Program-made: the position numbers and the translations under genes
Shown here: piece by piece, positions 1-44,918 of the stretch
Layout of the letters: each line of letters begins with the position of its first letter
Numbering within the stretch: position 1 is the first letter of the stretch
Source: a virus
Virus record (IMG/VR): IMGVR_UViG_3300036760_001528
Location: 1-44,918 of that record
Direction: 5' to 3' (one strand)
Length of the DNA: 44,918 nucleotides
Notes under the pieces: model-generated
The model's input: the letters and a program-made list of their open reading frames with translations, nothing else
The model's database searches: none
Told to the model about the DNA's origin: nothing

Positions 1-336
1 TTAAGTTATGCTCACGGAACTCCCGGTTAATTGATATCCCGAATACGTATGAGTTATTGTTATTGTCTTTGTATAGAGTACCCAGACTTCGCTTGTGAGA
101 TTATCCCCTGTATAGGTAAAAGTTGCTGAACCTGCCAATGTTCCACCAAAGGCAAGAGAGGTCAGTTTATCACCTGTATAGGTATATGCAATCGTAGCCC
201 CATGAATGGGTACTATCCCTGTTTCCATCCACTGTCTGCGGATATAATCCCAATTCTCTGAGATTTCAGGAAGGTCATTCTCTATAAGATTCGATGTTAC
301 AGGTATTCCCGTTGTGTATGTTCCGTCAGTTGCCAT
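1..336 (-). CDS. Putative distal tail-fibre protein
   Basis: A 111-residue protein at the left edge of the window and the last visible gene of the tail module; its stop codon is the first three bases. The N-terminal half (about 1-45) resembles short phage fibre proteins. The C-terminal half contains two copies of a YTYTGDKLTS-like motif (about 50-62 and 73-85), similar in style to beta-hairpin repeats in fibre and Rhs-type proteins. It follows a 97-residue gene by only three bases, so it is translated from the same tail-fibre operon. The family is not recognised; a receptor-binding or fibre role is inferred from position. Confidence 0.6.
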   Translation of the reverse strand: MATDGTYTTGIPVTSNLIENDLPEISENWDYIRRQWMETGIVPIHGATIAYTYTGDKLTSLAFGGTLAGSATFTYTGDNLTSEVWVLYTKTITITHTYSGYQLTGSSVSIT

Positions 337-339
337 AAT

Positions 340-633
340 TTATTCCTCCACTGTTCCGATTAAACTTAACATATTTTTTAATCTGTTATATGCCAGTCGT
401 TTTAACAGTCTCCCAAAAGTCAGACCAACGTGGGTAGCTTGAACCTGTACATTAACGATATTGAGAAAATCCTGACCGGTTAATATGATGCTATCCGATA
501 TAATATTGTTTCCTGTTTGGTCAAGCCATTGGTATGAGATTGTAATATTACTATCTGTTATAAGTACCCCTGAAACCTGTAGTTTCGTTGCAGGTTTTTC
601 CAATTGTTTTGGACTATTTAAAATAAGTGCCAT
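340..633 (-). CDS. Hypothetical tail-fibre operon protein
   Basis: A 97-residue protein with no recognised domain. Residues 1-60 are beta-strand-like and polar (motif TISYQWLDQTGN), with a more helical basic tail ending in EE. It lies between a 107-residue gene and the terminal fibre gene with very short spacers, so it belongs to the tail-fibre operon. There is no signal peptide or membrane segment. It may be a small virion or fibre-associated protein, but nothing in the sequence decides this. Confidence 0.55.
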   Translation of the reverse strand: MALILNSPKQLEKPATKLQVSGVLITDSNITISYQWLDQTGNNIISDSIILTGQDFLNIVNVQVQATHVGLTFGRLLKRLAYNRLKNMLSLIGTVEE

Positions 634-644
634 ACTCTACTCCT

Positions 645-968
645 TTATATGTCTCTGTTTTTAACAAGCCAGTAAACTATCTTCGCTATGTTTTTTAAAA
701 CCACCTTAGCATCTGCTAAATTTGATATTGCATCTATTCTGTTCAATACCTGACTCCATGAAGGCAAAATCGTATTTATGTCTGTAATCCTTTTCATGTA
801 TATGTCCTGTGTCGCCTGGTCTAAGGAGAGGTATGGATCAGGATCACCAAGTTTGACAGAATATGAATCAGGAACTATCCTTATAACCATGCCAACGTAT
901 TTATCTTCAATGAACTGTTCATCTCCATGTACTGCAAAAATCTTATTGTCTCTTATAATTATTTTCAT
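645..968 (-). CDS. Hypothetical protein downstream of tail spike
   Basis: A 107-residue protein whose start overlaps the end of the upstream tail-spike gene by four bases, an arrangement typical of translational coupling. The N-terminus (MKIIIRDNKIFAVHGDEQF) resembles small proteins that follow tail-fibre genes in environmental phages. The rest is helical and ends in a basic segment (WLVKNRDI). A role as fibre chaperone or fibre accessory protein is plausible from position only. Confidence 0.55.
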   Translation of the reverse strand: MKIIIRDNKIFAVHGDEQFIEDKYVGMVIRIVPDSYSVKLGDPDPYLSLDQATQDIYMKRITDINTILPSWSQVLNRIDAISNLADAKVVLKNIAKIVYWLVKNRDI

Positions 969-1990
969 TGCTCTATATAAGAATTAGCATTACCTACAGT
1001 ATTAACAGCTGGTGAGGTAGGATAGGTATTACCACTAAGAGTTGCCCCACCAATTGCCACATAACTACTTCCCCATGCCTGAATTCCAAGTGCATTACCT
1101 GAAATTGAAGATACACCAGTGTCGATTGCAGAATTACCATAAAGAGTAATCCCAGTCGAATAATTGCCTGATATTCCACAATTAATAAAATAACCATTGC
1201 AACCATAAAATAAATTTATCCCATTGTAAAAATTAACAATCCCAACTCTGATTAATTGAAAAGAGGTTGCGTTTTCACCATATATCCCATCGTGAGAAGA
1301 TCCGCCGAGCAAGACTACGTTCTGCATCGTCAGATGAGTATTTGGAGCAATAGCGATACCACTACTACTTGCATACTGAAGGATTGTTTTGATAACCGCT
1401 ACATTTGCTATAACCGCACCTGTTGGAACACCAGTAAGGTTTTTACTTGTAATTGTGATTCTTGTATTGGGAACATCAACATCCGTAACAACATGACAAC
1501 CTGCTATCCTGTCAGGATTAGTACCACCTGATGGATTATAGATTATCACATAGTTTCCTATTGTTATATTTGCAATACTATCGATATTTATGATGATTGA
1601 ATAATTGCCAGAAGAACCAGAGGAACTTTGCACCGAGGTCATAGATTTAAAGTAACAATTCTTGCCTTTTATTAGAATCCTTTGAACATCCCTGTGCATT
1701 AAAACCTGCATTGCATCTGCTGAGAAAGTACCATCATCTATCTCGATTGTTACAGTAATATCATTGGAGATAAATTTATACTTCAATGAATCAAGGGCAG
1801 CACTTAAAGTTGTAAAATTCCCTCCTAATACTGCGACTCTTATGGTAGTATTGGTTGAATAACCGATAACAGCATTGAGAACAGTTAACTTTTTAGCCGA
1901 AATATCATAGATGAAATCAGCATCACCATTGAATCCAAGGGTAATTCCTCTACCAAAAGGTATCTGCTTATCTGTTAATGGGTTTCCCAT
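965..1990 (-). CDS. Tail spike/fibre with right-handed beta-helix
   Basis: A 341-residue protein. Residues 1-40 contain the GITLGFNGDADFIYD segment common at the start of trimeric phage fibres. The region from about 60 to 130 resembles the repeat-rich start of pectate-lyase-like folds. From about 200 to 330 there are repeated short beta-strands with SGN/YGN/GN turns, typical of a right-handed parallel beta-helix (pectin-lyase fold). Such proteins bind or depolymerise surface polysaccharide. No catalytic residues can be assigned, so enzyme activity is open. It directly follows the FN3-rich tail-tip gene, as receptor-binding proteins usually do. Confidence 0.7.
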   Translation of the reverse strand: MGNPLTDKQIPFGRGITLGFNGDADFIYDISAKKLTVLNAVIGYSTNTTIRVAVLGGNFTTLSAALDSLKYKFISNDITVTIEIDDGTFSADAMQVLMHRDVQRILIKGKNCYFKSMTSVQSSSGSSGNYSIIINIDSIANITIGNYVIIYNPSGGTNPDRIAGCHVVTDVDVPNTRITITSKNLTGVPTGAVIANVAVIKTILQYASSSGIAIAPNTHLTMQNVVLLGGSSHDGIYGENATSFQLIRVGIVNFYNGINLFYGCNGYFINCGISGNYSTGITLYGNSAIDTGVSSISGNALGIQAWGSSYVAIGGATLSGNTYPTSPAVNTVGNANSYIEQ

Positions 1991-1991
1991 A

Positions 1992-3962
1992 TTAACATCC
2001 GTCCACCTGCCACATCACATCCCCACTGACAGGATTCCCTGCGGCATCAAACAGACATATATCCATACCTACCAAAGTAAGATTATCAGGCAGTGCTGTT
2101 CGAGGGATAGCACCCAATGGGGTTAAAGTTGGTGGTTTTGTTATTGCAAGAAAAGTTGTAGCGAATATAATTGATTTCACACCCTCCACAGGAACTGCAA
2201 CTATCCCATAATCCTGTTTCGGATTGGCCTGGATATTCACATATACTCTCTCTTTTACAATATAATAACTCTTATCATCCGAATTTTCAAACTCAAAATC
2301 CGCCATTAGATACCTTGCTGATATACCGTCTATAGTACTTGAAGCATCCCTTTTGACATATGATTCACCTATTGTTTGTTTTGTGTATAAGTAGGGGGTT
2401 ACAGAAGCTGATGCGTCCCCTATTTTTGTGATTGTCTTGTATAATGTGAATCTCCCGGATATAACCTGAGATAAATCAATTTCATTAGTTACTAATGTAA
2501 TAAATCCATAATAGACTCCACCAGGTGCTGGAACAGGCACACCCCATTGAAGATATGTACTTAAGGGGTAAGGTTGAGTTGCATCGTTCCACACCTTAGT
2601 AACATTAAATCTTTGAGTCCAGAGATAATCATATGAAGGGAATCCCCAGTCTGTATCAAGGGCAACCCTCGCTACTTTAGCATTTTCTACTGATGCCCCA
2701 TCAAGGTCAAAATCCCAATCCTGCTGAAAACCCATATAAGGATTAAGTGTTACGGTGACATCTGCATATTTCGCTGTATCAGTATATCCACCAACAGAAT
2801 CCTTAGCCTTCAGGAAATATCTCCATATACCTGAAGGACAATTTTTATCAAGATAGACCAGAGCATCTACAAATGTTATAAAACTTGCCGTAGCCCAAAT
2901 ATCAGTAGTAAATCCACGTCTAACTTCATAGCCAATAATATCGATATCTATAGCCGGTGCGGAATTATCAGGCATATGCCATTTCAATATGACCACATCC
3001 CCTGCCTCTGTAGCAGAAAGAGCCGCCCCATCTTTCCATGTAGGTTTCAGAAACTTCCCCTGGGGAGTAAAATTATTTATGAGTCCTGATGAAACCTTAT
3101 TCCATGTTGAGACTGTGACTACCTTGATATAATAATTTGTCAATTCGAGGACAGCCCTGAGTTCATAATTTGTGGCCGTAGTTATCCCCAATTTTGTATA
3201 AGTAATCCCACCATCCAGACTTGCTGATATCTCATAATGTTTCACGAAAGGCCAGGTTGAAGCAGTCCATGACATTTTTATATTGCTGATCCATGTACTG
3301 TCCCTAAGTTGCTGTAATTCTTCGGTCAATATAAGGTCGGTTGCATCCGTAGGGATTGATGAAGGATCAGGCAGATCAGTATCAGGATAAGTAGGTTCAT
3401 CCACTATCACATCACTGAAGAATGCGGGATCGTATTCCCTGCCAGTGATGATATAGCTGCCATCGCCCTGCGGTTCTACCGAGGTCGCATATAGAGACTT
3501 TTCGGTCAAACCTATACTGTGAGTCAAGCTAAATCGGTCAAGAGGTTGCAATCCCTTAGAGTTATATGTCCAGAATTGCACAATCAGATCACTCAGTCTG
3601 GAATTGATAAGATATGTGGCTACTCTTTTGGCCTGAGACAACAATAAAAAACCTGTGAGGTCATAAGATAATTGATGTATCTCATCATTAGTTTCAAGAG
3701 AGGGGTCTTCCAATGGCAGTTCTTCCACTGCTTCCCATATAGTCGGAGCAGTCCAGGAATAAACGATGCTATTAAGCATATCCGAAGATGGGATATCCAA
3801 TATCTTAATGTCCTTTATTTCACTTTCGACAAAAGAGGTGACTGATTCCCTTGGATGATCAAATAGGATTTTATATTTTCCACGAATTACAAGAATTTCA
3901 GATATATATCCTGAAATATATATCTCCTCAAAAATAATTCTTACTGCATTTTTATACGTCAT
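1992..3962 (-). CDS. Tail tip protein, C-terminal J-like part with FN3 domains
   Basis: A 656-residue protein. Residues about 20-150 (motif IRGKYKILFDHPRESV) match the middle of J/TipJ-like central tail-tip proteins, where a GK-x-K-L-x-x-D strand follows the N-terminal attachment domain. From about 225 to 400 there are fibronectin type III-like repeats (SWTASTWPFVKHYEIS; LKWHMPDN), and the rest is beta-rich. The N-terminal part expected of this family is encoded separately at 5824-6585, with three genes in between, so the tip appears to be a split protein. The start overlaps the stop of the small gene upstream (ATGA). It probably contacts the host receptor at the tail tip. Confidence 0.7.
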   Translation of the reverse strand: MTYKNAVRIIFEEIYISGYISEILVIRGKYKILFDHPRESVTSFVESEIKDIKILDIPSSDMLNSIVYSWTAPTIWEAVEELPLEDPSLETNDEIHQLSYDLTGFLLLSQAKRVATYLINSRLSDLIVQFWTYNSKGLQPLDRFSLTHSIGLTEKSLYATSVEPQGDGSYIITGREYDPAFFSDVIVDEPTYPDTDLPDPSSIPTDATDLILTEELQQLRDSTWISNIKMSWTASTWPFVKHYEISASLDGGITYTKLGITTATNYELRAVLELTNYYIKVVTVSTWNKVSSGLINNFTPQGKFLKPTWKDGAALSATEAGDVVILKWHMPDNSAPAIDIDIIGYEVRRGFTTDIWATASFITFVDALVYLDKNCPSGIWRYFLKAKDSVGGYTDTAKYADVTVTLNPYMGFQQDWDFDLDGASVENAKVARVALDTDWGFPSYDYLWTQRFNVTKVWNDATQPYPLSTYLQWGVPVPAPGGVYYGFITLVTNEIDLSQVISGRFTLYKTITKIGDASASVTPYLYTKQTIGESYVKRDASSTIDGISARYLMADFEFENSDDKSYYIVKERVYVNIQANPKQDYGIVAVPVEGVKSIIFATTFLAITKPPTLTPLGAIPRTALPDNLTLVGMDICLFDAAGNPVSGDVMWQVDGC

Positions 3963-4102
3963 GCCTTACTCAGCTTTTTTGCTGCCTTTCTTGCTTCCTG
4001 ATATTGTTTAGAAAATGAACCTGTATTAACATAAACATTTGCCGTTTTAAATTTGAAGGCATAACTACTAAGATTAATTTTTTTTGCATTTTTATATGTC
4101 AT
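3959..4102 (-). CDS. Small basic protein between tail-tip genes (47 aa)
   Basis: A short open frame encoding 47 residues, beginning MTYKNAKKINLSSYAFKF and ending in a lysine/alanine-rich helix (ARKAAKKLSKA). Its ATG lies two bases after the stop of the 483-residue gene, and its TGA overlaps the ATG of the next gene, so it is positioned for coupled translation. The first six codons nearly duplicate those of the following gene (MTYKNA in both). The function is unknown; it is predicted to be basic and could be a small structural or assembly factor. Confidence 0.55.
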   Translation of the reverse strand: MTYKNAKKINLSSYAFKFKTANVYVNTGSFSKQYQEARKAAKKLSKA

Positions 4103-4103
4103 T

Positions 4104-5555
4104 TTATACTGCCTCTCTCATAGCATGAGTAAATGAAATATCCATTATCCTCCATCCTTCATCTCGTATGGCATAGGTGCTTGTTGCATCAGGTACAGTT
4201 GTCCAATCTTCAGTGATAGTAAGTTGGATAGCTGTATTTGAAGCAATTTTCCTAATCTGCCCTGAACCTGTACCTGCTTTAATGAGTACAACCTTATTTG
4301 CCCATCCATTTATAGACCAAGCCTTCCCAGTATCATTCAAGGTTGTTCCATCATTGCTGCCTGTAGAAGTTCCATCATCAATTGCCGAACCATCTGTACT
4401 TACACCAAAAATATCTTCTGCGACAAGTCCTGTTGCAGGTGCGATGCAAAAATACTCTTCTGAGTATCCTACATACTCACTATCAGCACCCCAAAGGGTA
4501 GGTTGTAAAATATAAGCAACCTCTTGACGATAGTCAGGGTCAATATGGGATAAGTATAAAAGATTAACTTCACCTAAATAACTTGCTCCACTTGCAGTTC
4601 CTACTACATTATATGGGCATGTGTGTGCAAAAGCAGTAAGAGTTGAACCAAAATTCCCAAACGTAGATGGACAGTTGCCAATGAGCGCATTCGCTTCATA
4701 GTTACGAGGAAGGGTAGTAATCGTCAATGATACTCCTGCATTAATCGCATTAACCAATATTCTATCCCTACCCTCACCTGCTGCACCAACGATTTGATAA
4801 TAACAAGCAACTCTGAAATTGGTTGTGTTATTAACCTCAACTACAACATTGGAACCTGCCGTCTCAGCATTTGCTGTTGTTGCCAAACAGGATGTCCAGA
4901 ATCTTTTTGGAATATGACCAAAACCCCCAAAGGCATAGGTAGTACTAATTTTTGTGCATAATAGTACTAAATCTTTGTTCCCATGTATCCAGAAATAGAA
5001 ACCACTTTCTGAGGTATAAATAGAACTATACACAGACGGATAAGCCGCCCCAACACCAGCATGAGTAGTTGCATTCCAAAAGTAATGTGCCCGAAATGTA
5101 ATTTTATTTGCTGTAATCCAATCTATTTTTATGTATTCATAAATTCTATCTGAAAGTTCGCCATTAGATTTGTAAATCCTATAACCCTCACCAAAATAAT
5201 GAGTTCCAACACCCTGAGCAGATAAATTGATAGCTGCACCACCCTGTGTCAAAGACAACTGGAAAGTATTAGTAGTTGCTCCTACTACAAAATAACAGGT
5301 TAAGGTCGTTAAACCACCTATTACGGTACCACCTGTACTTACCCAATACATTACATTCTCACCATTAGCAAAACCATGGTCAGCTATAGTTATAGTTTCA
5401 GTGGAAGTATTTACATCTGCCGGAGCACAATTCTTATCTGCTTTATTAAGATAATCATGAAGTGTCCACCCCATAGCTACAAGTTTAGACCACAATTCTG
5501 TAAGTGCTGCTGCCCTGTTTGCACAAGATAAATTTATGGTAGTTTTATATGCCAT
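4104..5555 (-). CDS. Putative tail-associated structural protein
   Basis: A 483-residue protein beginning MAYKTTINLSCANRAAALTE. It has a short helical N-terminus (motif MGWTLHDYL) followed by beta-rich sequence with several Gly-Thr-rich turns. The segment at about 200-215 (STTYAFGGFGHIPKRFW) resembles proteins encoded beside tail-tip genes in many environmental phages. It has no signal peptide and no enzymatic motif that I can name. It overlaps the start of the preceding gene by 11 bases. It sits inside the interval separating the two halves of the J-like tip, so a virion role is likely. Confidence 0.6.
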   Translation of the reverse strand: MAYKTTINLSCANRAAALTELWSKLVAMGWTLHDYLNKADKNCAPADVNTSTETITIADHGFANGENVMYWVSTGGTVIGGLTTLTCYFVVGATTNTFQLSLTQGGAAINLSAQGVGTHYFGEGYRIYKSNGELSDRIYEYIKIDWITANKITFRAHYFWNATTHAGVGAAYPSVYSSIYTSESGFYFWIHGNKDLVLLCTKISTTYAFGGFGHIPKRFWTSCLATTANAETAGSNVVVEVNNTTNFRVACYYQIVGAAGEGRDRILVNAINAGVSLTITTLPRNYEANALIGNCPSTFGNFGSTLTAFAHTCPYNVVGTASGASYLGEVNLLYLSHIDPDYRQEVAYILQPTLWGADSEYVGYSEEYFCIAPATGLVAEDIFGVSTDGSAIDDGTSTGSNDGTTLNDTGKAWSINGWANKVVLIKAGTGSGQIRKIASNTAIQLTITEDWTTVPDATSTYAIRDEGWRIMDISFTHAMREAV

Positions 5556-5799
5556 TTAAAACCTCCTTTTTATTTCCATCACAACCTGCATAAACAGAAG
5601 TTTGTTCCCCATAAGCAAAAGCTATTCTATTATCTACTGAACCATGTTTTCTTGCACCTATTCTCTTACCATTTGCATGAACACTTCTAATAATACAGAC
5701 AGCATTAGCAGGGACACCATGAGTAGACAAATCTACAGTCTGCCAACCCGTAATGTTTGGTGGAGTTATATCTATATAATTATCAAAAAATACAGCCAC
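5545..5799 (-). CDS. Small tail-region protein (84 aa)
   Basis: An 84-residue protein starting at a GTG with a strong ribosome-binding site (TTGGAGGTATCGCA before the start). The text is beta-rich (WQTVDLSTHGVPANAVCII), resembling one jelly-roll-like strand set of a phage structural protein. It overlaps the following 483-residue gene and lies downstream of the tip N-terminal gene. The family is not recognised. It may be a decoration or adaptor of the tail tip. Confidence 0.55.
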   Translation of the reverse strand: MAVFFDNYIDITPPNITGWQTVDLSTHGVPANAVCIIRSVHANGKRIGARKHGSVDNRIAFAYGEQTSVYAGCDGNKKEVLNGI

Positions 5800-5823
5800 T
5801 GCGATACCTCCAATATAAACTAA

Positions 5824-6585
5824 TTACATCACGATAGGTTTAGACCCCAAAAAGTGTATTCTAATAATATCAAAAACATCATTGAGGGGTCTCTGCTCAT
5901 CAAAACAGTAATTGAATTCAAATCTTTTATCTGTCCCAACAATCTCATCACACCTATTTGCTGCCAGACTAACAGAATCCCAATCTATCAGGGAAGATGC
6001 TATCCTTGCACCATAATAATTAGTCTCGGTCATCACATCAGCCATTACCAATGCTGGATTTGCGGAATAATAAATAGTCCCAGTTCTTGGATCATAAATC
6101 TTTTTGCCTTTGCAGATTGCCTCGACTGTTGGCAAATCCTGTATATCATTCGTCTGTATAAATCGCATATATAAATATGCTTCCCCTGTTAATGCATTCG
6201 TCCATGTGGCATCGTAACTATTCAGACTACAGACTGTCTGGGTTTGAGTACCATAATATTTCTCTACATGAACCGCACTCCCATATTCCGTATATACTTT
6301 ATCGTTGACATAGATTGTTTCATATGACTCGAACTCACCTACCCCGAAAAGATATATCATATGCAGATATGTATTAATTACCTTACAATTTATGAACTTT
6401 CCGGGAATCTTGCATCTGCCATAAAGCACTGGTACATATCCGCCTGTAGGGGTAACAGAGGAATCATGTCGAGAACTCGTTGTTTGATATACAGTACCAC
6501 CAGGATTGAAAGGTAGAGGTACAGGTTTAAAAATAAAAGGGCCGGTAGGTGTAGGTAAAAAACCTGGCCATAAAAGACCAATCAT
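5824..6585 (-). CDS. Tail tip protein, N-terminal J-like part
   Basis: A 253-residue protein. A proline-rich start (about 1-33) is followed by a segment with VPVLYGRCKIPGKFINCKV, the signature of the N-terminal attachment region of J/TipJ-like tail-tip proteins. A later part (TGTIYYSANPALVMADVM; RFEFNYCFDEQRPLNDVFDII) matches the next conserved block. Family members normally continue for hundreds of residues, but this frame stops at residue 253. The continuation is best matched by the protein at 1992-3962. Its start overlaps the stop of the preceding gene (TAATG). Confidence 0.7.
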   Translation of the reverse strand: MIGLLWPGFLPTPTGPFIFKPVPLPFNPGGTVYQTTSSRHDSSVTPTGGYVPVLYGRCKIPGKFINCKVINTYLHMIYLFGVGEFESYETIYVNDKVYTEYGSAVHVEKYYGTQTQTVCSLNSYDATWTNALTGEAYLYMRFIQTNDIQDLPTVEAICKGKKIYDPRTGTIYYSANPALVMADVMTETNYYGARIASSLIDWDSVSLAANRCDEIVGTDKRFEFNYCFDEQRPLNDVFDIIRIHFLGSKPIVM

Positions 6586-7163
6586 TAAGCCGATACCTCC
6601 TGAATAACTAATCCAGTGCTGTATAGTTTGTAAGTAAATAACTTTCTGCTCATTTTATCATCCTGGAATTTGCAGTTAGAATAATATTTCCTGCCTGTAT
6701 ATGATGCTGTAATCGCTGTCCCGGCTGCGGGTGCTACTGCAAATGTAATCCTGTCCTGCCCGTCTGTTCCTAATCCTTCACCAAAGGTATAGTCAGTCCC
6801 TTCTGTTTTGGTAGTCCCGGCGACCTTCACGACCCTGCTTGATGTCGATTTGGCAAGAAGGTTGAATTGAACAGTGCTGGCATCCCCAGTACCTATATTT
6901 ATATTTGTATAAGGAAAACGATTATCAAAACTAAAAAAGGCGAATCTCCCATATTTCCCCTTCATAGAAAAATAAAATTCATAGAGGGTTTGCACATCAG
7001 ATGCCTGCATTGTTGTGAAGGTAAGAATAAATGTATACAAAGGGTCATCCCTTTTACTGCGTGACTGTATAAAATCTCCATCAGTAGGACCGAGTTCTAA
7101 AGTATGGAATTCTGGAATTTCTTCATACCCATAAGCGGGTGAAATATCAGGAAAAACAGACAT
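6585..7163 (-). CDS. Tail tip-proximal protein (DUF2460-like)
   Basis: A 192-residue protein resembling the DUF2460/TIGR02217 family of phage tail proteins found upstream of J-like tips. The middle (QTLYEFYFSMKGKYGRFAFF) fits the family's block in which a short loop precedes FxFFD, and the C-terminus has the usual ITFAVAPAAGTAITASYTG beta-strand pair. It is probably a distal tail or hub component. It lies between another tail-tip gene and the J-like gene, with a 9-base gap upstream and an overlapping stop/start downstream. Confidence 0.7.
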   Translation of the reverse strand: MSVFPDISPAYGYEEIPEFHTLELGPTDGDFIQSRSKRDDPLYTFILTFTTMQASDVQTLYEFYFSMKGKYGRFAFFSFDNRFPYTNINIGTGDASTVQFNLLAKSTSSRVVKVAGTTKTEGTDYTFGEGLGTDGQDRITFAVAPAAGTAITASYTGRKYYSNCKFQDDKMSRKLFTYKLYSTGLVIQEVSA

Positions 7164-7172
7164 ATTGTCTCC

Positions 7173-7688
7173 TTATTTGAATGTGATAATCGAGGTGCCC
7201 CATACCATCTTATCTCCCCTACGTGGCAATGTGGGATAGTTTGCTTTTGTTATCCTTTTTCTCGGACATCCCTGAGTCCAGGGATTCACATGGGCCACAA
7301 CATTTATATTCACCCAATGCTCATCCAGTCCAGGGCGACCATCTATCTTGCCGGGACATATAAGTTCTACTTCTATGATTTCATTATCGATATCCAGCCA
7401 TGCTTCATATACATATACTGTTTTATTTTTTAGAAGGTTATTCAGGACAAGACTTGACATCTCAAGGGTAACATTACCAAGACGCACTGTCCCGCCATCA
7501 AGAGGTGAACCGTCACTGCTTTTGAACCCTGAAATCTCTACCGGCCACGGGATATAGGGATTATTGCCATAAGAGATGGTTTCATTCCTGTCTGTATAGA
7601 AGTATATGTCTCCTATATTCACAAGCCAGAAGGTCTTGACACTTTGTTTCTTCTTCTCATCTATAAGTGCCTGACTCTGGGCTTTCAT
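7173..7688 (-). CDS. Tail tip assembly protein (DUF2163/BR0599-like)
   Basis: A 171-residue protein whose start overlaps the stop of the tape-measure gene (ATGA). The N-terminus is helical and charged. The rest is beta-rich with a YIPWPVEISGF strand and the late motif CPRKRITKANYP, which resembles the Cys-containing block of phage DUF2163/BR0599 proteins that sit between the tape measure and the tip hub. It is expected to form part of the tail-tip complex. The family call is moderate because the protein is shorter than many members. Confidence 0.6.
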   Translation of the reverse strand: MKAQSQALIDEKKKQSVKTFWLVNIGDIYFYTDRNETISYGNNPYIPWPVEISGFKSSDGSPLDGGTVRLGNVTLEMSSLVLNNLLKNKTVYVYEAWLDIDNEIIEVELICPGKIDGRPGLDEHWVNINVVAHVNPWTQGCPRKRITKANYPTLPRRGDKMVWGTSIITFK

Positions 7689-10600
7689 CTTCTCAACACC
7701 TCTGGATTGGATTTAATTTTACGGATTGCAAGATTAGAACCTCCTTCAATAGCGACATCCACAAGATCGGATACATAAATATTTATAGGTTGTGTACTTC
7801 CACCATCCTTTGATAGTTTCTCAAGTATCATCTGAAGTGCCTTATTGCCTGATGCAGTAATAACTGATTCGCCTCGATGCAAATTAGCAGGATAATTATT
7901 ATAAGGTACATAATCAAGTCCTGATTGAGCACTTGTAACTATAGGGGGACGATAAAAAGCTTCTGTAGAATATGCTTTAACCTTCCATAATTCCATAGCA
8001 GCATGAGAAGCGGCACTTCCCAACTCATACAGCGGTGCATAATTAATCAATTCCAAAGACTTTTTCATATTATCTAAGGCTAAAATTTCCGCATCGATAG
8101 CAGCGGCGAGTTTCGTATTTACGGTATCTGCAAAACTCTGTAATGAGGGTATGATTACAGTATTAATGAGATCAGTGACAGCTTTTGAATTTGCTCTTGC
8201 ATCGGTTTCAATTTCATCAAGAACCGGCTTGAGGAGATTGAGAGTTGCAGTCTTATCAATACCAGTCAATCCCCATCCTGTATTAGCAAGATCAATAAGT
8301 TGTTGACCATATTTTGTCTGTAAGTCAATTAAACCTGCACCTTTTGCAGCTTCATATTTTGCATATGTATCCCAGAATTCTTTATTGTAATATTTAATCT
8401 TTTCTTGATCATTTAGTGTATCCGTATACATCTTCTCATATGTGGAAGCTGCTGACTCTGCAAGGCTGTCTGCCATATTCTTGAAATTCACTGCCATATT
8501 ATAAAGTTGATCCATGCCTTCCGTAAGTGAATTAAATAATGTTGCTATCTTTGTGGGGTCAGTCTCCCCGATGAATGAATCCCAATCTTTCGCTAATTTA
8601 CCTACCACATAACTCCATTGTTCTGCCATTGTGGTAAATTGGTCGACTGTATATTTCTCTATCTGTGCAGCTATCTTAGTTTTAACCTCTTCCTGTAATG
8701 TCTTGATGTATGTCAGATATTCGATTTCAAGGTTGTATCTATCCTGAATGAGAACCCCGATTTCTTCCATCTTGGTACGCCATTCTTCAGGATCAAATGC
8801 CTTACTGCTTGCCATATCGTTCATGGCTTTAATATTGTCATTTATCTTCTTGTCGGTCTGGTCAAGTGCTTCCTTGTAAGTATTCGCATGAAGGTTAATG
8901 TTGTCATACATCTTAGCTATATCCCAACCGGATTTTGTAGTCTCATCCCATTTCGGCTTAACAATAGTGGCTATTGATGCCATTGCTGTTATCATCAGGT
9001 CTATAGTATCTGCGACCTTCTCGCCCTCTTTTCTGAACTTCTCGAAGTCAATGCCGGAAGCAAATGCTATATAATCCGTCATCATATTCTTGAGGGCTTC
9101 CTGTACTTGCTCTTCAGTCATATTTTCAAGTCCATCAATCCATTTGCTCCATACTTTATTAAATCCTGAAACATCAAGACCGAGTGCCTCAAGTGTGCCT
9201 TTAGATGTTTCCCTTATCTTTTTAAATGCGACTATTGCTGCTTCTCCAAATACCATCGCTTCTTCACCTAATTTTTTAGAGAAAAAATGATATTCACCTT
9301 CCATAACTTGAACTCTGCTATCTCCATAATATCCTGTAGGTTGATAGGATTCTTTATGTTTTACATCTATCCCATAACCAAGTTCCATCTGAGGAGTGGT
9401 TTTCTTGCCTCCACCAAATAGAGAAGAAAGAAGTAATGCTATTCCACCAATGGCTACCCCTATAACTGGTATTGCGAGAGAACTTGTAGCTAACCAAGCA
9501 GCTAATTCTCCACCAAAAGCCCCTGTACCACCTAATGCTGCAAGAACAGAACCTCCACCAAGCCCACCCATGCCTGTCGCTAATCCTAAAGCAGCTCCGC
9601 CCATCATGCCATAACCGAAATTACCGCCCATCATTCCACCAGCGGCTATAGTCCCGACTCCTGGTACCATACTCATCAATCCAACACCAGTTATTCCTGC
9701 TCCTGTAGTTGTCATACCCGGTATCATTTGCCCAGCAGTCCCCATCATGCTTTGAGCCACTTGAACAACCGGCACGATTATAGGTCTTGCAAGTGCCATA
9801 GTTATCATCTCGGCAAGAAGGCGTGAGAAAGTGCCTTTTATGAAATCGCAGAGATTTTTAAAGGAATCCTTAGCCCTGCCTGCAAAGATATCCTCCCAGA
9901 AGCTCTCCATACCTTTTAGCGTATCTCTTGTCAATGCTTCAATATCGTTGAAATTATTTTCATATTCCCTGACTGCCTTTTCAGCACCCTGGGTAAGGTC
10001 TAACTGGGCATTATGAGCTTTCTGAATTGCATCTGTAATATTATTATATGCCGTCGAACCTTTAAGCCCTTCTTCTTCAAGCTGTTTTTTTGTATCTTCT
10101 AATAAGGGCATCCATTCTTTTTGTTTCTCGATAACACGTGCAAGATGTTCTTTTGTTGATTCCCCCCATACGTCCGTAACCTTTGTGGCCTCTTCATATG
10201 CAGGGACCAAAGCCTCTATGCTTTCGATATGTGAAAGACCGGCTTCCTTTGCCTGCTTGTCAATGATGTCCGCACGCTTCTGATCATATAATTCCTGAAG
10301 TTTTAAAAGAGCACTATAATTTTCTTTATACTTTTCGATCTCCTGACGCATCCAGGTATCCAGGTCTTCAAAATCCTTTTGCCGTGAAGTCGCACGGATC
10401 GTTCGCAACTCTGTCTCGACCTCCTGTACCTGGTCAATCATCTTCCTCGTATCCACTGCAGTTAACCAATCAAACCCCTGTCCCCATATCTGAAGGATAT
10501 CTTCTTTCAATTTTTCTTTGATACTTGCCGGAACTTTCTCAGCCTGATCTATCTTCCTCATCAATTCATCCGCTGCATCTCCCCATTGCATGAATTTCTT

Positions 10601-11782
10601 GTCTGATTCACTGAGCTCGGGATTTAAAGCAACAAGCTGTGTGCGATAACCTTCAACGGAATTGGAAAGTTCATCAATTGTTTTTTGAAGCTGTTTGGCT
10701 TCATTAGCGGATGCCATCTCTTTTAACTTTTTATCAAGTTCTGCCTGCTGTTTTAAGGCGGCATCATACTGTACTTTTGTATATTTCTTATCAGGCGTTA
10801 CGGGTTCCAGTCCAAGATTTTGCGCGCCCTTTTTAAGACTCGCCTCTTGTAATTCCTTTGCTGCTGCTGCAGCATCATGTGCCCATTGCATTGCCCGCTC
10901 CCAACCTTTTTGTGATTCACCACTGGTCATATTAGCCATAAGATAAGCAAACGCCTCGCTTGCTCCCCATATTGCCCTACTGATTAAAAAGAAATTACTC
11001 ATGATCCATTGCAATGTCCCCAATAATATAGGAAATATAACTATCGTTATCTTGCCGATCGTTTCTTTTAAATCATTCCAGGCTGCCTCATGCCGCTGTA
11101 TGACCTCAGAAGCATTATCAAATGAATGACGGCTCTGCATTTCAAATCCTTTTATCACTGCATTAACCGCCACTATCTGTGCCATAATACCCTGGAATTG
11201 TCCGGGATCCAGTCCGGAAGCAAATGCCTTATTTAAGTTGGCCATTTCTTCCTTCGTGATCAGCATCGTTGCTTTCAAAGCGCGCGGCATTCCTGTTGCT
11301 ATAGAATCATAAATCCGATCGAATGCTTCCTTTACAGAAACACCCATTGTACGAGCTGCAACACGAGCGGCTTCTCCGAGACCAACAATCACTTTTTCAG
11401 GTAAATCAAGCGAAATCGCTTTTAGTGCTCTTTGCATTAAAGCAGAATCTTCTATGGTGCCGGCTGTGACTCTCCTGAGATTAGAAAGTATTGAATCAGC
11501 ATTCATTTTATGAGATTCCGCTAATGCCCTAAATGCCTCTTCTGCTTGCTGTGCACCAGCACCGAGTTTGGCATATTCCGCAGCTTTATTGATCGCTGCA
11601 TAGGCGACAACGGCAGTAGCGGTGATGGCAAGCCAATGTTTTTTAACGGTTTCTGAGAAAGAGGATGTATCCGCCTCGATTTTTTTCATCGAGCCGGTGG
11701 CCGCATCTCCTACTTGCTTAAAGCCAGTTACGGCGCCGGAGGCGTCGGTGGTGATGATTATCTTTACTTCATTCTGCGGCAT
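7685..11782 (-). CDS. Tail length tape measure protein
   Basis: A 1365-residue protein, the largest in the window. It begins with the beta-type start typical of tape measures (KIIITTDASGAVTGFKQVG), then long alpha-helical, coiled-coil-like regions (about 300-640 and 900-1250). A glycine-rich hydrophobic stretch at about 690-805 (MMGGAALGLATGMGGLGGG) is typical of the membrane-active segment. Using the usual rule of about 0.15 nm per residue, the tail would be near 200 nm. It follows the frameshifted chaperone gene, as in lambda-like tails. The start has only a weak ribosome-binding site and lies just downstream of a block of palindromic repeats. Confidence 0.92.
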   Translation of the reverse strand: MPQNEVKIIITTDASGAVTGFKQVGDAATGSMKKIEADTSSFSETVKKHWLAITATAVVAYAAINKAAEYAKLGAGAQQAEEAFRALAESHKMNADSILSNLRRVTAGTIEDSALMQRALKAISLDLPEKVIVGLGEAARVAARTMGVSVKEAFDRIYDSIATGMPRALKATMLITKEEMANLNKAFASGLDPGQFQGIMAQIVAVNAVIKGFEMQSRHSFDNASEVIQRHEAAWNDLKETIGKITIVIFPILLGTLQWIMSNFFLISRAIWGASEAFAYLMANMTSGESQKGWERAMQWAHDAAAAAKELQEASLKKGAQNLGLEPVTPDKKYTKVQYDAALKQQAELDKKLKEMASANEAKQLQKTIDELSNSVEGYRTQLVALNPELSESDKKFMQWGDAADELMRKIDQAEKVPASIKEKLKEDILQIWGQGFDWLTAVDTRKMIDQVQEVETELRTIRATSRQKDFEDLDTWMRQEIEKYKENYSALLKLQELYDQKRADIIDKQAKEAGLSHIESIEALVPAYEEATKVTDVWGESTKEHLARVIEKQKEWMPLLEDTKKQLEEEGLKGSTAYNNITDAIQKAHNAQLDLTQGAEKAVREYENNFNDIEALTRDTLKGMESFWEDIFAGRAKDSFKNLCDFIKGTFSRLLAEMITMALARPIIVPVVQVAQSMMGTAGQMIPGMTTTGAGITGVGLMSMVPGVGTIAAGGMMGGNFGYGMMGGAALGLATGMGGLGGGSVLAALGGTGAFGGELAAWLATSSLAIPVIGVAIGGIALLLSSLFGGGKKTTPQMELGYGIDVKHKESYQPTGYYGDSRVQVMEGEYHFFSKKLGEEAMVFGEAAIVAFKKIRETSKGTLEALGLDVSGFNKVWSKWIDGLENMTEEQVQEALKNMMTDYIAFASGIDFEKFRKEGEKVADTIDLMITAMASIATIVKPKWDETTKSGWDIAKMYDNINLHANTYKEALDQTDKKINDNIKAMNDMASSKAFDPEEWRTKMEEIGVLIQDRYNLEIEYLTYIKTLQEEVKTKIAAQIEKYTVDQFTTMAEQWSYVVGKLAKDWDSFIGETDPTKIATLFNSLTEGMDQLYNMAVNFKNMADSLAESAASTYEKMYTDTLNDQEKIKYYNKEFWDTYAKYEAAKGAGLIDLQTKYGQQLIDLANTGWGLTGIDKTATLNLLKPVLDEIETDARANSKAVTDLINTVIIPSLQSFADTVNTKLAAAIDAEILALDNMKKSLELINYAPLYELGSAASHAAMELWKVKAYSTEAFYRPPIVTSAQSGLDYVPYNNYPANLHRGESVITASGNKALQMILEKLSKDGGSTQPINIYVSDLVDVAIEGGSNLAIRKIKSNPEVLRR

Positions 11783-11795
11783 AGTGTTTTAGTTC

Positions 11796-11948
11796 CTGGA
11801 TTCCTGCCCTGGTCGCCTCCGGCGCCACCAAAGGTGGGTAAACCTCCGCAGGAATGACGAATAAAAAATACTGTCATTCCCGCAGTCCTTAGGCGGGAAT
11901 CCAGAGTCGTTGAATAACCTGGATTCCGCATCAAGTGCGGAATGACAG
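11796..11948. repeat. Family A palindromic repeats, three units
   Basis: Three inverted-repeat units in the spacer before the tape-measure gene: 11796-11858 (CTGGATTCCTGCC ... GCAGGAATGAC with an enlarged loop), 11873-11904 (GTCATTCCCGCAG ... GGGAATCCAG) and 11919-11948 (CTGGATTCCGCATC ... GGAATGAC). An open frame across this block encodes typical repeat-derived peptide and is not a credible gene. This is the leftmost site of the family in the window. Confidence 0.9.
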
Positions 11949-11980
11949 ACTCTACTTTTGGGTCAATGACATATAAAAGT

Positions 11981-12328
11981 TTATTCATCATTCTTTTTAT
12001 TCATCCCTTTTAAGGATTCGGATTCATATATCCTGAGTTTTTCAAAAAAGGTTTGATTTATTTCGATCCCCATTGCCTTTGCAACCTCGATGGCCACACC
12101 GAAATCAAATCCCGTTGGACCGGAAAAACCCATCCGCCATTGATGAGCACAAATCTGAAGAAGATTCCATATCTCACGGTTGCCCTCCTCAATCTCCGGC
12201 CTGCGGTGCCTGCATTTTTCATTGTATTCGCATCTCCCGCATGTGATACCAAGCCCGGCTGCCTCCTGGCATACAGTCCTGAAATATTCCTCTCCGTCGC
12301 TGTACTGCCATGAAACAGCCTCTATCAG
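11981..12328 (-). CDS. Tail assembly chaperone, -1 frameshift extension
   Basis: A 115-residue reading frame with no suitable start of its own, entered from the upstream gene by -1 slippage at 12328-12334. It begins in the shifted frame at LIEAVSWQYSDGEEYFRTVC and contains a four-cysteine cluster (TCGRCEYNEKCRH), followed by GPTGFDFGVAIEVAKAMGI. It ends just before the repeat block and the tape-measure gene. The expected product is a 276-residue fusion with the 161-residue upstream frame, equivalent to lambda gpG-T. The cysteines suggest metal binding. Confidence 0.75.
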   Translation of the reverse strand: MIEAVSWQYSDGEEYFRTVCQEAAGLGITCGRCEYNEKCRHRRPEIEEGNREIWNLLQICAHQWRMGFSGPTGFDFGVAIEVAKAMGIEINQTFFEKLRIYESESLKGMNKKNDE

Positions 12329-12810
12329 TTTTTTGTTTCAGCCTCTGCTATGGTATTAGCCAGGTCAGTGCATTTGTCAAAGATGAGCTGGTAGAAATAA
12401 CGCTCGCGTTTTTTAGGGACAATGGCCTTTTCTTTAGATTCAGGATCAATAATCTCTATCTCTTCAATGTCTTCGACTTTTACGGACCCGAGCAGTATTT
12501 TATTTTCACGGATAGTCCCATCGAGTTCTTCTCTGTTATTCCCGCCTATCCCTTTGAAATTTCTGACATGCTTATCTAAAAGATCATCAGATATCTTTGC
12601 CCATCTGGGATCCTTATAATCCATGTATTCAACGAAGTCCATTTTATTTGAAATCGGATTGACAAGTCCTTTTCTCTTCATGAATTCGGAAAACGCTGAT
12701 ACACGGTCCCTTTCGAGCAAGGGCAATAATTCTATCTCAAAATCCTGCCCTGCAAGATTCATCGTTGTCCAGATAGGTTTATCAGGGTCGTTCTTTTTAA
12801 GTGTTATCAT
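12325..12810 (-). CDS. Tail assembly chaperone, unshifted product
   Basis: A 161-residue protein placed between the tail tube and the tape measure, the invariant position of gpG-like tail chaperones. It is acidic and helical, with residues such as FEIELLPLLERDRVSAFSEF. The start at 12810 follows AAAGGAGGTTTA. The gene ends at TGA immediately after a slippery AAAAAAC, so most ribosomes make this form and some shift into the downstream frame. It probably binds the tape measure during tail assembly. Confidence 0.75.
   Translation of the reverse strand: MITLKKNDPDKPIWTTMNLAGQDFEIELLPLLERDRVSAFSEFMKRKGLVNPISNKMDFVEYMDYKDPRWAKISDDLLDKHVRNFKGIGGNNREELDGTIRENKILLGSVKVEDIEEIEIIDPESKEKAIVPKKRERYFYQLIFDKCTDLANTIAEAETKN
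12328..12334 (-). promoter_or_regulatory. Programmed -1 frameshift site (AAAAAAC)
   Basis: On the - strand the end of the chaperone frame reads GAA ACA AAA AAC TGA. The heptamer A AAA AAC fits the X XXY YYZ rule in the zero frame exactly and sits directly before the stop. Slippage opens a 115-residue continuation that has no start codon of its own at the junction. Such shifts are conserved in dsDNA phage tail chaperones. Confidence 0.8.
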
Positions 12811-12832
12811 TAAACCTCCTTTGTTATTTTGT

Positions 12833-12899
12833 TGTCATTCCGACTTGTTCGGAATCCTTCTGAAAAACAAGAAAGATACCGGACAAGCCGGTATGACAG
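12833..12899. repeat. Family A palindromic repeat
   Basis: A complete copy in the gap between the chaperone and tail-tube genes: GTCATTCCGACTTGTTCGGAATCC, a short spacer, then a matching inverted half ending in GCCGGTATGACAG. The two hairpin halves are related but carry different loop sequences. Confidence 0.85.
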
Positions 12900-12912
12900 A
12901 TTATGCATTCCT

Positions 12913-14325
12913 TTACGGTATTGAACTCTGTGCATTCTTGAATGTGATTGTGATTGCCTCTCCGCCTGCATCGTTGTCATAGTATGCGATGCCGGTGAAT
13001 GTCTGCTTGAGACCTCTCGGTCCATCGATCCGATTTTTCGGCCGAGCGTAAAGTACCTCTGGAGTTTCGATTGATATGTATTCATTCCCGATTGTACCAA
13101 CGCCCGTGCCATGCGTATTTTCAAGCTTCAGTTTTGATTCAGTTTCAGCCTTTGCCTTATCGACATAGGTATTGTCTTTATACAGCATATCAATCGAGAA
13201 ATTGACCTTTGCCGCACCTTCTGTCAGAGAGTCTTTTTCGCCTTCACTGCCGATCGTCGGCTCTCCTTCAACATTATTTGTGTAATCAATGCTGAAGTTT
13301 GTAGCCAATGCATCTGCTGGAGATCCTCCTTCACTAAATGCGCCGAACTTTGCCGAGAATGGATTATGACCGTAATCCGTTGGATCTCCATCCAGTGTTG
13401 TCTGATTTGTTGCATCCTCTTCTGATGCACATTCATACCCGATATCCATCATGATCTTGCCGGTCGATCCCTGTGAGATTTTGAGGGTATTGCCCTTGCA
13501 GTGATAGACTGTATAAATGGCTTCTTTTGTGTGCTGTACCTCGATAGCAAGTCCTTCGCCAAGGTCGTCGATGGTTATCTCGTGCTGATATTTACTGCCT
13601 GTAAGGTCAGTCGTTGCACATCCTCCAAGGACATGCTTGACAAGGATTGCATGATAGGGATTCAATTCCAGTGTCAGAGTACCGGTACCTGAAATTGCCC
13701 CGCCTGTGGGCTTCTGCGGCTGTCTGCCTGATCTGATAGCATTGGAATCTTCAAGGGCTTCCTGCATACCGAATTCAGCTGTGTTGAAGGGAATCAATAT
13801 TGCATCGCCTTCAAGCCCTCTAATATCATCCACATAGAGAGTGAAAGCGCCTTTATCAACAATCATCTTGATGCCCACGGATATAATCGCCAAATCCGTT
13901 GATGGGTTTGCAAGGGTCAGCTTCACATATTTCCAGGTATCCACTTCTGTGATTGCGGGGATATCGATGGATTCTAACGGAGATGCGCATGATGGAGTTT
14001 CATCCAGCAAAAGTTTGAGATCCCCTGATGCCAGAGCCACGCTTGATCTAATCCACAAGCCTATCTTTGTGCAGCCTGATAGATTCTTTGCCGTGATTGC
14101 ATCCGTTGCAAGGATATCCCCTGCGCCGCATCCTGTTACCACCACAAGCTTGCAGGACTTTGTCCCCTGTTTGTAATATGTAGGGTCTGCGGTTGCTGTA
14201 ACGTCCGTATCCACCAGCTCATCCCATGCTACCTCACAGGGGTGGATAGAAACCACCGGCAGCGTCTTGAAAGTTGTTTCGGGCCTTATGATGATTCTCG
14301 CATCGGCCCCGCTAATCTGTGCCAT
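12913..14325 (-). CDS. Major tail tube protein with inserted beta-sandwich
   Basis: A 470-residue protein. It begins like siphophage tail-tube proteins (AQISGADARIIIRPETTF) and the C-terminal half has the usual tube strands (motif GSTGKIMMDIGYECASEE; PTDYGHNPFSAKFGAF). Residues about 45-165 look like an inserted carbohydrate-binding or discoidin-type beta-sandwich (KLVVVTGCGAGDILATDA; CTKIGLWIRSSV; DTWKYVKLTLANP; YVDDIRGLEG). The length exceeds the common 200-300 residues because of this insert. It would display the extra domain along the tail. A strong AAGGAGGAGG lies upstream of the start. Confidence 0.75.
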   Translation of the reverse strand: MAQISGADARIIIRPETTFKTLPVVSIHPCEVAWDELVDTDVTATADPTYYKQGTKSCKLVVVTGCGAGDILATDAITAKNLSGCTKIGLWIRSSVALASGDLKLLLDETPSCASPLESIDIPAITEVDTWKYVKLTLANPSTDLAIISVGIKMIVDKGAFTLYVDDIRGLEGDAILIPFNTAEFGMQEALEDSNAIRSGRQPQKPTGGAISGTGTLTLELNPYHAILVKHVLGGCATTDLTGSKYQHEITIDDLGEGLAIEVQHTKEAIYTVYHCKGNTLKISQGSTGKIMMDIGYECASEEDATNQTTLDGDPTDYGHNPFSAKFGAFSEGGSPADALATNFSIDYTNNVEGEPTIGSEGEKDSLTEGAAKVNFSIDMLYKDNTYVDKAKAETESKLKLENTHGTGVGTIGNEYISIETPEVLYARPKNRIDGPRGLKQTFTGIAYYDNDAGGEAITITFKNAQSSIP

Positions 14326-14347
14326 TTCTTTTTACCTCCTCCTTTGT

Positions 14348-14410
14348 GTCATGCTCCGACTCGATCGGGACATCCAGGGTTTCTGGATTCCGCATCAAGT
14401 GCGGAATGAC
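14348..14410. repeat. Family A palindromic repeat
   Basis: The copy begins GTCATGCTCCGACTCGATCG and ends CATCAAGTGCGGAATGAC, with CCAGGGTTTCTGGATTCC at the join. It fills the spacer between the tail-tube and tail-terminator-like genes. Confidence 0.85.
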
Positions 14411-14434
14411 AAAGTTATACATTCTTAGACCTCT

Positions 14435-14896
14435 TCATATCCTTTTTATTACCGTCAAACTCAGCTCTACGTGATGGCAGAGCACGCTTCCGAACATCCT
14501 TGTATCTATTATGTCTCGCTGAATTCCTCCATTATCCTCTGCTGAATCATTCAGTGTCCTGTTTGATCTGAAGGCCGTGGCTATAGTCTCAATGTGGGTG
14601 TTAAAAATTTTTTCAGTCGCACTGGCGTCTTTCACACCCATATAGCCCGCAATGATAAAAACATGTGTGATTTCATCCTCATTGCTGCCGATCCCAATCG
14701 TAATTTTCTCTTCCTTTGCACTCCTGCGATAGATTTCCCAGCCCAGGATCTGATCTACACCGCCGATTGTGGCTTTGAAAAGATTGATGAATTCTTCCCA
14801 TGTTTTGGCCCAGCGCTCATAGTCATAGACCTTGCCGATGTTTGTCACACCGGAGAGAATGTTATAGATTGCGGTTCTTATTGTCGATTCACTCAT
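14435..14896 (-). CDS. Tail terminator-like protein
   Basis: A 153-residue protein between the gp10-like minor tail gene and the tail tube, the normal place of a tail-completion or terminator protein. It has a helical N-terminus (STIRTAIYNILSGV), a long central region with HVFIIAGYMGVKDASATE, and a beta-rich C-terminus (HHVELSLTVIKRI) that fits small alpha/beta terminators. Family identity is inferred from size, fold pattern and order, not from a signature motif. Confidence 0.6.
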   Translation of the reverse strand: MSESTIRTAIYNILSGVTNIGKVYDYERWAKTWEEFINLFKATIGGVDQILGWEIYRRSAKEEKITIGIGSNEDEITHVFIIAGYMGVKDASATEKIFNTHIETIATAFRSNRTLNDSAEDNGGIQRDIIDTRMFGSVLCHHVELSLTVIKRI

Positions 14897-14908
14897 ATCA
14901 AGTTATTC

Positions 14909-14979
14909 GTCATTCCTGCGGAGGCAGGAATCCAGACTGGATGCCAGACTACAAACCTCTGGCATGACGGAATGACAGA
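14909..14979. repeat. Family A palindromic repeat, compound
   Basis: A half GTCATTCCTGCGGAGGCAGG joined to a second palindrome (ATGCCAGACTAC ... CTCTGGCATGAC) and a trailing GGAATGACAG. It occupies the whole spacer between two tail-connector genes. Confidence 0.85.
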
Positions 14980-14986
14980 ATAAAAA

Positions 14987-15490
14987 TTATTCACTGAGTT
15001 CCCTCGTAATCTTGAATCCCATGTTATCAAATATACTTTCAAGCTTCGGCCAGCTTTGTTCAAGCGCATTTTGAAACATATGCACACCGGGGAAGCCCTT
15101 GCGCCCGATCTTACGGCGTATTACAAATTCAAGCCTCTTTGCCTCTTTTTCATCAGCGCCCAACTTCACTTCAATCCATCTGAGCAATACGCCCTCCGGC
15201 GGCCACTTCTTGCCGGCAGTTCTGCCTTTTTCTATTACATCACCATATTTGGATCCATGAGCGATGATGCCTTTCATAATAGGGGTGCCTTTCCCCTCTA
15301 CTTCGCCGTGAATGTTTGAAAGCAGTCCTCCCTGTGCACCAAATACGCCGACAGGAACTCTTCTTTTGACTTCACGTTCAAGCATCTGCGTCCCTTCGTA
15401 CATTGCCGATGTTAGATTCTCCTGTATCACTTCAGGGCCTTTGCCCTCAAAAATCTTTCCTTTTGCGGTTACGACAACCTTCATTTCCAT
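14987..15490 (-). CDS. HK97 gp10-like minor tail/neck protein
   Basis: A 167-residue protein. The block MLEREVKRRVPVGVFGAQGG followed by HGEVEGKG and a later VIEKGRTAGKKWPP fits the HK97 gp10 family, where a helix is followed by P-V-x-T-G-x-L-x-x-S/N and a conserved VE.GR.. segment. Members act at the head-tail junction or tail completion. It lies just downstream of the gp6-like connector. Its start is preceded by family E repeats rather than a clear consensus ribosome-binding site. Confidence 0.7.
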   Translation of the reverse strand: MEMKVVVTAKGKIFEGKGPEVIQENLTSAMYEGTQMLEREVKRRVPVGVFGAQGGLLSNIHGEVEGKGTPIMKGIIAHGSKYGDVIEKGRTAGKKWPPEGVLLRWIEVKLGADEKEAKRLEFVIRRKIGRKGFPGVHMFQNALEQSWPKLESIFDNMGFKITRELSE

Positions 15491-15528
15491 TTTTCTGCCT
15501 TCTGCTTTCTGCCTTCTGTTTTCTGGTT
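15489..15528. repeat. Family E tract (TTCTGCCTTCTGCTTTCTG type)
   Basis: A pyrimidine-rich tandem tract of CTGCCTTCTG/CTGCTTTCTG units between the gp10-like and connector genes. The same units appear at five other places, three of them outside genes or in a pseudogene and two inside reading frames. Confidence 0.75.
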
Positions 15529-16229
15529 CACCTCTGTCCCCTCTGCCGTCTCGGATGCGTCAACCTGTCAATGCCTCCCGGATACTTCATATCAAAATCC
15601 TTTACCGCAGATGCTGCAGGAGTCACGTCATCCCCCTTGATTCCAATGTGCTCTTTATAGAGCTGCATTAACCGTTTTGCTCTCTGTCCGAATTCATATC
15701 CCTTTGTGCGCCAGTTGACAGAATCCGCATCGATTGTTGAATCAGAGGTCTGGGTAAAGGCATTCGCAAGCTCTTCGAGACAGAGAGATGCAGCAAGGTT
15801 GCAGAGCGCATCCACGTCATTGTCCGGGATCGTTGTGTCTGTGCGCGGGATCGTGAACATTACCCGGAATGAATCGGATGCAGAGGGTGAATATGTAAGA
15901 AGACGGATATATTTTACACTGGTACCCTGATAGACCTTATAATCATCCTCATCAAGAAAATCTTCCGGCACATTATCTACCGGATATTCAATCGATTTTA
16001 TTATTGAAAATCCATCAACCCATCCCGTCGGCAGCGAATAATCATGCGTGCCGTTGCCCGTGACATCGGCAACCGATGTATCAGGCTTGTGCTTTGAGAA
16101 TATCTTTATAGCTGCATTGATATTGCGTGAATAGTCATCGGGATTTGTGAGCTTCCCCGAATCATCTTTTACAATACTAATGACTTTATCGAGTAATGCC
16201 GAACTTTCAGGTACGCCTTCTACACTCAT
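15528..16229 (-). CDS. Head-tail connector/adaptor protein
   Basis: A 233-residue protein. The first 50 residues are helical; the central part (THDYSLPTGWVDGFSIIKSI; DDYKVYQGTSVKYIRLL) resembles phage head-tail adaptors in environmental siphophages. The C-terminal helix (ALCNLAASLCLEELANAF; YEFGQRAKRLMQLYKEH) matches the gp6/gp15-type connector pattern. It lies between decoration-type genes and the gp10-like gene, the expected place. The C-terminus is basic (HPRRQRGQR). Confidence 0.65.
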   Translation of the reverse strand: MSVEGVPESSALLDKVISIVKDDSGKLTNPDDYSRNINAAIKIFSKHKPDTSVADVTGNGTHDYSLPTGWVDGFSIIKSIEYPVDNVPEDFLDEDDYKVYQGTSVKYIRLLTYSPSASDSFRVMFTIPRTDTTIPDNDVDALCNLAASLCLEELANAFTQTSDSTIDADSVNWRTKGYEFGQRAKRLMQLYKEHIGIKGDDVTPAASAVKDFDMKYPGGIDRLTHPRRQRGQR

Positions 16230-16250
16230 GTCGCACCTCCGGTGCTAACG

Positions 16251-16282
16251 ACAGTGAACAGTGAATAGTGAATAGTGGACAG
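16251..16282. repeat. Family C tract (GTGAACAGTGAATAGTG type)
   Basis: A short tandem tract of CAGTGAACAGTGAATAGTG units in the spacer upstream of the connector gene. Related tracts are found at about 20783, 24779, 28521 and 38186. Confidence 0.7.
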
Positions 16283-16287
16283 TAAAA

Positions 16288-16923
16288 TCATGGTATTGAT
16301 ATCTCCTTTTTTGTCGGACCATATTGTCCCTGTTTATAAAAAATAATTGAATATGTAAAACCGCTGTCTAAATATATAGGCCATTGCCAGCGACCGTCCG
16401 TCTTGGTTTTGGATCGGGCTTTCACATATGCATCCGATCTGTTACCTGCATCGTAATCAGTTTTCAAATATACTTTGATAGTGGCGTTATCGATGCCCTG
16501 GCTTTGATAGACATATCTGAGGTTGTCAGCACCGCCGGTATTTTCATCAACAGCCGTATCTCCTGACCCTCCAACATCATCCAGGTGTTTGTCTATCGAA
16601 CCTACCGCAGGTGCTCCTGCTGTTGGAGTAAGTTTCATAGCATCTCTGACTTCCTGAACAGATATTCCTCCCGATGCCACGGTTGTTACTCTGAATGTGC
16701 AAAAAGTCGTTGGGACAGTATTTTCATAAAACAAACCCATATAACTTCCTTCAATAGCAAAAATATAATCAAGATAATACAGACCTGATTCAATTTCGGT
16801 AAACGATTGCAAATCACTTTTAACCATAGAGGGATTCCAAAAATAGGAAGTAACAGTTTTACCAATACCGAAATTTGTGGCTTTGTAAAATATCCGATTT
16901 TCACCAACTGGATAAATGTTAAT
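16288..16923 (-). CDS. Structural protein, probable ATT start
   Basis: A 211-residue protein if translation begins at ATT (16921-16923). The same frame is open upstream of the first ATG (16827) for 32 codons that read like protein (NIYPVGENRIFYKATNFGI; GKTVTSYFWNP) and contain no ATG, GTG or TTG. An AGGAGG lies seven bases before the ATT, an ideal distance. The rest resembles proteins of the preceding genes: a beta-rich domain, then VASGGISVQEVRDAMKLTPT and a beta-rich C-terminus. Similar proteins are structural or fibre-like in environmental phages. The alternative start at 16827 would remove the first domain strands and has no ribosome-binding site. Confidence 0.6.
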   Translation of the reverse strand: MNIYPVGENRIFYKATNFGIGKTVTSYFWNPSMVKSDLQSFTEIESGLYYLDYIFAIEGSYMGLFYENTVPTTFCTFRVTTVASGGISVQEVRDAMKLTPTAGAPAVGSIDKHLDDVGGSGDTAVDENTGGADNLRYVYQSQGIDNATIKVYLKTDYDAGNRSDAYVKARSKTKTDGRWQWPIYLDSGFTYSIIFYKQGQYGPTKKEISIP

Positions 16924-16956
16924 CGTCTACCCTCCTATTTGTGGAGTCCTTTTCTC

Positions 16957-17520
16957 TTATCCAACCATTGCAGGTGAGCCAATTGCATCCACCGCAGTTT
17001 TAATTGCTCCTAAACCGTCTGTTCCATTACTAAGGTCTGTTTGAATACCATCAACTACCGTATCAACTGTTGTTAAAGCGGCAGCAGTTGCACCTGTTGT
17101 AAACCCTGCATCAATAACCCCATCTAATGTTGCAATTTCAGCGGAGGTTGCTAATGCTGCCAGACTTGCTTCCTTAGCACCTGCCGTGAAGCCTGCATCT
17201 ATTACACCATCCAATGTTGAAATGTCGGCTGTAATAGAATCTAAATTACTTCCAGCTACAGCGTAGGCTTTTACCACCTCACCATTACTATCGGTGGTAT
17301 TCTTCATTATGAGAATCCATTCACCCACAGCATCAGGAGTGAATGTGGCATAATATCTGCCAGTAGTTCCTATTTCTGTCATTGCTGCAATACATTTTGG
17401 AACATCTTTAGCATGTGTCTCATCATACACATCCATTGTTACTGTTTTACCTGTTGCTATGTTTACTGCCTGGTAGGTTACAATTATTGCGACCCCATTT
17501 TTGTAAATTCCTGTTGCCAT
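16957..17520 (-). CDS. Putative head fibre/decoration protein
   Basis: A 187-residue protein. The first 95 residues form a beta-rich BppU-like or immunoglobulin-like domain (GIYKNGVAIIVTYQAVNI; TTGRYYATFTPDAVGEW). From about 105 onward there is a repeat of about 35 residues, with TLDGVIDAGFTAGAKEASLA and ATLDGVIDAGFTTGATAAAL. It shares general style with the two neighbouring genes, so the three look like related modules. It starts after TAGGAGGATAAAAAA. A surface-exposed virion role is inferred. Confidence 0.6.
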   Translation of the reverse strand: MATGIYKNGVAIIVTYQAVNIATGKTVTMDVYDETHAKDVPKCIAAMTEIGTTGRYYATFTPDAVGEWILIMKNTTDSNGEVVKAYAVAGSNLDSITADISTLDGVIDAGFTAGAKEASLAALATSAEIATLDGVIDAGFTTGATAAALTTVDTVVDGIQTDLSNGTDGLGAIKTAVDAIGSPAMVG

Positions 17521-17545
17521 TTTTTTATCCTCCTAACATAAAATT

Positions 17546-17564
17546 TTCACGATTTGATCGTGAA
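17546..17564 (-). terminator. Candidate hairpin terminator
   Basis: A perfect 8-bp inverted repeat TTCACGAT-TTG-ATCGTGAA in the 52-base gap between two structural genes, upstream of the 187-residue gene. On the - strand it is followed by AATTTT, a weak uridine tract. It could attenuate transcription between the genes or stabilise the RNA. Confidence 0.35.
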
Positions 17565-17572
17565 TTTATCAA

Positions 17573-18319
17573 TTAACCTGAGTGAGCCTCTGGTAAATTG
17601 TCTGTTTTTACTTTTATTGCATCTATTTCATCATCCTTGTTCGATTGAACTGAACTACCCATGATATAATTGGTTGGAAGTTTATCTGCAATGGTATCAA
17701 GAATGCTTGCTCCATTTTCTTCCATCTCAGCCTGAATTTGTGCGGCTGTGGGAACAGCAGTAGTTATACTTGCTTTTTGTAGTGCACCAAAATCAATATT
17801 GGCTTGAGATACTACGTTGACTCCAAGTTGAGCAAGTGCTGTATTGACAGCGACGTTCACAATATTTTTTATATTAACATCAAGAATTCCAGCTGTTGCA
17901 GGACTCGAAACCGCAGTTCCAAGAATCTGAGTCATACTCACATCAAAAAGATCAGTCCCCAATATCATCGAATCATAAATAACAGCAGGAATAATCATAA
18001 ATTCGTGGAAGACTGGTAAATGAGTAGCCACATCATTAAGGGATAACATTGCCCTGCCAAGATAGTTTACATCAGCCGCAGCTAACTCTAAATCATAAAA
18101 TCCTGAATCGTCATTTGTTACATGAACCATATCATTATTCCCACCAGAAGCAGTAGGGGCAGTATCCAAAATCAATGTTGGCACTCCTGCTGTATCCACA
18201 ACAAAGGTCAATTTTTCCGATGTAACCGTAAGTGCAACCTCTGGAGTAATTCCATCCGTCTTATCTAAGAAAGGGCCGACTGTAATCCTTGTTGCAGTAT
18301 TGGTTCGTAGATACCTCAT
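17573..18319 (-). CDS. Putative head fibre/structural protein
   Basis: A 248-residue protein. The N-terminal 110 residues look like a beta-sandwich (RITVGPFLDKTDGITPEVAL; DDSGFYDLELAAADVNYLG), followed by a hinge with FHEFMIIPAVIYDSMILGTD and LFDVSMTQILGTAV. This pattern is frequent in structural proteins of uncultured phages. The C-terminal 70 residues are helical and end in KVKTDNLPEAHSG. It starts directly before the DNRLRE-like gene's stop with AAAGGAG upstream. A virion surface role is inferred. Confidence 0.6.
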   Translation of the reverse strand: MRYLRTNTATRITVGPFLDKTDGITPEVALTVTSEKLTFVVDTAGVPTLILDTAPTASGGNNDMVHVTNDDSGFYDLELAAADVNYLGRAMLSLNDVATHLPVFHEFMIIPAVIYDSMILGTDLFDVSMTQILGTAVSSPATAGILDVNIKNIVNVAVNTALAQLGVNVVSQANIDFGALQKASITTAVPTAAQIQAEMEENGASILDTIADKLPTNYIMGSSVQSNKDDEIDAIKVKTDNLPEAHSG

Positions 18320-19702
18320 TTAATTTCTCCTTTGTCTATAATTAGCCATAGCTACTGGAATAGAAAGACCTGCTCCTCCACTATGCACCACCGTCAATAT
18401 TGGTCTGTAGGCTACGGTAGTACAGTCTTGGGAATAAAGATATATAAATTCATCCGCAAAAGGTATACTATTGTTATAATCTTCGTTAGATCTCAAACTA
18501 TAATAAGTATTGCCTGTTTTATTTACCCATGCTGTAGAGAGATTCCCACTTGTGTATTGGATATTCATATAGCCCCACAATCCTGCTGTATTCCGCCAGA
18601 TATTATCATCAGCAGTACCAGCAAGACAATTGTCATAAGCTGCTTCCCTGTTTGTATCACTTAACGGGTCTTGAGCTGACCAATCTTGTTTTACTATCTG
18701 AATATCAAAATTTGTTAGTCCTGCTCCATTCTCTAAGTCTGAAGGAGTTAATTTTAAATTGACTTGTGTTATAGTAGAACCAGCACCAATAGCAGATGTA
18801 TCAAACCTTAAAAAACTTCTAAATATTGTATATGGCCCCCCTTCACTTGTTTGGTCATATTGTCCAACTAAAAAAATGGTAGTATACGTGTATAACACTG
18901 TTGAAGTACTTCTTGCGGTTGAGTAAGATGTGTCATGATATCCATAAACATATCCATCAACTGTAGAATCTAAATAATCAGGATCAATAACAAGTGGGAA
19001 GGTATATTTTGATATTTCAGATATTAAAATTCCTGTATAGACATATTGAACACCACCAACATATTTTGCATAGCGTTTTAAAGGTATAAATTTATTGTTA
19101 GCATCAATAGCGTAAGGTAAGGGAAATGTATTTCCTGCTTTGCCAAATTCAGTATCTAACCACCCATCAGGCCAGAGTTGAGTCGTGCCGAAGTTTGTTT
19201 CTATGACAAAGTAATTCTTAGTAGCACCTGAAATATCACCAGCACTTTCAATCCTCAATTCTTCTCTTAGACCTGTTTCTTTTAATCTGAGAGTATGAGT
19301 GAACTTACCAGCTGTTCTGATAATACTATCCCCCAAAACAACACCATTAGAGATATTCGTTACAACTGGAGTAAATTTCTTTGAAGTAGGGTCAAAGAGA
19401 CCTATCTGTGAAGTTTTCTGAGTATGAAGACTTGCTGATAAATCGTCAATTATTCTGACAGAACCATCAGTCTTTAATCTTGTTTTAGACCAAGGAGTAC
19501 CATACTCAGTTCCAATAGGTAACAATGCTGTATCTATAGGTTTCCATATCCCAGCATCAAGATAGTGGATAGGATTACCAGAACATTCAGTAAGATATTC
19601 ATTACTACCTATTTTGAATGTAATAGACCCTCTGCCTCTCGAATGAATCTGAGAGACTCTTTCAGGATTGCATTCTAAATAGTCTTTTACCCAATTAGCC
19701 AT
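18320..19702 (-). CDS. Virion protein with DNRLRE-like domain
   Basis: A 460-residue protein. The first 240 residues are beta-rich with several Tyr/Trp strands (WPDGWLDTEFGKAGNTFPLP; YTFPLVIDPDYLDSTV). From about 250 to 440 it matches the DNRLRE/DUF7594 style of carbohydrate-binding-like sandwich: a Y-D-x-x SxxGG...RSFLRFDTSAIGAG start, then TITQVNLKLTP and a late YRPILTVVH strand. It is encoded beside the major capsid protein, so a head-surface or adhesion role is likely. It has no signal peptide. Confidence 0.6.
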   Translation of the reverse strand: MANWVKDYLECNPERVSQIHSRGRGSITFKIGSNEYLTECSGNPIHYLDAGIWKPIDTALLPIGTEYGTPWSKTRLKTDGSVRIIDDLSASLHTQKTSQIGLFDPTSKKFTPVVTNISNGVVLGDSIIRTAGKFTHTLRLKETGLREELRIESAGDISGATKNYFVIETNFGTTQLWPDGWLDTEFGKAGNTFPLPYAIDANNKFIPLKRYAKYVGGVQYVYTGILISEISKYTFPLVIDPDYLDSTVDGYVYGYHDTSYSTARSTSTVLYTYTTIFLVGQYDQTSEGGPYTIFRSFLRFDTSAIGAGSTITQVNLKLTPSDLENGAGLTNFDIQIVKQDWSAQDPLSDTNREAAYDNCLAGTADDNIWRNTAGLWGYMNIQYTSGNLSTAWVNKTGNTYYSLRSNEDYNNSIPFADEFIYLYSQDCTTVAYRPILTVVHSGGAGLSIPVAMANYRQRRN

Positions 19703-19738
19703 TTATCCCTCTTTCCCCACCTGCTCCTCTTGTTATAT

Positions 19739-19807
19739 TTAATGGCATTTTTTCATACTCCTATTAATAACTAAATTCTTTCCCTTTATACGATTTTTAA
19801 AAGCCAT
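19739..19807 (-). CDS. Very small open frame (22 aa), doubtful
   Basis: A short basic frame (MAFKNRIKGKNLVINRSMKK) preceded by GAAGGAGTG and lying in the 200-base spacer between the decoration-like gene and the DNRLRE-like gene. It could be a small peptide gene, a leader, or a decayed gene start. Only the ribosome-binding site supports it. Confidence 0.25.
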   Translation of the reverse strand: MAFKNRIKGKNLVINRSMKKCH

Positions 19808-19831
19808 CTTTTTTTTCACTCCTTCAAAAAG

Positions 19832-19879
19832 TTTACACACCCCTTTTTCCCCTCTCGAGAGGGGATAGGGGTGTGTAAA
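19832..19879. repeat. Family B palindrome, possible terminator
   Basis: The arms TTTACACACCCC and GGGGTGTGTAAA flank the inner palindrome CCCCTCTCGAGAGGGG. The same inner unit is found at 26193-26224 and 36537-36571. Placed just after the decoration-like gene, it can form a strong hairpin and may end or slow transcription. Confidence 0.7.
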
Positions 19880-19902
19880 ATCCGTGAAAGGTTGAAATTC
19901 TG

Positions 19903-20730
19903 TTATGGTGTTTCTTCTGCCCATACGCCGGTACATGATGTTATATACCAGCCATCTACGCCATCTCCAATGAGCGTTGCCGAATCGCCTCTTTTGGCTC
20001 CAGTCTTTGTATTCTGCAGCTTCTCGCCCGTAGCGCCTGCTATCACAACTGCGCCACAGTCCCCGAATATCTGGTCGTTAGAAGTCGGATCGATAGCAAC
20101 AATGTTATGATCGTTGGCACCTGCATTGATAAACGTGAATTTACAGCCCGCTGCAGTCGCCGGCAGATTAAAGACTTTTGAATCTGTGGCAATCGCATAG
20201 ACTTTTCCGCAATCAGTCGAAGTCAGTGTTACGTTATCGGTTGATAGCGTATAACTCAGATAAGAGCCTGATCCTGTCTGCGACAATAGTCCTGTGGTAT
20301 CCAGATAGTTTTTGCAGTTGATATAGTAGGTAGTCGCGCTGATCGCTATGCCTATCTGCTGGTTATAGGTCGGGGCCGACTGTGTCACTACCGCTGCTGT
20401 CTCGGATAGATACCCGGGCGCCCCTATGGTCTGTGACGTCCATCCTGTGACAATCCCTTCTACGATTACTTCGACCGTACTCCCGGCTGCCGCACCCATG
20501 CCGACAATGCCTACGGCGGGACGTAATGTCCCAACATCCGCATCTGCCTTCCATGCATAACCGTCGGCTGCCTTGATAGCCACCATCTGCCCTTTCGTCA
20601 ACGTTTCGCCTGCTGTCAGGGAGATACGCACCCATTGCTGTTTAACTGAGTATGTGGCATCTGCCATTGTTACAAGGCTGACGAGCATGATTATCGCCAG
20701 CATCATTATCAAACTTCTTTTGAATCTCAT
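19903..20730 (-). CDS. Decoration-like protein with signal peptide
   Basis: A 275-residue protein. Residues 1-26 form a typical signal peptide (RSLIMMLAIIMLVSLVTMADA). Residues about 27-130 resemble a DUF2190-like capsid decoration fold (LTAGETLTKGQMVAIKAADG; LRPAVGIVGMGAAAGSTVEV; VEGIVTGWT). The second half (DNVTLTSTDCGKVYAIATDS; CKFTFINAGANDHNIVAIDP) resembles C-terminal domains of environmental phage structural proteins. It lies directly downstream of the capsid gene, the position of a decoration protein. A secretion signal on such a protein is unusual. AAAGGAGG precedes the start. Confidence 0.65.
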   Translation of the reverse strand: MRFKRSLIMMLAIIMLVSLVTMADATYSVKQQWVRISLTAGETLTKGQMVAIKAADGYAWKADADVGTLRPAVGIVGMGAAAGSTVEVIVEGIVTGWTSQTIGAPGYLSETAAVVTQSAPTYNQQIGIAISATTYYINCKNYLDTTGLLSQTGSGSYLSYTLSTDNVTLTSTDCGKVYAIATDSKVFNLPATAAGCKFTFINAGANDHNIVAIDPTSNDQIFGDCGAVVIAGATGEKLQNTKTGAKRGDSATLIGDGVDGWYITSCTGVWAEETP

Positions 20731-20754
20731 AGTTATATTTCCTCCTTTTATATC

Positions 20755-20813
20755 GGGGCACGCTGCAACGTGCCCCTACTATTTACTGTTCACTATTCAC
20801 GGTTCACTGTTTT
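20755..20813. repeat. GGGGCACGCTGCAACGTGCCCC hairpin plus family C tract
   Basis: A palindrome with 10-bp arms (GGGGCACGCT/AACGTGCCCC, partly imperfect) at 20755-20776 is followed by a TACTGTTCACTATTCACGG tract at 20783-20813. Together they fill the spacer between the capsid polyprotein gene and the decoration-like gene. Confidence 0.75.
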
Positions 20814-23262
20814 ACGTTACCACCGCTTTATCGAAGCCTCTATAATCCGCAATCTCGAACTCGAATTCATGCCTGGATTTGTACTGGATTTTGTCTGCGA
20901 TGAACATCTGCCCTACAACAGGGTTATCGGCTACGAAGAACTCAGGCTCGCGCTGGCCATTGATGTAGGCAGCCTCAAGTAGTTCCACGTCGTTGCCGTC
21001 AGCGATCAATCCCCAGTCGGAGGTATCGGTGAAGAGCGGATTCGTGATGATGCGATCGTGGGTTGCGCCGAATTTCCCTGCATGAGGATTCGGTGTGGTG
21101 GCACCAGGCCACGGGCTGTTCAGCCCTTCGGCTATTTCCCTGAGGTCCCTCGGGCACCATAGATACAATGGCACGAGGGCAAGTCCTTCGCCGCTGTCCT
21201 GTTCGGTCTGGGCATACATCGCCTTCAATCTATTGGTGAGTGTTGCAACACCGGTTGCATCCAGAGTGAGTCCCACAGCTCCAAGATTACCGTGAGACGC
21301 ATCGAATAATGCGGTGCTGTCCCCCTTGAATGTAGCGTTATTGATGATCTTGTTCCATGCGCGTTTAGCATGCGTCCTTCTGTGCGCCCTGCCCATCTTT
21401 GATACAAGCTGGGTCACGGTCTTCAGATCATCGTTCAACATGACTCTCCTGGTGATTGTCAGGAGCCAGCCTTTCTGATTAATGCTGTAGGTCGCCTCGA
21501 TGTCCGTCGGCATCGTGATTTCCTGATAATCTCCCGTCTCAGGGTTGACATCAGGTACGTCGCCGAAATAGCCGACCTGGATGATCTCCATGAGCTTGAA
21601 GTTATCTGCATTCCTGATGAAGGAAAGCAGCGCATCCTCGCGGTAATTTACCCTGAGGTATTCCTTCAGAAGCCTGCGGTACATTGATGTGCCCAGGACA
21701 AAACTGAATGAACTGGTGGAATAGGCGGCAGGCAGGCGCATCATGTTCATGAACTTCTCGCCGAGCCTTAGGCCCTCGCGTGAAGGCACTCCGCGGAGGT
21801 CAGGGTCACCCGTGAGCCTCACATATGCACCTCGCAGGGAATTGAATGCGGGAACCTCCTTATATTTCTCATCGACTTCGACACTAAAGAGTTTGTCTAA
21901 TGCGGCCTGAAGTTTTTCGGGCTCTCCCTCGATCACATCGGCGCGAAGTCCGCCGGCGCCGGAAGGTATTCCGCTGCCGCTAAGCTTGTCTGCAATCTCT
22001 TTTTCTTCCTTGATAGCGGTCTTGAGGGTCTCTTCCTCGAATACTTTACCCTCGTACTGTGTCCGGATTCTGTCCTTTAGAATCTCGGGAAGACGGGAGT
22101 CTTCTATCTCGCGGGTAAGCATAGAAGCGCAGGCCATAAGTTTCTGCGTATCCTCAAATTTTTTAGTTGCTTCCGCCACCAGTTCCTTCGCCTGTTTTGT
22201 GGTGATATCGGTAAGCGAAGCCGTGAGTTTGGTAATATACTCCTTGATCTCATCCTTCTGACCCGCTCCATTGGGCAATACCACCGCAGATGCCAGCAAT
22301 GCCTGCATTTCTTCATCTGTTGCCTCATCCCCTTTTGCCTCAATAGCCTCAATCTGGCTTTTGAGGTCAGGCCGCTGCCCTTTGAGCGCGGCCAACAGTT
22401 TCTTCCACATATTGACCTCCTTTTGTTGGCCCGCCTTTGCAGCCGCGGCCATTCTTAAAAATTTTCCGCCAGCTATGGGTTCATAGACCACGTCGACGGA
22501 ATTCACTTTTACTATTTTTAGTGCAACCCTTTTCCCTGCCTGCATCGATACTTTACCGATGGTATCGTGCGAAAGACCCAAGATATCGCTGGTACTTTGT
22601 TCGCCGATCATACCCTGTTCGTAGGCATCAACCAATGCATCTCTCAGCCAGTTGTTGCCCGCAGTCTTCAGGATTACAAGTTTACCGGCCAGCCCTGTAG
22701 AGTTCCGATTGACGTTTTTGATCCTGCCGACAAGATCCCTGACGGAATTGCCGAACATCCCTTTGTTGTCGCTATGCTGTCCCGCTGACAAAGCAAAAAC
22801 CGGTGCGTTTTCGTAAAGAGGAGCGGCGGCATGAAGCACAGCAAGGGGATAAACGTCAATTCCCTGTTTGACTGCACCCGCCTCGATAATCTGGACGTCC
22901 CATCGCCATCCGTAATTCGAGCTTGAGGGCTGTTCGGCAGCGCCGAGGATCCTCCCGGGGAAAATATGTTCTGAAGCGGCAAACCGTCCGATCTTGAATT
23001 TTTTTTCCATCCCCGCAAGTCTTTCATTGATAACGGAACGCTCTTCCGTGGAGTATTGAGCCTGATCCGCCGGCTTTCCCCAATAGCGTGCAGCAGATGC
23101 AGTATGATTCGAGTCCGGGCAGGGATAGCGATAATTCACAGGATCTAAAAACTCATCATCGAGAACGCTGGACCATTCGGTCGGTTTTGTGACATGCCCG
23201 CCGTCTTTGATCGCAATGCCATATTCTTTTGAACGCTTTTCCTGCGCCTGTTTCGGGTCCAT
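20812..23262 (-). CDS. Prohead protease-scaffold-major capsid fusion
   Basis: An 816-residue protein combining three head functions usually encoded by separate genes. Residues 30-90 resemble a DUF6582-like N-terminal module (FLDPVNYRYPCPDSNHTASA). Residues about 120-275 fit a prohead protease: GLSHDTIG at 229-236 and NSVDVVYEPIAGGKFLR around 254-270. Residues about 285-450 are acidic and helical, like a scaffold. Residues about 480-816 match Mu-like major head proteins, including HGNLG at 657-661 and an IADYRGFDKA end. Self-cleavage would release the capsid subunit. An internal capsid start was not obvious. Confidence 0.8.
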   Translation of the reverse strand: MDPKQAQEKRSKEYGIAIKDGGHVTKPTEWSSVLDDEFLDPVNYRYPCPDSNHTASAARYWGKPADQAQYSTEERSVINERLAGMEKKFKIGRFAASEHIFPGRILGAAEQPSSSNYGWRWDVQIIEAGAVKQGIDVYPLAVLHAAAPLYENAPVFALSAGQHSDNKGMFGNSVRDLVGRIKNVNRNSTGLAGKLVILKTAGNNWLRDALVDAYEQGMIGEQSTSDILGLSHDTIGKVSMQAGKRVALKIVKVNSVDVVYEPIAGGKFLRMAAAAKAGQQKEVNMWKKLLAALKGQRPDLKSQIEAIEAKGDEATDEEMQALLASAVVLPNGAGQKDEIKEYITKLTASLTDITTKQAKELVAEATKKFEDTQKLMACASMLTREIEDSRLPEILKDRIRTQYEGKVFEEETLKTAIKEEKEIADKLSGSGIPSGAGGLRADVIEGEPEKLQAALDKLFSVEVDEKYKEVPAFNSLRGAYVRLTGDPDLRGVPSREGLRLGEKFMNMMRLPAAYSTSSFSFVLGTSMYRRLLKEYLRVNYREDALLSFIRNADNFKLMEIIQVGYFGDVPDVNPETGDYQEITMPTDIEATYSINQKGWLLTITRRVMLNDDLKTVTQLVSKMGRAHRRTHAKRAWNKIINNATFKGDSTALFDASHGNLGAVGLTLDATGVATLTNRLKAMYAQTEQDSGEGLALVPLYLWCPRDLREIAEGLNSPWPGATTPNPHAGKFGATHDRIITNPLFTDTSDWGLIADGNDVELLEAAYINGQREPEFFVADNPVVGQMFIADKIQYKSRHEFEFEIADYRGFDKAVVT

Positions 23263-23320
23263 TCTTATTTGCCTCCTTTAGGCTTACCACCTCCGCCCTT
23301 TTTCCCTTTGCATGACATCG

Positions 23321-23599
23321 CTATTCCCCCCCCTTCTTTACGGTATATTTCCTGCCATCTTTCGTCGCAACGACAATAGTGGCGCCATAATCCTTGAAAC
23401 TCATTACATCGCCGGGCTCAAGTGGGCGTTCAAATGGAATGTACTTTGTCTTTTTCCGCCCGTCCTCTTCGATTGCTTTCGGTTTTGCTCCGCGGAACAT
23501 AAACCCCTTGAGATATTTCGGGTCAATCCCCATCCCCTTTACATCTGCCTGTGCCTGTGTCTGTGTCTGTTCCTTTTCCTTTGTGTCTTTGTCTGCCAT
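23321..23599 (-). CDS. Small head-region protein
   Basis: A 92-residue protein starting after AGGAGGATTGT. The N-terminal 25 residues are a charged, Gln/Thr-rich tail (KEKEQTQTQAQADVKGM) formed by a tandem short repeat in the DNA. The C-terminal 45 residues look like a small SH3-like or beta-barrel domain (PLEPGDVMSFKDYGATIVVA; KDGRKYTVKKGG). It lies between the Mu F-like gene and the capsid polyprotein. Function is not recognised; a minor head or assembly role is inferred. Confidence 0.6.
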   Translation of the reverse strand: MADKDTKEKEQTQTQAQADVKGMGIDPKYLKGFMFRGAKPKAIEEDGRKKTKYIPFERPLEPGDVMSFKDYGATIVVATKDGRKYTVKKGGE

Positions 23600-23623
23600 A
23601 CAATCCTCCTTTCTGTTTTATCT

Positions 23624-23683
23624 GTCATGCCAGAGGTTCATAGTCTGGCATCCAGTCTGGATTCCTGCCTTCGCAGGAATGAC
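23624..23683. repeat. Family A palindromic repeat
   Basis: GTCATGCCAGAGGTTCATAG ... CTGGCATCCAG joined to CTGGATTCCTGCC ... GCAGGAATGAC, between the Mu F-like gene and the small head-region gene. The ATGCCAGAG half recurs at 14936, 35390 and 37615. Confidence 0.85.
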
Positions 23684-23726
23684 ATGTTTTTTTCTCTATG
23701 CTCCATGTTCTCTGCTCTTTGCTTTT

Positions 23727-23759
23727 TCATTGCCACCTGGCATGATACGGCACATGGTC
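23727..23759 (-). other. Possible stop-readthrough extension of F-like protein
   Basis: The frame of the Mu F-like protein continues past its TGA for ten residues (DHVPYHARWQ) to a second TGA. The last coded residues are NCG followed by UGA, where family members commonly have NCRC or NCGC and then a short hydrophobic/aromatic tail. The pattern suggests that the UGA replaced a Cys codon, either by mutation or by recoding. Confidence 0.35.
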
Positions 23760-24530
23760 TCATCCGCAATTTATCACCTCATCCAATGGCGCTCCGGGCG
23801 CTCTCGGGAACATCATCTGCACCCCGCCGATATTAAATGGTTCGTTCACCGGCACATGCTGACCATTCGCTGCAAGATGCATCGGCCTCGCCTTCTTCGG
23901 ATGCCCTGCATGAATCCACTGCTTTTCAAGCCCATCAACATTCTGCGCTGCCTGTTCCATCCTGAGCTGGGTCGCTTCGCTGAATACACGTCCCATCTCT
24001 GTCTTCGTAATCACTTCCGCACGGTCAGCAATCGAACTGAAGATCGATGGGTCCGTCAGGTTCTGTCCTATGGCCGCTGCGACTTCCTGCGGCGTCTTGC
24101 CGCCCAGGATGCCGAGGTTCAATTCGCCCCTGATCCTGAGCCATGCATCATTGCTCAGGTTATCGATCCGATGGAACGCAAAATCCTTGAGAGTATCGAG
24201 GACAGATGTTGAAAGATGCCACCCTGTATAGATACCTACTTCTGCGAGAGGGATATCGACCAATGCTTGCCCCTTTCCCCAAGAATCTTTCAGAAGGCCA
24301 TCGGCCTCAGCCTTTACCTTTGTCTTGAAATCCGCTATCTGCGATTCGATGGAATTGGATACCTGCTTCAGCTGATACGCATCCCATGAGCCGAGAGCTG
24401 CTCTGCCAAGCTCGTCCAATACCTGCTGTTGAAGTTCCTCTAAAAGCGCAAGCATCGATTGAGTGCCGGACTTCACAGCAAGGTCTTTTTCCCTGATGAT
24501 GCGTTTAATTTCAGAATTTACCGTCGGCAT
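23760..24530 (-). CDS. Mu F-like minor head protein
   Basis: A 256-residue protein of the SPP1 gp7/Mu gpF head-morphogenesis family. The first 110 residues are helical. The conserved block begins around 170 (AEVITKTEMGRVFSEATQLR), continues with KQWIHAGHPKKARPMHLAAN, and ends with VNEPFNIGGVQMMFPRAPGA and DEVINCG. It lies between portal and capsid genes, as in Mu, and probably joins the portal and prohead. The end is one residue short of the expected NCxC motif because of a TGA. Confidence 0.8.
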   Translation of the reverse strand: MPTVNSEIKRIIREKDLAVKSGTQSMLALLEELQQQVLDELGRAALGSWDAYQLKQVSNSIESQIADFKTKVKAEADGLLKDSWGKGQALVDIPLAEVGIYTGWHLSTSVLDTLKDFAFHRIDNLSNDAWLRIRGELNLGILGGKTPQEVAAAIGQNLTDPSIFSSIADRAEVITKTEMGRVFSEATQLRMEQAAQNVDGLEKQWIHAGHPKKARPMHLAANGQHVPVNEPFNIGGVQMMFPRAPGAPLDEVINCG

Positions 24531-24813
24531 GGAAATCCTTTTTTGTCATACCTGCCCTTTTTGTCATTCCCGCTCCCTTTGTCATTCCCGCTTGTCGGGA
24601 ATCTTTCTGAAGAAAAGAAGGATTCCGGACGAGCCGGAATGACAAAAAAAACATTCACGGCCTTCACAGAACCGCCCCAAAAAATGTTTATAAACAGGAA
24701 AGGTTGTAAAAGCAGGGCGGTGGACGATGCAATGTACCCCTTTTTCTCTCTAACTCGATTCTGAGGCATCTGGTTAAATTCACTATTCACTTTTCACTAT
24801 TCACTTTTCACTG
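24531..24813. repeat. Repeat block between portal and F-like genes
   Basis: No gene is credible in this 266-base gap plus the last bases of the portal gene. It contains two truncated GTCATTCC halves (from 24546 and 24562), a complete family A copy at 24581-24643 (GTCATTCCCGCTTGTCGGGA ... GGACGAGCCGGAATGAC) and a family C tract at 24779-24813. The tract provides the last codons and the stop of the portal gene. Confidence 0.8.
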
Positions 24814-26236
24814 TTTTTTTATAATCGGTATATCCCTTTGCCTCTTCCTCTTTTGCCACGGCTTCCTGCACTGCCACAATGTCCATCTCATAGCCGATCA
24901 TGGAGAGAGCAAACGCAAATATTTTCGATGAGGTATCCTTATCAATCCATCCCTGATTCTGTGCAGCTGTGAGACTGATCGTAAGCTGCTGTATCGCCGT
25001 GGAGTATTTTGCAATATCCCTGCTCGTGACTTCAGGAAGGTTTACGGAATAATCGTATGCCTCTTCTTCCGGCACCTGCAGGTAGTTCGCCTGGAGTGCC
25101 TTATAGATTACCCGGTCGAAGATTGTCTCCAGGATATATTTGAAATAGCGCTGCTTTGACCCGAGCATTTTAAATGCAGGTGTACCCATCTCCACCCCAA
25201 TTGCCCTGTTGGCATCATCTCCGCCGCCGTACCAGAACGAAGGGATACCGTGCGCACCTAAGATATGGTTTCTCAGGAGCCGCGCTCCGATATCTGCCTC
25301 CTGTGATTTCAGGTCAGGGGTTTTAGCTTCGAGTGTGACTTTTTGATTGTGCCCGAAGACGGACCCTGACTTTTTTGTGAATGCCTTAATCTGCTCATCG
25401 ATTGAAATTTTATCTCCGTCGGTGACAAGGAGATCCCAGATGAACGTATTTAGCAGCGGCCACCTGTCCGTATAATCAAAGAGGAACTGCTCATATGCGT
25501 CGAGCCAATCGGAGGTGACCAGGATTTCGCTTCTTCCGCGAGGAGAATTCGTGACATTGTTAATCGTAAAGAAAAAGCATTCGCCGTCAGTGAAGGAATC
25601 TCTCATTGCCTTTGCGGTTTCGGAAAGCACAAAATCTGCATCCTCTGGAAGTATTGTTTTAAATCTGCGCCCTTGATTCCCGCCTTCGCCCTTGAGGATT
25701 ATCCCGATTGTCATCTTTACATTTTCGGGGTCAGTCACTGCCTGGTCGATCTGTTTCGGATCGAGATACCCAAGTCTCACGCGCCCTGTCTGTGCTGCAA
25801 CGAATTCAGGGAACGTCAGCTCGCCGAATATATGCAGCTCACGCGCGTGCTTTTCCATATACAGGTCCATGCGGTTTACCGGGTCGAACCAGAAATCTTC
25901 AAGTAATTTATGTACCTCATTGTTTTTAGCCTCGAAGGGCAGGCCGTCCGCTACTATGAAATCCTTTATGATTTCTATGATCCATCTTCCTAAGGGATTG
26001 TTCTCCCATAACCAGAAGGCAATATCTATCATGCGATCCTGAGTTGTGGACAGCATCTCGCGAGTCGAATTGCCGGTGAGCTTCCGCCAGCCTTCATCCT
26101 CTTTGCGGTAATCGGTCATCGAGGTAGCCTGCATACGTTCGCCGACTTTCTTTTCGATAATGCCTCCTAAGAACGTCTCGATCAATTTATCTTTTAATCC
26201 CCTCTTGAGAGGGGTAGGGGTGTGTTCCTTTTTCAT
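24797..26236 (-). CDS. Portal protein
   Basis: A 479-residue protein with features of Mu/SPP1-like portals: a helical stem segment near 60-110 (FWLWENNPLGRWIIEIIKDF), then HIFGELTFPEFVAAQTGRVR and the crown-like region, and a C-terminal helical part ending in a charged tail. It lies directly between terminase and the F-like gene, with its start overlapping the terminase stop (ATGA). The first residues (HTPTPLKRG) come from a family B palindrome, and the last residues (KKTVKSE) and stop codon come from a family C tract, so both ends are repeat-derived. Confidence 0.8.
   Translation of the reverse strand: MKKEHTPTPLKRGLKDKLIETFLGGIIEKKVGERMQATSMTDYRKEDEGWRKLTGNSTREMLSTTQDRMIDIAFWLWENNPLGRWIIEIIKDFIVADGLPFEAKNNEVHKLLEDFWFDPVNRMDLYMEKHARELHIFGELTFPEFVAAQTGRVRLGYLDPKQIDQAVTDPENVKMTIGIILKGEGGNQGRRFKTILPEDADFVLSETAKAMRDSFTDGECFFFTINNVTNSPRGRSEILVTSDWLDAYEQFLFDYTDRWPLLNTFIWDLLVTDGDKISIDEQIKAFTKKSGSVFGHNQKVTLEAKTPDLKSQEADIGARLLRNHILGAHGIPSFWYGGGDDANRAIGVEMGTPAFKMLGSKQRYFKYILETIFDRVIYKALQANYLQVPEEEAYDYSVNLPEVTSRDIAKYSTAIQQLTISLTAAQNQGWIDKDTSSKIFAFALSMIGYEMDIVAVQEAVAKEEEAKGYTDYKKTVKSE
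26193..26224. repeat. Family B palindrome inside portal gene start
   Basis: Contains CCCCTCTTGAGAGGGG followed by TAGGGGTGTG. It encodes about residues 5-15 of the portal protein in frame. A near-identical element supplies the C-terminus of the MuB-like ATPase at 36537. Confidence 0.8.
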
Positions 26237-27918
26237 GCCGCCATTCTCCTCCTGTCATTGCGGGCAGAGCGAAGCAATCTCGTCTTCCGCTCTGCATGAT
26301 AATCATCTTTTGTCGTCTCACTCGATGCAGAGACAGCTTTCACCAATCCGCTTTCGCAGAGACCTAAAAGCATTTCCATTGCATCAGGGCCGTCGTCATG
26401 TCCGCCCCTGTTTTTTGGCCTGTAATAAATCAACTGGCGTTTCAGCTCACGCATTTCTTTTTGAAATCTTATCCACCCATTTTTAATCCACGGCTGGAGA
26501 CGCACGATGCGCAGGTCCTTATCGATATTCGGGATGAATTCATCGATATTGATCGTCTGGCCTTTTTCATGCGCCAGCTTTGCAAATTGCTTTGCAAAGA
26601 ATTCCTGAAACTGCACAGTCTCGATCCTGAGCTTGTCGAATGGATCCCGGGAATTATGCATAAGCAGATCGGTCATGATCTTGTCCGGTTGCCGGCGTTC
26701 GATATCCGCAATGTCTAAATAGAGGATGCTGTCCTTCATCCTTCCGCCCAGGATTGCCGAAGGATCACTTCTTTTATTTCTCTTCCCCAGGGAAGGATCG
26801 CATGAACCTGCGTGCATAACGCCCGTGAAATCAATGTCGCCTTCTTCCCAGTCCACAAGCCATTCCTCAAGGAAGACGGCATCTTCGGGGTTAATCGGTT
26901 CATTCTGTTTTTCCGACTCGAAATATGCAGGGCCCTCGGATATCCTCATCTTCATGAGATAGTAATAATCCTCAACCTCTGGCCAGAGTACCTCGGTGCC
27001 TTTGAGCATTTCTTCTATATGAGCAACAAAGAATGCATCCGCCTTTTTCTCTGCCTCTTCCTTGCCGATGGAGATATCCGTAAATATCTCTTCCCACTTC
27101 TCCCAGAGTTTTGACTCTGAGAATTTCAATACTGCCTTGAATTTCCTGCCTTTCCATCCCGGCTTCTGAAGGAGATTTGAAAGAAGCGAATCGTAATGAA
27201 GGATTGTTCCGATTACGATATATGCCGTATCCTTCTGTCCTATCTTCATGAGCGCTTTGAAAAACCATTTCTCCAACTTTTTCCTCTGGTCCGGCGATTC
27301 AACCGCTTCATCGTTTTCAAGGTCATCGACGATCACCAAGTCGGGTCGCTTGCTGCCATGTCTCATACCTCTGAGTTTCTGCCCCGCTCCTACGCCACGG
27401 ATCTTCACGCCATTGCGGGTAATAATGACATCCGCTCTCCATATCGGCCCCTCGCCGCAAAGTTTAGGAAAGTCCTCAGCAAGCCGTTCATTGGTCTCAA
27501 GTTCGGCTTTAATGAACTGTATAAAATCTTCAAATTGTGCAGCAGTCTCGGAAACTATAGGCATAAAATATCTGTATTTATATGCAGCACTCCAAATTAT
27601 AAGGATTAATGATGTCCATGTAGATTTTGCATTTCCCCTCGGAGCTGCATCGGCTTCCTTATCGCCGATTCCTGTTTCAATGGAATTAAAGATCATCTGC
27701 GGATAACGGGCGCAGATATATTTATGAAGTTCGGAACATGGAGATTCGATATAATGAGGGAAATAAGTTTTACCGAAATATTCAAGGTTTTTAGAGCCTC
27801 TTTCAATCCTCTCTTTCTGTGCCTTCTTATCCTCGGGAAAGGGCTTTGCCTTTGATTGTATGAGGGCTCTTATCGCCTCTATCTCTTTATCGAAAATCTT
27901 TTTTGTAAGTTTAGGCAT
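26233..27918 (-). CDS. terL: Terminase large subunit
   Basis: A 561-residue packaging motor. The ATPase domain has a Walker A motif APRGNAKST at 92-100 and Walker B LVIVDD at 194-199 with the catalytic Glu at 201. The nuclease domain begins with AGSCDPSLGKRNKRSDPSA (Asp374 and Asp385 region) and ends with GGHDDGPDAMEM near 520-532. These fit Mu/D3112-type headful terminases. It directly follows the small subunit by an eight-base overlap. The C-terminal LLRSARND peptide comes from a family D repeat. Confidence 0.9.
   Translation of the reverse strand: MPKLTKKIFDKEIEAIRALIQSKAKPFPEDKKAQKERIERGSKNLEYFGKTYFPHYIESPCSELHKYICARYPQMIFNSIETGIGDKEADAAPRGNAKSTWTSLILIIWSAAYKYRYFMPIVSETAAQFEDFIQFIKAELETNERLAEDFPKLCGEGPIWRADVIITRNGVKIRGVGAGQKLRGMRHGSKRPDLVIVDDLENDEAVESPDQRKKLEKWFFKALMKIGQKDTAYIVIGTILHYDSLLSNLLQKPGWKGRKFKAVLKFSESKLWEKWEEIFTDISIGKEEAEKKADAFFVAHIEEMLKGTEVLWPEVEDYYYLMKMRISEGPAYFESEKQNEPINPEDAVFLEEWLVDWEEGDIDFTGVMHAGSCDPSLGKRNKRSDPSAILGGRMKDSILYLDIADIERRQPDKIMTDLLMHNSRDPFDKLRIETVQFQEFFAKQFAKLAHEKGQTINIDEFIPNIDKDLRIVRLQPWIKNGWIRFQKEMRELKRQLIYYRPKNRGGHDDGPDAMEMLLGLCESGLVKAVSASSETTKDDYHAERKTRLLRSARNDRRRMAA
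26254..26282. repeat. Family D element in terminase C-terminus
   Basis: GTCATTGCGGGCAGAGCGAA followed by GCAATCTCG. On the coding strand it provides the LLRSARND residues near the terminase end. Family D units also occur at 32535-32626 and 42979-43004. Confidence 0.75.
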
Positions 27919-28414
27919 ATTTCATCCTTGCAAAAGCCATAAAGTCGTCAAAGTTCTTTTCAATCACCGGCACTGCATCAGGATCATGCTTGCTGAAATA
28001 ACTGACCAGATCTTTCATAAAGTCGATAAAAAGAGCGGCTTTAAAGGCATTCAGTTTCATCTTGATATCAAATAGCTTTCCGATGATTCCGGCATAAGCA
28101 AATTGCGCCTGATTATCTATGCCGGTGATGCCCTCAAAATATTTCTCATATTTCTCTTTCTGTTTCAAAAGATCAGAAAGCATTCTCTCTTCAAAGCTGA
28201 TTTGAGAGTCGGTAACTATCTGCCTCTCTACATCCACCTTAGTTCTTCGCTCTTCAAAGTTAAATTTCTTCATCCATTCGTAAAAAGTCTTTTTCGAAAG
28301 TTTGAGGTCCTCTTTCTCAAGGGCGCGGATAGTCATCTCAACATTCCCCCCGCATTCGCAATATTTTTTGAATGCAAGTTCCCGATTTTCAGTTATAAAT
28401 GATTTTCCTTTCAC
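27911..28414 (-). CDS. Terminase small subunit-like (DUF1804-like)
   Basis: A 167-residue protein with an N-terminal helix-turn-helix (LAFKKYCECGGNVEMTIRAL ... LSKKTFYEWMKKF, about 12-50), followed by coiled-coil-like helices and an acidic C-terminus. Size, HTH position and location immediately upstream of the large terminase fit small terminase subunits of Mu-like phages, which recognise DNA for packaging. The closest family that I recognise is DUF1804, but this is a pattern call. Confidence 0.7.
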   Translation of the reverse strand: MKGKSFITENRELAFKKYCECGGNVEMTIRALEKEDLKLSKKTFYEWMKKFNFEERRTKVDVERQIVTDSQISFEERMLSDLLKQKEKYEKYFEGITGIDNQAQFAYAGIIGKLFDIKMKLNAFKAALFIDFMKDLVSYFSKHDPDAVPVIEKNFDDFMAFARMKYA

Positions 28415-28428
28415 TGTTTTATTTTCCT

Positions 28429-28553
28429 GTCATTCCGACTTGTTCGGAATCCTTCTTGTTTACCTGAATGATTCCCGACAAGCGGGAATGACAAATAAAA
28501 TGCTATAAACGATTTCCCTTTCACGTTTCACTCTTCACGATTCACGGTCTTTA
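28429..28553. repeat. Family A repeat followed by family C tract
   Basis: GTCATTCCGACTTGTTCGGA ... GACAAGCGGGAATGAC at 28429-28492, then TTCACGTTTCACTCTTCACG at 28521-28553, which overlaps the stop of the next gene. The gap between the small terminase and the upstream gene contains only these elements. Confidence 0.85.
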
Positions 28554-28850
28554 GAACCTCACATCAACACCGAGCTCATCAATGAAGCCGTCAAGGAGAT
28601 CAAGTCCGCGGGAGGAAATAACTATCATTTGTATCTCCACACCACTCGTTTTCCTTTCTTCAATCTTTATTAGATTTTTTTCTGCAAGATAACAGCAGTG
28701 GCTTTTGAATTCATCTTCGGAGATCGTGTAACTGAGGTCATCAAGTAGGAAGTATAGAACCTTTGAATCTATAGTGCCCGGATGCTGATAGGCCAGAAGT
28801 TTCAGGATAGTACCGCGGATTCTTTTGTATTTCTCTTTTTTAACTTCCAT
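28551..28850 (-). CDS. Winged-helix phage protein (VpaChn25_0724-like)
   Basis: A 99-residue protein with a compact winged-helix pattern: helix (RGTILKLLAYQHPGTIDSKV), a second helix (SEDEFKSHCCYLAEKNLIKI) and a beta-wing (VEIQMIVISSRGLDLLDGFI). It resembles the short family found just before terminase genes in Mu-like phages and named after VpaChn25_0724. The exact role is unknown; DNA binding in late-gene control or packaging is possible. It stands between repeat-filled spacers. Confidence 0.6.
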   Translation of the reverse strand: MEVKKEKYKRIRGTILKLLAYQHPGTIDSKVLYFLLDDLSYTISEDEFKSHCCYLAEKNLIKIEERKTSGVEIQMIVISSRGLDLLDGFIDELGVDVRF

Positions 28851-28864
28851 AGATGACTCCTTCC

Positions 28865-28982
28865 GTCATTCCCGCAGTCTTTAAGCGGGAATCTATTTCT
28901 TTCTCTGTCATGCTGGCTTGTCCAGCATCCTTCTTAAGAATGATTCCGAACAAGTCGGAATGACAGATGGACAACGGAATGA
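28865..28982. repeat. Family A palindromic repeats, two copies plus a half
   Basis: A half GTCATTCCCGCAG...GGGAATC at 28865-28893, a complete copy from GTCATGCTGGCTTGTCCAG to AACAAGTCGGAATGAC at 28907-28964, and a trailing GGAATGAC at 28975-28982. They fill the spacer between the winged-helix gene and the holin-like gene. Confidence 0.85.
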
Positions 28983-28993
28983 CAAGTGGGGAA

Positions 28994-29266
28994 TTAACTT
29001 CCATTGTTTTCACGCTTCTCAAATTTCTCTGAAATTACTTTCAGCATAATAAGTATCTCCCTGTGTTCGCTGTTGTCTCTCGTAGTGGAATCCTCGATTG
29101 CCTGCGTAAGTTTTTCAATCGCACATGCCTGCTGTTTAGAGCATTCGACAATCTTCATACCGACGCCGTTTACCAGTTTGTAAAGTCCATAAAGGACCAT
29201 GGCGGCGATTACCATGCCGGGGCCCCATTGGATGAGTGATTTAAGTAATTCCTGCTCCATCAGCAT
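28994..29266 (-). CDS. Single-span holin-like protein
   Basis: A 90-residue protein with one membrane segment near residues 12-33 (GPGMVIAAMVLYGLYKLVNG) and a charged cytoplasmic tail that is predicted to be helical and coiled-coil-like (CAIEKLTQAIEDSTTRDNSE). This topology resembles BhlA/T4-t-like holins or spanin accessories of Mu-like phages. It belongs to the lysis/late cluster with the M15 endopeptidase. A role in forming the membrane lesion is inferred from topology and neighbours. Confidence 0.55.
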   Translation of the reverse strand: MLMEQELLKSLIQWGPGMVIAAMVLYGLYKLVNGVGMKIVECSKQQACAIEKLTQAIEDSTTRDNSEHREILIMLKVISEKFEKRENNGS

Positions 29267-29304
29267 TTTTTGCCTTCGTACTCTTTCACCTGACTTCCTT
29301 TCCT

Positions 29305-29371
29305 GTCATTCCCGCAGTCCTTAGGCGGGAATCCATGGTTTCTGGATTGCCCGATCCAGTCGGGCAATGAC
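29305..29371. repeat. Family A palindromic repeat
   Basis: GTCATTCCCGCAGTCCTTAG ... GGGAATCCATGG, then CTGGATTGCCCGATCCAG and GGGCAATGAC. The second palindrome has changed inner bases, showing that the arms vary while the ends are kept. Confidence 0.85.
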
Positions 29372-29389
29372 GAATAGCCGATCTTTTTA

Positions 29390-29809
29390 TCAGAACATGA
29401 ACCTTACGTGCAGGGTCGGAATCGCTATCTCCTTGAGAGTCCTGTTGCTCAGATGCAGCAAATCCACCATTACGCCTGCGCCGACTGTAAGCTTCAGATT
29501 CTCAGTCACGATTTCAGCACCTTTAATCTTTTCACCCAGTTTCACTAAATTCACATCGACAATAGGCCCTGCCACATAATCCCTATCAGCGGGAAATGCC
29601 ACGCCTATATTGCCCTCAATGATCTGGTCGGCAAATCTGATGATTGTTGCGCTGACTCCTGGAGCTGCTGACGTGGTTTTGGAATTTATGTCGTAAAGCA
29701 TATATCCGTCAACCGACAGGTCAGGCATCTCAAAGGCAGATGCAATGCCTGCGCAAAGCACTAACATCCCTATGATTAACGCCATAAAAATCTTCTCTTT
29801 CATCTTCAT
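29390..29809 (-). CDS. Exported OMP-like protein in lysis cluster
   Basis: A 139-residue protein. Residues 1-25 are a clear Sec signal peptide (MALIIGMLVLCAGIASA). The mature part is beta-rich with alternating strands (YMLYDINSKTTSAAPGVSAT; IEGNIGVAFPADRDYVAGPI) and ends in HVRFMF, a terminal aromatic residue of the sort recognised by the BAM outer-membrane machinery. It may be an outer-membrane or periplasmic protein acting in lysis or superinfection exclusion. It lies in the lysis cluster. No family is assigned. Confidence 0.55.
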   Translation of the reverse strand: MKMKEKIFMALIIGMLVLCAGIASAFEMPDLSVDGYMLYDINSKTTSAAPGVSATIIRFADQIIEGNIGVAFPADRDYVAGPIVDVNLVKLGEKIKGAEIVTENLKLTVGAGVMVDLLHLSNRTLKEIAIPTLHVRFMF

Positions 29810-29838
29810 AACTTTTTCTTCTCCTTGTTTCTTTATCC

Positions 29839-29938
29839 GTCATTCCGCACTTGATGCGGAATCCAGGTTGTCTTTTTATGTATTCCTGCCTTCGCAGGAA
29901 TGTGTCTTTCTCTGGATTCCTGCCTTCGCAGGAATGAC
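29839..29938. repeat. Family A palindromic repeats
   Basis: Two identical CCTGCCTTCGCAGG hairpins and one GTCATTCCGCACTTGATGCG half in 100 bases, ending GCAGGAATGAC, between two genes for exported proteins. Confidence 0.85.
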
Positions 29939-29948
29939 AAATAAATTT

Positions 29949-30350
29949 TTATTTACACCATTTCGGCATCGGACTGAAACCGACACACCATCTATCAAAA
30001 TCAAACGGTTCATCCACAATTAAAATCCGCGTCTTCATGTCTGTTAGCCAACCACCCTCAGAGGTGTAATCTCCTATGCGTACTTCATCAATACCTTGAG
30101 TTAGATAAAGACGAACAAAGTCAACATTATCCTCTAACCGACCGGTGATATCTTCTCCAATTTTCCATGTATCACCGGAGACAACAAACTTCTCTCCGAT
30201 GTCCATCGTACAGGCCAGCTTGTTCATCTTCAGATCAGTCAGGCACAGATCATATTCGCCACTTGGCAGTATCCCGCCTGCAAAAACCGGAGCGGCCATG
30301 ATTGACATCAATATCACTAAACTAAGAATTACCGTTTTCATTTTTTTCAC
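29949..30350 (-). CDS. Exported protein of unknown function
   Basis: A 133-residue protein with a Sec signal peptide at 1-25 (VILSLVILMSIMAAPVFA, cleavage after AFA/AG). The mature region contains four cysteines (YDLCLTDLKMNKLACTMD; RWCVGFSPMPKWC), suggesting disulphide bonds in the periplasm. There is a strong ribosome-binding site (AGGAGGTG). It lies in the lysis cluster beside the OMP-like gene. It may be a spanin-like or exclusion factor; no family motif decides. Confidence 0.55.
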   Translation of the reverse strand: MKKMKTVILSLVILMSIMAAPVFAGGILPSGEYDLCLTDLKMNKLACTMDIGEKFVVSGDTWKIGEDITGRLEDNVDFVRLYLTQGIDEVRIGDYTSEGGWLTDMKTRILIVDEPFDFDRWCVGFSPMPKWCK

Positions 30351-30368
30351 CTCCTTTCATCTTTATTT

Positions 30369-30418
30369 GTCATTCCGGCTCTTGTCCTCGCTTTGTCGAG
30401 GATCAGTCCGGAATCTTT
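30369..30418. repeat. Family A half element
   Basis: GTCATTCCGGCTCTTGTCCT ... AGTCCGGAATC, with an inner CCTCGCTTTGTCGAGG hairpin. Its left end supplies the last codons of the holin-like gene. The same sequence recurs at 31233-31283 and 35884. Confidence 0.85.
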
Positions 30419-30693
30419 CTTTTAAATAATCCGATAAGGAAAATGATAGTTCCGTAAAGCGTTATGCCTGCGGCGATGATCTTATCCAGGCTGTCGGTAA
30501 TGCTATTGAGAATGTTCGCATCTATCTGCACGCCGGACTGAATCGCTGTAAATCCTCCGGCCAGTACAAGCGCCGCACCAATGACCCGCCGCGAAAGATA
30601 TGCCGGCCGTTCCTTGCCTGTCTCTTCCTTATATGCCTCAGAGACATTCTTGCCCAATGCCGCCAACGGCAGATATTTCAACCATTTAAACAT
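30403..30693 (-). CDS. Two-span holin-like protein
   Basis: A 96-residue protein, taking the ATG at 30693 because GGAGGGGTCA precedes it; a longer frame to 30738 has no ribosome-binding site. It has two hydrophobic segments (RRVIGAALVLAGGFTAIQSG; IIAAGITLYGTIIFLIGLF) separated by a short charged loop and is directly downstream of the endopeptidase gene, overlapping it by eight bases. Such a pair is typical of a holin with its lysin. The last residues KIPD come from a family A repeat. Confidence 0.65.
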   Translation of the reverse strand: MFKWLKYLPLAALGKNVSEAYKEETGKERPAYLSRRVIGAALVLAGGFTAIQSGVQIDANILNSITDSLDKIIAAGITLYGTIIFLIGLFKRKIPD

Positions 30694-31192
30694 TGACCCC
30701 TCCTTCATGCGGTCTTTTGCCTGCCTCAAGATCGGCAAGCGTTAGCCCGCCTGTATATTCAAAATGCACATAATCCTTTTTCTTAAATCTCCCTCCCCAT
30801 TTCAATCCGATGGCCTCGCCGATCTGTCCGATCTCCTCATAATCAGGGATATCGTTTTCATTCACATCAGCTTTGATCTCCCATATAACTAATCCTTTTT
30901 TTATAATTGCAACATCGAAGCCGCAACCGAATTGATGAGCTGAGGTAATTGTATCCGTCACTGTTCGGGAATTTTCCTTCATCAAAATAGATTCCATGCC
31001 TGCCATTCTCCTGAAATGATTTACGGAATCGAGGGATTTTCTGCCCTGTGCATAATATGCGATCTGTTCTGATTCCGTGCGGAGGGTTGAGGTTAGGATT
31101 ATCTCAATACCCTTCTGTTTGCAGACTTCAAGAAAGGTTTTATACATGCCCTGAACGACAGGGCAGAGGTCATCAGTTTTGCGTGACGGCAT
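30686..31192 (-). CDS. M15 endopeptidase (endolysin)
   Basis: A 168-residue peptidoglycan peptidase of the VanY/M15 type. The metal ligands are visible as SAHQFGCGFDV (His86, Asp93) and DYVHFEY (His143); the catalytic Glu is expected in the region of 130-145. Length and composition match phage L-Ala-D-Glu or D-Ala-D-Ala endopeptidases used as lysins. It has no signal peptide, so export would depend on the neighbouring holin-like proteins. It lies at the head of the lysis cluster. Confidence 0.85.
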   Translation of the reverse strand: MPSRKTDDLCPVVQGMYKTFLEVCKQKGIEIILTSTLRTESEQIAYYAQGRKSLDSVNHFRRMAGMESILMKENSRTVTDTITSAHQFGCGFDVAIIKKGLVIWEIKADVNENDIPDYEEIGQIGEAIGLKWGGRFKKKDYVHFEYTGGLTLADLEAGKRPHEGGVNV

Positions 31193-31206
31193 TATTCCCC
31201 TTTTCT

Positions 31207-31283
31207 GTCATTCCGCACTTGTTTCCTTTTCTGTCATTCCGGCTCTTGTCCTCGCTTTGTCGAGGATCAGTCCGGAATCCTTC
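31207..31283. repeat. Family A repeats upstream of lysin gene
   Basis: A GTCATTCCGCACTTG half and a copy identical to 30369-30418 (CCTCGCTTTGTCGAGG core). They lie between the lysin start and the terminator-like hairpin. Confidence 0.8.
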
Positions 31284-31299
31284 TTCATCACTGCAACAA

Positions 31300-31337
31300 A
31301 AGGCAGGCATGTGGAGGTGACCAGTCATGCCTGCCTT
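31300..31337 (-). terminator. Rho-independent terminator-like hairpin
   Basis: Perfect 12-bp arms AAGGCAGGCATG and CATGCCTGCCTT enclose 14 bases that can pair further (TGG...CCA). On the - strand the second arm runs into TTTTG. It separates the regulatory genes from the lysis cluster, a sensible place to end middle transcription. Confidence 0.6.
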
Positions 31338-31442
31338 ATAAGAGAGAAAAAGTTTCATTAAGTAATAGTTTAGAAAGAAAAGGATTTAGTTTCTATGTAT
31401 AGATAGGCATAGATAGGCACTATTGAGACAGTTTTTTTTTGA
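31338..31442 (-). promoter_or_regulatory. Candidate late promoter/activator region
   Basis: An AT-rich gap of about 105 bases without a gene. On the - strand it contains a T-run end, a tandem GTGCCTATCTA/TGCCTATCTA pair at about 31396-31416 and a TTATAAG -10-like box near 31335-31341 with TTACTT at a possible -35 distance. Mu activates its late promoters with Mor/C; a tandem site before the lysis cluster suggests a similar activator. The box assignment is weak. Confidence 0.35.
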
Positions 31443-31661
31443 TTATTGCTTGCTTATGAGCTGTAAAATTGATTGCCTGAAAATTCGGAGGGATTTGTTT
31501 GTTATCTTGCAACCACTCAGAAGCCCTTCGACTCTCCAGCGATAAATGGTCTTTGTAGTCACCCCGAAAAACTTTGCGACCTCATCAACACGGTAGAGGG
31601 TTTTCTGCGGAAGGTCGACATATATATTAGTATCCTGCATCATTCCAGTCTCTTCCCGCAT
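31443..31661 (-). CDS. MerR/excisionase-type DNA-binding protein
   Basis: A 72-residue protein with a HTH_17-type winged helix: YRVDEVAKFFGVTTKTIYRW followed by RVEGLLSGCKI and a wing. It resembles excisionases and small regulators. It is the last gene before the terminator and the lysis cluster, so it could be a middle or late gene activator, similar in place to Mu Mor/C. The start shown keeps an alternative ATG seven codons downstream. It is overlapped by the upstream zinc-ribbon gene. Confidence 0.65.
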   Translation of the reverse strand: MREETGMMQDTNIYVDLPQKTLYRVDEVAKFFGVTTKTIYRWRVEGLLSGCKITNKSLRIFRQSILQLISKQ

Positions 31662-31837
31662 TTAGGACAGTAAAGGATTTCGACTTTCTGGACAAGAAAT
31701 CCGAATTGAAAATAGGTAATATGAGTTAACCCTTTTTTGATATTCTCAAGCACAATCTGACATGAAGGGCAGCCTTCCTCCATAACCCTCAGCTCATTCC
31801 AGAGCTCCTGCGATTCAGGATCAAGATTTTTATTCAT
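31640..31837 (-). CDS. Zinc-ribbon protein
   Basis: A 65-residue protein with two Cys pairs, CPSC near 23-26 and CPKC near 58-61, the second followed by GKRLE, typical of a zinc ribbon. Mu Com is a similarly small zinc-binding regulator, but the Cys spacing alone does not make this Com. It lies between GemA and the HTH regulator and overlaps the latter by 22 bases. Confidence 0.55.
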   Translation of the reverse strand: MNKNLDPESQELWNELRVMEEGCPSCQIVLENIKKGLTHITYFQFGFLVQKVEILYCPKCGKRLE

Positions 31838-31841
31838 GCTG

Positions 31842-31912
31842 CCTTCTGCTTATTATTTTGTTCTTTGTGCCTACTGCTTACTGCCTTCTGCTTTCTGTCC
31901 TTTACCACTGCC
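31842..31912. repeat. Family E tract
   Basis: Tandem CTGCCTTCTGCTT/ACTGCTTACTGCC units between the zinc-ribbon gene and GemA, with its end overlapping the GemA stop region. Confidence 0.75.
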
Positions 31913-32408
31913 ACTTGCCTCCGTGCATCCCTCCGTCGCGGTGGAGTCCGTTATCCGTGCCCGTGTCCGTTATCCGTGCCCGCTGCTGCCGGGCGAGCAT
32001 TCCTTTGAGCCCTTCGATCACCCGGAAAGCTTCCTTCCCTGTCGTGATGCGGTCCTTCTTCAGCCATTTCTTGAGCCAGCGGAAATAGCCATCCTGGACA
32101 TGCCAGCGGATATCTGCCCTGAGATGTTCGATCAATTTAAGTTGCTGCGGGGAAACGAGCTGGATAATATTCGGCGCTGTTTTGTCATTCCGGCTTGTCC
32201 GGAATCGTTTTGTGATGATTTTGAATCCCATCTCTTGAAAATGCTTGATGAGATTCGTCGCTTCATCATAAGAGAGAGCGAGACATGAATTGACCCAATA
32301 GCGTTGATTGAGGATGAGGCGATATGCCTCATCACTCAATCCCAGCTTATTCAAGGCGATGTGGATGAGTTTGACCTGGATCTTATCGATGGGCTTTGTC
32401 TCAGGCAT
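31902..32408 (-). CDS. gemA: GemA-like regulatory protein (Mu gp16 family)
   Basis: A 168-residue protein of the GemA/DUF1018 family. The N-terminus (KIQVKLIHIALNKLGLSDEA followed by YRLILNQRYWVNSCLALSYD) and the later LIEHLRADIRWHV are typical. Mu GemA affects host gene expression and DNA supercoiling. Residues 68-75 (RFRTSRND) come from a family A half element inserted in frame between two conserved helices. It lies between a zinc-finger protein and a zinc-ribbon protein. Confidence 0.8.
   Translation of the reverse strand: MPETKPIDKIQVKLIHIALNKLGLSDEAYRLILNQRYWVNSCLALSYDEATNLIKHFQEMGFKIITKRFRTSRNDKTAPNIIQLVSPQQLKLIEHLRADIRWHVQDGYFRWLKKWLKKDRITTGKEAFRVIEGLKGMLARQQRARITDTGTDNGLHRDGGMHGGKWQW
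32184..32206. repeat. Family A half element inside gemA
   Basis: GTCATTCCGGCTTGTCCGGAATC in the middle of the GemA-like gene. It has no matching inverted second half and adds RTSRND-like residues in frame. Confidence 0.85.
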
Positions 32409-32976
32409 CTGGTATCAGCCTCCCTGTAATTTCGGAAAGCATATTAAGGATTATATTGAGTTCTTTTCTTTTTTCGAGAAGTGCATTAATAAGTGCATTA
32501 ATAGTGCTTTCGTCTGATAATGAACCTGGTGGCAAAGATTGCTTCGTCGCAATGACGGATAAACGTTTGCCAATGTAAGCCTCTTTTTTGTCATTGCGAG
32601 CACTCAAAGAGTGCGTGGCAATCTCTTTCTTAGACTTCACTTTGCTTTTCTTTAATGGATATGGGGCTCCCCCGTTCTCCTCTTTCCAGTGTTTCCAACA
32701 AAGGCCATCCTTTATGGCATAGTTATTACAACCTTCTACCCTGCATTTTTTGTGTCCCTTATAATCTCTTCCTTCCACCATCTTTTCACCTCCATTGGTT
32801 TTCGTTGTCATACCCGAAGTTCTTAATCGGGGATCCATTTCCTTCTGGATTCCTGCCTCCGCAGGAATGACGGATTCGTTTTTGAATAATTCGTTTATCC
32901 TGGCATCCATTTTGCAAATCACACATATGCCGTCCCCTTCGTTTGTATCTCTGCCACATACACATTTAACGCTCAT
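32401..32976 (-). CDS. Zinc-finger proteins fused by repeat insertion
   Basis: A 191-residue frame that probably joins two genes. The first 30 residues carry a four-Cys finger (CVCGRDTNEGDGICVICK). Residues 36-56 come from a family A repeat. A strong internal start lies at 32781 (GGAGGTGAAAAG before ATG GTG), giving a 126-residue protein with KKCRVEGCNNYAIKDGLCWK, a C-x4-C-x8-C-x2-H finger. A family D element adds residues 117-147 (SLSARNDKKEA; VIATKQSLPPG). The C-terminal 35 residues are helical. Either the full frame or the internal start may be used. Confidence 0.6.
   Translation of the reverse strand: MSVKCVCGRDTNEGDGICVICKMDARINELFKNESVIPAEAGIQKEMDPRLRTSGMTTKTNGGEKMVEGRDYKGHKKCRVEGCNNYAIKDGLCWKHWKEENGGAPYPLKKSKVKSKKEIATHSLSARNDKKEAYIGKRLSVIATKQSLPPGSLSDESTINALINALLEKRKELNIILNMLSEITGRLIPDA
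32535..32626. repeat. Family D elements inside zinc-finger gene
   Basis: AGATTGCTTCGTCGCAATGAC at about 32536-32556 and GTCATTGCGAGCACTCAAAG ... GTGGCAATCTC at 32590-32626. They code for ARND and IATKQSLPPG peptides in frame. Confidence 0.8.
32807..32871. repeat. Family A repeat inside zinc-finger gene
   Basis: GTCATACCCGAAGTTCTTAA ... CTGGATTCCTGCCTCCGCAG with a GGAATGAC end. It codes for SVIPAEAGIQ and PRLRTSGMT on the gene strand and fuses the upstream four-Cys finger to the downstream gene. Confidence 0.85.
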
Positions 32977-33400
32977 CGAACTCCATCCTTCCCTGGTGAA
33001 AAATCTCCTCCAGGCTGACTTTTGAAAGTTTCGCAGCTCTCACTAAAATCATAATCCCCCTATGCCGTAATGACCGTGTGGCCTCAAAGATTTCATTTAC
33101 CGTAACAGGCACAAAATATCCTTTTGAATTGCTCACTATAAGATAGCCGTGATGGTTGATGAGATGGGCGATTGTCTGCCGCACACGGTCGTAATCGATT
33201 TTTGTCACCTCGGTAATCACCGGCCCGAGAATAGGATCGTCCTTGCCCCTGTGCAATTTAATCGCCTCCCAGATAAACTCTTCTTCAAAGGTCAAATTGT
33301 CATTCCTGCGAAGGCAGGAATCCAGATCTTCCTGGATTCCCCGATCAAGTCGGGGAATGACAGACTTTTTGTCAAAATCAAATTGACTCTGCTCGGTCAC
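32966..33400 (-). CDS. Winged-helix-like protein with repeat insertion
   Basis: A 144-residue protein. Residues 14-34 (SVIPRLDRGIQEDLDSCLRR) come from a family A repeat inserted near the N-terminus. After it, the protein resembles a small winged helix: WEAIKLHRGKDDPILGPVIT, then IDYDRVRQTIAHLINHHGYL and a wing-like IVSNSKGYFVPVTV. This pattern occurs in phage regulatory proteins of Mu-like and related phages. The start keeps only 13 native residues before the insertion. It overlaps the next gene by 11 bases. Confidence 0.55.
   Translation of the reverse strand: MTEQSQFDFDKKSVIPRLDRGIQEDLDSCLRRNDNLTFEEEFIWEAIKLHRGKDDPILGPVITEVTKIDYDRVRQTIAHLINHHGYLIVSNSKGYFVPVTVNEIFEATRSLRHRGIMILVRAAKLSKVSLEEIFHQGRMEFDER
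33299..33361. repeat. Family A repeat inside winged-helix gene
   Basis: GTCATTCCTGCGAAGGCAGG ... CTGGATTCCCCGATCAAGTC with a GGGGAATGAC end, in frame near the gene start. Confidence 0.85.
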
Positions 33401-33432
33401 ATCTGCCTCCTCAGTGATCGCTTAACGATCAG

Positions 33433-33453
33433 ATACCCCACAGCGTGGGGTAT
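33433..33453. terminator. GC-rich hairpin, possible weak terminator
   Basis: A 9-bp perfect stem ATACCCCAC-AGC-GTGGGGTAT after the stop of the 33471 gene. It lacks a uridine run, so it may pause transcription or protect RNA rather than end it. Confidence 0.35.
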
Positions 33454-33470
33454 TTCGGCCTTTATCCTTT

Positions 33471-33791
33471 CTACGGTGCTGCCGGAGTGCTGGCAACTAC
33501 TGCTGCTGCCCACTCATCAGCCTTCATGCTAAGCTCATCGGCTATGGCTTGAATCGCTACTGGATCGGTTTTGGCTGCTTCAAGAGCAGCTGCTATGCCG
33601 ATCATGGTTTCCTTCATAGAATCTCCAACTGTCTCGATCTTTATTACCTTTTCTTTTAAAATCTTTAAATCCGCCATCTCTATCACCTCCTTTCTTCTGA
33701 TGTCTTGCAATATCCGCAGAATCTCATCTATCCTCTGATTCAGCTTTCCATCAGCGTGATAGATGTGATGGGTATTAATTTGAATCAGCAT
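33471..33791 (-). CDS. Small acidic protein with two possible starts
   Basis: A 106-residue frame. The first start (33791) follows GGAGGAATTATAA and gives MLIQINTHHIYHADGKLNQR. A second start at 33677 follows GGAGGTGATAGAG and gives a 68-residue protein beginning MADLKILKEKVIKIETVGDS. Both are well placed, so the longer form may be a fusion of a short upstream gene to the second. The common part is helical and Ala-rich, ending VVASTPAAP. No family is recognised. Confidence 0.5.
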   Translation of the reverse strand: MLIQINTHHIYHADGKLNQRIDEILRILQDIRRKEVIEMADLKILKEKVIKIETVGDSMKETMIGIAAALEAAKTDPVAIQAIADELSMKADEWAAAVVASTPAAP

Positions 33792-33805
33792 TTATAATTC
33801 CTCCT

Positions 33806-33890
33806 TTCCTTCTGCTTACTGCTTTCTGCTTTCTGCCTACTTTCTTCACACCACCTCCTCCCTGGATTCCTGCCTCCGTAGGAATGACAG
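33806..33890. repeat. Family E tract and family A hairpin
   Basis: CTTCTGCTTACTGCTTTCTG units at 33806-33841 are followed by CCTGGATTCCTGCCTCCGTAGGAATGAC at 33862-33890. The latter lies inside a decayed gene. Confidence 0.75.
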
Positions 33891-34050
33891 ACATTTAAGT
33901 ACTATCTCTTCTGCCACTTCTTCATATGTGAGATATGCGAGCTGGGGGAGATGGTCCGCCTCCCTGAGAATTAGAACGATCTCCTGATATTAGTGCTTGT
34001 TTTTGCTGCCCCCTGCCTTCTGCTTTCTGCCTTCTGCTTTCTGCCTTCAT
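33846..34050 (-). pseudogene. Frameshifted paralogue of the 34513-34776 gene
   Basis: A good ribosome-binding site and ATG (34050; GGAGGTGGC before it) lead into a family E tract coding for AESRRQKAEG, then QQKQALI. After a frame change the text reads YQEIVLILREADHLPQLAYL and TYEEVAEEIVLK, closely like IEKIVLILREADHVPQIDYQ of the intact gene at 34513-34776. The Cys-rich N-terminal half is missing and appears replaced by the repeat. The frame ends in a family A hairpin. Confidence 0.7.
34012..34050. repeat. Family E tract at pseudogene start
   Basis: CTGCCTTCTGCTTTCTGCC units, read on the gene strand as repeated GGCAGAAAGCAGAA. They include the codons just after the ATG of the decayed paralogue. 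Confidence 0.75.
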
Positions 34051-34061
34051 GCCACCTCCTT

Positions 34062-34232
34062 TCATCTGCAAAGCATTACTTTCTTGCCACATGCGAGACA
34101 TTTTGCCATCATCCTTTGCGAGAGCTGGAATCTATTATCAACTGTCTGATTATCACACCAGGGACAGCGAAAATAGACCTTCAAGGGTTCTATTTTCATA
34201 ACTTTAGTTTCTTTGTAAGTTTTAGGGTTCAC
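34062..34232 (-). CDS. Small zinc-ribbon protein (56 aa)
   Basis: The start is taken as GTG at 34232 because GGAGG lies just before it and the GTGA overlaps the upstream stop. The protein is 56 residues with CPWC and CLAC pairs (VYFRCPWCDNQTVDNRF; MMAKCLACGKKVM), a four-Cys zinc ribbon. A longer frame to 34289 would copy the repeated C-terminal sequence of the upstream gene in another frame and is less likely. The gene is in a run of small early/middle genes. The role is unknown. Confidence 0.6.
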   Translation of the reverse strand: MNPKTYKETKVMKIEPLKVYFRCPWCDNQTVDNRFQLSQRMMAKCLACGKKVMLCR

Positions 34233-34516
34233 GCCGCCTCCTTCGCTCTTTTTCGGGCTGCCCGATGTGCCAGGGTTTCTCTCTCGCAAAAATCTGCGAT
34301 ATCACGGAGGCATTTTTCTTCAAAGATAGTATTAGAACGTGGGGAGAAGGAATATTTACGCCATGCTCCGTACCATTTAATTACTCCCAAGATCGCACCT
34401 TGACCTTTGCTCATAACTTCCCATATCTTTGTTTTCCCAGTATCTAAAAGGAAATAAAAGCTGATCCACTTGGCCTTATCCTTAGCCTCAGCCTTATCCT
34501 TAACCTGTCCTCTCAT
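34229..34516 (-). CDS. Hypothetical middle-gene protein
   Basis: A 95-residue protein with a short lysine/alanine-rich start, then aromatic residues (AKWISFYFLLDTGKTKIWEV; GVIKWYGAWRKYSFSPRSNT) and a Cys pair separated by nine residues (EKCLRDIADFCERET). The KWYGxWRKYxFxP block recurs in phage proteins, but I cannot name the family. It overlaps both neighbours (ATGA and GTGA), so it is translationally coupled, and ends in KEAA, part of a shared coupling motif. Confidence 0.5.
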   Translation of the reverse strand: MRGQVKDKAEAKDKAKWISFYFLLDTGKTKIWEVMSKGQGAILGVIKWYGAWRKYSFSPRSNTIFEEKCLRDIADFCERETLAHRAARKRAKEAA

Positions 34517-34776
34517 GCCGCCTCCTCTATCGCTTGCAGAATTTCTAATGCGATTGTCTGATAATCGATCTGAGGCACATGATCAGCTTCACGGAGAATG
34601 AGAACGATTTTTTCTATCAGTTCTTGTTTTTGATGTATGAAATGTCCGCAGTGAGGAGAGACATCGGGGTAATGTGGCTTCCTGAATTTTGTCTCTCCTA
34701 CTCCGCCAAGCTTCACAAGCTCCCTCATATATACGCACACCTCAACATGTGCGCAGTCTCTGCATGAATCTTTCAT
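34513..34776 (-). CDS. Cys-rich protein with paralogous fragment
   Basis: An 87-residue protein. The N-terminal half has a CRDCAHVEVC pattern followed by a later HCGHFIH, suggesting a zinc-binding domain. The C-terminal half is helical (IEKIVLILREADHVPQIDYQ; LEILQAIEEAA) and is the part copied in the decayed gene at 33846-34050. It lies directly downstream of Gam and overlaps the next gene through ATGA. The function is unknown. Confidence 0.55.
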   Translation of the reverse strand: MKDSCRDCAHVEVCVYMRELVKLGGVGETKFRKPHYPDVSPHCGHFIHQKQELIEKIVLILREADHVPQIDYQTIALEILQAIEEAA

Positions 34777-35300
34777 GCCGCCTCCCTTGCCTCTTCTTCT
34801 TTCTCTTTGAGTAGTGCCTTTACTAACTTGTCAACATCCGTATCGGTCGGCCTGATGATTACCTCATCTCCGGCGTCCGTGATCTCAACGCCCAACTTTT
34901 TCAGGTCCTGAGCAGGCAATTTTCCAAGGGCATCCTTGAGAGGTTTCTCCTCTGTCTTTATGAGGATATCTTCCATCTCTGGGAAATGTTTCCGGATGAG
35001 TTTGATGACGATATCATCATCCGCCCAGGATATCGATCCTTTCTGTTTTTGGAACCCAATTCTGATGCCATATAAAATCTTTGATTTCGGTTTCTCGAAC
35101 AAATGAGGACTGTCCTCAATCGCATTATGAAGCTGTGATTCATATGTCTTCGCTATTGCAACGAGGCGCTTAATTCCGGCGATGTGTTTCTTCTCTATCA
35201 CGGCCAATTCCTCTCTCATATCCTGTACCTTGGATGAGAGTTGCGACCTCGAATAGGCATAGGCTTTTGTCAATGTTTCAATCTCTGCTAATGTTGCCAT
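34773..35300 (-). CDS. gam: Gam-like host-nuclease inhibitor
   Basis: A 175-residue protein of the Mu Gam family. The pattern is a long helix (EIETLTKAYAYSRSQLSSKV), then KKHIAGIKRLVAIAKTYESQ, the conserved ILYGIRIGFQKQKGSISWAD beta-hairpin around 75-95, and HFPEMEDILIKTEEKPLKDA near 105-125. Mu Gam binds DNA ends like Ku and protects them from RecBCD. Length is normal. The start follows AGGAGGAGAG. Its last codons overlap the next gene (AAGCATGA region). Confidence 0.85.
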   Translation of the reverse strand: MATLAEIETLTKAYAYSRSQLSSKVQDMREELAVIEKKHIAGIKRLVAIAKTYESQLHNAIEDSPHLFEKPKSKILYGIRIGFQKQKGSISWADDDIVIKLIRKHFPEMEDILIKTEEKPLKDALGKLPAQDLKKLGVEITDAGDEVIIRPTDTDVDKLVKALLKEKEEEAREAA

Positions 35301-35313
35301 CTCTCCTCCTTAC

Positions 35314-35444
35314 GTCATTCCTGCGCCCTTTTTGTCATTCCTGCGGGGCCTGTCCCTGCAGGTAGTAAGCAGGGAGCAGGAATCCATAAGATTGGATGCC
35401 AGACTAAAGACTTCTGGCATGACGAAAAATCAAGTGCGGAATGA
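35314..35444. repeat. Family A repeats inside small membrane gene
   Basis: Two GTCATTCCTGCG halves at 35314 and 35334, an inner CCTGTCCCTGCAGGTAGTAA region, an ATGCCAGACTA...TCTGGCATGAC palindrome and an AAGTGCGGAATGAC end. They code for the C-terminal half of the membrane protein at 35315-35581. Confidence 0.85.
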
Positions 35445-35581
35445 CGAATTAAAGTTACATTGTATTTATCCAGCTCCTGTCTTCCTTCATACTTTCCCCA
35501 TGCCCTGCCGACCTGGAGAAGTAGGTACCCGACTGTGATTATGATTAGCACTTTTATAATCCTATCTGATATACTTTTCAT
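35315..35581 (-). CDS. Small membrane protein, repeat-derived C-terminus
   Basis: An 88-residue frame. Residues about 8-27 form one membrane span (IIKVLIIITVGYLLLQVG) followed by WGKYEGRQELDKY. From about residue 46 the text is repeat-coded (IRHSALDFSS; LVWHPILWIPAPC). The native protein was probably shorter. It lies between Gam and a zinc-ribbon gene, where Mu-like phages have varied accessory genes. No function is recognised. Confidence 0.5.
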   Translation of the reverse strand: MKSISDRIIKVLIIITVGYLLLQVGRAWGKYEGRQELDKYNVTLIRHSALDFSSCQKSLVWHPILWIPAPCLLPAGTGPAGMTKRAQE

Positions 35582-35593
35582 GTTACTTTCCTT

Positions 35594-35866
35594 TCAGGGC
35601 AGCCTCTGCGCCAGCAGGACTGCCCTCTCTTTCTCCTTGTCATACTCCGACTTGATCGGAGTATCCAGGGTTTCTGGATTCCCGTTTTCACGGGAATGAC
35701 GGATAGAAGTTTCCATCGGCGGCAGCCACCTGCAGAGGATCGTCACTGCCTGGCTTCCGCAGGATGGGCAATCCCATAAACAAACTCTCTGGTCCATAAA
35801 CTCAACGACTTCCGGCTTATAGACCTCATCACAGTCAAGACAGATAAAAATATCCTTCAGCTTCAT
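35594..35866 (-). CDS. Zinc-ribbon protein with repeat-derived tail
   Basis: A 90-residue protein. The N-terminal 50 residues carry CLDC near 9-12 and CPSC near 33-36 (IFICLDCDEVYKP; VCLWDCPSCGSQAVTILCRW), a four-Cys ribbon. Residues 56-76 come from a family A repeat (IRHSRENGNPETLDTPIKSE), and the frame continues to QRLP. Insertion seems to have replaced the original C-terminus. The role is unknown. Confidence 0.55.
   Translation of the reverse strand: MKLKDIFICLDCDEVYKPEVVEFMDQRVCLWDCPSCGSQAVTILCRWLPPMETSIRHSRENGNPETLDTPIKSEYDKEKERAVLLAQRLP
35639..35700. repeat. Family A repeat inside zinc-ribbon gene
   Basis: GTCATACTCCGACTTGATCG ... TATCCAGGGTTTCTGGATTC and ends CACGGGAATGAC; coded as RHSRENGNPETLD in frame. 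Confidence 0.85.
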
Positions 35867-35883
35867 ATCTCACCTCCAGTTTT

Positions 35884-35982
35884 GTCACTCCCGCTCTTGT
35901 CCTCGCTTTGTCGAGGATCGGTCGGGAGTCCTTCCGACTTGTTCGGAATCGTGAAGAATGATTCCGGCCGAGCCGGAATGAC
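35884..35982. repeat. Family A repeats, compound
   Basis: GTCACTCCCGCTCTTGTCCT with CCTCGCTTTGTCGAGG core, then CTTCCGACTTGTTCGGAATC and a GGCCGAGCCGGAATGAC end. It fills the spacer between the zinc-ribbon gene and the Cys-rich gene. Confidence 0.85.
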
Positions 35983-35991
35983 GAAAAAAAA

Positions 35992-36312
35992 TCACGCCGC
36001 ACCTCCTTTAAAATGATCACACGGTCTGCATGTTTCAGGCATTCGTGTCTGTCTGACGAGGCAGACGTTTGTATCAATATTATTTCCTGAATGTCCGCAC
36101 CAGAAATGCCCGCCGCCGTTGCCCTTGGAAGGTAATTTTCGCTCGCCAGAGGCGGACTGCTTACTGCCTTCTGCTGTCTGTTGACTGCTTACTGCTTTCT
36201 GCCTACTGCTTTCTGCTGTCTGTTGACTGCTTACTGCTTTCTGCCTACTGCCTTCTGATTCTTCCTTCCACTCCCTTGTCTTCTTATGTCCCCACGGGCG
36301 ATTCTTGCTCAT
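35992..36312 (-). CDS. Cys/His protein interrupted by family E tract
   Basis: A 106-residue protein. Residues 1-18 are basic; about 19-53 come from a family E tandem tract ([13 protein letters not shown] repeated). The C-terminal 50 residues have [19 protein letters not shown] followed by ETCRPCDHF, a Cys/His-rich possible zinc site. The insertion sits between native N- and C-terminal parts. It overlaps the 78-residue gene upstream and ends in GGAA, using the shared coupling motif. Function unknown. Confidence 0.55.
36153..36258. repeat. Family E tract inside Cys-rich gene
   Basis: Tandem CTGCTTACTGC/CTTTCTGCC/TGCTGTCTGTTGA units. The largest period, about 42 bases, is present twice and codes for [14 protein letters not shown]-like repeats. 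Confidence 0.8.
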
Positions 36313-36520
36313 GGTTCACCTCCTTTTCGCGTTCAAGGATTTTTTTTCTGACATCATCGAGCCTGCCCGCCAAATTCTCTAACATCACATCCTCAAGTTG
36401 CACAAATGAAGAGTTGATGGATTTTGTTTCATTCCACTTATTGATATCGGGATCATAAGTGGAAATAGTCCCATCTTCATAAACGCATAACAAAAAAATA
36501 ATTCCCTGATCTTCTGCCAT
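36284..36520 (-). CDS. Hypothetical acidic protein
   Basis: A 78-residue protein beginning MAEDQGIIFLLCVYEDGTIS, which looks like a short beta-hairpin domain, followed by DPDINKWNETKSINSS and a helical C-terminus (LENLAGRLDDVRKKILEREK). It is directly downstream of the MuB-like gene and overlaps the Cys-rich gene. Such short proteins are common beside transposition genes. No family is assigned. Confidence 0.5.
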   Translation of the reverse strand: MAEDQGIIFLLCVYEDGTISTYDPDINKWNETKSINSSFVQLEDVMLENLAGRLDDVRKKILEREKEVNHEQESPVGT

Positions 36521-36522
36521 CT

Positions 36523-38082
36523 TTATATCGCCTCCTTTAATTCCCCTCTCGAGAGGGGTGCAGGGGTGTGTTTCTTCCCCATCGGTATAAAGTTTTTAAT
36601 CGCCGCATTGAGCGATTCCCGCACCTTGGTTTCCTTTTCACTGCTCAGAGTATGAGGACGATTATTTATGACCAGTGATAATGTGCTTTTGTCCTCGCCG
36701 GTGGCTTCGACCAGTGCAGACAACTTGATATCGTATTTCTCCATGAGCTGCTTGATCCCGCCGCCGTAGATAGAGAATAGATCGAACACCGTGACCTTCT
36801 TAGAGCCATTCTGCAGTGCATTACCCATCAGGACAATCAATGCCTCCTGAAGCTCAAGAAAGTTCTTAGCCATCGGCAACTCTGAGATTGCCTTTACTGC
36901 CTCTTCCTCAAAATTATCCCCGACTGTTTCTCCTAAATAACGAATGACCTCTAAAGGCGCCAACCCTTTGAGTTTGTAGGTATCCGACCTGATGCCGAGG
37001 CGGATCTCCTCAAGGTTGCCTGTCTTTAGCTTGTCATACTGCCCGATGAGGATAATCGAGAAGAGGTTCTGCTTGCCCCTCCATTCATATTCCCTGATCC
37101 TTTTCAAAGCCCTCAGTGTGGTGGTATGCAGGCAGTGGGATTCCTCAATAATCAATATTACGGGTTTTTCATTGCCTGCCTCCCCTACGATTCTTCTGAC
37201 CTGATCGGCGCGGTCGTTGCGGTCCCGAGCAATAGGTTCTGCAGGACGCAATTTGCGGATCATCCTTCGCTCGATATCATGTATCCCGATCTTCTCCTTA
37301 TCAGCCGATGTGAGCTTCACGATATGGGCATTAACATTCTCCGAAGCGATCTCGATTGCTGTAGTCTTCCCAGCGCCCCAGGGAGCCACCACCGAGAACA
37401 TGGCGTTGGATTCCACAGCCATGGCAAAAATGCGTTTGAGGATATCCCCATCGCCGGTTCTGATGCGCACCTGCTCAAAGGGGTTCTTCCTATAGCCGTA
37501 AGCGGCCAGCGTTACATATCCGTTCTCCACAATCCTTTTCCTCCTTTCTTGTTGTCGTATGATTGTTTTTAGATCATTGCTTAACCTTTTCCATAAAGAA
37601 ATGTTTATGATTTTGTCATGCCAGAGATCCTTAGTCTGGCATCCAGTCTCTGGATTCCTGCCTGCGCAGGAATGACAACTTGATGTGCTCGCCATTCGTC
37701 GTGAATGATAGACCCGCTCACCATGGTCCGCAGGATATCTGTGAAAAGTCATGTCTTTGCTCGGCTTCCAGATATCCTTTAAAGTGAGGCCCCTGAGCCG
37801 AAGCCAGACTAAGGGGACTGTCCCAGAATTACGGGCCGAAGGCCGTAGATTCGGGACTGTCCCCAGCATTGCCAGTGCCACAATATATTTTTCTATTCTC
37901 TGGATAACATCCGCCTTATACACCGGCCTATACCCCCGGTTGAGGATCAGCCGCAGGGTTTCTTTATTCAGCCCGACTTGTTCTGCAACCTCGGCCTGCC
38001 CAATCCCGCATTCCGCCAACAAATCCCTTGCTATAACCGGCTTATACGGCTGCTGATAGACTTTCTTGAAACTTTTTCCCAC
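36523..38082 (-). CDS. MuB-like AAA ATPase, transposition target protein
   Basis: A 519-residue protein. Residues about 18-60 form a HTH (ARDLLAECGIGQAEVAEQVG) as in Mu B. The AAA domain begins near 195 with Walker A APWGAGKTT at 233-241 and Walker B PVILIIEES at 307-315. MuB delivers target DNA to the transposase. Residues 73-90 come from a GGGGACTGTCCC element and 136-156 from a family A repeat, both in the linker between HTH and ATPase. The C-terminus (KKHTPAPLSRGE) comes from a family B palindrome. It starts at GTG after GGAGGTGATGGA. Confidence 0.8.
   Translation of the reverse strand: MGKSFKKVYQQPYKPVIARDLLAECGIGQAEVAEQVGLNKETLRLILNRGYRPVYKADVIQRIEKYIVALAMLGTVPNLRPSARNSGTVPLVWLRLRGLTLKDIWKPSKDMTFHRYPADHGERVYHSRRMASTSSCHSCAGRNPETGCQTKDLWHDKIINISLWKRLSNDLKTIIRQQERRKRIVENGYVTLAAYGYRKNPFEQVRIRTGDGDILKRIFAMAVESNAMFSVVAPWGAGKTTAIEIASENVNAHIVKLTSADKEKIGIHDIERRMIRKLRPAEPIARDRNDRADQVRRIVGEAGNEKPVILIIEESHCLHTTTLRALKRIREYEWRGKQNLFSIILIGQYDKLKTGNLEEIRLGIRSDTYKLKGLAPLEVIRYLGETVGDNFEEEAVKAISELPMAKNFLELQEALIVLMGNALQNGSKKVTVFDLFSIYGGGIKQLMEKYDIKLSALVEATGEDKSTLSLVINNRPHTLSSEKETKVRESLNAAIKNFIPMGKKHTPAPLSRGELKEAI
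36537..36571. repeat. Family B palindrome at ATPase C-terminus
   Basis: CCCCTCTCGAGAGGGG followed by TGCAGGGGTGTG, coding for HTPAPLSRGE in frame. Confidence 0.8.
37615..37676. repeat. Family A repeat inside MuB-like gene
   Basis: GTCATGCCAGAGATCCTTAG ... CTGGATTCCTGCCTGCGCAG and ends GGAATGAC. It codes for CHSCAGRNPETGCQTKDLWH in the linker. Confidence 0.85.
37813..37864. repeat. Family F element inside MuB-like gene
   Basis: GGGGACTGTCCCAGAATT, an inner ACGGGCCGAAGGCCGT hairpin and GATTCGGGACTGTCCCC. It codes for LGTVPNLRPSARNSGTVP in the linker, directly after the HTH. Confidence 0.75.
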
Positions 38083-38110
38083 TCCATCACCTCCAAACTT
38101 TTATTTCGTC

Positions 38111-38213
38111 GTCATTCCTGCGAAGGCAGGAATCCAGAAAAAGACAACCTGGATTCCGCATCAAGTGCGGAATGACAAATAATTACGCTTCACGCCTCAC
38201 GTTTCACGGTCTT
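38111..38213. repeat. Family A repeat and family C tract
   Basis: GTCATTCCTGCGAAGGCAGG ... CATCAAGTGCGGAATGAC at 38111-38176, followed by CACGCCTCACGTTTCACGG at about 38188-38208. They fill the gap between the transposase and MuB-like genes. Confidence 0.85.
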
Positions 38214-39847
38214 TACATCGCTTGTCTTATCGACATTTGCGCCCTCACCTCAAGGGCGAAATTCTCTACAAACACTTTATTCATGCCATGTTCTTCAATC
38301 TGTTCCTCTATTACCCCTCTATTTTCCTGAGACATAAATATGCCCGGTAAATAACTCATGAATTCCTTCATCGCCTCCTGGATACTTGGATACCTGTCCG
38401 GCAGAGACAGCGGATCCTCAATGATTCTCTCTTCCTTCGTGCGTATCGGCATAGAGATAACCTTGTCATCCGTTCTTCCTTGGTAGACGCCTTTGAACTC
38501 TCCAGGTAAGAATCGTTCTTTGAGTGCCTGTGCTTCTTCTCTGATTTTTACGCCTGCAGGTTGTTTGTCTGTTTTAAATTCTCCGAGTTGAGGTATCACA
38601 TATGGGATAACGTCATATCTCTTGTGAGTGATTAAATCTTCAGCGACAATTTTCCTGTTTAATAATCCGACATATGCCCGAACATACGCATTTACCAGAC
38701 CCTTAACAAAATATTGGATACCGTCAATAGAAATTGTGCCATCAGGTTTGACCTGGCGATCGTAATAAGTAAAGACCGTATCAAAAGCTTCTTCCGCAAT
38801 ATCAATCACGCCGCCATCTTGTATAATGCTAAGCCATGCCTGCAATTTTGAAACTTTCAGATTTGGATGTTGCCTGTTATTGAAACGGACGGTATAATTC
38901 AAGAGCATTTCTCTGAGTTGAGTAAGAGGAATTTCTTGAGTCTCCCAGTGCGGTTGCATGAGAAATTCTCCGGCCTCAAACATTTGCCATAAAGATCTCC
39001 ATTTAATTTCAATCTTGCCTGTAGCTTCAGGATCATCCGGCATATGAGTTTTAATTTCAACGCCTATACGATTCAGAAATTCCTGCGTCGCCTTGGCTTT
39101 GGCAAGCGGGCCATTATCCATATAAATCCGTGAGGGCAACCCCCGGAAGGGAATGCGGATATCCGCTTTTTTCGAGAAAGCCCATTTTAGGGTCTTAATG
39201 GCCTCATTCGATGATTCACCCGGAGCAACATGAGGCATTGCAAGCCAATAGCGAGAATGATCGTCTACTAATCCGTGATACCATACTCTCAGATTTTCAA
39301 ATTTATCTTTGTTTTTATATCCCTTATCCGGGCGGATGCGTAAAATAGGTTCGTTGCCCTCAATGCGGTGCACATATAAATATTCCGATCCGGAAACATC
39401 ATATTGCACTTGTTCCATAGGTCGTTGTGCCTGAAATCTTTGCACACGGCCTTTAGAATCAAGGAGATTCATTTCGCGTATTTTGCGTGTGATTGTTCCC
39501 GGATGGATATCCTTTGCACTTTCAGGTATAAGACCGTTAATGATTGCCTTTTCGATGGTATATTCTATCGAGGGCTTACGCTTTACCCTTTGGGGGATTA
39601 GAGCATAAAGATGTGCTATGGCACAAGCGATGTCTTTCAGCCCCTGAATCTTCGACACGCCTTTGATTTTGCTTTCTTTTCTTTGTTCCGGCTTGTATAT
39701 CAGCTTTTTAAACTTTCGGTGCATTGTCTGGTAACTAACGCCAAAGGTTTCCGCAGCTTCATGGACAATATAAGTTTTTGCGCCGTTCGGCGTCATCTGC
39801 CATTTACGACATGACTCAGCAAGCATTAGAGGATCAATCTCTTTCAT
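38213..39847 (-). CDS. Mu-like DDE transposase/integrase
   Basis: A 544-residue MuA-type protein. The first 60 residues contain a HTH (VHEAAETFGVSYQTMHRKFK); the rve catalytic core carries Asp150 (QVQYDVSGSEY), Asp244 (IYMDNGPLAK) and Glu280 (ATGKIEIKWRSL). The last pair is 35 residues apart, the expected DD(35)E. A Mu-type C-terminal domain follows near 360-440 with a beta-barrel-like segment (DGTISIDGIQYFVKGLVNAY). It catalyses insertion and replicative transposition of the phage, and acts with the MuB-like ATPase downstream. Confidence 0.92.
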   Translation of the reverse strand: MKEIDPLMLAESCRKWQMTPNGAKTYIVHEAAETFGVSYQTMHRKFKKLIYKPEQRKESKIKGVSKIQGLKDIACAIAHLYALIPQRVKRKPSIEYTIEKAIINGLIPESAKDIHPGTITRKIREMNLLDSKGRVQRFQAQRPMEQVQYDVSGSEYLYVHRIEGNEPILRIRPDKGYKNKDKFENLRVWYHGLVDDHSRYWLAMPHVAPGESSNEAIKTLKWAFSKKADIRIPFRGLPSRIYMDNGPLAKAKATQEFLNRIGVEIKTHMPDDPEATGKIEIKWRSLWQMFEAGEFLMQPHWETQEIPLTQLREMLLNYTVRFNNRQHPNLKVSKLQAWLSIIQDGGVIDIAEEAFDTVFTYYDRQVKPDGTISIDGIQYFVKGLVNAYVRAYVGLLNRKIVAEDLITHKRYDVIPYVIPQLGEFKTDKQPAGVKIREEAQALKERFLPGEFKGVYQGRTDDKVISMPIRTKEERIIEDPLSLPDRYPSIQEAMKEFMSYLPGIFMSQENRGVIEEQIEEHGMNKVFVENFALEVRAQMSIRQAM

Positions 39848-40689
39848 TTCTTGCCGTACATTGCATCTTCTAATAAATCCAGAAGGTTATTGTATTGCGT
39901 CTTCATCGTCAGGATGCGTTGGTTATAAAGCGCTATAATAGGAAACCCGCCCTTGCCCTTTATCAATGGATCAGGAAAAGCAGATTTGAAATTAATTCTG
40001 TTGGCGAGAAGGACACATTCGGTAAGTTTGTGCTCAATTGTCTTAAAGAAGGCGTCGACACCTTCGGGCAGAGTGGGATCGATCAGTTGTACTTTAAGCT
40101 CATCACGCTCATTTTTAAGATCATCCCGTTCTGACTTTAATTTAAGGGTTTTTATCGCAAGAGTATCATCGAATTTTTCTGTAAGTTTTTTTATGACCCG
40201 CTTGAAATCGCGTACAGACATATCGTCAAATTCATCCAATGCCTTGCCATCGATGCCTTTTTCCTCGATCTCCTTGAGCTGTTCATCGGTCATGCCATGC
40301 ATCAAAGCCAGTAATTTTGACCAGTTTTTTTCGCCAAAAGCCTGTAACTTCTTCAATTCAATGCATTTTTTGGCAAACGTCATGTAGTTATCGGCACAAC
40401 GCTGAGACATGCCTCCAAAATCCTCTGAAATGATTTTCGCAAACGTTTGCGAATTTTCTCGGTGCTTGATCTCAAGAAGAATGCAACCGAGGCCAAGATG
40501 GATTCCAGCCTCTTGTCTTAAAAGCCATTTCCCCTGTTCAATATATGCCTTGAGGTTGTAATCGTCGCCAAAACCATAAGGTTCAAGAGCTACTTCGAGT
40601 TTCTTCATCTCTAAATCCCTCATCATAAGGGCCCTTCGTGCCAATATCTCTTCATTTGTCGGGTGGTCTGATTGTTTTCTATTTGCCAT
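39844..40689 (-). CDS. DUF3102-like protein
   Basis: A 281-residue protein using the ATG at 40689, after AGGAGGAAGAAAAGGC. The region about 60-120 (WLLRQEAGIHLGLGCILLEI; FAKIISEDFGGMSQRCADNY) matches DUF3102, a family with ParB-like or KilA-like neighbours in phages and plasmids. The central part is a coiled coil (ERDDLKNERDELKVQ). It lies directly before the transposase and overlaps it by four bases. The gene contains an 18-bp TTCGCAAACGTTTGCGAA palindrome, repeated upstream at 41248. Confidence 0.65.
   Translation of the reverse strand: MANRKQSDHPTNEEILARRALMMRDLEMKKLEVALEPYGFGDDYNLKAYIEQGKWLLRQEAGIHLGLGCILLEIKHRENSQTFAKIISEDFGGMSQRCADNYMTFAKKCIELKKLQAFGEKNWSKLLALMHGMTDEQLKEIEEKGIDGKALDEFDDMSVRDFKRVIKKLTEKFDDTLAIKTLKLKSERDDLKNERDELKVQLIDPTLPEGVDAFFKTIEHKLTECVLLANRINFKSAFPDPLIKGKGGFPIIALYNQRILTMKTQYNNLLDLLEDAMYGKK
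40436..40453. promoter_or_regulatory. 18-bp perfect palindrome (second copy)
   Basis: TTCGCAAACGTTTGCGAA inside the DUF3102-like gene, coding for NSQTFAK in frame. It is identical over 18 bases to the upstream copy at 41248-41269 and resembles LacI/PurR-family operators, which have the GCAAACGTTTGC core. Confidence 0.6.
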
Positions 40690-41041
40690 GCCTTTTCTTC
40701 CTCCTCTCTGCCTTATCAAGTGACAATGCCCGCAATAAAGTTTCTTTTGCTTTTCGCTCAAAATCGGCGGCATCTTTTAGTAATTTCAACAACATTTCAT
40801 CGCGTTCTGTGAATTTAATGCCACATTCCTCGAGTATTTTATTTAATGGTTCATCCTTCTTCCCGATCCAATAAAGCGCTTCATAATAAACACACTCTGC
40901 ATGATGGGCGCCAAAACGTTTTGCGAGCATGAAACTTATATCCTGAAGTAAACTCTCATAACTCCTTCCTATTTCGTCCACAAAATTCATAATTCCCATA
41001 ACCTTTTCAACATCTCCAAATATCTCTTTCTCTTTCATCAA
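40679..41041 (-). CDS. Hypothetical early protein
   Basis: A 120-residue protein. It is mainly helical (IMNFVDEIGRSYESLLQDIS; GAHHAECVYYEALYWIGKKD) with a basic C-terminus (LDKAERRKKRHGK). It overlaps the gene before it by four bases (TGATGA context) and the DUF3102-like gene by eleven. This arrangement suggests a coupled early operon. The family is not recognised; a DNA-associated role is possible given its basic tail. Confidence 0.5.
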   Translation of the reverse strand: MMKEKEIFGDVEKVMGIMNFVDEIGRSYESLLQDISFMLAKRFGAHHAECVYYEALYWIGKKDEPLNKILEECGIKFTERDEMLLKLLKDAADFERKAKETLLRALSLDKAERRKKRHGK

Positions 41042-41223
41042 TCCACCTCCGTAGAAATTTCTCTGAGTTCTTTTTCTATACCTGAAAGGATGTAATAAAG
41101 TCCTGCAGTTCCCTCTTCTGAAAGCCTGAAAACAAAGACTTTGTCTTGTGTGAGAGCATCAGTGATAAAGGCGAGTTTGCTGGCGCAGACATTGAGCCTG
41201 TCGCCGGGGTGTTCCTGTGCCAT
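41038..41223 (-). CDS. Small early protein (61 aa)
   Basis: The ATG at 41223 is chosen because AGGAGG lies six bases before it. The frame is open further upstream to about 41490, but that stretch runs through a promoter, a terminator and a palindrome and has no convincing start. The 61-residue protein reads MAQEHPGDRLNVCASKLAFI, then QDKVFVFRLSEEGTAGLYYI and GIEKELREISTEVD. It may be an alpha/beta early protein. A 14-bp GTGCCATATGGCAC palindrome covers the start codon, so the start may be folded in the RNA. Confidence 0.65.
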   Translation of the reverse strand: MAQEHPGDRLNVCASKLAFITDALTQDKVFVFRLSEEGTAGLYYILSGIEKELREISTEVD

Positions 41224-41230
41224 ATGGCAC
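41217..41230 (-). promoter_or_regulatory. Palindrome over the start codon
   Basis: GTGCCATATGGCAC is a perfect 14-bp palindrome containing the ATG of the 61-residue gene and the bases next to its ribosome-binding site. In RNA it could form a hairpin or bind a protein that controls initiation. Confidence 0.4.
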
Positions 41231-41247
41231 CTCCTTATAGTTTTAGC

Positions 41248-41269
41248 AATTCGCAAACGTTTGCGAATT
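41248..41269. promoter_or_regulatory. 22-bp perfect palindrome, probable operator
   Basis: A perfect inverted repeat centred on CAAACGTTTG, with the 18-bp core TTCGCAAACGTTTGCGAA and extra AA/TT ends. It lies between the terminator of the structured RNA region and the ribosome-binding site of the 61-residue gene. The core resembles PurR/LacI-type operators. Confidence 0.6.
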
Positions 41270-41281
41270 TTCCACGGCAAT

Positions 41282-41297
41282 AAAAAAGCCCGAGTAT
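41282..41297 (-). terminator. Rho-independent terminator end of the small RNA
   Basis: The descending arm ATACTCGGGCTT is followed by TTTTTTATT on the - strand. The ascending arm is at 41341-41352. The stem is 12 bp without a mismatch, and the closed loop itself contains two hairpins. Confidence 0.65.
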
Positions 41298-41424
41298 TGC
41301 TACGGTCTATAAGAACCGCTCCCAGCCTCACGGCTGAAAGATACTCGGGCTTGAACTGCCCTGAAACTAAAAACCCCCTTTCCGCATCTTCGCGGAGGCC
41401 GGAGTCAGCCCTTATAGTTATAGC
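41282..41424 (-). ncRNA. Candidate structured small RNA or leader
   Basis: On the - strand a promoter at 41431-41460 would start RNA near 41424. The RNA has a CCGC-GAAGAT-GCGG hairpin, then a 12-bp stem formed by AAGCCCGAGTAT (41341-41352) and ATACTCGGGCTT (41286-41297). That stem encloses CAGCC-GUGA-GGCUG with a GNRA loop (41323-41336) and a CGGT...ACCG hairpin (41303-41318). It ends in six uridines. CCGGCCTC near its start (41395-41402) can pair with GAGGCUGG inside the terminator region (41322-41329), giving an alternative fold. The promoter, folded core and terminator define about 143 bases. It resembles no RNA family that I recognise. Confidence 0.6.
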
Positions 41425-41430
41425 ATCATC

Positions 41431-41460
41431 AATATATAATGATAATGCCGGTACTGTCAA
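41431..41460 (-). promoter_or_regulatory. Sigma70-like promoter for the structured RNA
   Basis: On the - strand TTGACA (41455-41460) is followed after 16-18 bases by TATATT/TATATA (41431-41438). The -35 is a consensus hexamer. It lies just after the winged-helix gene and drives into the structured RNA and the early operon. Confidence 0.65.
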
Positions 41461-41467
41461 GAGTTTT

Positions 41468-41953
41468 TTATTGACCATTTCCAAAACCATTGCCTAAATA
41501 CCTTTTTACCGTCTCACCCAGATTCGCCCGCACTGCATCTGCAATCCGCACTATCCGCGGGCTCAGGCGCCAGCCATCGGCGATCTGTTCTGCCCAGCCA
41601 CGGAATTTCAGGTTGTGCAAGGCCCATATGGTCTTATTATTGGTTATGCTTAGAGCCGTCATGATCTCATCAACAGTCGTGGGCCTGAAGACGTCCGTGG
41701 CAAGATACTCCACGATCTTCATAAGATTCTGCTGGCTCTCAAGCGTAAAATCCGTCTTCTTCTCTTTCTTTGTTTTTGTGTCATTCCCGCTCTTGTCCGC
41801 CTTAGGCGGATGAATCGGGAATCCTTCTTCGCTTACTGCTTTCTGCCTACTGCCTTCTTGTTCTTGCGTGCTTATTGCCTTCTGCCTACTGCCTCCTTGT
41901 TCTTGGTCGCTGCCTTCTGCCTTCTGCTTACTGCCTTCTTGTTCTTGTTCCAC
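41468..41953 (-). CDS. Winged-helix regulator with repeat-derived N-terminus
   Basis: The GTG at 41953 follows GGAGGCTGGTA and overlaps the TAG of a small membrane gene, giving 161 residues. Residues 2-42 come from a family E tract (QEQEGSKQKAEG, GSRQKAIS); 42-58 come from a family A element (GFPIHPPKADKSGND). The native domain is about 65-150: FTLESQQNLMKIVEYLATDV, then TTVDEIMTALSITNNKTIWA and LKFRGWAEQIADGWRLSPRI, an IclR-type winged helix. It probably regulates early genes and lies just upstream of the promoter at 41460. Confidence 0.65.
   Translation of the reverse strand: MEQEQEGSKQKAEGSDQEQGGSRQKAISTQEQEGSRQKAVSEEGFPIHPPKADKSGNDTKTKKEKKTDFTLESQQNLMKIVEYLATDVFRPTTVDEIMTALSITNNKTIWALHNLKFRGWAEQIADGWRLSPRIVRIADAVRANLGETVKRYLGNGFGNGQ
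41780..41828. repeat. Family A half element inside winged-helix gene
   Basis: GTCATTCCCGCTCTTGTCCG with a CCGCCTTAGGCGG core and ATCGGGAATCC end; coded as GFPIHPPKADKSGND. Confidence 0.8.
41827..41950. repeat. Family E tract inside winged-helix gene
   Basis: Tandem units such as CTGCCTACTGCCTTCTTGTT and CTTGCGTGCTTATTGCC, coded as QEQEGSRQKA-type repeats. The TTGTTCTTG part differs from other family E tracts. Confidence 0.8.
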
Positions 41954-42096
41954 TACCAGCCTCCGATCATCAGATACCCTGCATAAAAAAGAACAATCGC
42001 CACCCATACGATAATGCCGAAGATGATTCCATTGACGATGCCCTTTGCCGCTGTAAACCCCTCCGGAACTTCCCTATAAAACCATCTTTTAATCAT
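41953..42096 (-). CDS. Small single-span membrane protein (47 aa)
   Basis: A 47-residue protein with an excellent ribosome-binding site (AGGAGGGGTGAATC) and a clear membrane segment at about 21-42 (NGIIFGIIVWVAIVLFYAGY). The N-terminus is positive (MIKRWFYREVPEGF), suggesting an N-in topology. The TAG overlaps the GTG of the winged-helix gene. It lies between the phosphatase and regulator genes. It could act in superinfection exclusion or control, which is inference. Confidence 0.65.
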   Translation of the reverse strand: MIKRWFYREVPEGFTAAKGIVNGIIFGIIVWVAIVLFYAGYLMIGGW

Positions 42097-42112
42097 GATT
42101 CACCCCTCCTGT

Positions 42113-42571
42113 CTATTCGTCATTCCTGCGAAGGCAGGAATCCAGAGCTATTTTCCTCAATGAATTCTTCCACCAGAACATCCATCGGCTGTGCCCATTA
42201 TCGAGACACTCCTGATATGCCTTCTCAAAAGACCAGCCCTGAAAGATCATCCTGTAAGCCGCAACAACAAAACCCGTGCGGTCCCTGCCATGCTTGCAAT
42301 GTACTAACAAAGGTTTCCTTAAAATGACGAGGTACCTAACTACAATCTTTAAGAGCCACGGATCCGGCGCACGGAAGCCAGACATGGGGATTAGTGTCAA
42401 CTCAAGGTCTAAATCACGGCAGGATTGCTTTTCCCATACTCTAAAGCATGGATCGTCCTCCAGACTGAGGATGTTTTTAATACCATAGATTTTCAGGAAT
42501 TGCAGGTCAAGGAATTCTGGCCTGCTACTCCGGTAGATATTCTCTGTTACATTATTAATAATGTAAGACAT
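42113..42571 (-). CDS. Tyrosine/dual-specificity phosphatase-like protein
   Basis: A 152-residue protein with the complete signature HCKHGRDRTG at 91-100, including catalytic Cys92 and Arg98. Upstream are family blocks (NIYRSSRPEFLDLQFLKIYG; IKNILSLEDDP) with the Asp-containing loop probably near PMSGFRAPD at 62-70. Such enzymes hydrolyse phosphoester bonds in proteins, nucleotides, RNA caps or inositol phosphates. It is unusual in an early Mu-like region. The final residues (DSCLRRNDE) come from a family A repeat. Confidence 0.8.
   Translation of the reverse strand: MSYIINNVTENIYRSSRPEFLDLQFLKIYGIKNILSLEDDPCFRVWEKQSCRDLDLELTLIPMSGFRAPDPWLLKIVVRYLVILRKPLLVHCKHGRDRTGFVVAAYRMIFQGWSFEKAYQECLDNGHSRWMFWWKNSLRKIALDSCLRRNDE
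42119..42145. repeat. Family A hairpin at phosphatase C-terminus
   Basis: GTCATTCCTGCGAAGGCAGG with AATCCAG end. It supplies the last nine residues of the phosphatase; the stop is just beyond it. Confidence 0.85.
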
Positions 42572-42572
42572 C

Positions 42573-43061
42573 TCACACCTCCATTTCTTTTAAGAAAATC
42601 AGCCTTTTCTGTCTTTCCGCCTGTATCTTTTTAATCTCCTCATCAAGCCTCTGAATTTCCGCCCTGAGTGCCTCGGGTCCGGGAAGGGCAAACAAGCCCG
42701 CCTTACGCGATAGTACGGCAAAAGCCGACCCTCCTGAGGTTGCCATCACAAAGGCGGGCAGAAATTGACACGGGAATCTGTGCTTTTCGTGGGATTCGGC
42801 AGACCAGTTATCAAGCTGTGACTTTGTGATCTCCTGGCCGGTAAGTTCCGACATCCTGGCCGCCACTTCATAGCGGGAAAGCTCCCGGCCTGTGGCGTCT
42901 TTTGCGTGCTTTAGATCAAGAGAGACGGCAGCCCTGAGCTCAGTGTCGATATCAAGACTGCCGCTTGGAGGGGTATTCTCATGCTGAGCGGAGCGAAGCA
43001 TCTCTATCTTCTGAAGATATTCAAAGATACTCTGTTGCGACGATTCTTTATTCTTCTTCAC
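42573..43061 (-). CDS. Putative DNA-binding early regulator
   Basis: A 162-residue protein starting at GTG after AAGGATTTAAAAG. Residues 20-28 (MLRSAQHEN) come from a family D-type element. The next segment, about 35-80, reads as a helix-turn-helix (TELRAAVSLDLKHAKDATGR; SRYEVAARMSELTGQEITKS; QLDNWSAES), and 80-110 forms a hydrophobic domain (FPCQFLPAFVMATSGGSAFA). The C-terminus is a coiled coil (EIQRLDEEIKKIQAERQKR). Similar proteins occur near early genes of Mu-like phages; family name not recognised. Confidence 0.55.
   Translation of the reverse strand: MKKNKESSQQSIFEYLQKIEMLRSAQHENTPPSGSLDIDTELRAAVSLDLKHAKDATGRELSRYEVAARMSELTGQEITKSQLDNWSAESHEKHRFPCQFLPAFVMATSGGSAFAVLSRKAGLFALPGPEALRAEIQRLDEEIKKIQAERQKRLIFLKEMEV
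42979..43004. repeat. Family D-type element in early regulator
   Basis: ATGCTGAGCGGAGCGAAGCA followed by TCTC, coded as MLRSAQHE in frame. Confidence 0.65.
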
Positions 43062-43269
43062 CTTTTAAATCCTTTTTAATTCCCCATAACCACTTCAATT
43101 GTTTTTCTGTAAGCTGAATCGATGCCTTTTCGAGTGTTTCTAAAACAAAAGCCTTGCATTGTTTGTAATAAACACTCTTCCTTGCCCTTTTTGAGAGTTC
43201 ATTGATCTCGTAAGCATCAAAATCCGGCTTATCTATGGTAGAGGGCGAATATTTTTTTGATTTAGTCAT
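43048..43269 (-). CDS. Small helical early protein (73 aa)
   Basis: A 73-residue protein beginning MTKSKKYSPSTIDKPDFDAY. It is mainly helical and basic in the centre (LSKRARKSVYYKQCKAFVLE; LTEKQLKWLWGIKKDLKGEEE). It overlaps the next gene by 14 bases. The upstream 142-base gap has no clear ribosome-binding site at the right distance. It may be a small DNA-binding early protein, but no family is recognised. Confidence 0.5.
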   Translation of the reverse strand: MTKSKKYSPSTIDKPDFDAYEINELSKRARKSVYYKQCKAFVLETLEKASIQLTEKQLKWLWGIKKDLKGEEE

Positions 43270-43411
43270 TGAATCGCCAGGTAAAATTTTTTATAATCAA
43301 AGTAAATTTGATTGTGGAGGGGAGGCACCGGCAGTATAGTTTCCGGGGGGATTTTTCGCCGCCGATGCCAAATGAGGCTATATATATAATGAATAAGAAC
43401 GTAAAACCTCC
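43270..43411. other. Gene-free, potentially structured spacer
   Basis: A 142-base gap. It contains an inverted repeat AATCAAA-GTAAA-TTTGATT near 43297-43315, and GGCACCGGC ... GCCGCCGATGCC around 43327-43372. On the - strand it begins right after AAGGAGG of the 52-residue gene's end, yet no ATG, GTG or TTG lies at usable distance. An open - strand frame over the gap has no good start. A leader RNA or decayed gene is possible. Confidence 0.45.
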
Positions 43412-43570
43412 TTACGCTGCTTTCCCGTCTCGTATCTCCGAGACATTGAAGGGTTTTTGTAGAGATGCATGCGCGAGGATCTTTGCTACGTCCTTAAGCG
43501 TTACCCCGCTATATTGCCTTGCAATGCCTTTTTTATCAACAAAATTGGCTCTAAATAAAGTTTCATACAT
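43412..43570 (-). CDS. Small early protein (52 aa)
   Basis: A 52-residue protein beginning MYETLFRANFVDKKGIARQY, preceded by AGGAAGGAAAG. It continues GVTLKDVAKILAHASLQKPF and ends NVSEIRDGKAA. The middle looks like one DNA-binding-type helix pair but is too short to define. It lies in the Ner-like regulatory operon between the double-domain regulator and the gene-free spacer. The end overlaps an AAGGAGG motif that has no evident target. Confidence 0.55.
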   Translation of the reverse strand: MYETLFRANFVDKKGIARQYSGVTLKDVAKILAHASLQKPFNVSEIRDGKAA

Positions 43571-43588
43571 GGGTTTATTCTTTCCTTC

Positions 43589-44170
43589 CTATGCCGCTTT
43601 CTTTTTATTATTTGATGGCCAGAGTTGCTCAATCTTCATGCCGAGCGCATCCGCTATGGCCTGGCGAACGTGTATACCTTTTCTTTTCTCATGTATGGTT
43701 GCGGATACATTCTCCTGGCAACAACCTAATTGTTCTGCTATGTCTTTTACCTTAATCCCAGATTCATGTAATAATTTTACAATCCTTGAATTCCGTGCCC
43801 GAGAAGCAACTTTTATATCACTCCAAAGATCATCCGCCTTTAATGCTTTAGAGAGTGCAGTTCGAACGCGAGGAATATTAAAATCTCCATTGATTGTCCC
43901 CGTTACTGTATATCTACATACATTTAGTTCGCGGGCGATGCATGCTGTGCTTATTTTGTTGCTTTTCATAAGCATTTTAATCCTGTCGTTTGGTGTAATA
44001 TCTTCAAAAGAATCCTTTATTCTCTGTATCACTTCTCGTCTTGTCTGTGGCTTAAGAGGCAACAGGATGCGCTCTATTTGGCGAATTTTTTGTATTGGGT
44101 ATTTAAGTGTCAAAAAACCATTGTCATTTTGTATTAAAGAACCAAATCGTTTAGGCCCTCTCAAAAGCAT
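43589..44170 (-). CDS. Regulator with two Ner-like domains
   Basis: A 193-residue protein with two related HTH units. The first, about 60-115, reads NDRIKMLMKSNKISTACIAR and LNVCRYTVTGTINGDFNIPR; the second, about 125-190, reads RIVKLLHESGIKVKDIAEQL, VRQAIADALGMKIEQLWPSN and NNKKKAA. The ADALGMKI(E/K)Q(L/I)WP end matches the neighbouring 71-residue gene and the IWPSRY end of Mu Ner. It follows that gene by no spacer (TAAATG). It probably controls early transcription. The first 60 residues show no clear fold. Confidence 0.7.
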   Translation of the reverse strand: MLLRGPKRFGSLIQNDNGFLTLKYPIQKIRQIERILLPLKPQTRREVIQRIKDSFEDITPNDRIKMLMKSNKISTACIARELNVCRYTVTGTINGDFNIPRVRTALSKALKADDLWSDIKVASRARNSRIVKLLHESGIKVKDIAEQLGCCQENVSATIHEKRKGIHVRQAIADALGMKIEQLWPSNNKKKAA

Positions 44171-44386
44171 TTACGCCGCCTTTCTTTTGTTGTTTTCAGG
44201 CCAGATCTGCTTGATCTTCATGCCCAGCGCATCCGCTATGGCTTTGCGAAGCCTCGTGGATTTCACACGGCCCTCGATTACATGGTATATAGCTACCCTG
44301 GTAACTCCCGCTCGACGGGCTATATCAGCGCCGGTAATGCCCTTTTTGAGCATCTCAATTTTTATTTTTGTCGGATTACTTATCAT
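44171..44386 (-). CDS. ner: Ner-like transcription regulator
   Basis: A 71-residue protein with a HTH near 12-40 (LKKGITGADIARRAGVTRVA; IYHVIEGRVKS) and the Ner-type tail ADALGMKIKQIWPENN. Mu Ner is a small repressor encoded next to and divergent from the c repressor, which matches this position. The predicted promoter is so close that the RNA may be almost leaderless. The last segment is nearly identical to that of the next gene, indicating duplication. Confidence 0.75.
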   Translation of the reverse strand: MISNPTKIKIEMLKKGITGADIARRAGVTRVAIYHVIEGRVKSTRLRKAIADALGMKIKQIWPENNKRKAA

Positions 44387-44403
44387 GATTATGAGATTTA
44401 ATC
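44387..44403. promoter_or_regulatory. Candidate operator over early promoter
   Basis: GATTATGAGATTTAATC, an imperfect 17-bp inverted repeat with GATTA/TAATC arms, overlaps the -10 box of the early promoter. It is a suitable target for the CI-like repressor or Ner. Confidence 0.35.
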
Positions 44404-44424
44404 ACAAATGCGAATCTTTGTCAA
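44396..44424 (-). promoter_or_regulatory. Early promoter (sigma70-like)
   Basis: On the - strand TTGACA (44419-44424) and TTAAAT (44396-44401) are 17 bases apart. It would drive the Ner-like genes and early operon, divergent from the repressor. The likely RNA start is only a few bases from the ATG at 44386. Confidence 0.65.
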
Positions 44425-44438
44425 GGGAAAAATGAATA

Positions 44439-44918
44439 ATGCGAACTATAGATGAAATTCTCGATAAAATAAAGAACCTAAAAGGCATTAAGAAAGATAT
44501 GGAATTGGCTATCCTGTTGAATGTTAAACCAAATACTATTACAACCTGGAGGACTCGCAAAACAATACCCCATGATGTGCTTTATCGCTTTTGCGAAGAA
44601 CAGGAGATAGACATAACGTGGTTACTTACTGGGAAAATTACTACTAAATATATAGATGTTGAAGGGCAAAGGGTCTTAGTAATGTCAGGGGAACCAGGGC
44701 TTTATAAAAAGGAAGAAGAGACGCACTTGAAGGATGCCGCAAAACCTGCTATATATAATAATGTAAAGGGCGACCCGGAGTTGGAGGAGATCTTACGATA
44801 CTTTCTTGAGAACCCTCAGGATAAAAAGTTTTGTTTAAAAGTTATTAGGGGGAGTAAGGAAGTTAAAGAAGGTGTGGAGGGCTTTGTTTCTAAGAAACCT
44901 TTAATAGAGGAGGAATAG
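44439..44918 (+). CDS. CI-like phage repressor
   Basis: A 159-residue protein, the only credible + strand gene. The N-terminal HTH (IKKDMELAILLNVKPNTITT; WRTRKTIPHDVLYRFCEEQE) followed by IDITWLLTGK matches the Phage_CI_repr family. The rest lacks a visible LexA-like Ser/Lys peptidase site, so release from lysogeny may not rely on self-cleavage. The start is the ATG at 44439 after AAGGGAAAA; an ATG seven bases earlier reads into a stop. It is divergent from the Ner-like genes, the standard lysogeny switch. The stop is the last codon of the window. Confidence 0.8.
   Translation: MRTIDEILDKIKNLKGIKKDMELAILLNVKPNTITTWRTRKTIPHDVLYRFCEEQEIDITWLLTGKITTKYIDVEGQRVLVMSGEPGLYKKEEETHLKDAAKPAIYNNVKGDPELEEILRYFLENPQDKKFCLKVIRGSKEVKEGVEGFVSKKPLIEEE

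Follow-up and report, generated by a model that had tools for sequence, protein, structure and literature searches.

Organization of the locus

The window analysed here is the complete IMG/VR virus record IMGVR_UViG_3300036760_001528 (positions 1-44,918; 44,918 nucleotides), which encodes a B3/Mu-type transposase and belongs to a Mu-like phage. An operon on its reverse strand opens with a 61-aa open reading frame (ORF) and reaches down to the transposase and MuB-like genes (Table 1); the stop codon of the 61-aa ORF overlaps the start of the following gene (TGATG). No antirepressor family was matched among the operon genes, which include those for the transposase and the MuB-like protein. Likewise, the 61-aa ORF found no relatives in the viral contigs searched; it is weakly similar to a 73-aa ORF that stands first behind a C4-like RNA in a bacterial genome (locus L032; E 0.0015, best shuffle 0.19), which suggests that small proteins of one family occupy the position that icd has in phage P1. 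In two phage relatives (L007 and L008), the transposition genes are contiguous with an upstream regulator, and neither the RNA described below nor the 61-aa ORF was seen at the corresponding place. Because these relatives carry transposition genes without the RNA, the RNA is an optional cassette, and any control that it exerts is optional as well.

Between the terminator of the RNA and the 61-aa ORF lies a perfect palindrome, an exact second copy of which occurs at 40436-40458 inside the DUF3102-like gene (common core TTCGCAAACGTTTGCGAA; 0.01 expected from shuffles). This pair looks like an operator or a partition-type site. Two further features of the neighbourhood were recorded. A dual-specificity/tyrosine phosphatase-like gene lies in the phage early region (42113-42571), and the early genes at 41468-42007 and 36523-38082 contain in-frame repeat-derived stretches (one being HSCAGRNPETGC...), which look like dispersed genomic repeats that landed inside genes.

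Table 1. The leader RNA, its antisense and target elements, and the operon behind it (window coordinates).
Feature	Position	Strand	Basis or remark
Sigma-70-type promoter TTGACA-18-TATATT	41431..41460	-	11/12 consensus match
a1 target half-site UGCUA	41421..41425	-	complementary to a' (41302-41296)
b1 target half-site CUAUAAGGG	41409..41417	-	complementary to P3 loop b'
Whole leader / sRNA precursor	41282..41424	-	fold z -3.6; 5' end predicted
5' hairpin with UUUUU behind it, candidate first terminator (T1)	41369..41404	-	sequence
C4/c4-2-like three-way-junction core ending in intrinsic terminator	41282..41352	-	c4-2 match, compensatory pairs, model R2
P2 hairpin with GUGA (GNRA) tetraloop	41319..41340	-	fold, alignment
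P3, second hairpin inside the 12-bp stem	41303..41318	-	fold
b' antisense element UUCUUAUAG, P3 loop	41307..41315	-	pairs b1 and b2; position of phage P1 C4 b'
a' antisense element UAGCAAU, junction strand	41296..41302	-	pairs a1 and a2; position of phage P1 C4 a' (CUGUCAA)
22-bp perfect palindrome AATTCGCAAACGTTTGCGAATT	41248..41269	.	possible operator; second copy elsewhere
a2 target half-site AUUGCUA	41244..41250	-	7 pairs with a'
b2 target half-site CUAUAAGGA	41232..41240	-	9 pairs with b'
61-aa ORF	41038..41223	-	first gene of operon, position of phage P1 icd; start at 41223
119-aa operon gene	40679..41038	-	without family match
DUF3102-like gene (name from the earlier note)	39844..40773	-	phrog_1748, unknown function
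Mu/B3-type DDE transposase	38213..39847	-	rve domain; tblastn to B3-like phages
MuB-like AAA ATPase	36523..38082	-	AAA_22; phrog_296 DNA transposition protein

Promoter and fold of the leader RNA

An earlier note, made from the sequence alone, had proposed a promoter and a structured RNA in front of the operon, and both are borne out. The TTGACA/TATATT promoter is the best match within the last 10 kb of the window, and most of the homologues described below likewise have a TTGAC-like -35 element, some 80-115 nt ahead of their RNA core. The predicted start of the RNA falls directly past the stop codon of the gene upstream, and six U residues form its 3' end. Over 41424-41282 it folds at -57.2 kcal/mol, as compared with -43.6 +/- 3.8 for shuffled sequences, with a GNRA-capped hairpin and a second hairpin enclosed by a perfect 12-bp stem (41352-41341 with 41297-41286). 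The core thus defined has the three-way junction of the C4 clan, composed of a closing stem P1, a tetraloop hairpin P2, and a hairpin P3. An open frame runs through the RNA without a credible start.

Kinship with C4 RNAs

The earlier note recognized no known family in this RNA. That statement no longer holds, although standard Rfam scans, which it had recommended, were indeed empty: the whole window at curated cut-offs gave no match, and a permissive scan of 501 bases also missed c4-2 (RF02944, clan CL00128), which was revealed only by the 71-base core on its own. The core aligns end to end with c4-2 at 32.5 bits (E 7e-6), below the gathering cut-off of 41 bits, and ordinary Rfam scans therefore miss the RNA.

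Homologues were sought in bacterial genomes from the phylum of Syntrophorhabdus (Thermodesulfobacteriota). A covariance model built from the RNA of the window alone (R1) found L020 (7.8e-14), L021, L023, L028, and L029, of which L023 exceeds the c4-2 cut-off at 45.6 bits. Two more fitting loci were contributed by c4-2 matches that pass the cut-off (L031 and L032); the fit of a further match (L033) is ambiguous. Rejected candidates comprise one R1 match inside an ABC transporter gene (L022) and two c4-2 matches with unsuitable folds and layout (L034 and L035). Searches outside these genomes were negative: viral contigs matched neither a pattern of the terminator stem nor one of the 5' domain, and a DNA search of phage records had no matches.

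Eight cores can be aligned, and their consensus is a three-way junction. Compensatory changes, which the earlier note had named as a test, are present: in these first eight sequences both sides of 20 of the 25 base pairs change, none of 500 shuffles reaches the observed covariation on any measure, and sliding the alignment lowers the paired share from 82.5% to 52% or less. Conservation that follows codons was not seen; pairing and target complementarity are kept instead. A refined model from the eight cores (R2) matches 23 of 395 genomes of this phylum and adds 19 loci, giving 27 aligned loci in total; the P2 tetraloop reads GUGA, GCGA, or GUAA in this larger set. It is thus well supported that this RNA is a real, diverged antisense RNA of the C4 clan, closest to c4-2. 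With c4-2 it shares the three-way junction, the tetraloop hairpin, the P3 loop, and the terminal U run; unlike c4-2, its core lacks the internal loops of the closing stem, and the RNA carries an extra 5' hairpin domain that it has in common with L020, L028, and L029.

A probable two-part antisense code

Two elements, b' in the P3 loop and a' in the junction strand, are complementary to a bipartite site, a1-b1 (UGCUA...CUAUAAGGG, 41425-41409), at the RNA's own 5' end. In the C4 clan, too, these elements are variable and fit an a1-b1 site that lies upstream. The earlier note had instead pointed to a possible antiterminator pairing of 41395-41402 with 41322-41329. This complementarity does exist (nine pairs including G-U), yet several of equal size are present, and this one bears no sign of conservation; the pairings that co-vary are those of 41425-41409 with 41315-41307 and 41302-41296. 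Indeed, the loops of the homologues differ in sequence and their 5' ends differ correspondingly. When leaders were permuted among the eight loci, b' matched as well in 2 of 40,320 arrangements and a' in 1 of 40,320, counts that include the true arrangement. In the 19 loci not used in finding the a'/b' rule, the score against the own leader was 552 as compared with 462 +/- 18, and none of 20,000 permutations was as good. Both sets of permutations ignore shared ancestry, but the loops differ strongly among loci. Their a1-b1 usually lies 49-67 nt upstream of the core.

A second site, a2-b2 (41250-41232), follows the RNA, and together the two sites explain the repeat TGCTAWAACTATAAGG (two matches, 0.01 expected from shuffles). 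Here b2 overlaps the Shine-Dalgarno sequence AAGGAGG (41236-41230) of the 61-aa ORF, so that it lies on the ribosome-binding sequence of the next gene as in the C4 RNAs of phages P1 and P7. Within the 75 nt downstream, the a2-b2 score is 35 for the window's RNA, and no other downstream region scores above 24; summed over loci, 8 of 20,000 permutations were as good. Sites of this kind that overlap a Shine-Dalgarno sequence or start codon also occur in L046, L047, L063, and L050, and that of L053 falls within the first codons. However, most homologues, which do have a1-b1, show no convincing a2-b2 in the 75 nt downstream. A translational block therefore cannot be the general rule, and two modes of action are likely.

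In seven homologues (L023, L031, L032, L051, L053, L056, and L061), short ORFs preceded by a Shine-Dalgarno sequence lie just after b1 and run into the C4 core; they start alike (MAIF/MVIF/MAFC-like) and, judged by sequence, could possibly encode a translated leader peptide. No such ORF precedes the core in the window.

Comparison with known systems

In the C4 RNAs of phages P1 and P7, the P1 stem bears a GGW RNase P site at its 5' end, and processing yields approximately 77 nt. The window's RNA has no such motif at this position. Annotated phage P1, used as a control for C4 geometry, showed a junction strand CUGUCAA (a') matching a1 and a2, and a P3 loop UCACUAAC (b') matching b2, which overlaps the icd Shine-Dalgarno sequence. 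The window thus resembles P1/P7 C4 (RF01695) with c4-a1b1 (RF03163) in the order promoter, a1b1, C4, and a2b2 at a Shine-Dalgarno sequence, in the small ORF overlapping the next gene, and in the placement of b' in the P3 loop and a' in a junction strand. The P1 and P7 RNAs, processed by RNase P, repress an antirepressor operon; a' makes the pairing specific, and b' blocks access to the ribosome site (PMC5320573; PMC12197685). A list of motifs from 2010 already includes c4 and c4-a1b1 (PMC2864571). Two differences stand out. Phage P1 C4 is cut by RNase P from a precursor at a GG site (PMC5320573), whereas the 3' end of the window's RNA is an intrinsic terminator; and phage P1 C4 silences icd-ant, whereas the products of the operon here are transposition proteins. 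Phage P1 C4 is not detected by model R2.

Parallels are also offered by two other leader RNAs. In layout, phage P4 CI RNA with seqA/seqC is likewise an antisense RNA cut from a leader and has targets on both its sides, but P4 immunity works by ending transcription ahead of the replication genes (PMC4825925). IsrK (STnc1160) of Gifsy-1 combines a short terminated leader with a read-through mRNA that shares complementary sequences, but the short form of IsrK is an activator, promoting translation of the long mRNA (PMC4825925). Rfam scans found no isrK match in the window. Separately, the Rfam isrK model matches the a1b1 leader of phage P1 (L036, 20231-20312) at 35.1 bits, below the isrK cut-off; by sequence, the P1 leader and Gifsy IsrK look related.

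Neighbourhoods of the homologues

A recombinase gene lies within 2 kb downstream on the same strand in 13 of the 27 loci and downstream on the opposite strand in one, with none upstream; a few contigs are too short for the full 2 kb. Pfam integrases are encoded downstream on the same strand in L020, L028, L029, L023, L049, L055, L057, L058, L059, L060, L061, and L062, and a serine recombinase in L021. The loci themselves were chosen by RNA; four of the integrases served to build the search profile and are not independent of it. tRNA genes come after three of the integrases, as expected of integrated elements. L063 is nearer the situation of phage P1: where other loci have a recombinase, its downstream gene is of the Bro-N (antirepressor-type) family. 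Close downstream of the serine recombinase locus L021, Rfam int-alpA RNA is matched at 37.2 bits (2938-3008) and, on sequence grounds, may be a second RNA linked to integration.

Proposed mechanism and alternatives

The earlier note left open whether the RNA is an sRNA or a leader; it resembles both, and it is placed to control the operon of the DUF3102-like, transposase, and MuB-like genes. We propose, with a probability of roughly 0.7, that it is an autogenous antisense repressor of this mobility operon acting through a block at a2-b2; the RNA probably switches the mobility genes off. The leader would be transcribed from the promoter at 41460-41431, fold into the C4-type junction, and mostly end at its own terminator as a stable antisense RNA, displaying a two-part sequence in P3 loop and junction strand. 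On read-through transcripts it would pair with a2-b2, cover the Shine-Dalgarno sequence of the 61-aa ORF, and block its translation. Expression of the downstream genes as far as transposase and MuB is proposed to fall because the reading frames overlap. Pairing with a1-b1 at the 5' ends of new leaders may serve as a decoy or trigger early termination at T1. The predicted outcome is autogenous repression of the transposition operon in the lysogen and against incoming relatives. We infer that the RNA is transcribed and acts in trans, that it blocks translation with a polar effect on the later genes, and that transposition is thereby reduced; the fold, the C4 kinship, the co-evolution of a'/b' with a1/b1, the position of a2-b2, and the gene order are computed results. 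By analogy, the arrangement fits the P1 mode, in which the Shine-Dalgarno sequence of a small first ORF is covered and an overlapping operon silenced. Several observations count against this reading. The palindrome points to a protein regulator working at the same place, the score lies below the c4-2 cut-off, the GGW motif is missing, a2-b2 is lacking in most homologues, L007 and L008 do without the RNA, and L063 has Bro-N in place of a recombinase.

The most serious competitor, possible but rated below even odds, is an attenuator akin to P4 immunity, in which the RNA pairs with nascent a1-b1, frees T1, and stops transcription before the operon, with a2-b2 secondary. P4 CI RNA works in this way through seqA/seqC (PMC4825925), most homologues have a1-b1 alone, a T1-like hairpin with a T-run stands at the corresponding place in 15 of 27 loci (5.6% of shuffles), and T1 is predicted to form more readily in 9 of 12 loci once a1-b1 is masked. 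However, the effect is weak relative to shuffled upstream sequence (Fisher p 0.03), and blocking a1-b1 leaves T1 unchanged in the window (0.55 to 0.56). It is rather unlikely that a1-b1 and b'-a' form an intramolecular pseudoknot that shapes or stabilizes the RNA without action in trans: complementarity in cis occurs in most members and would co-vary likewise, but a cis-only role does not predict the second site at a Shine-Dalgarno sequence in the window, L046, L047, and L063, as in phage P1 C4.

The remaining two explanations fare far worse. The order of promoter, structured RNA, terminator, and gene, together with pseudoknot-like pairing, would suit a type III toxin-antitoxin system consisting of an antitoxin RNA, a terminator, and a toxin gene. 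This is very improbable, as inspection of the RNA by eye showed no tandem repeats, and the first downstream genes vary by locus (61-aa ORF, integrase, Bro-N) and match no toxin family. An ordinary intrinsic terminator of the upstream gene with a chance promoter would account for an RNA that starts directly past the upstream stop and ends in a U-tract. It would leave covariation, Rfam kinship, co-evolving target sites, and the recurrent position before recombinase genes without explanation, and is excluded by these comparative data.

Implications

C4 RNA is chiefly known as the antirepressor silencer of P1-like phages. Our literature search found no paper tying C4-type RNAs to integrase or transposase operons, although the c4-2 literature may already note the link. 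Here, a C4 architecture missed by standard Rfam scans stands in front of a Mu-like phage's transposition operon and, in about half of the 27 loci, precedes recombinase genes. We tentatively suggest, as a conjecture with the odds somewhat against it, that mobile elements of Thermodesulfobacteriota harbour a broad C4-type branch specialized in the operons of recombinases, be they tyrosine integrases, a serine recombinase, or a Mu-type transposase, through which a resident element silences its own integration or transposition genes and those of incoming relatives. If true, this would amount to an RNA-based mobility immunity whose antisense code has two parts and evolves fast; in phage P1, by contrast, what is controlled is an antirepressor. 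Should the proposed action hold, small elements and transposable phages of this phylum would control integration and transposition by antisense RNA, and their immunity groups would be predictable, since the antisense specificity could be read from sequence.
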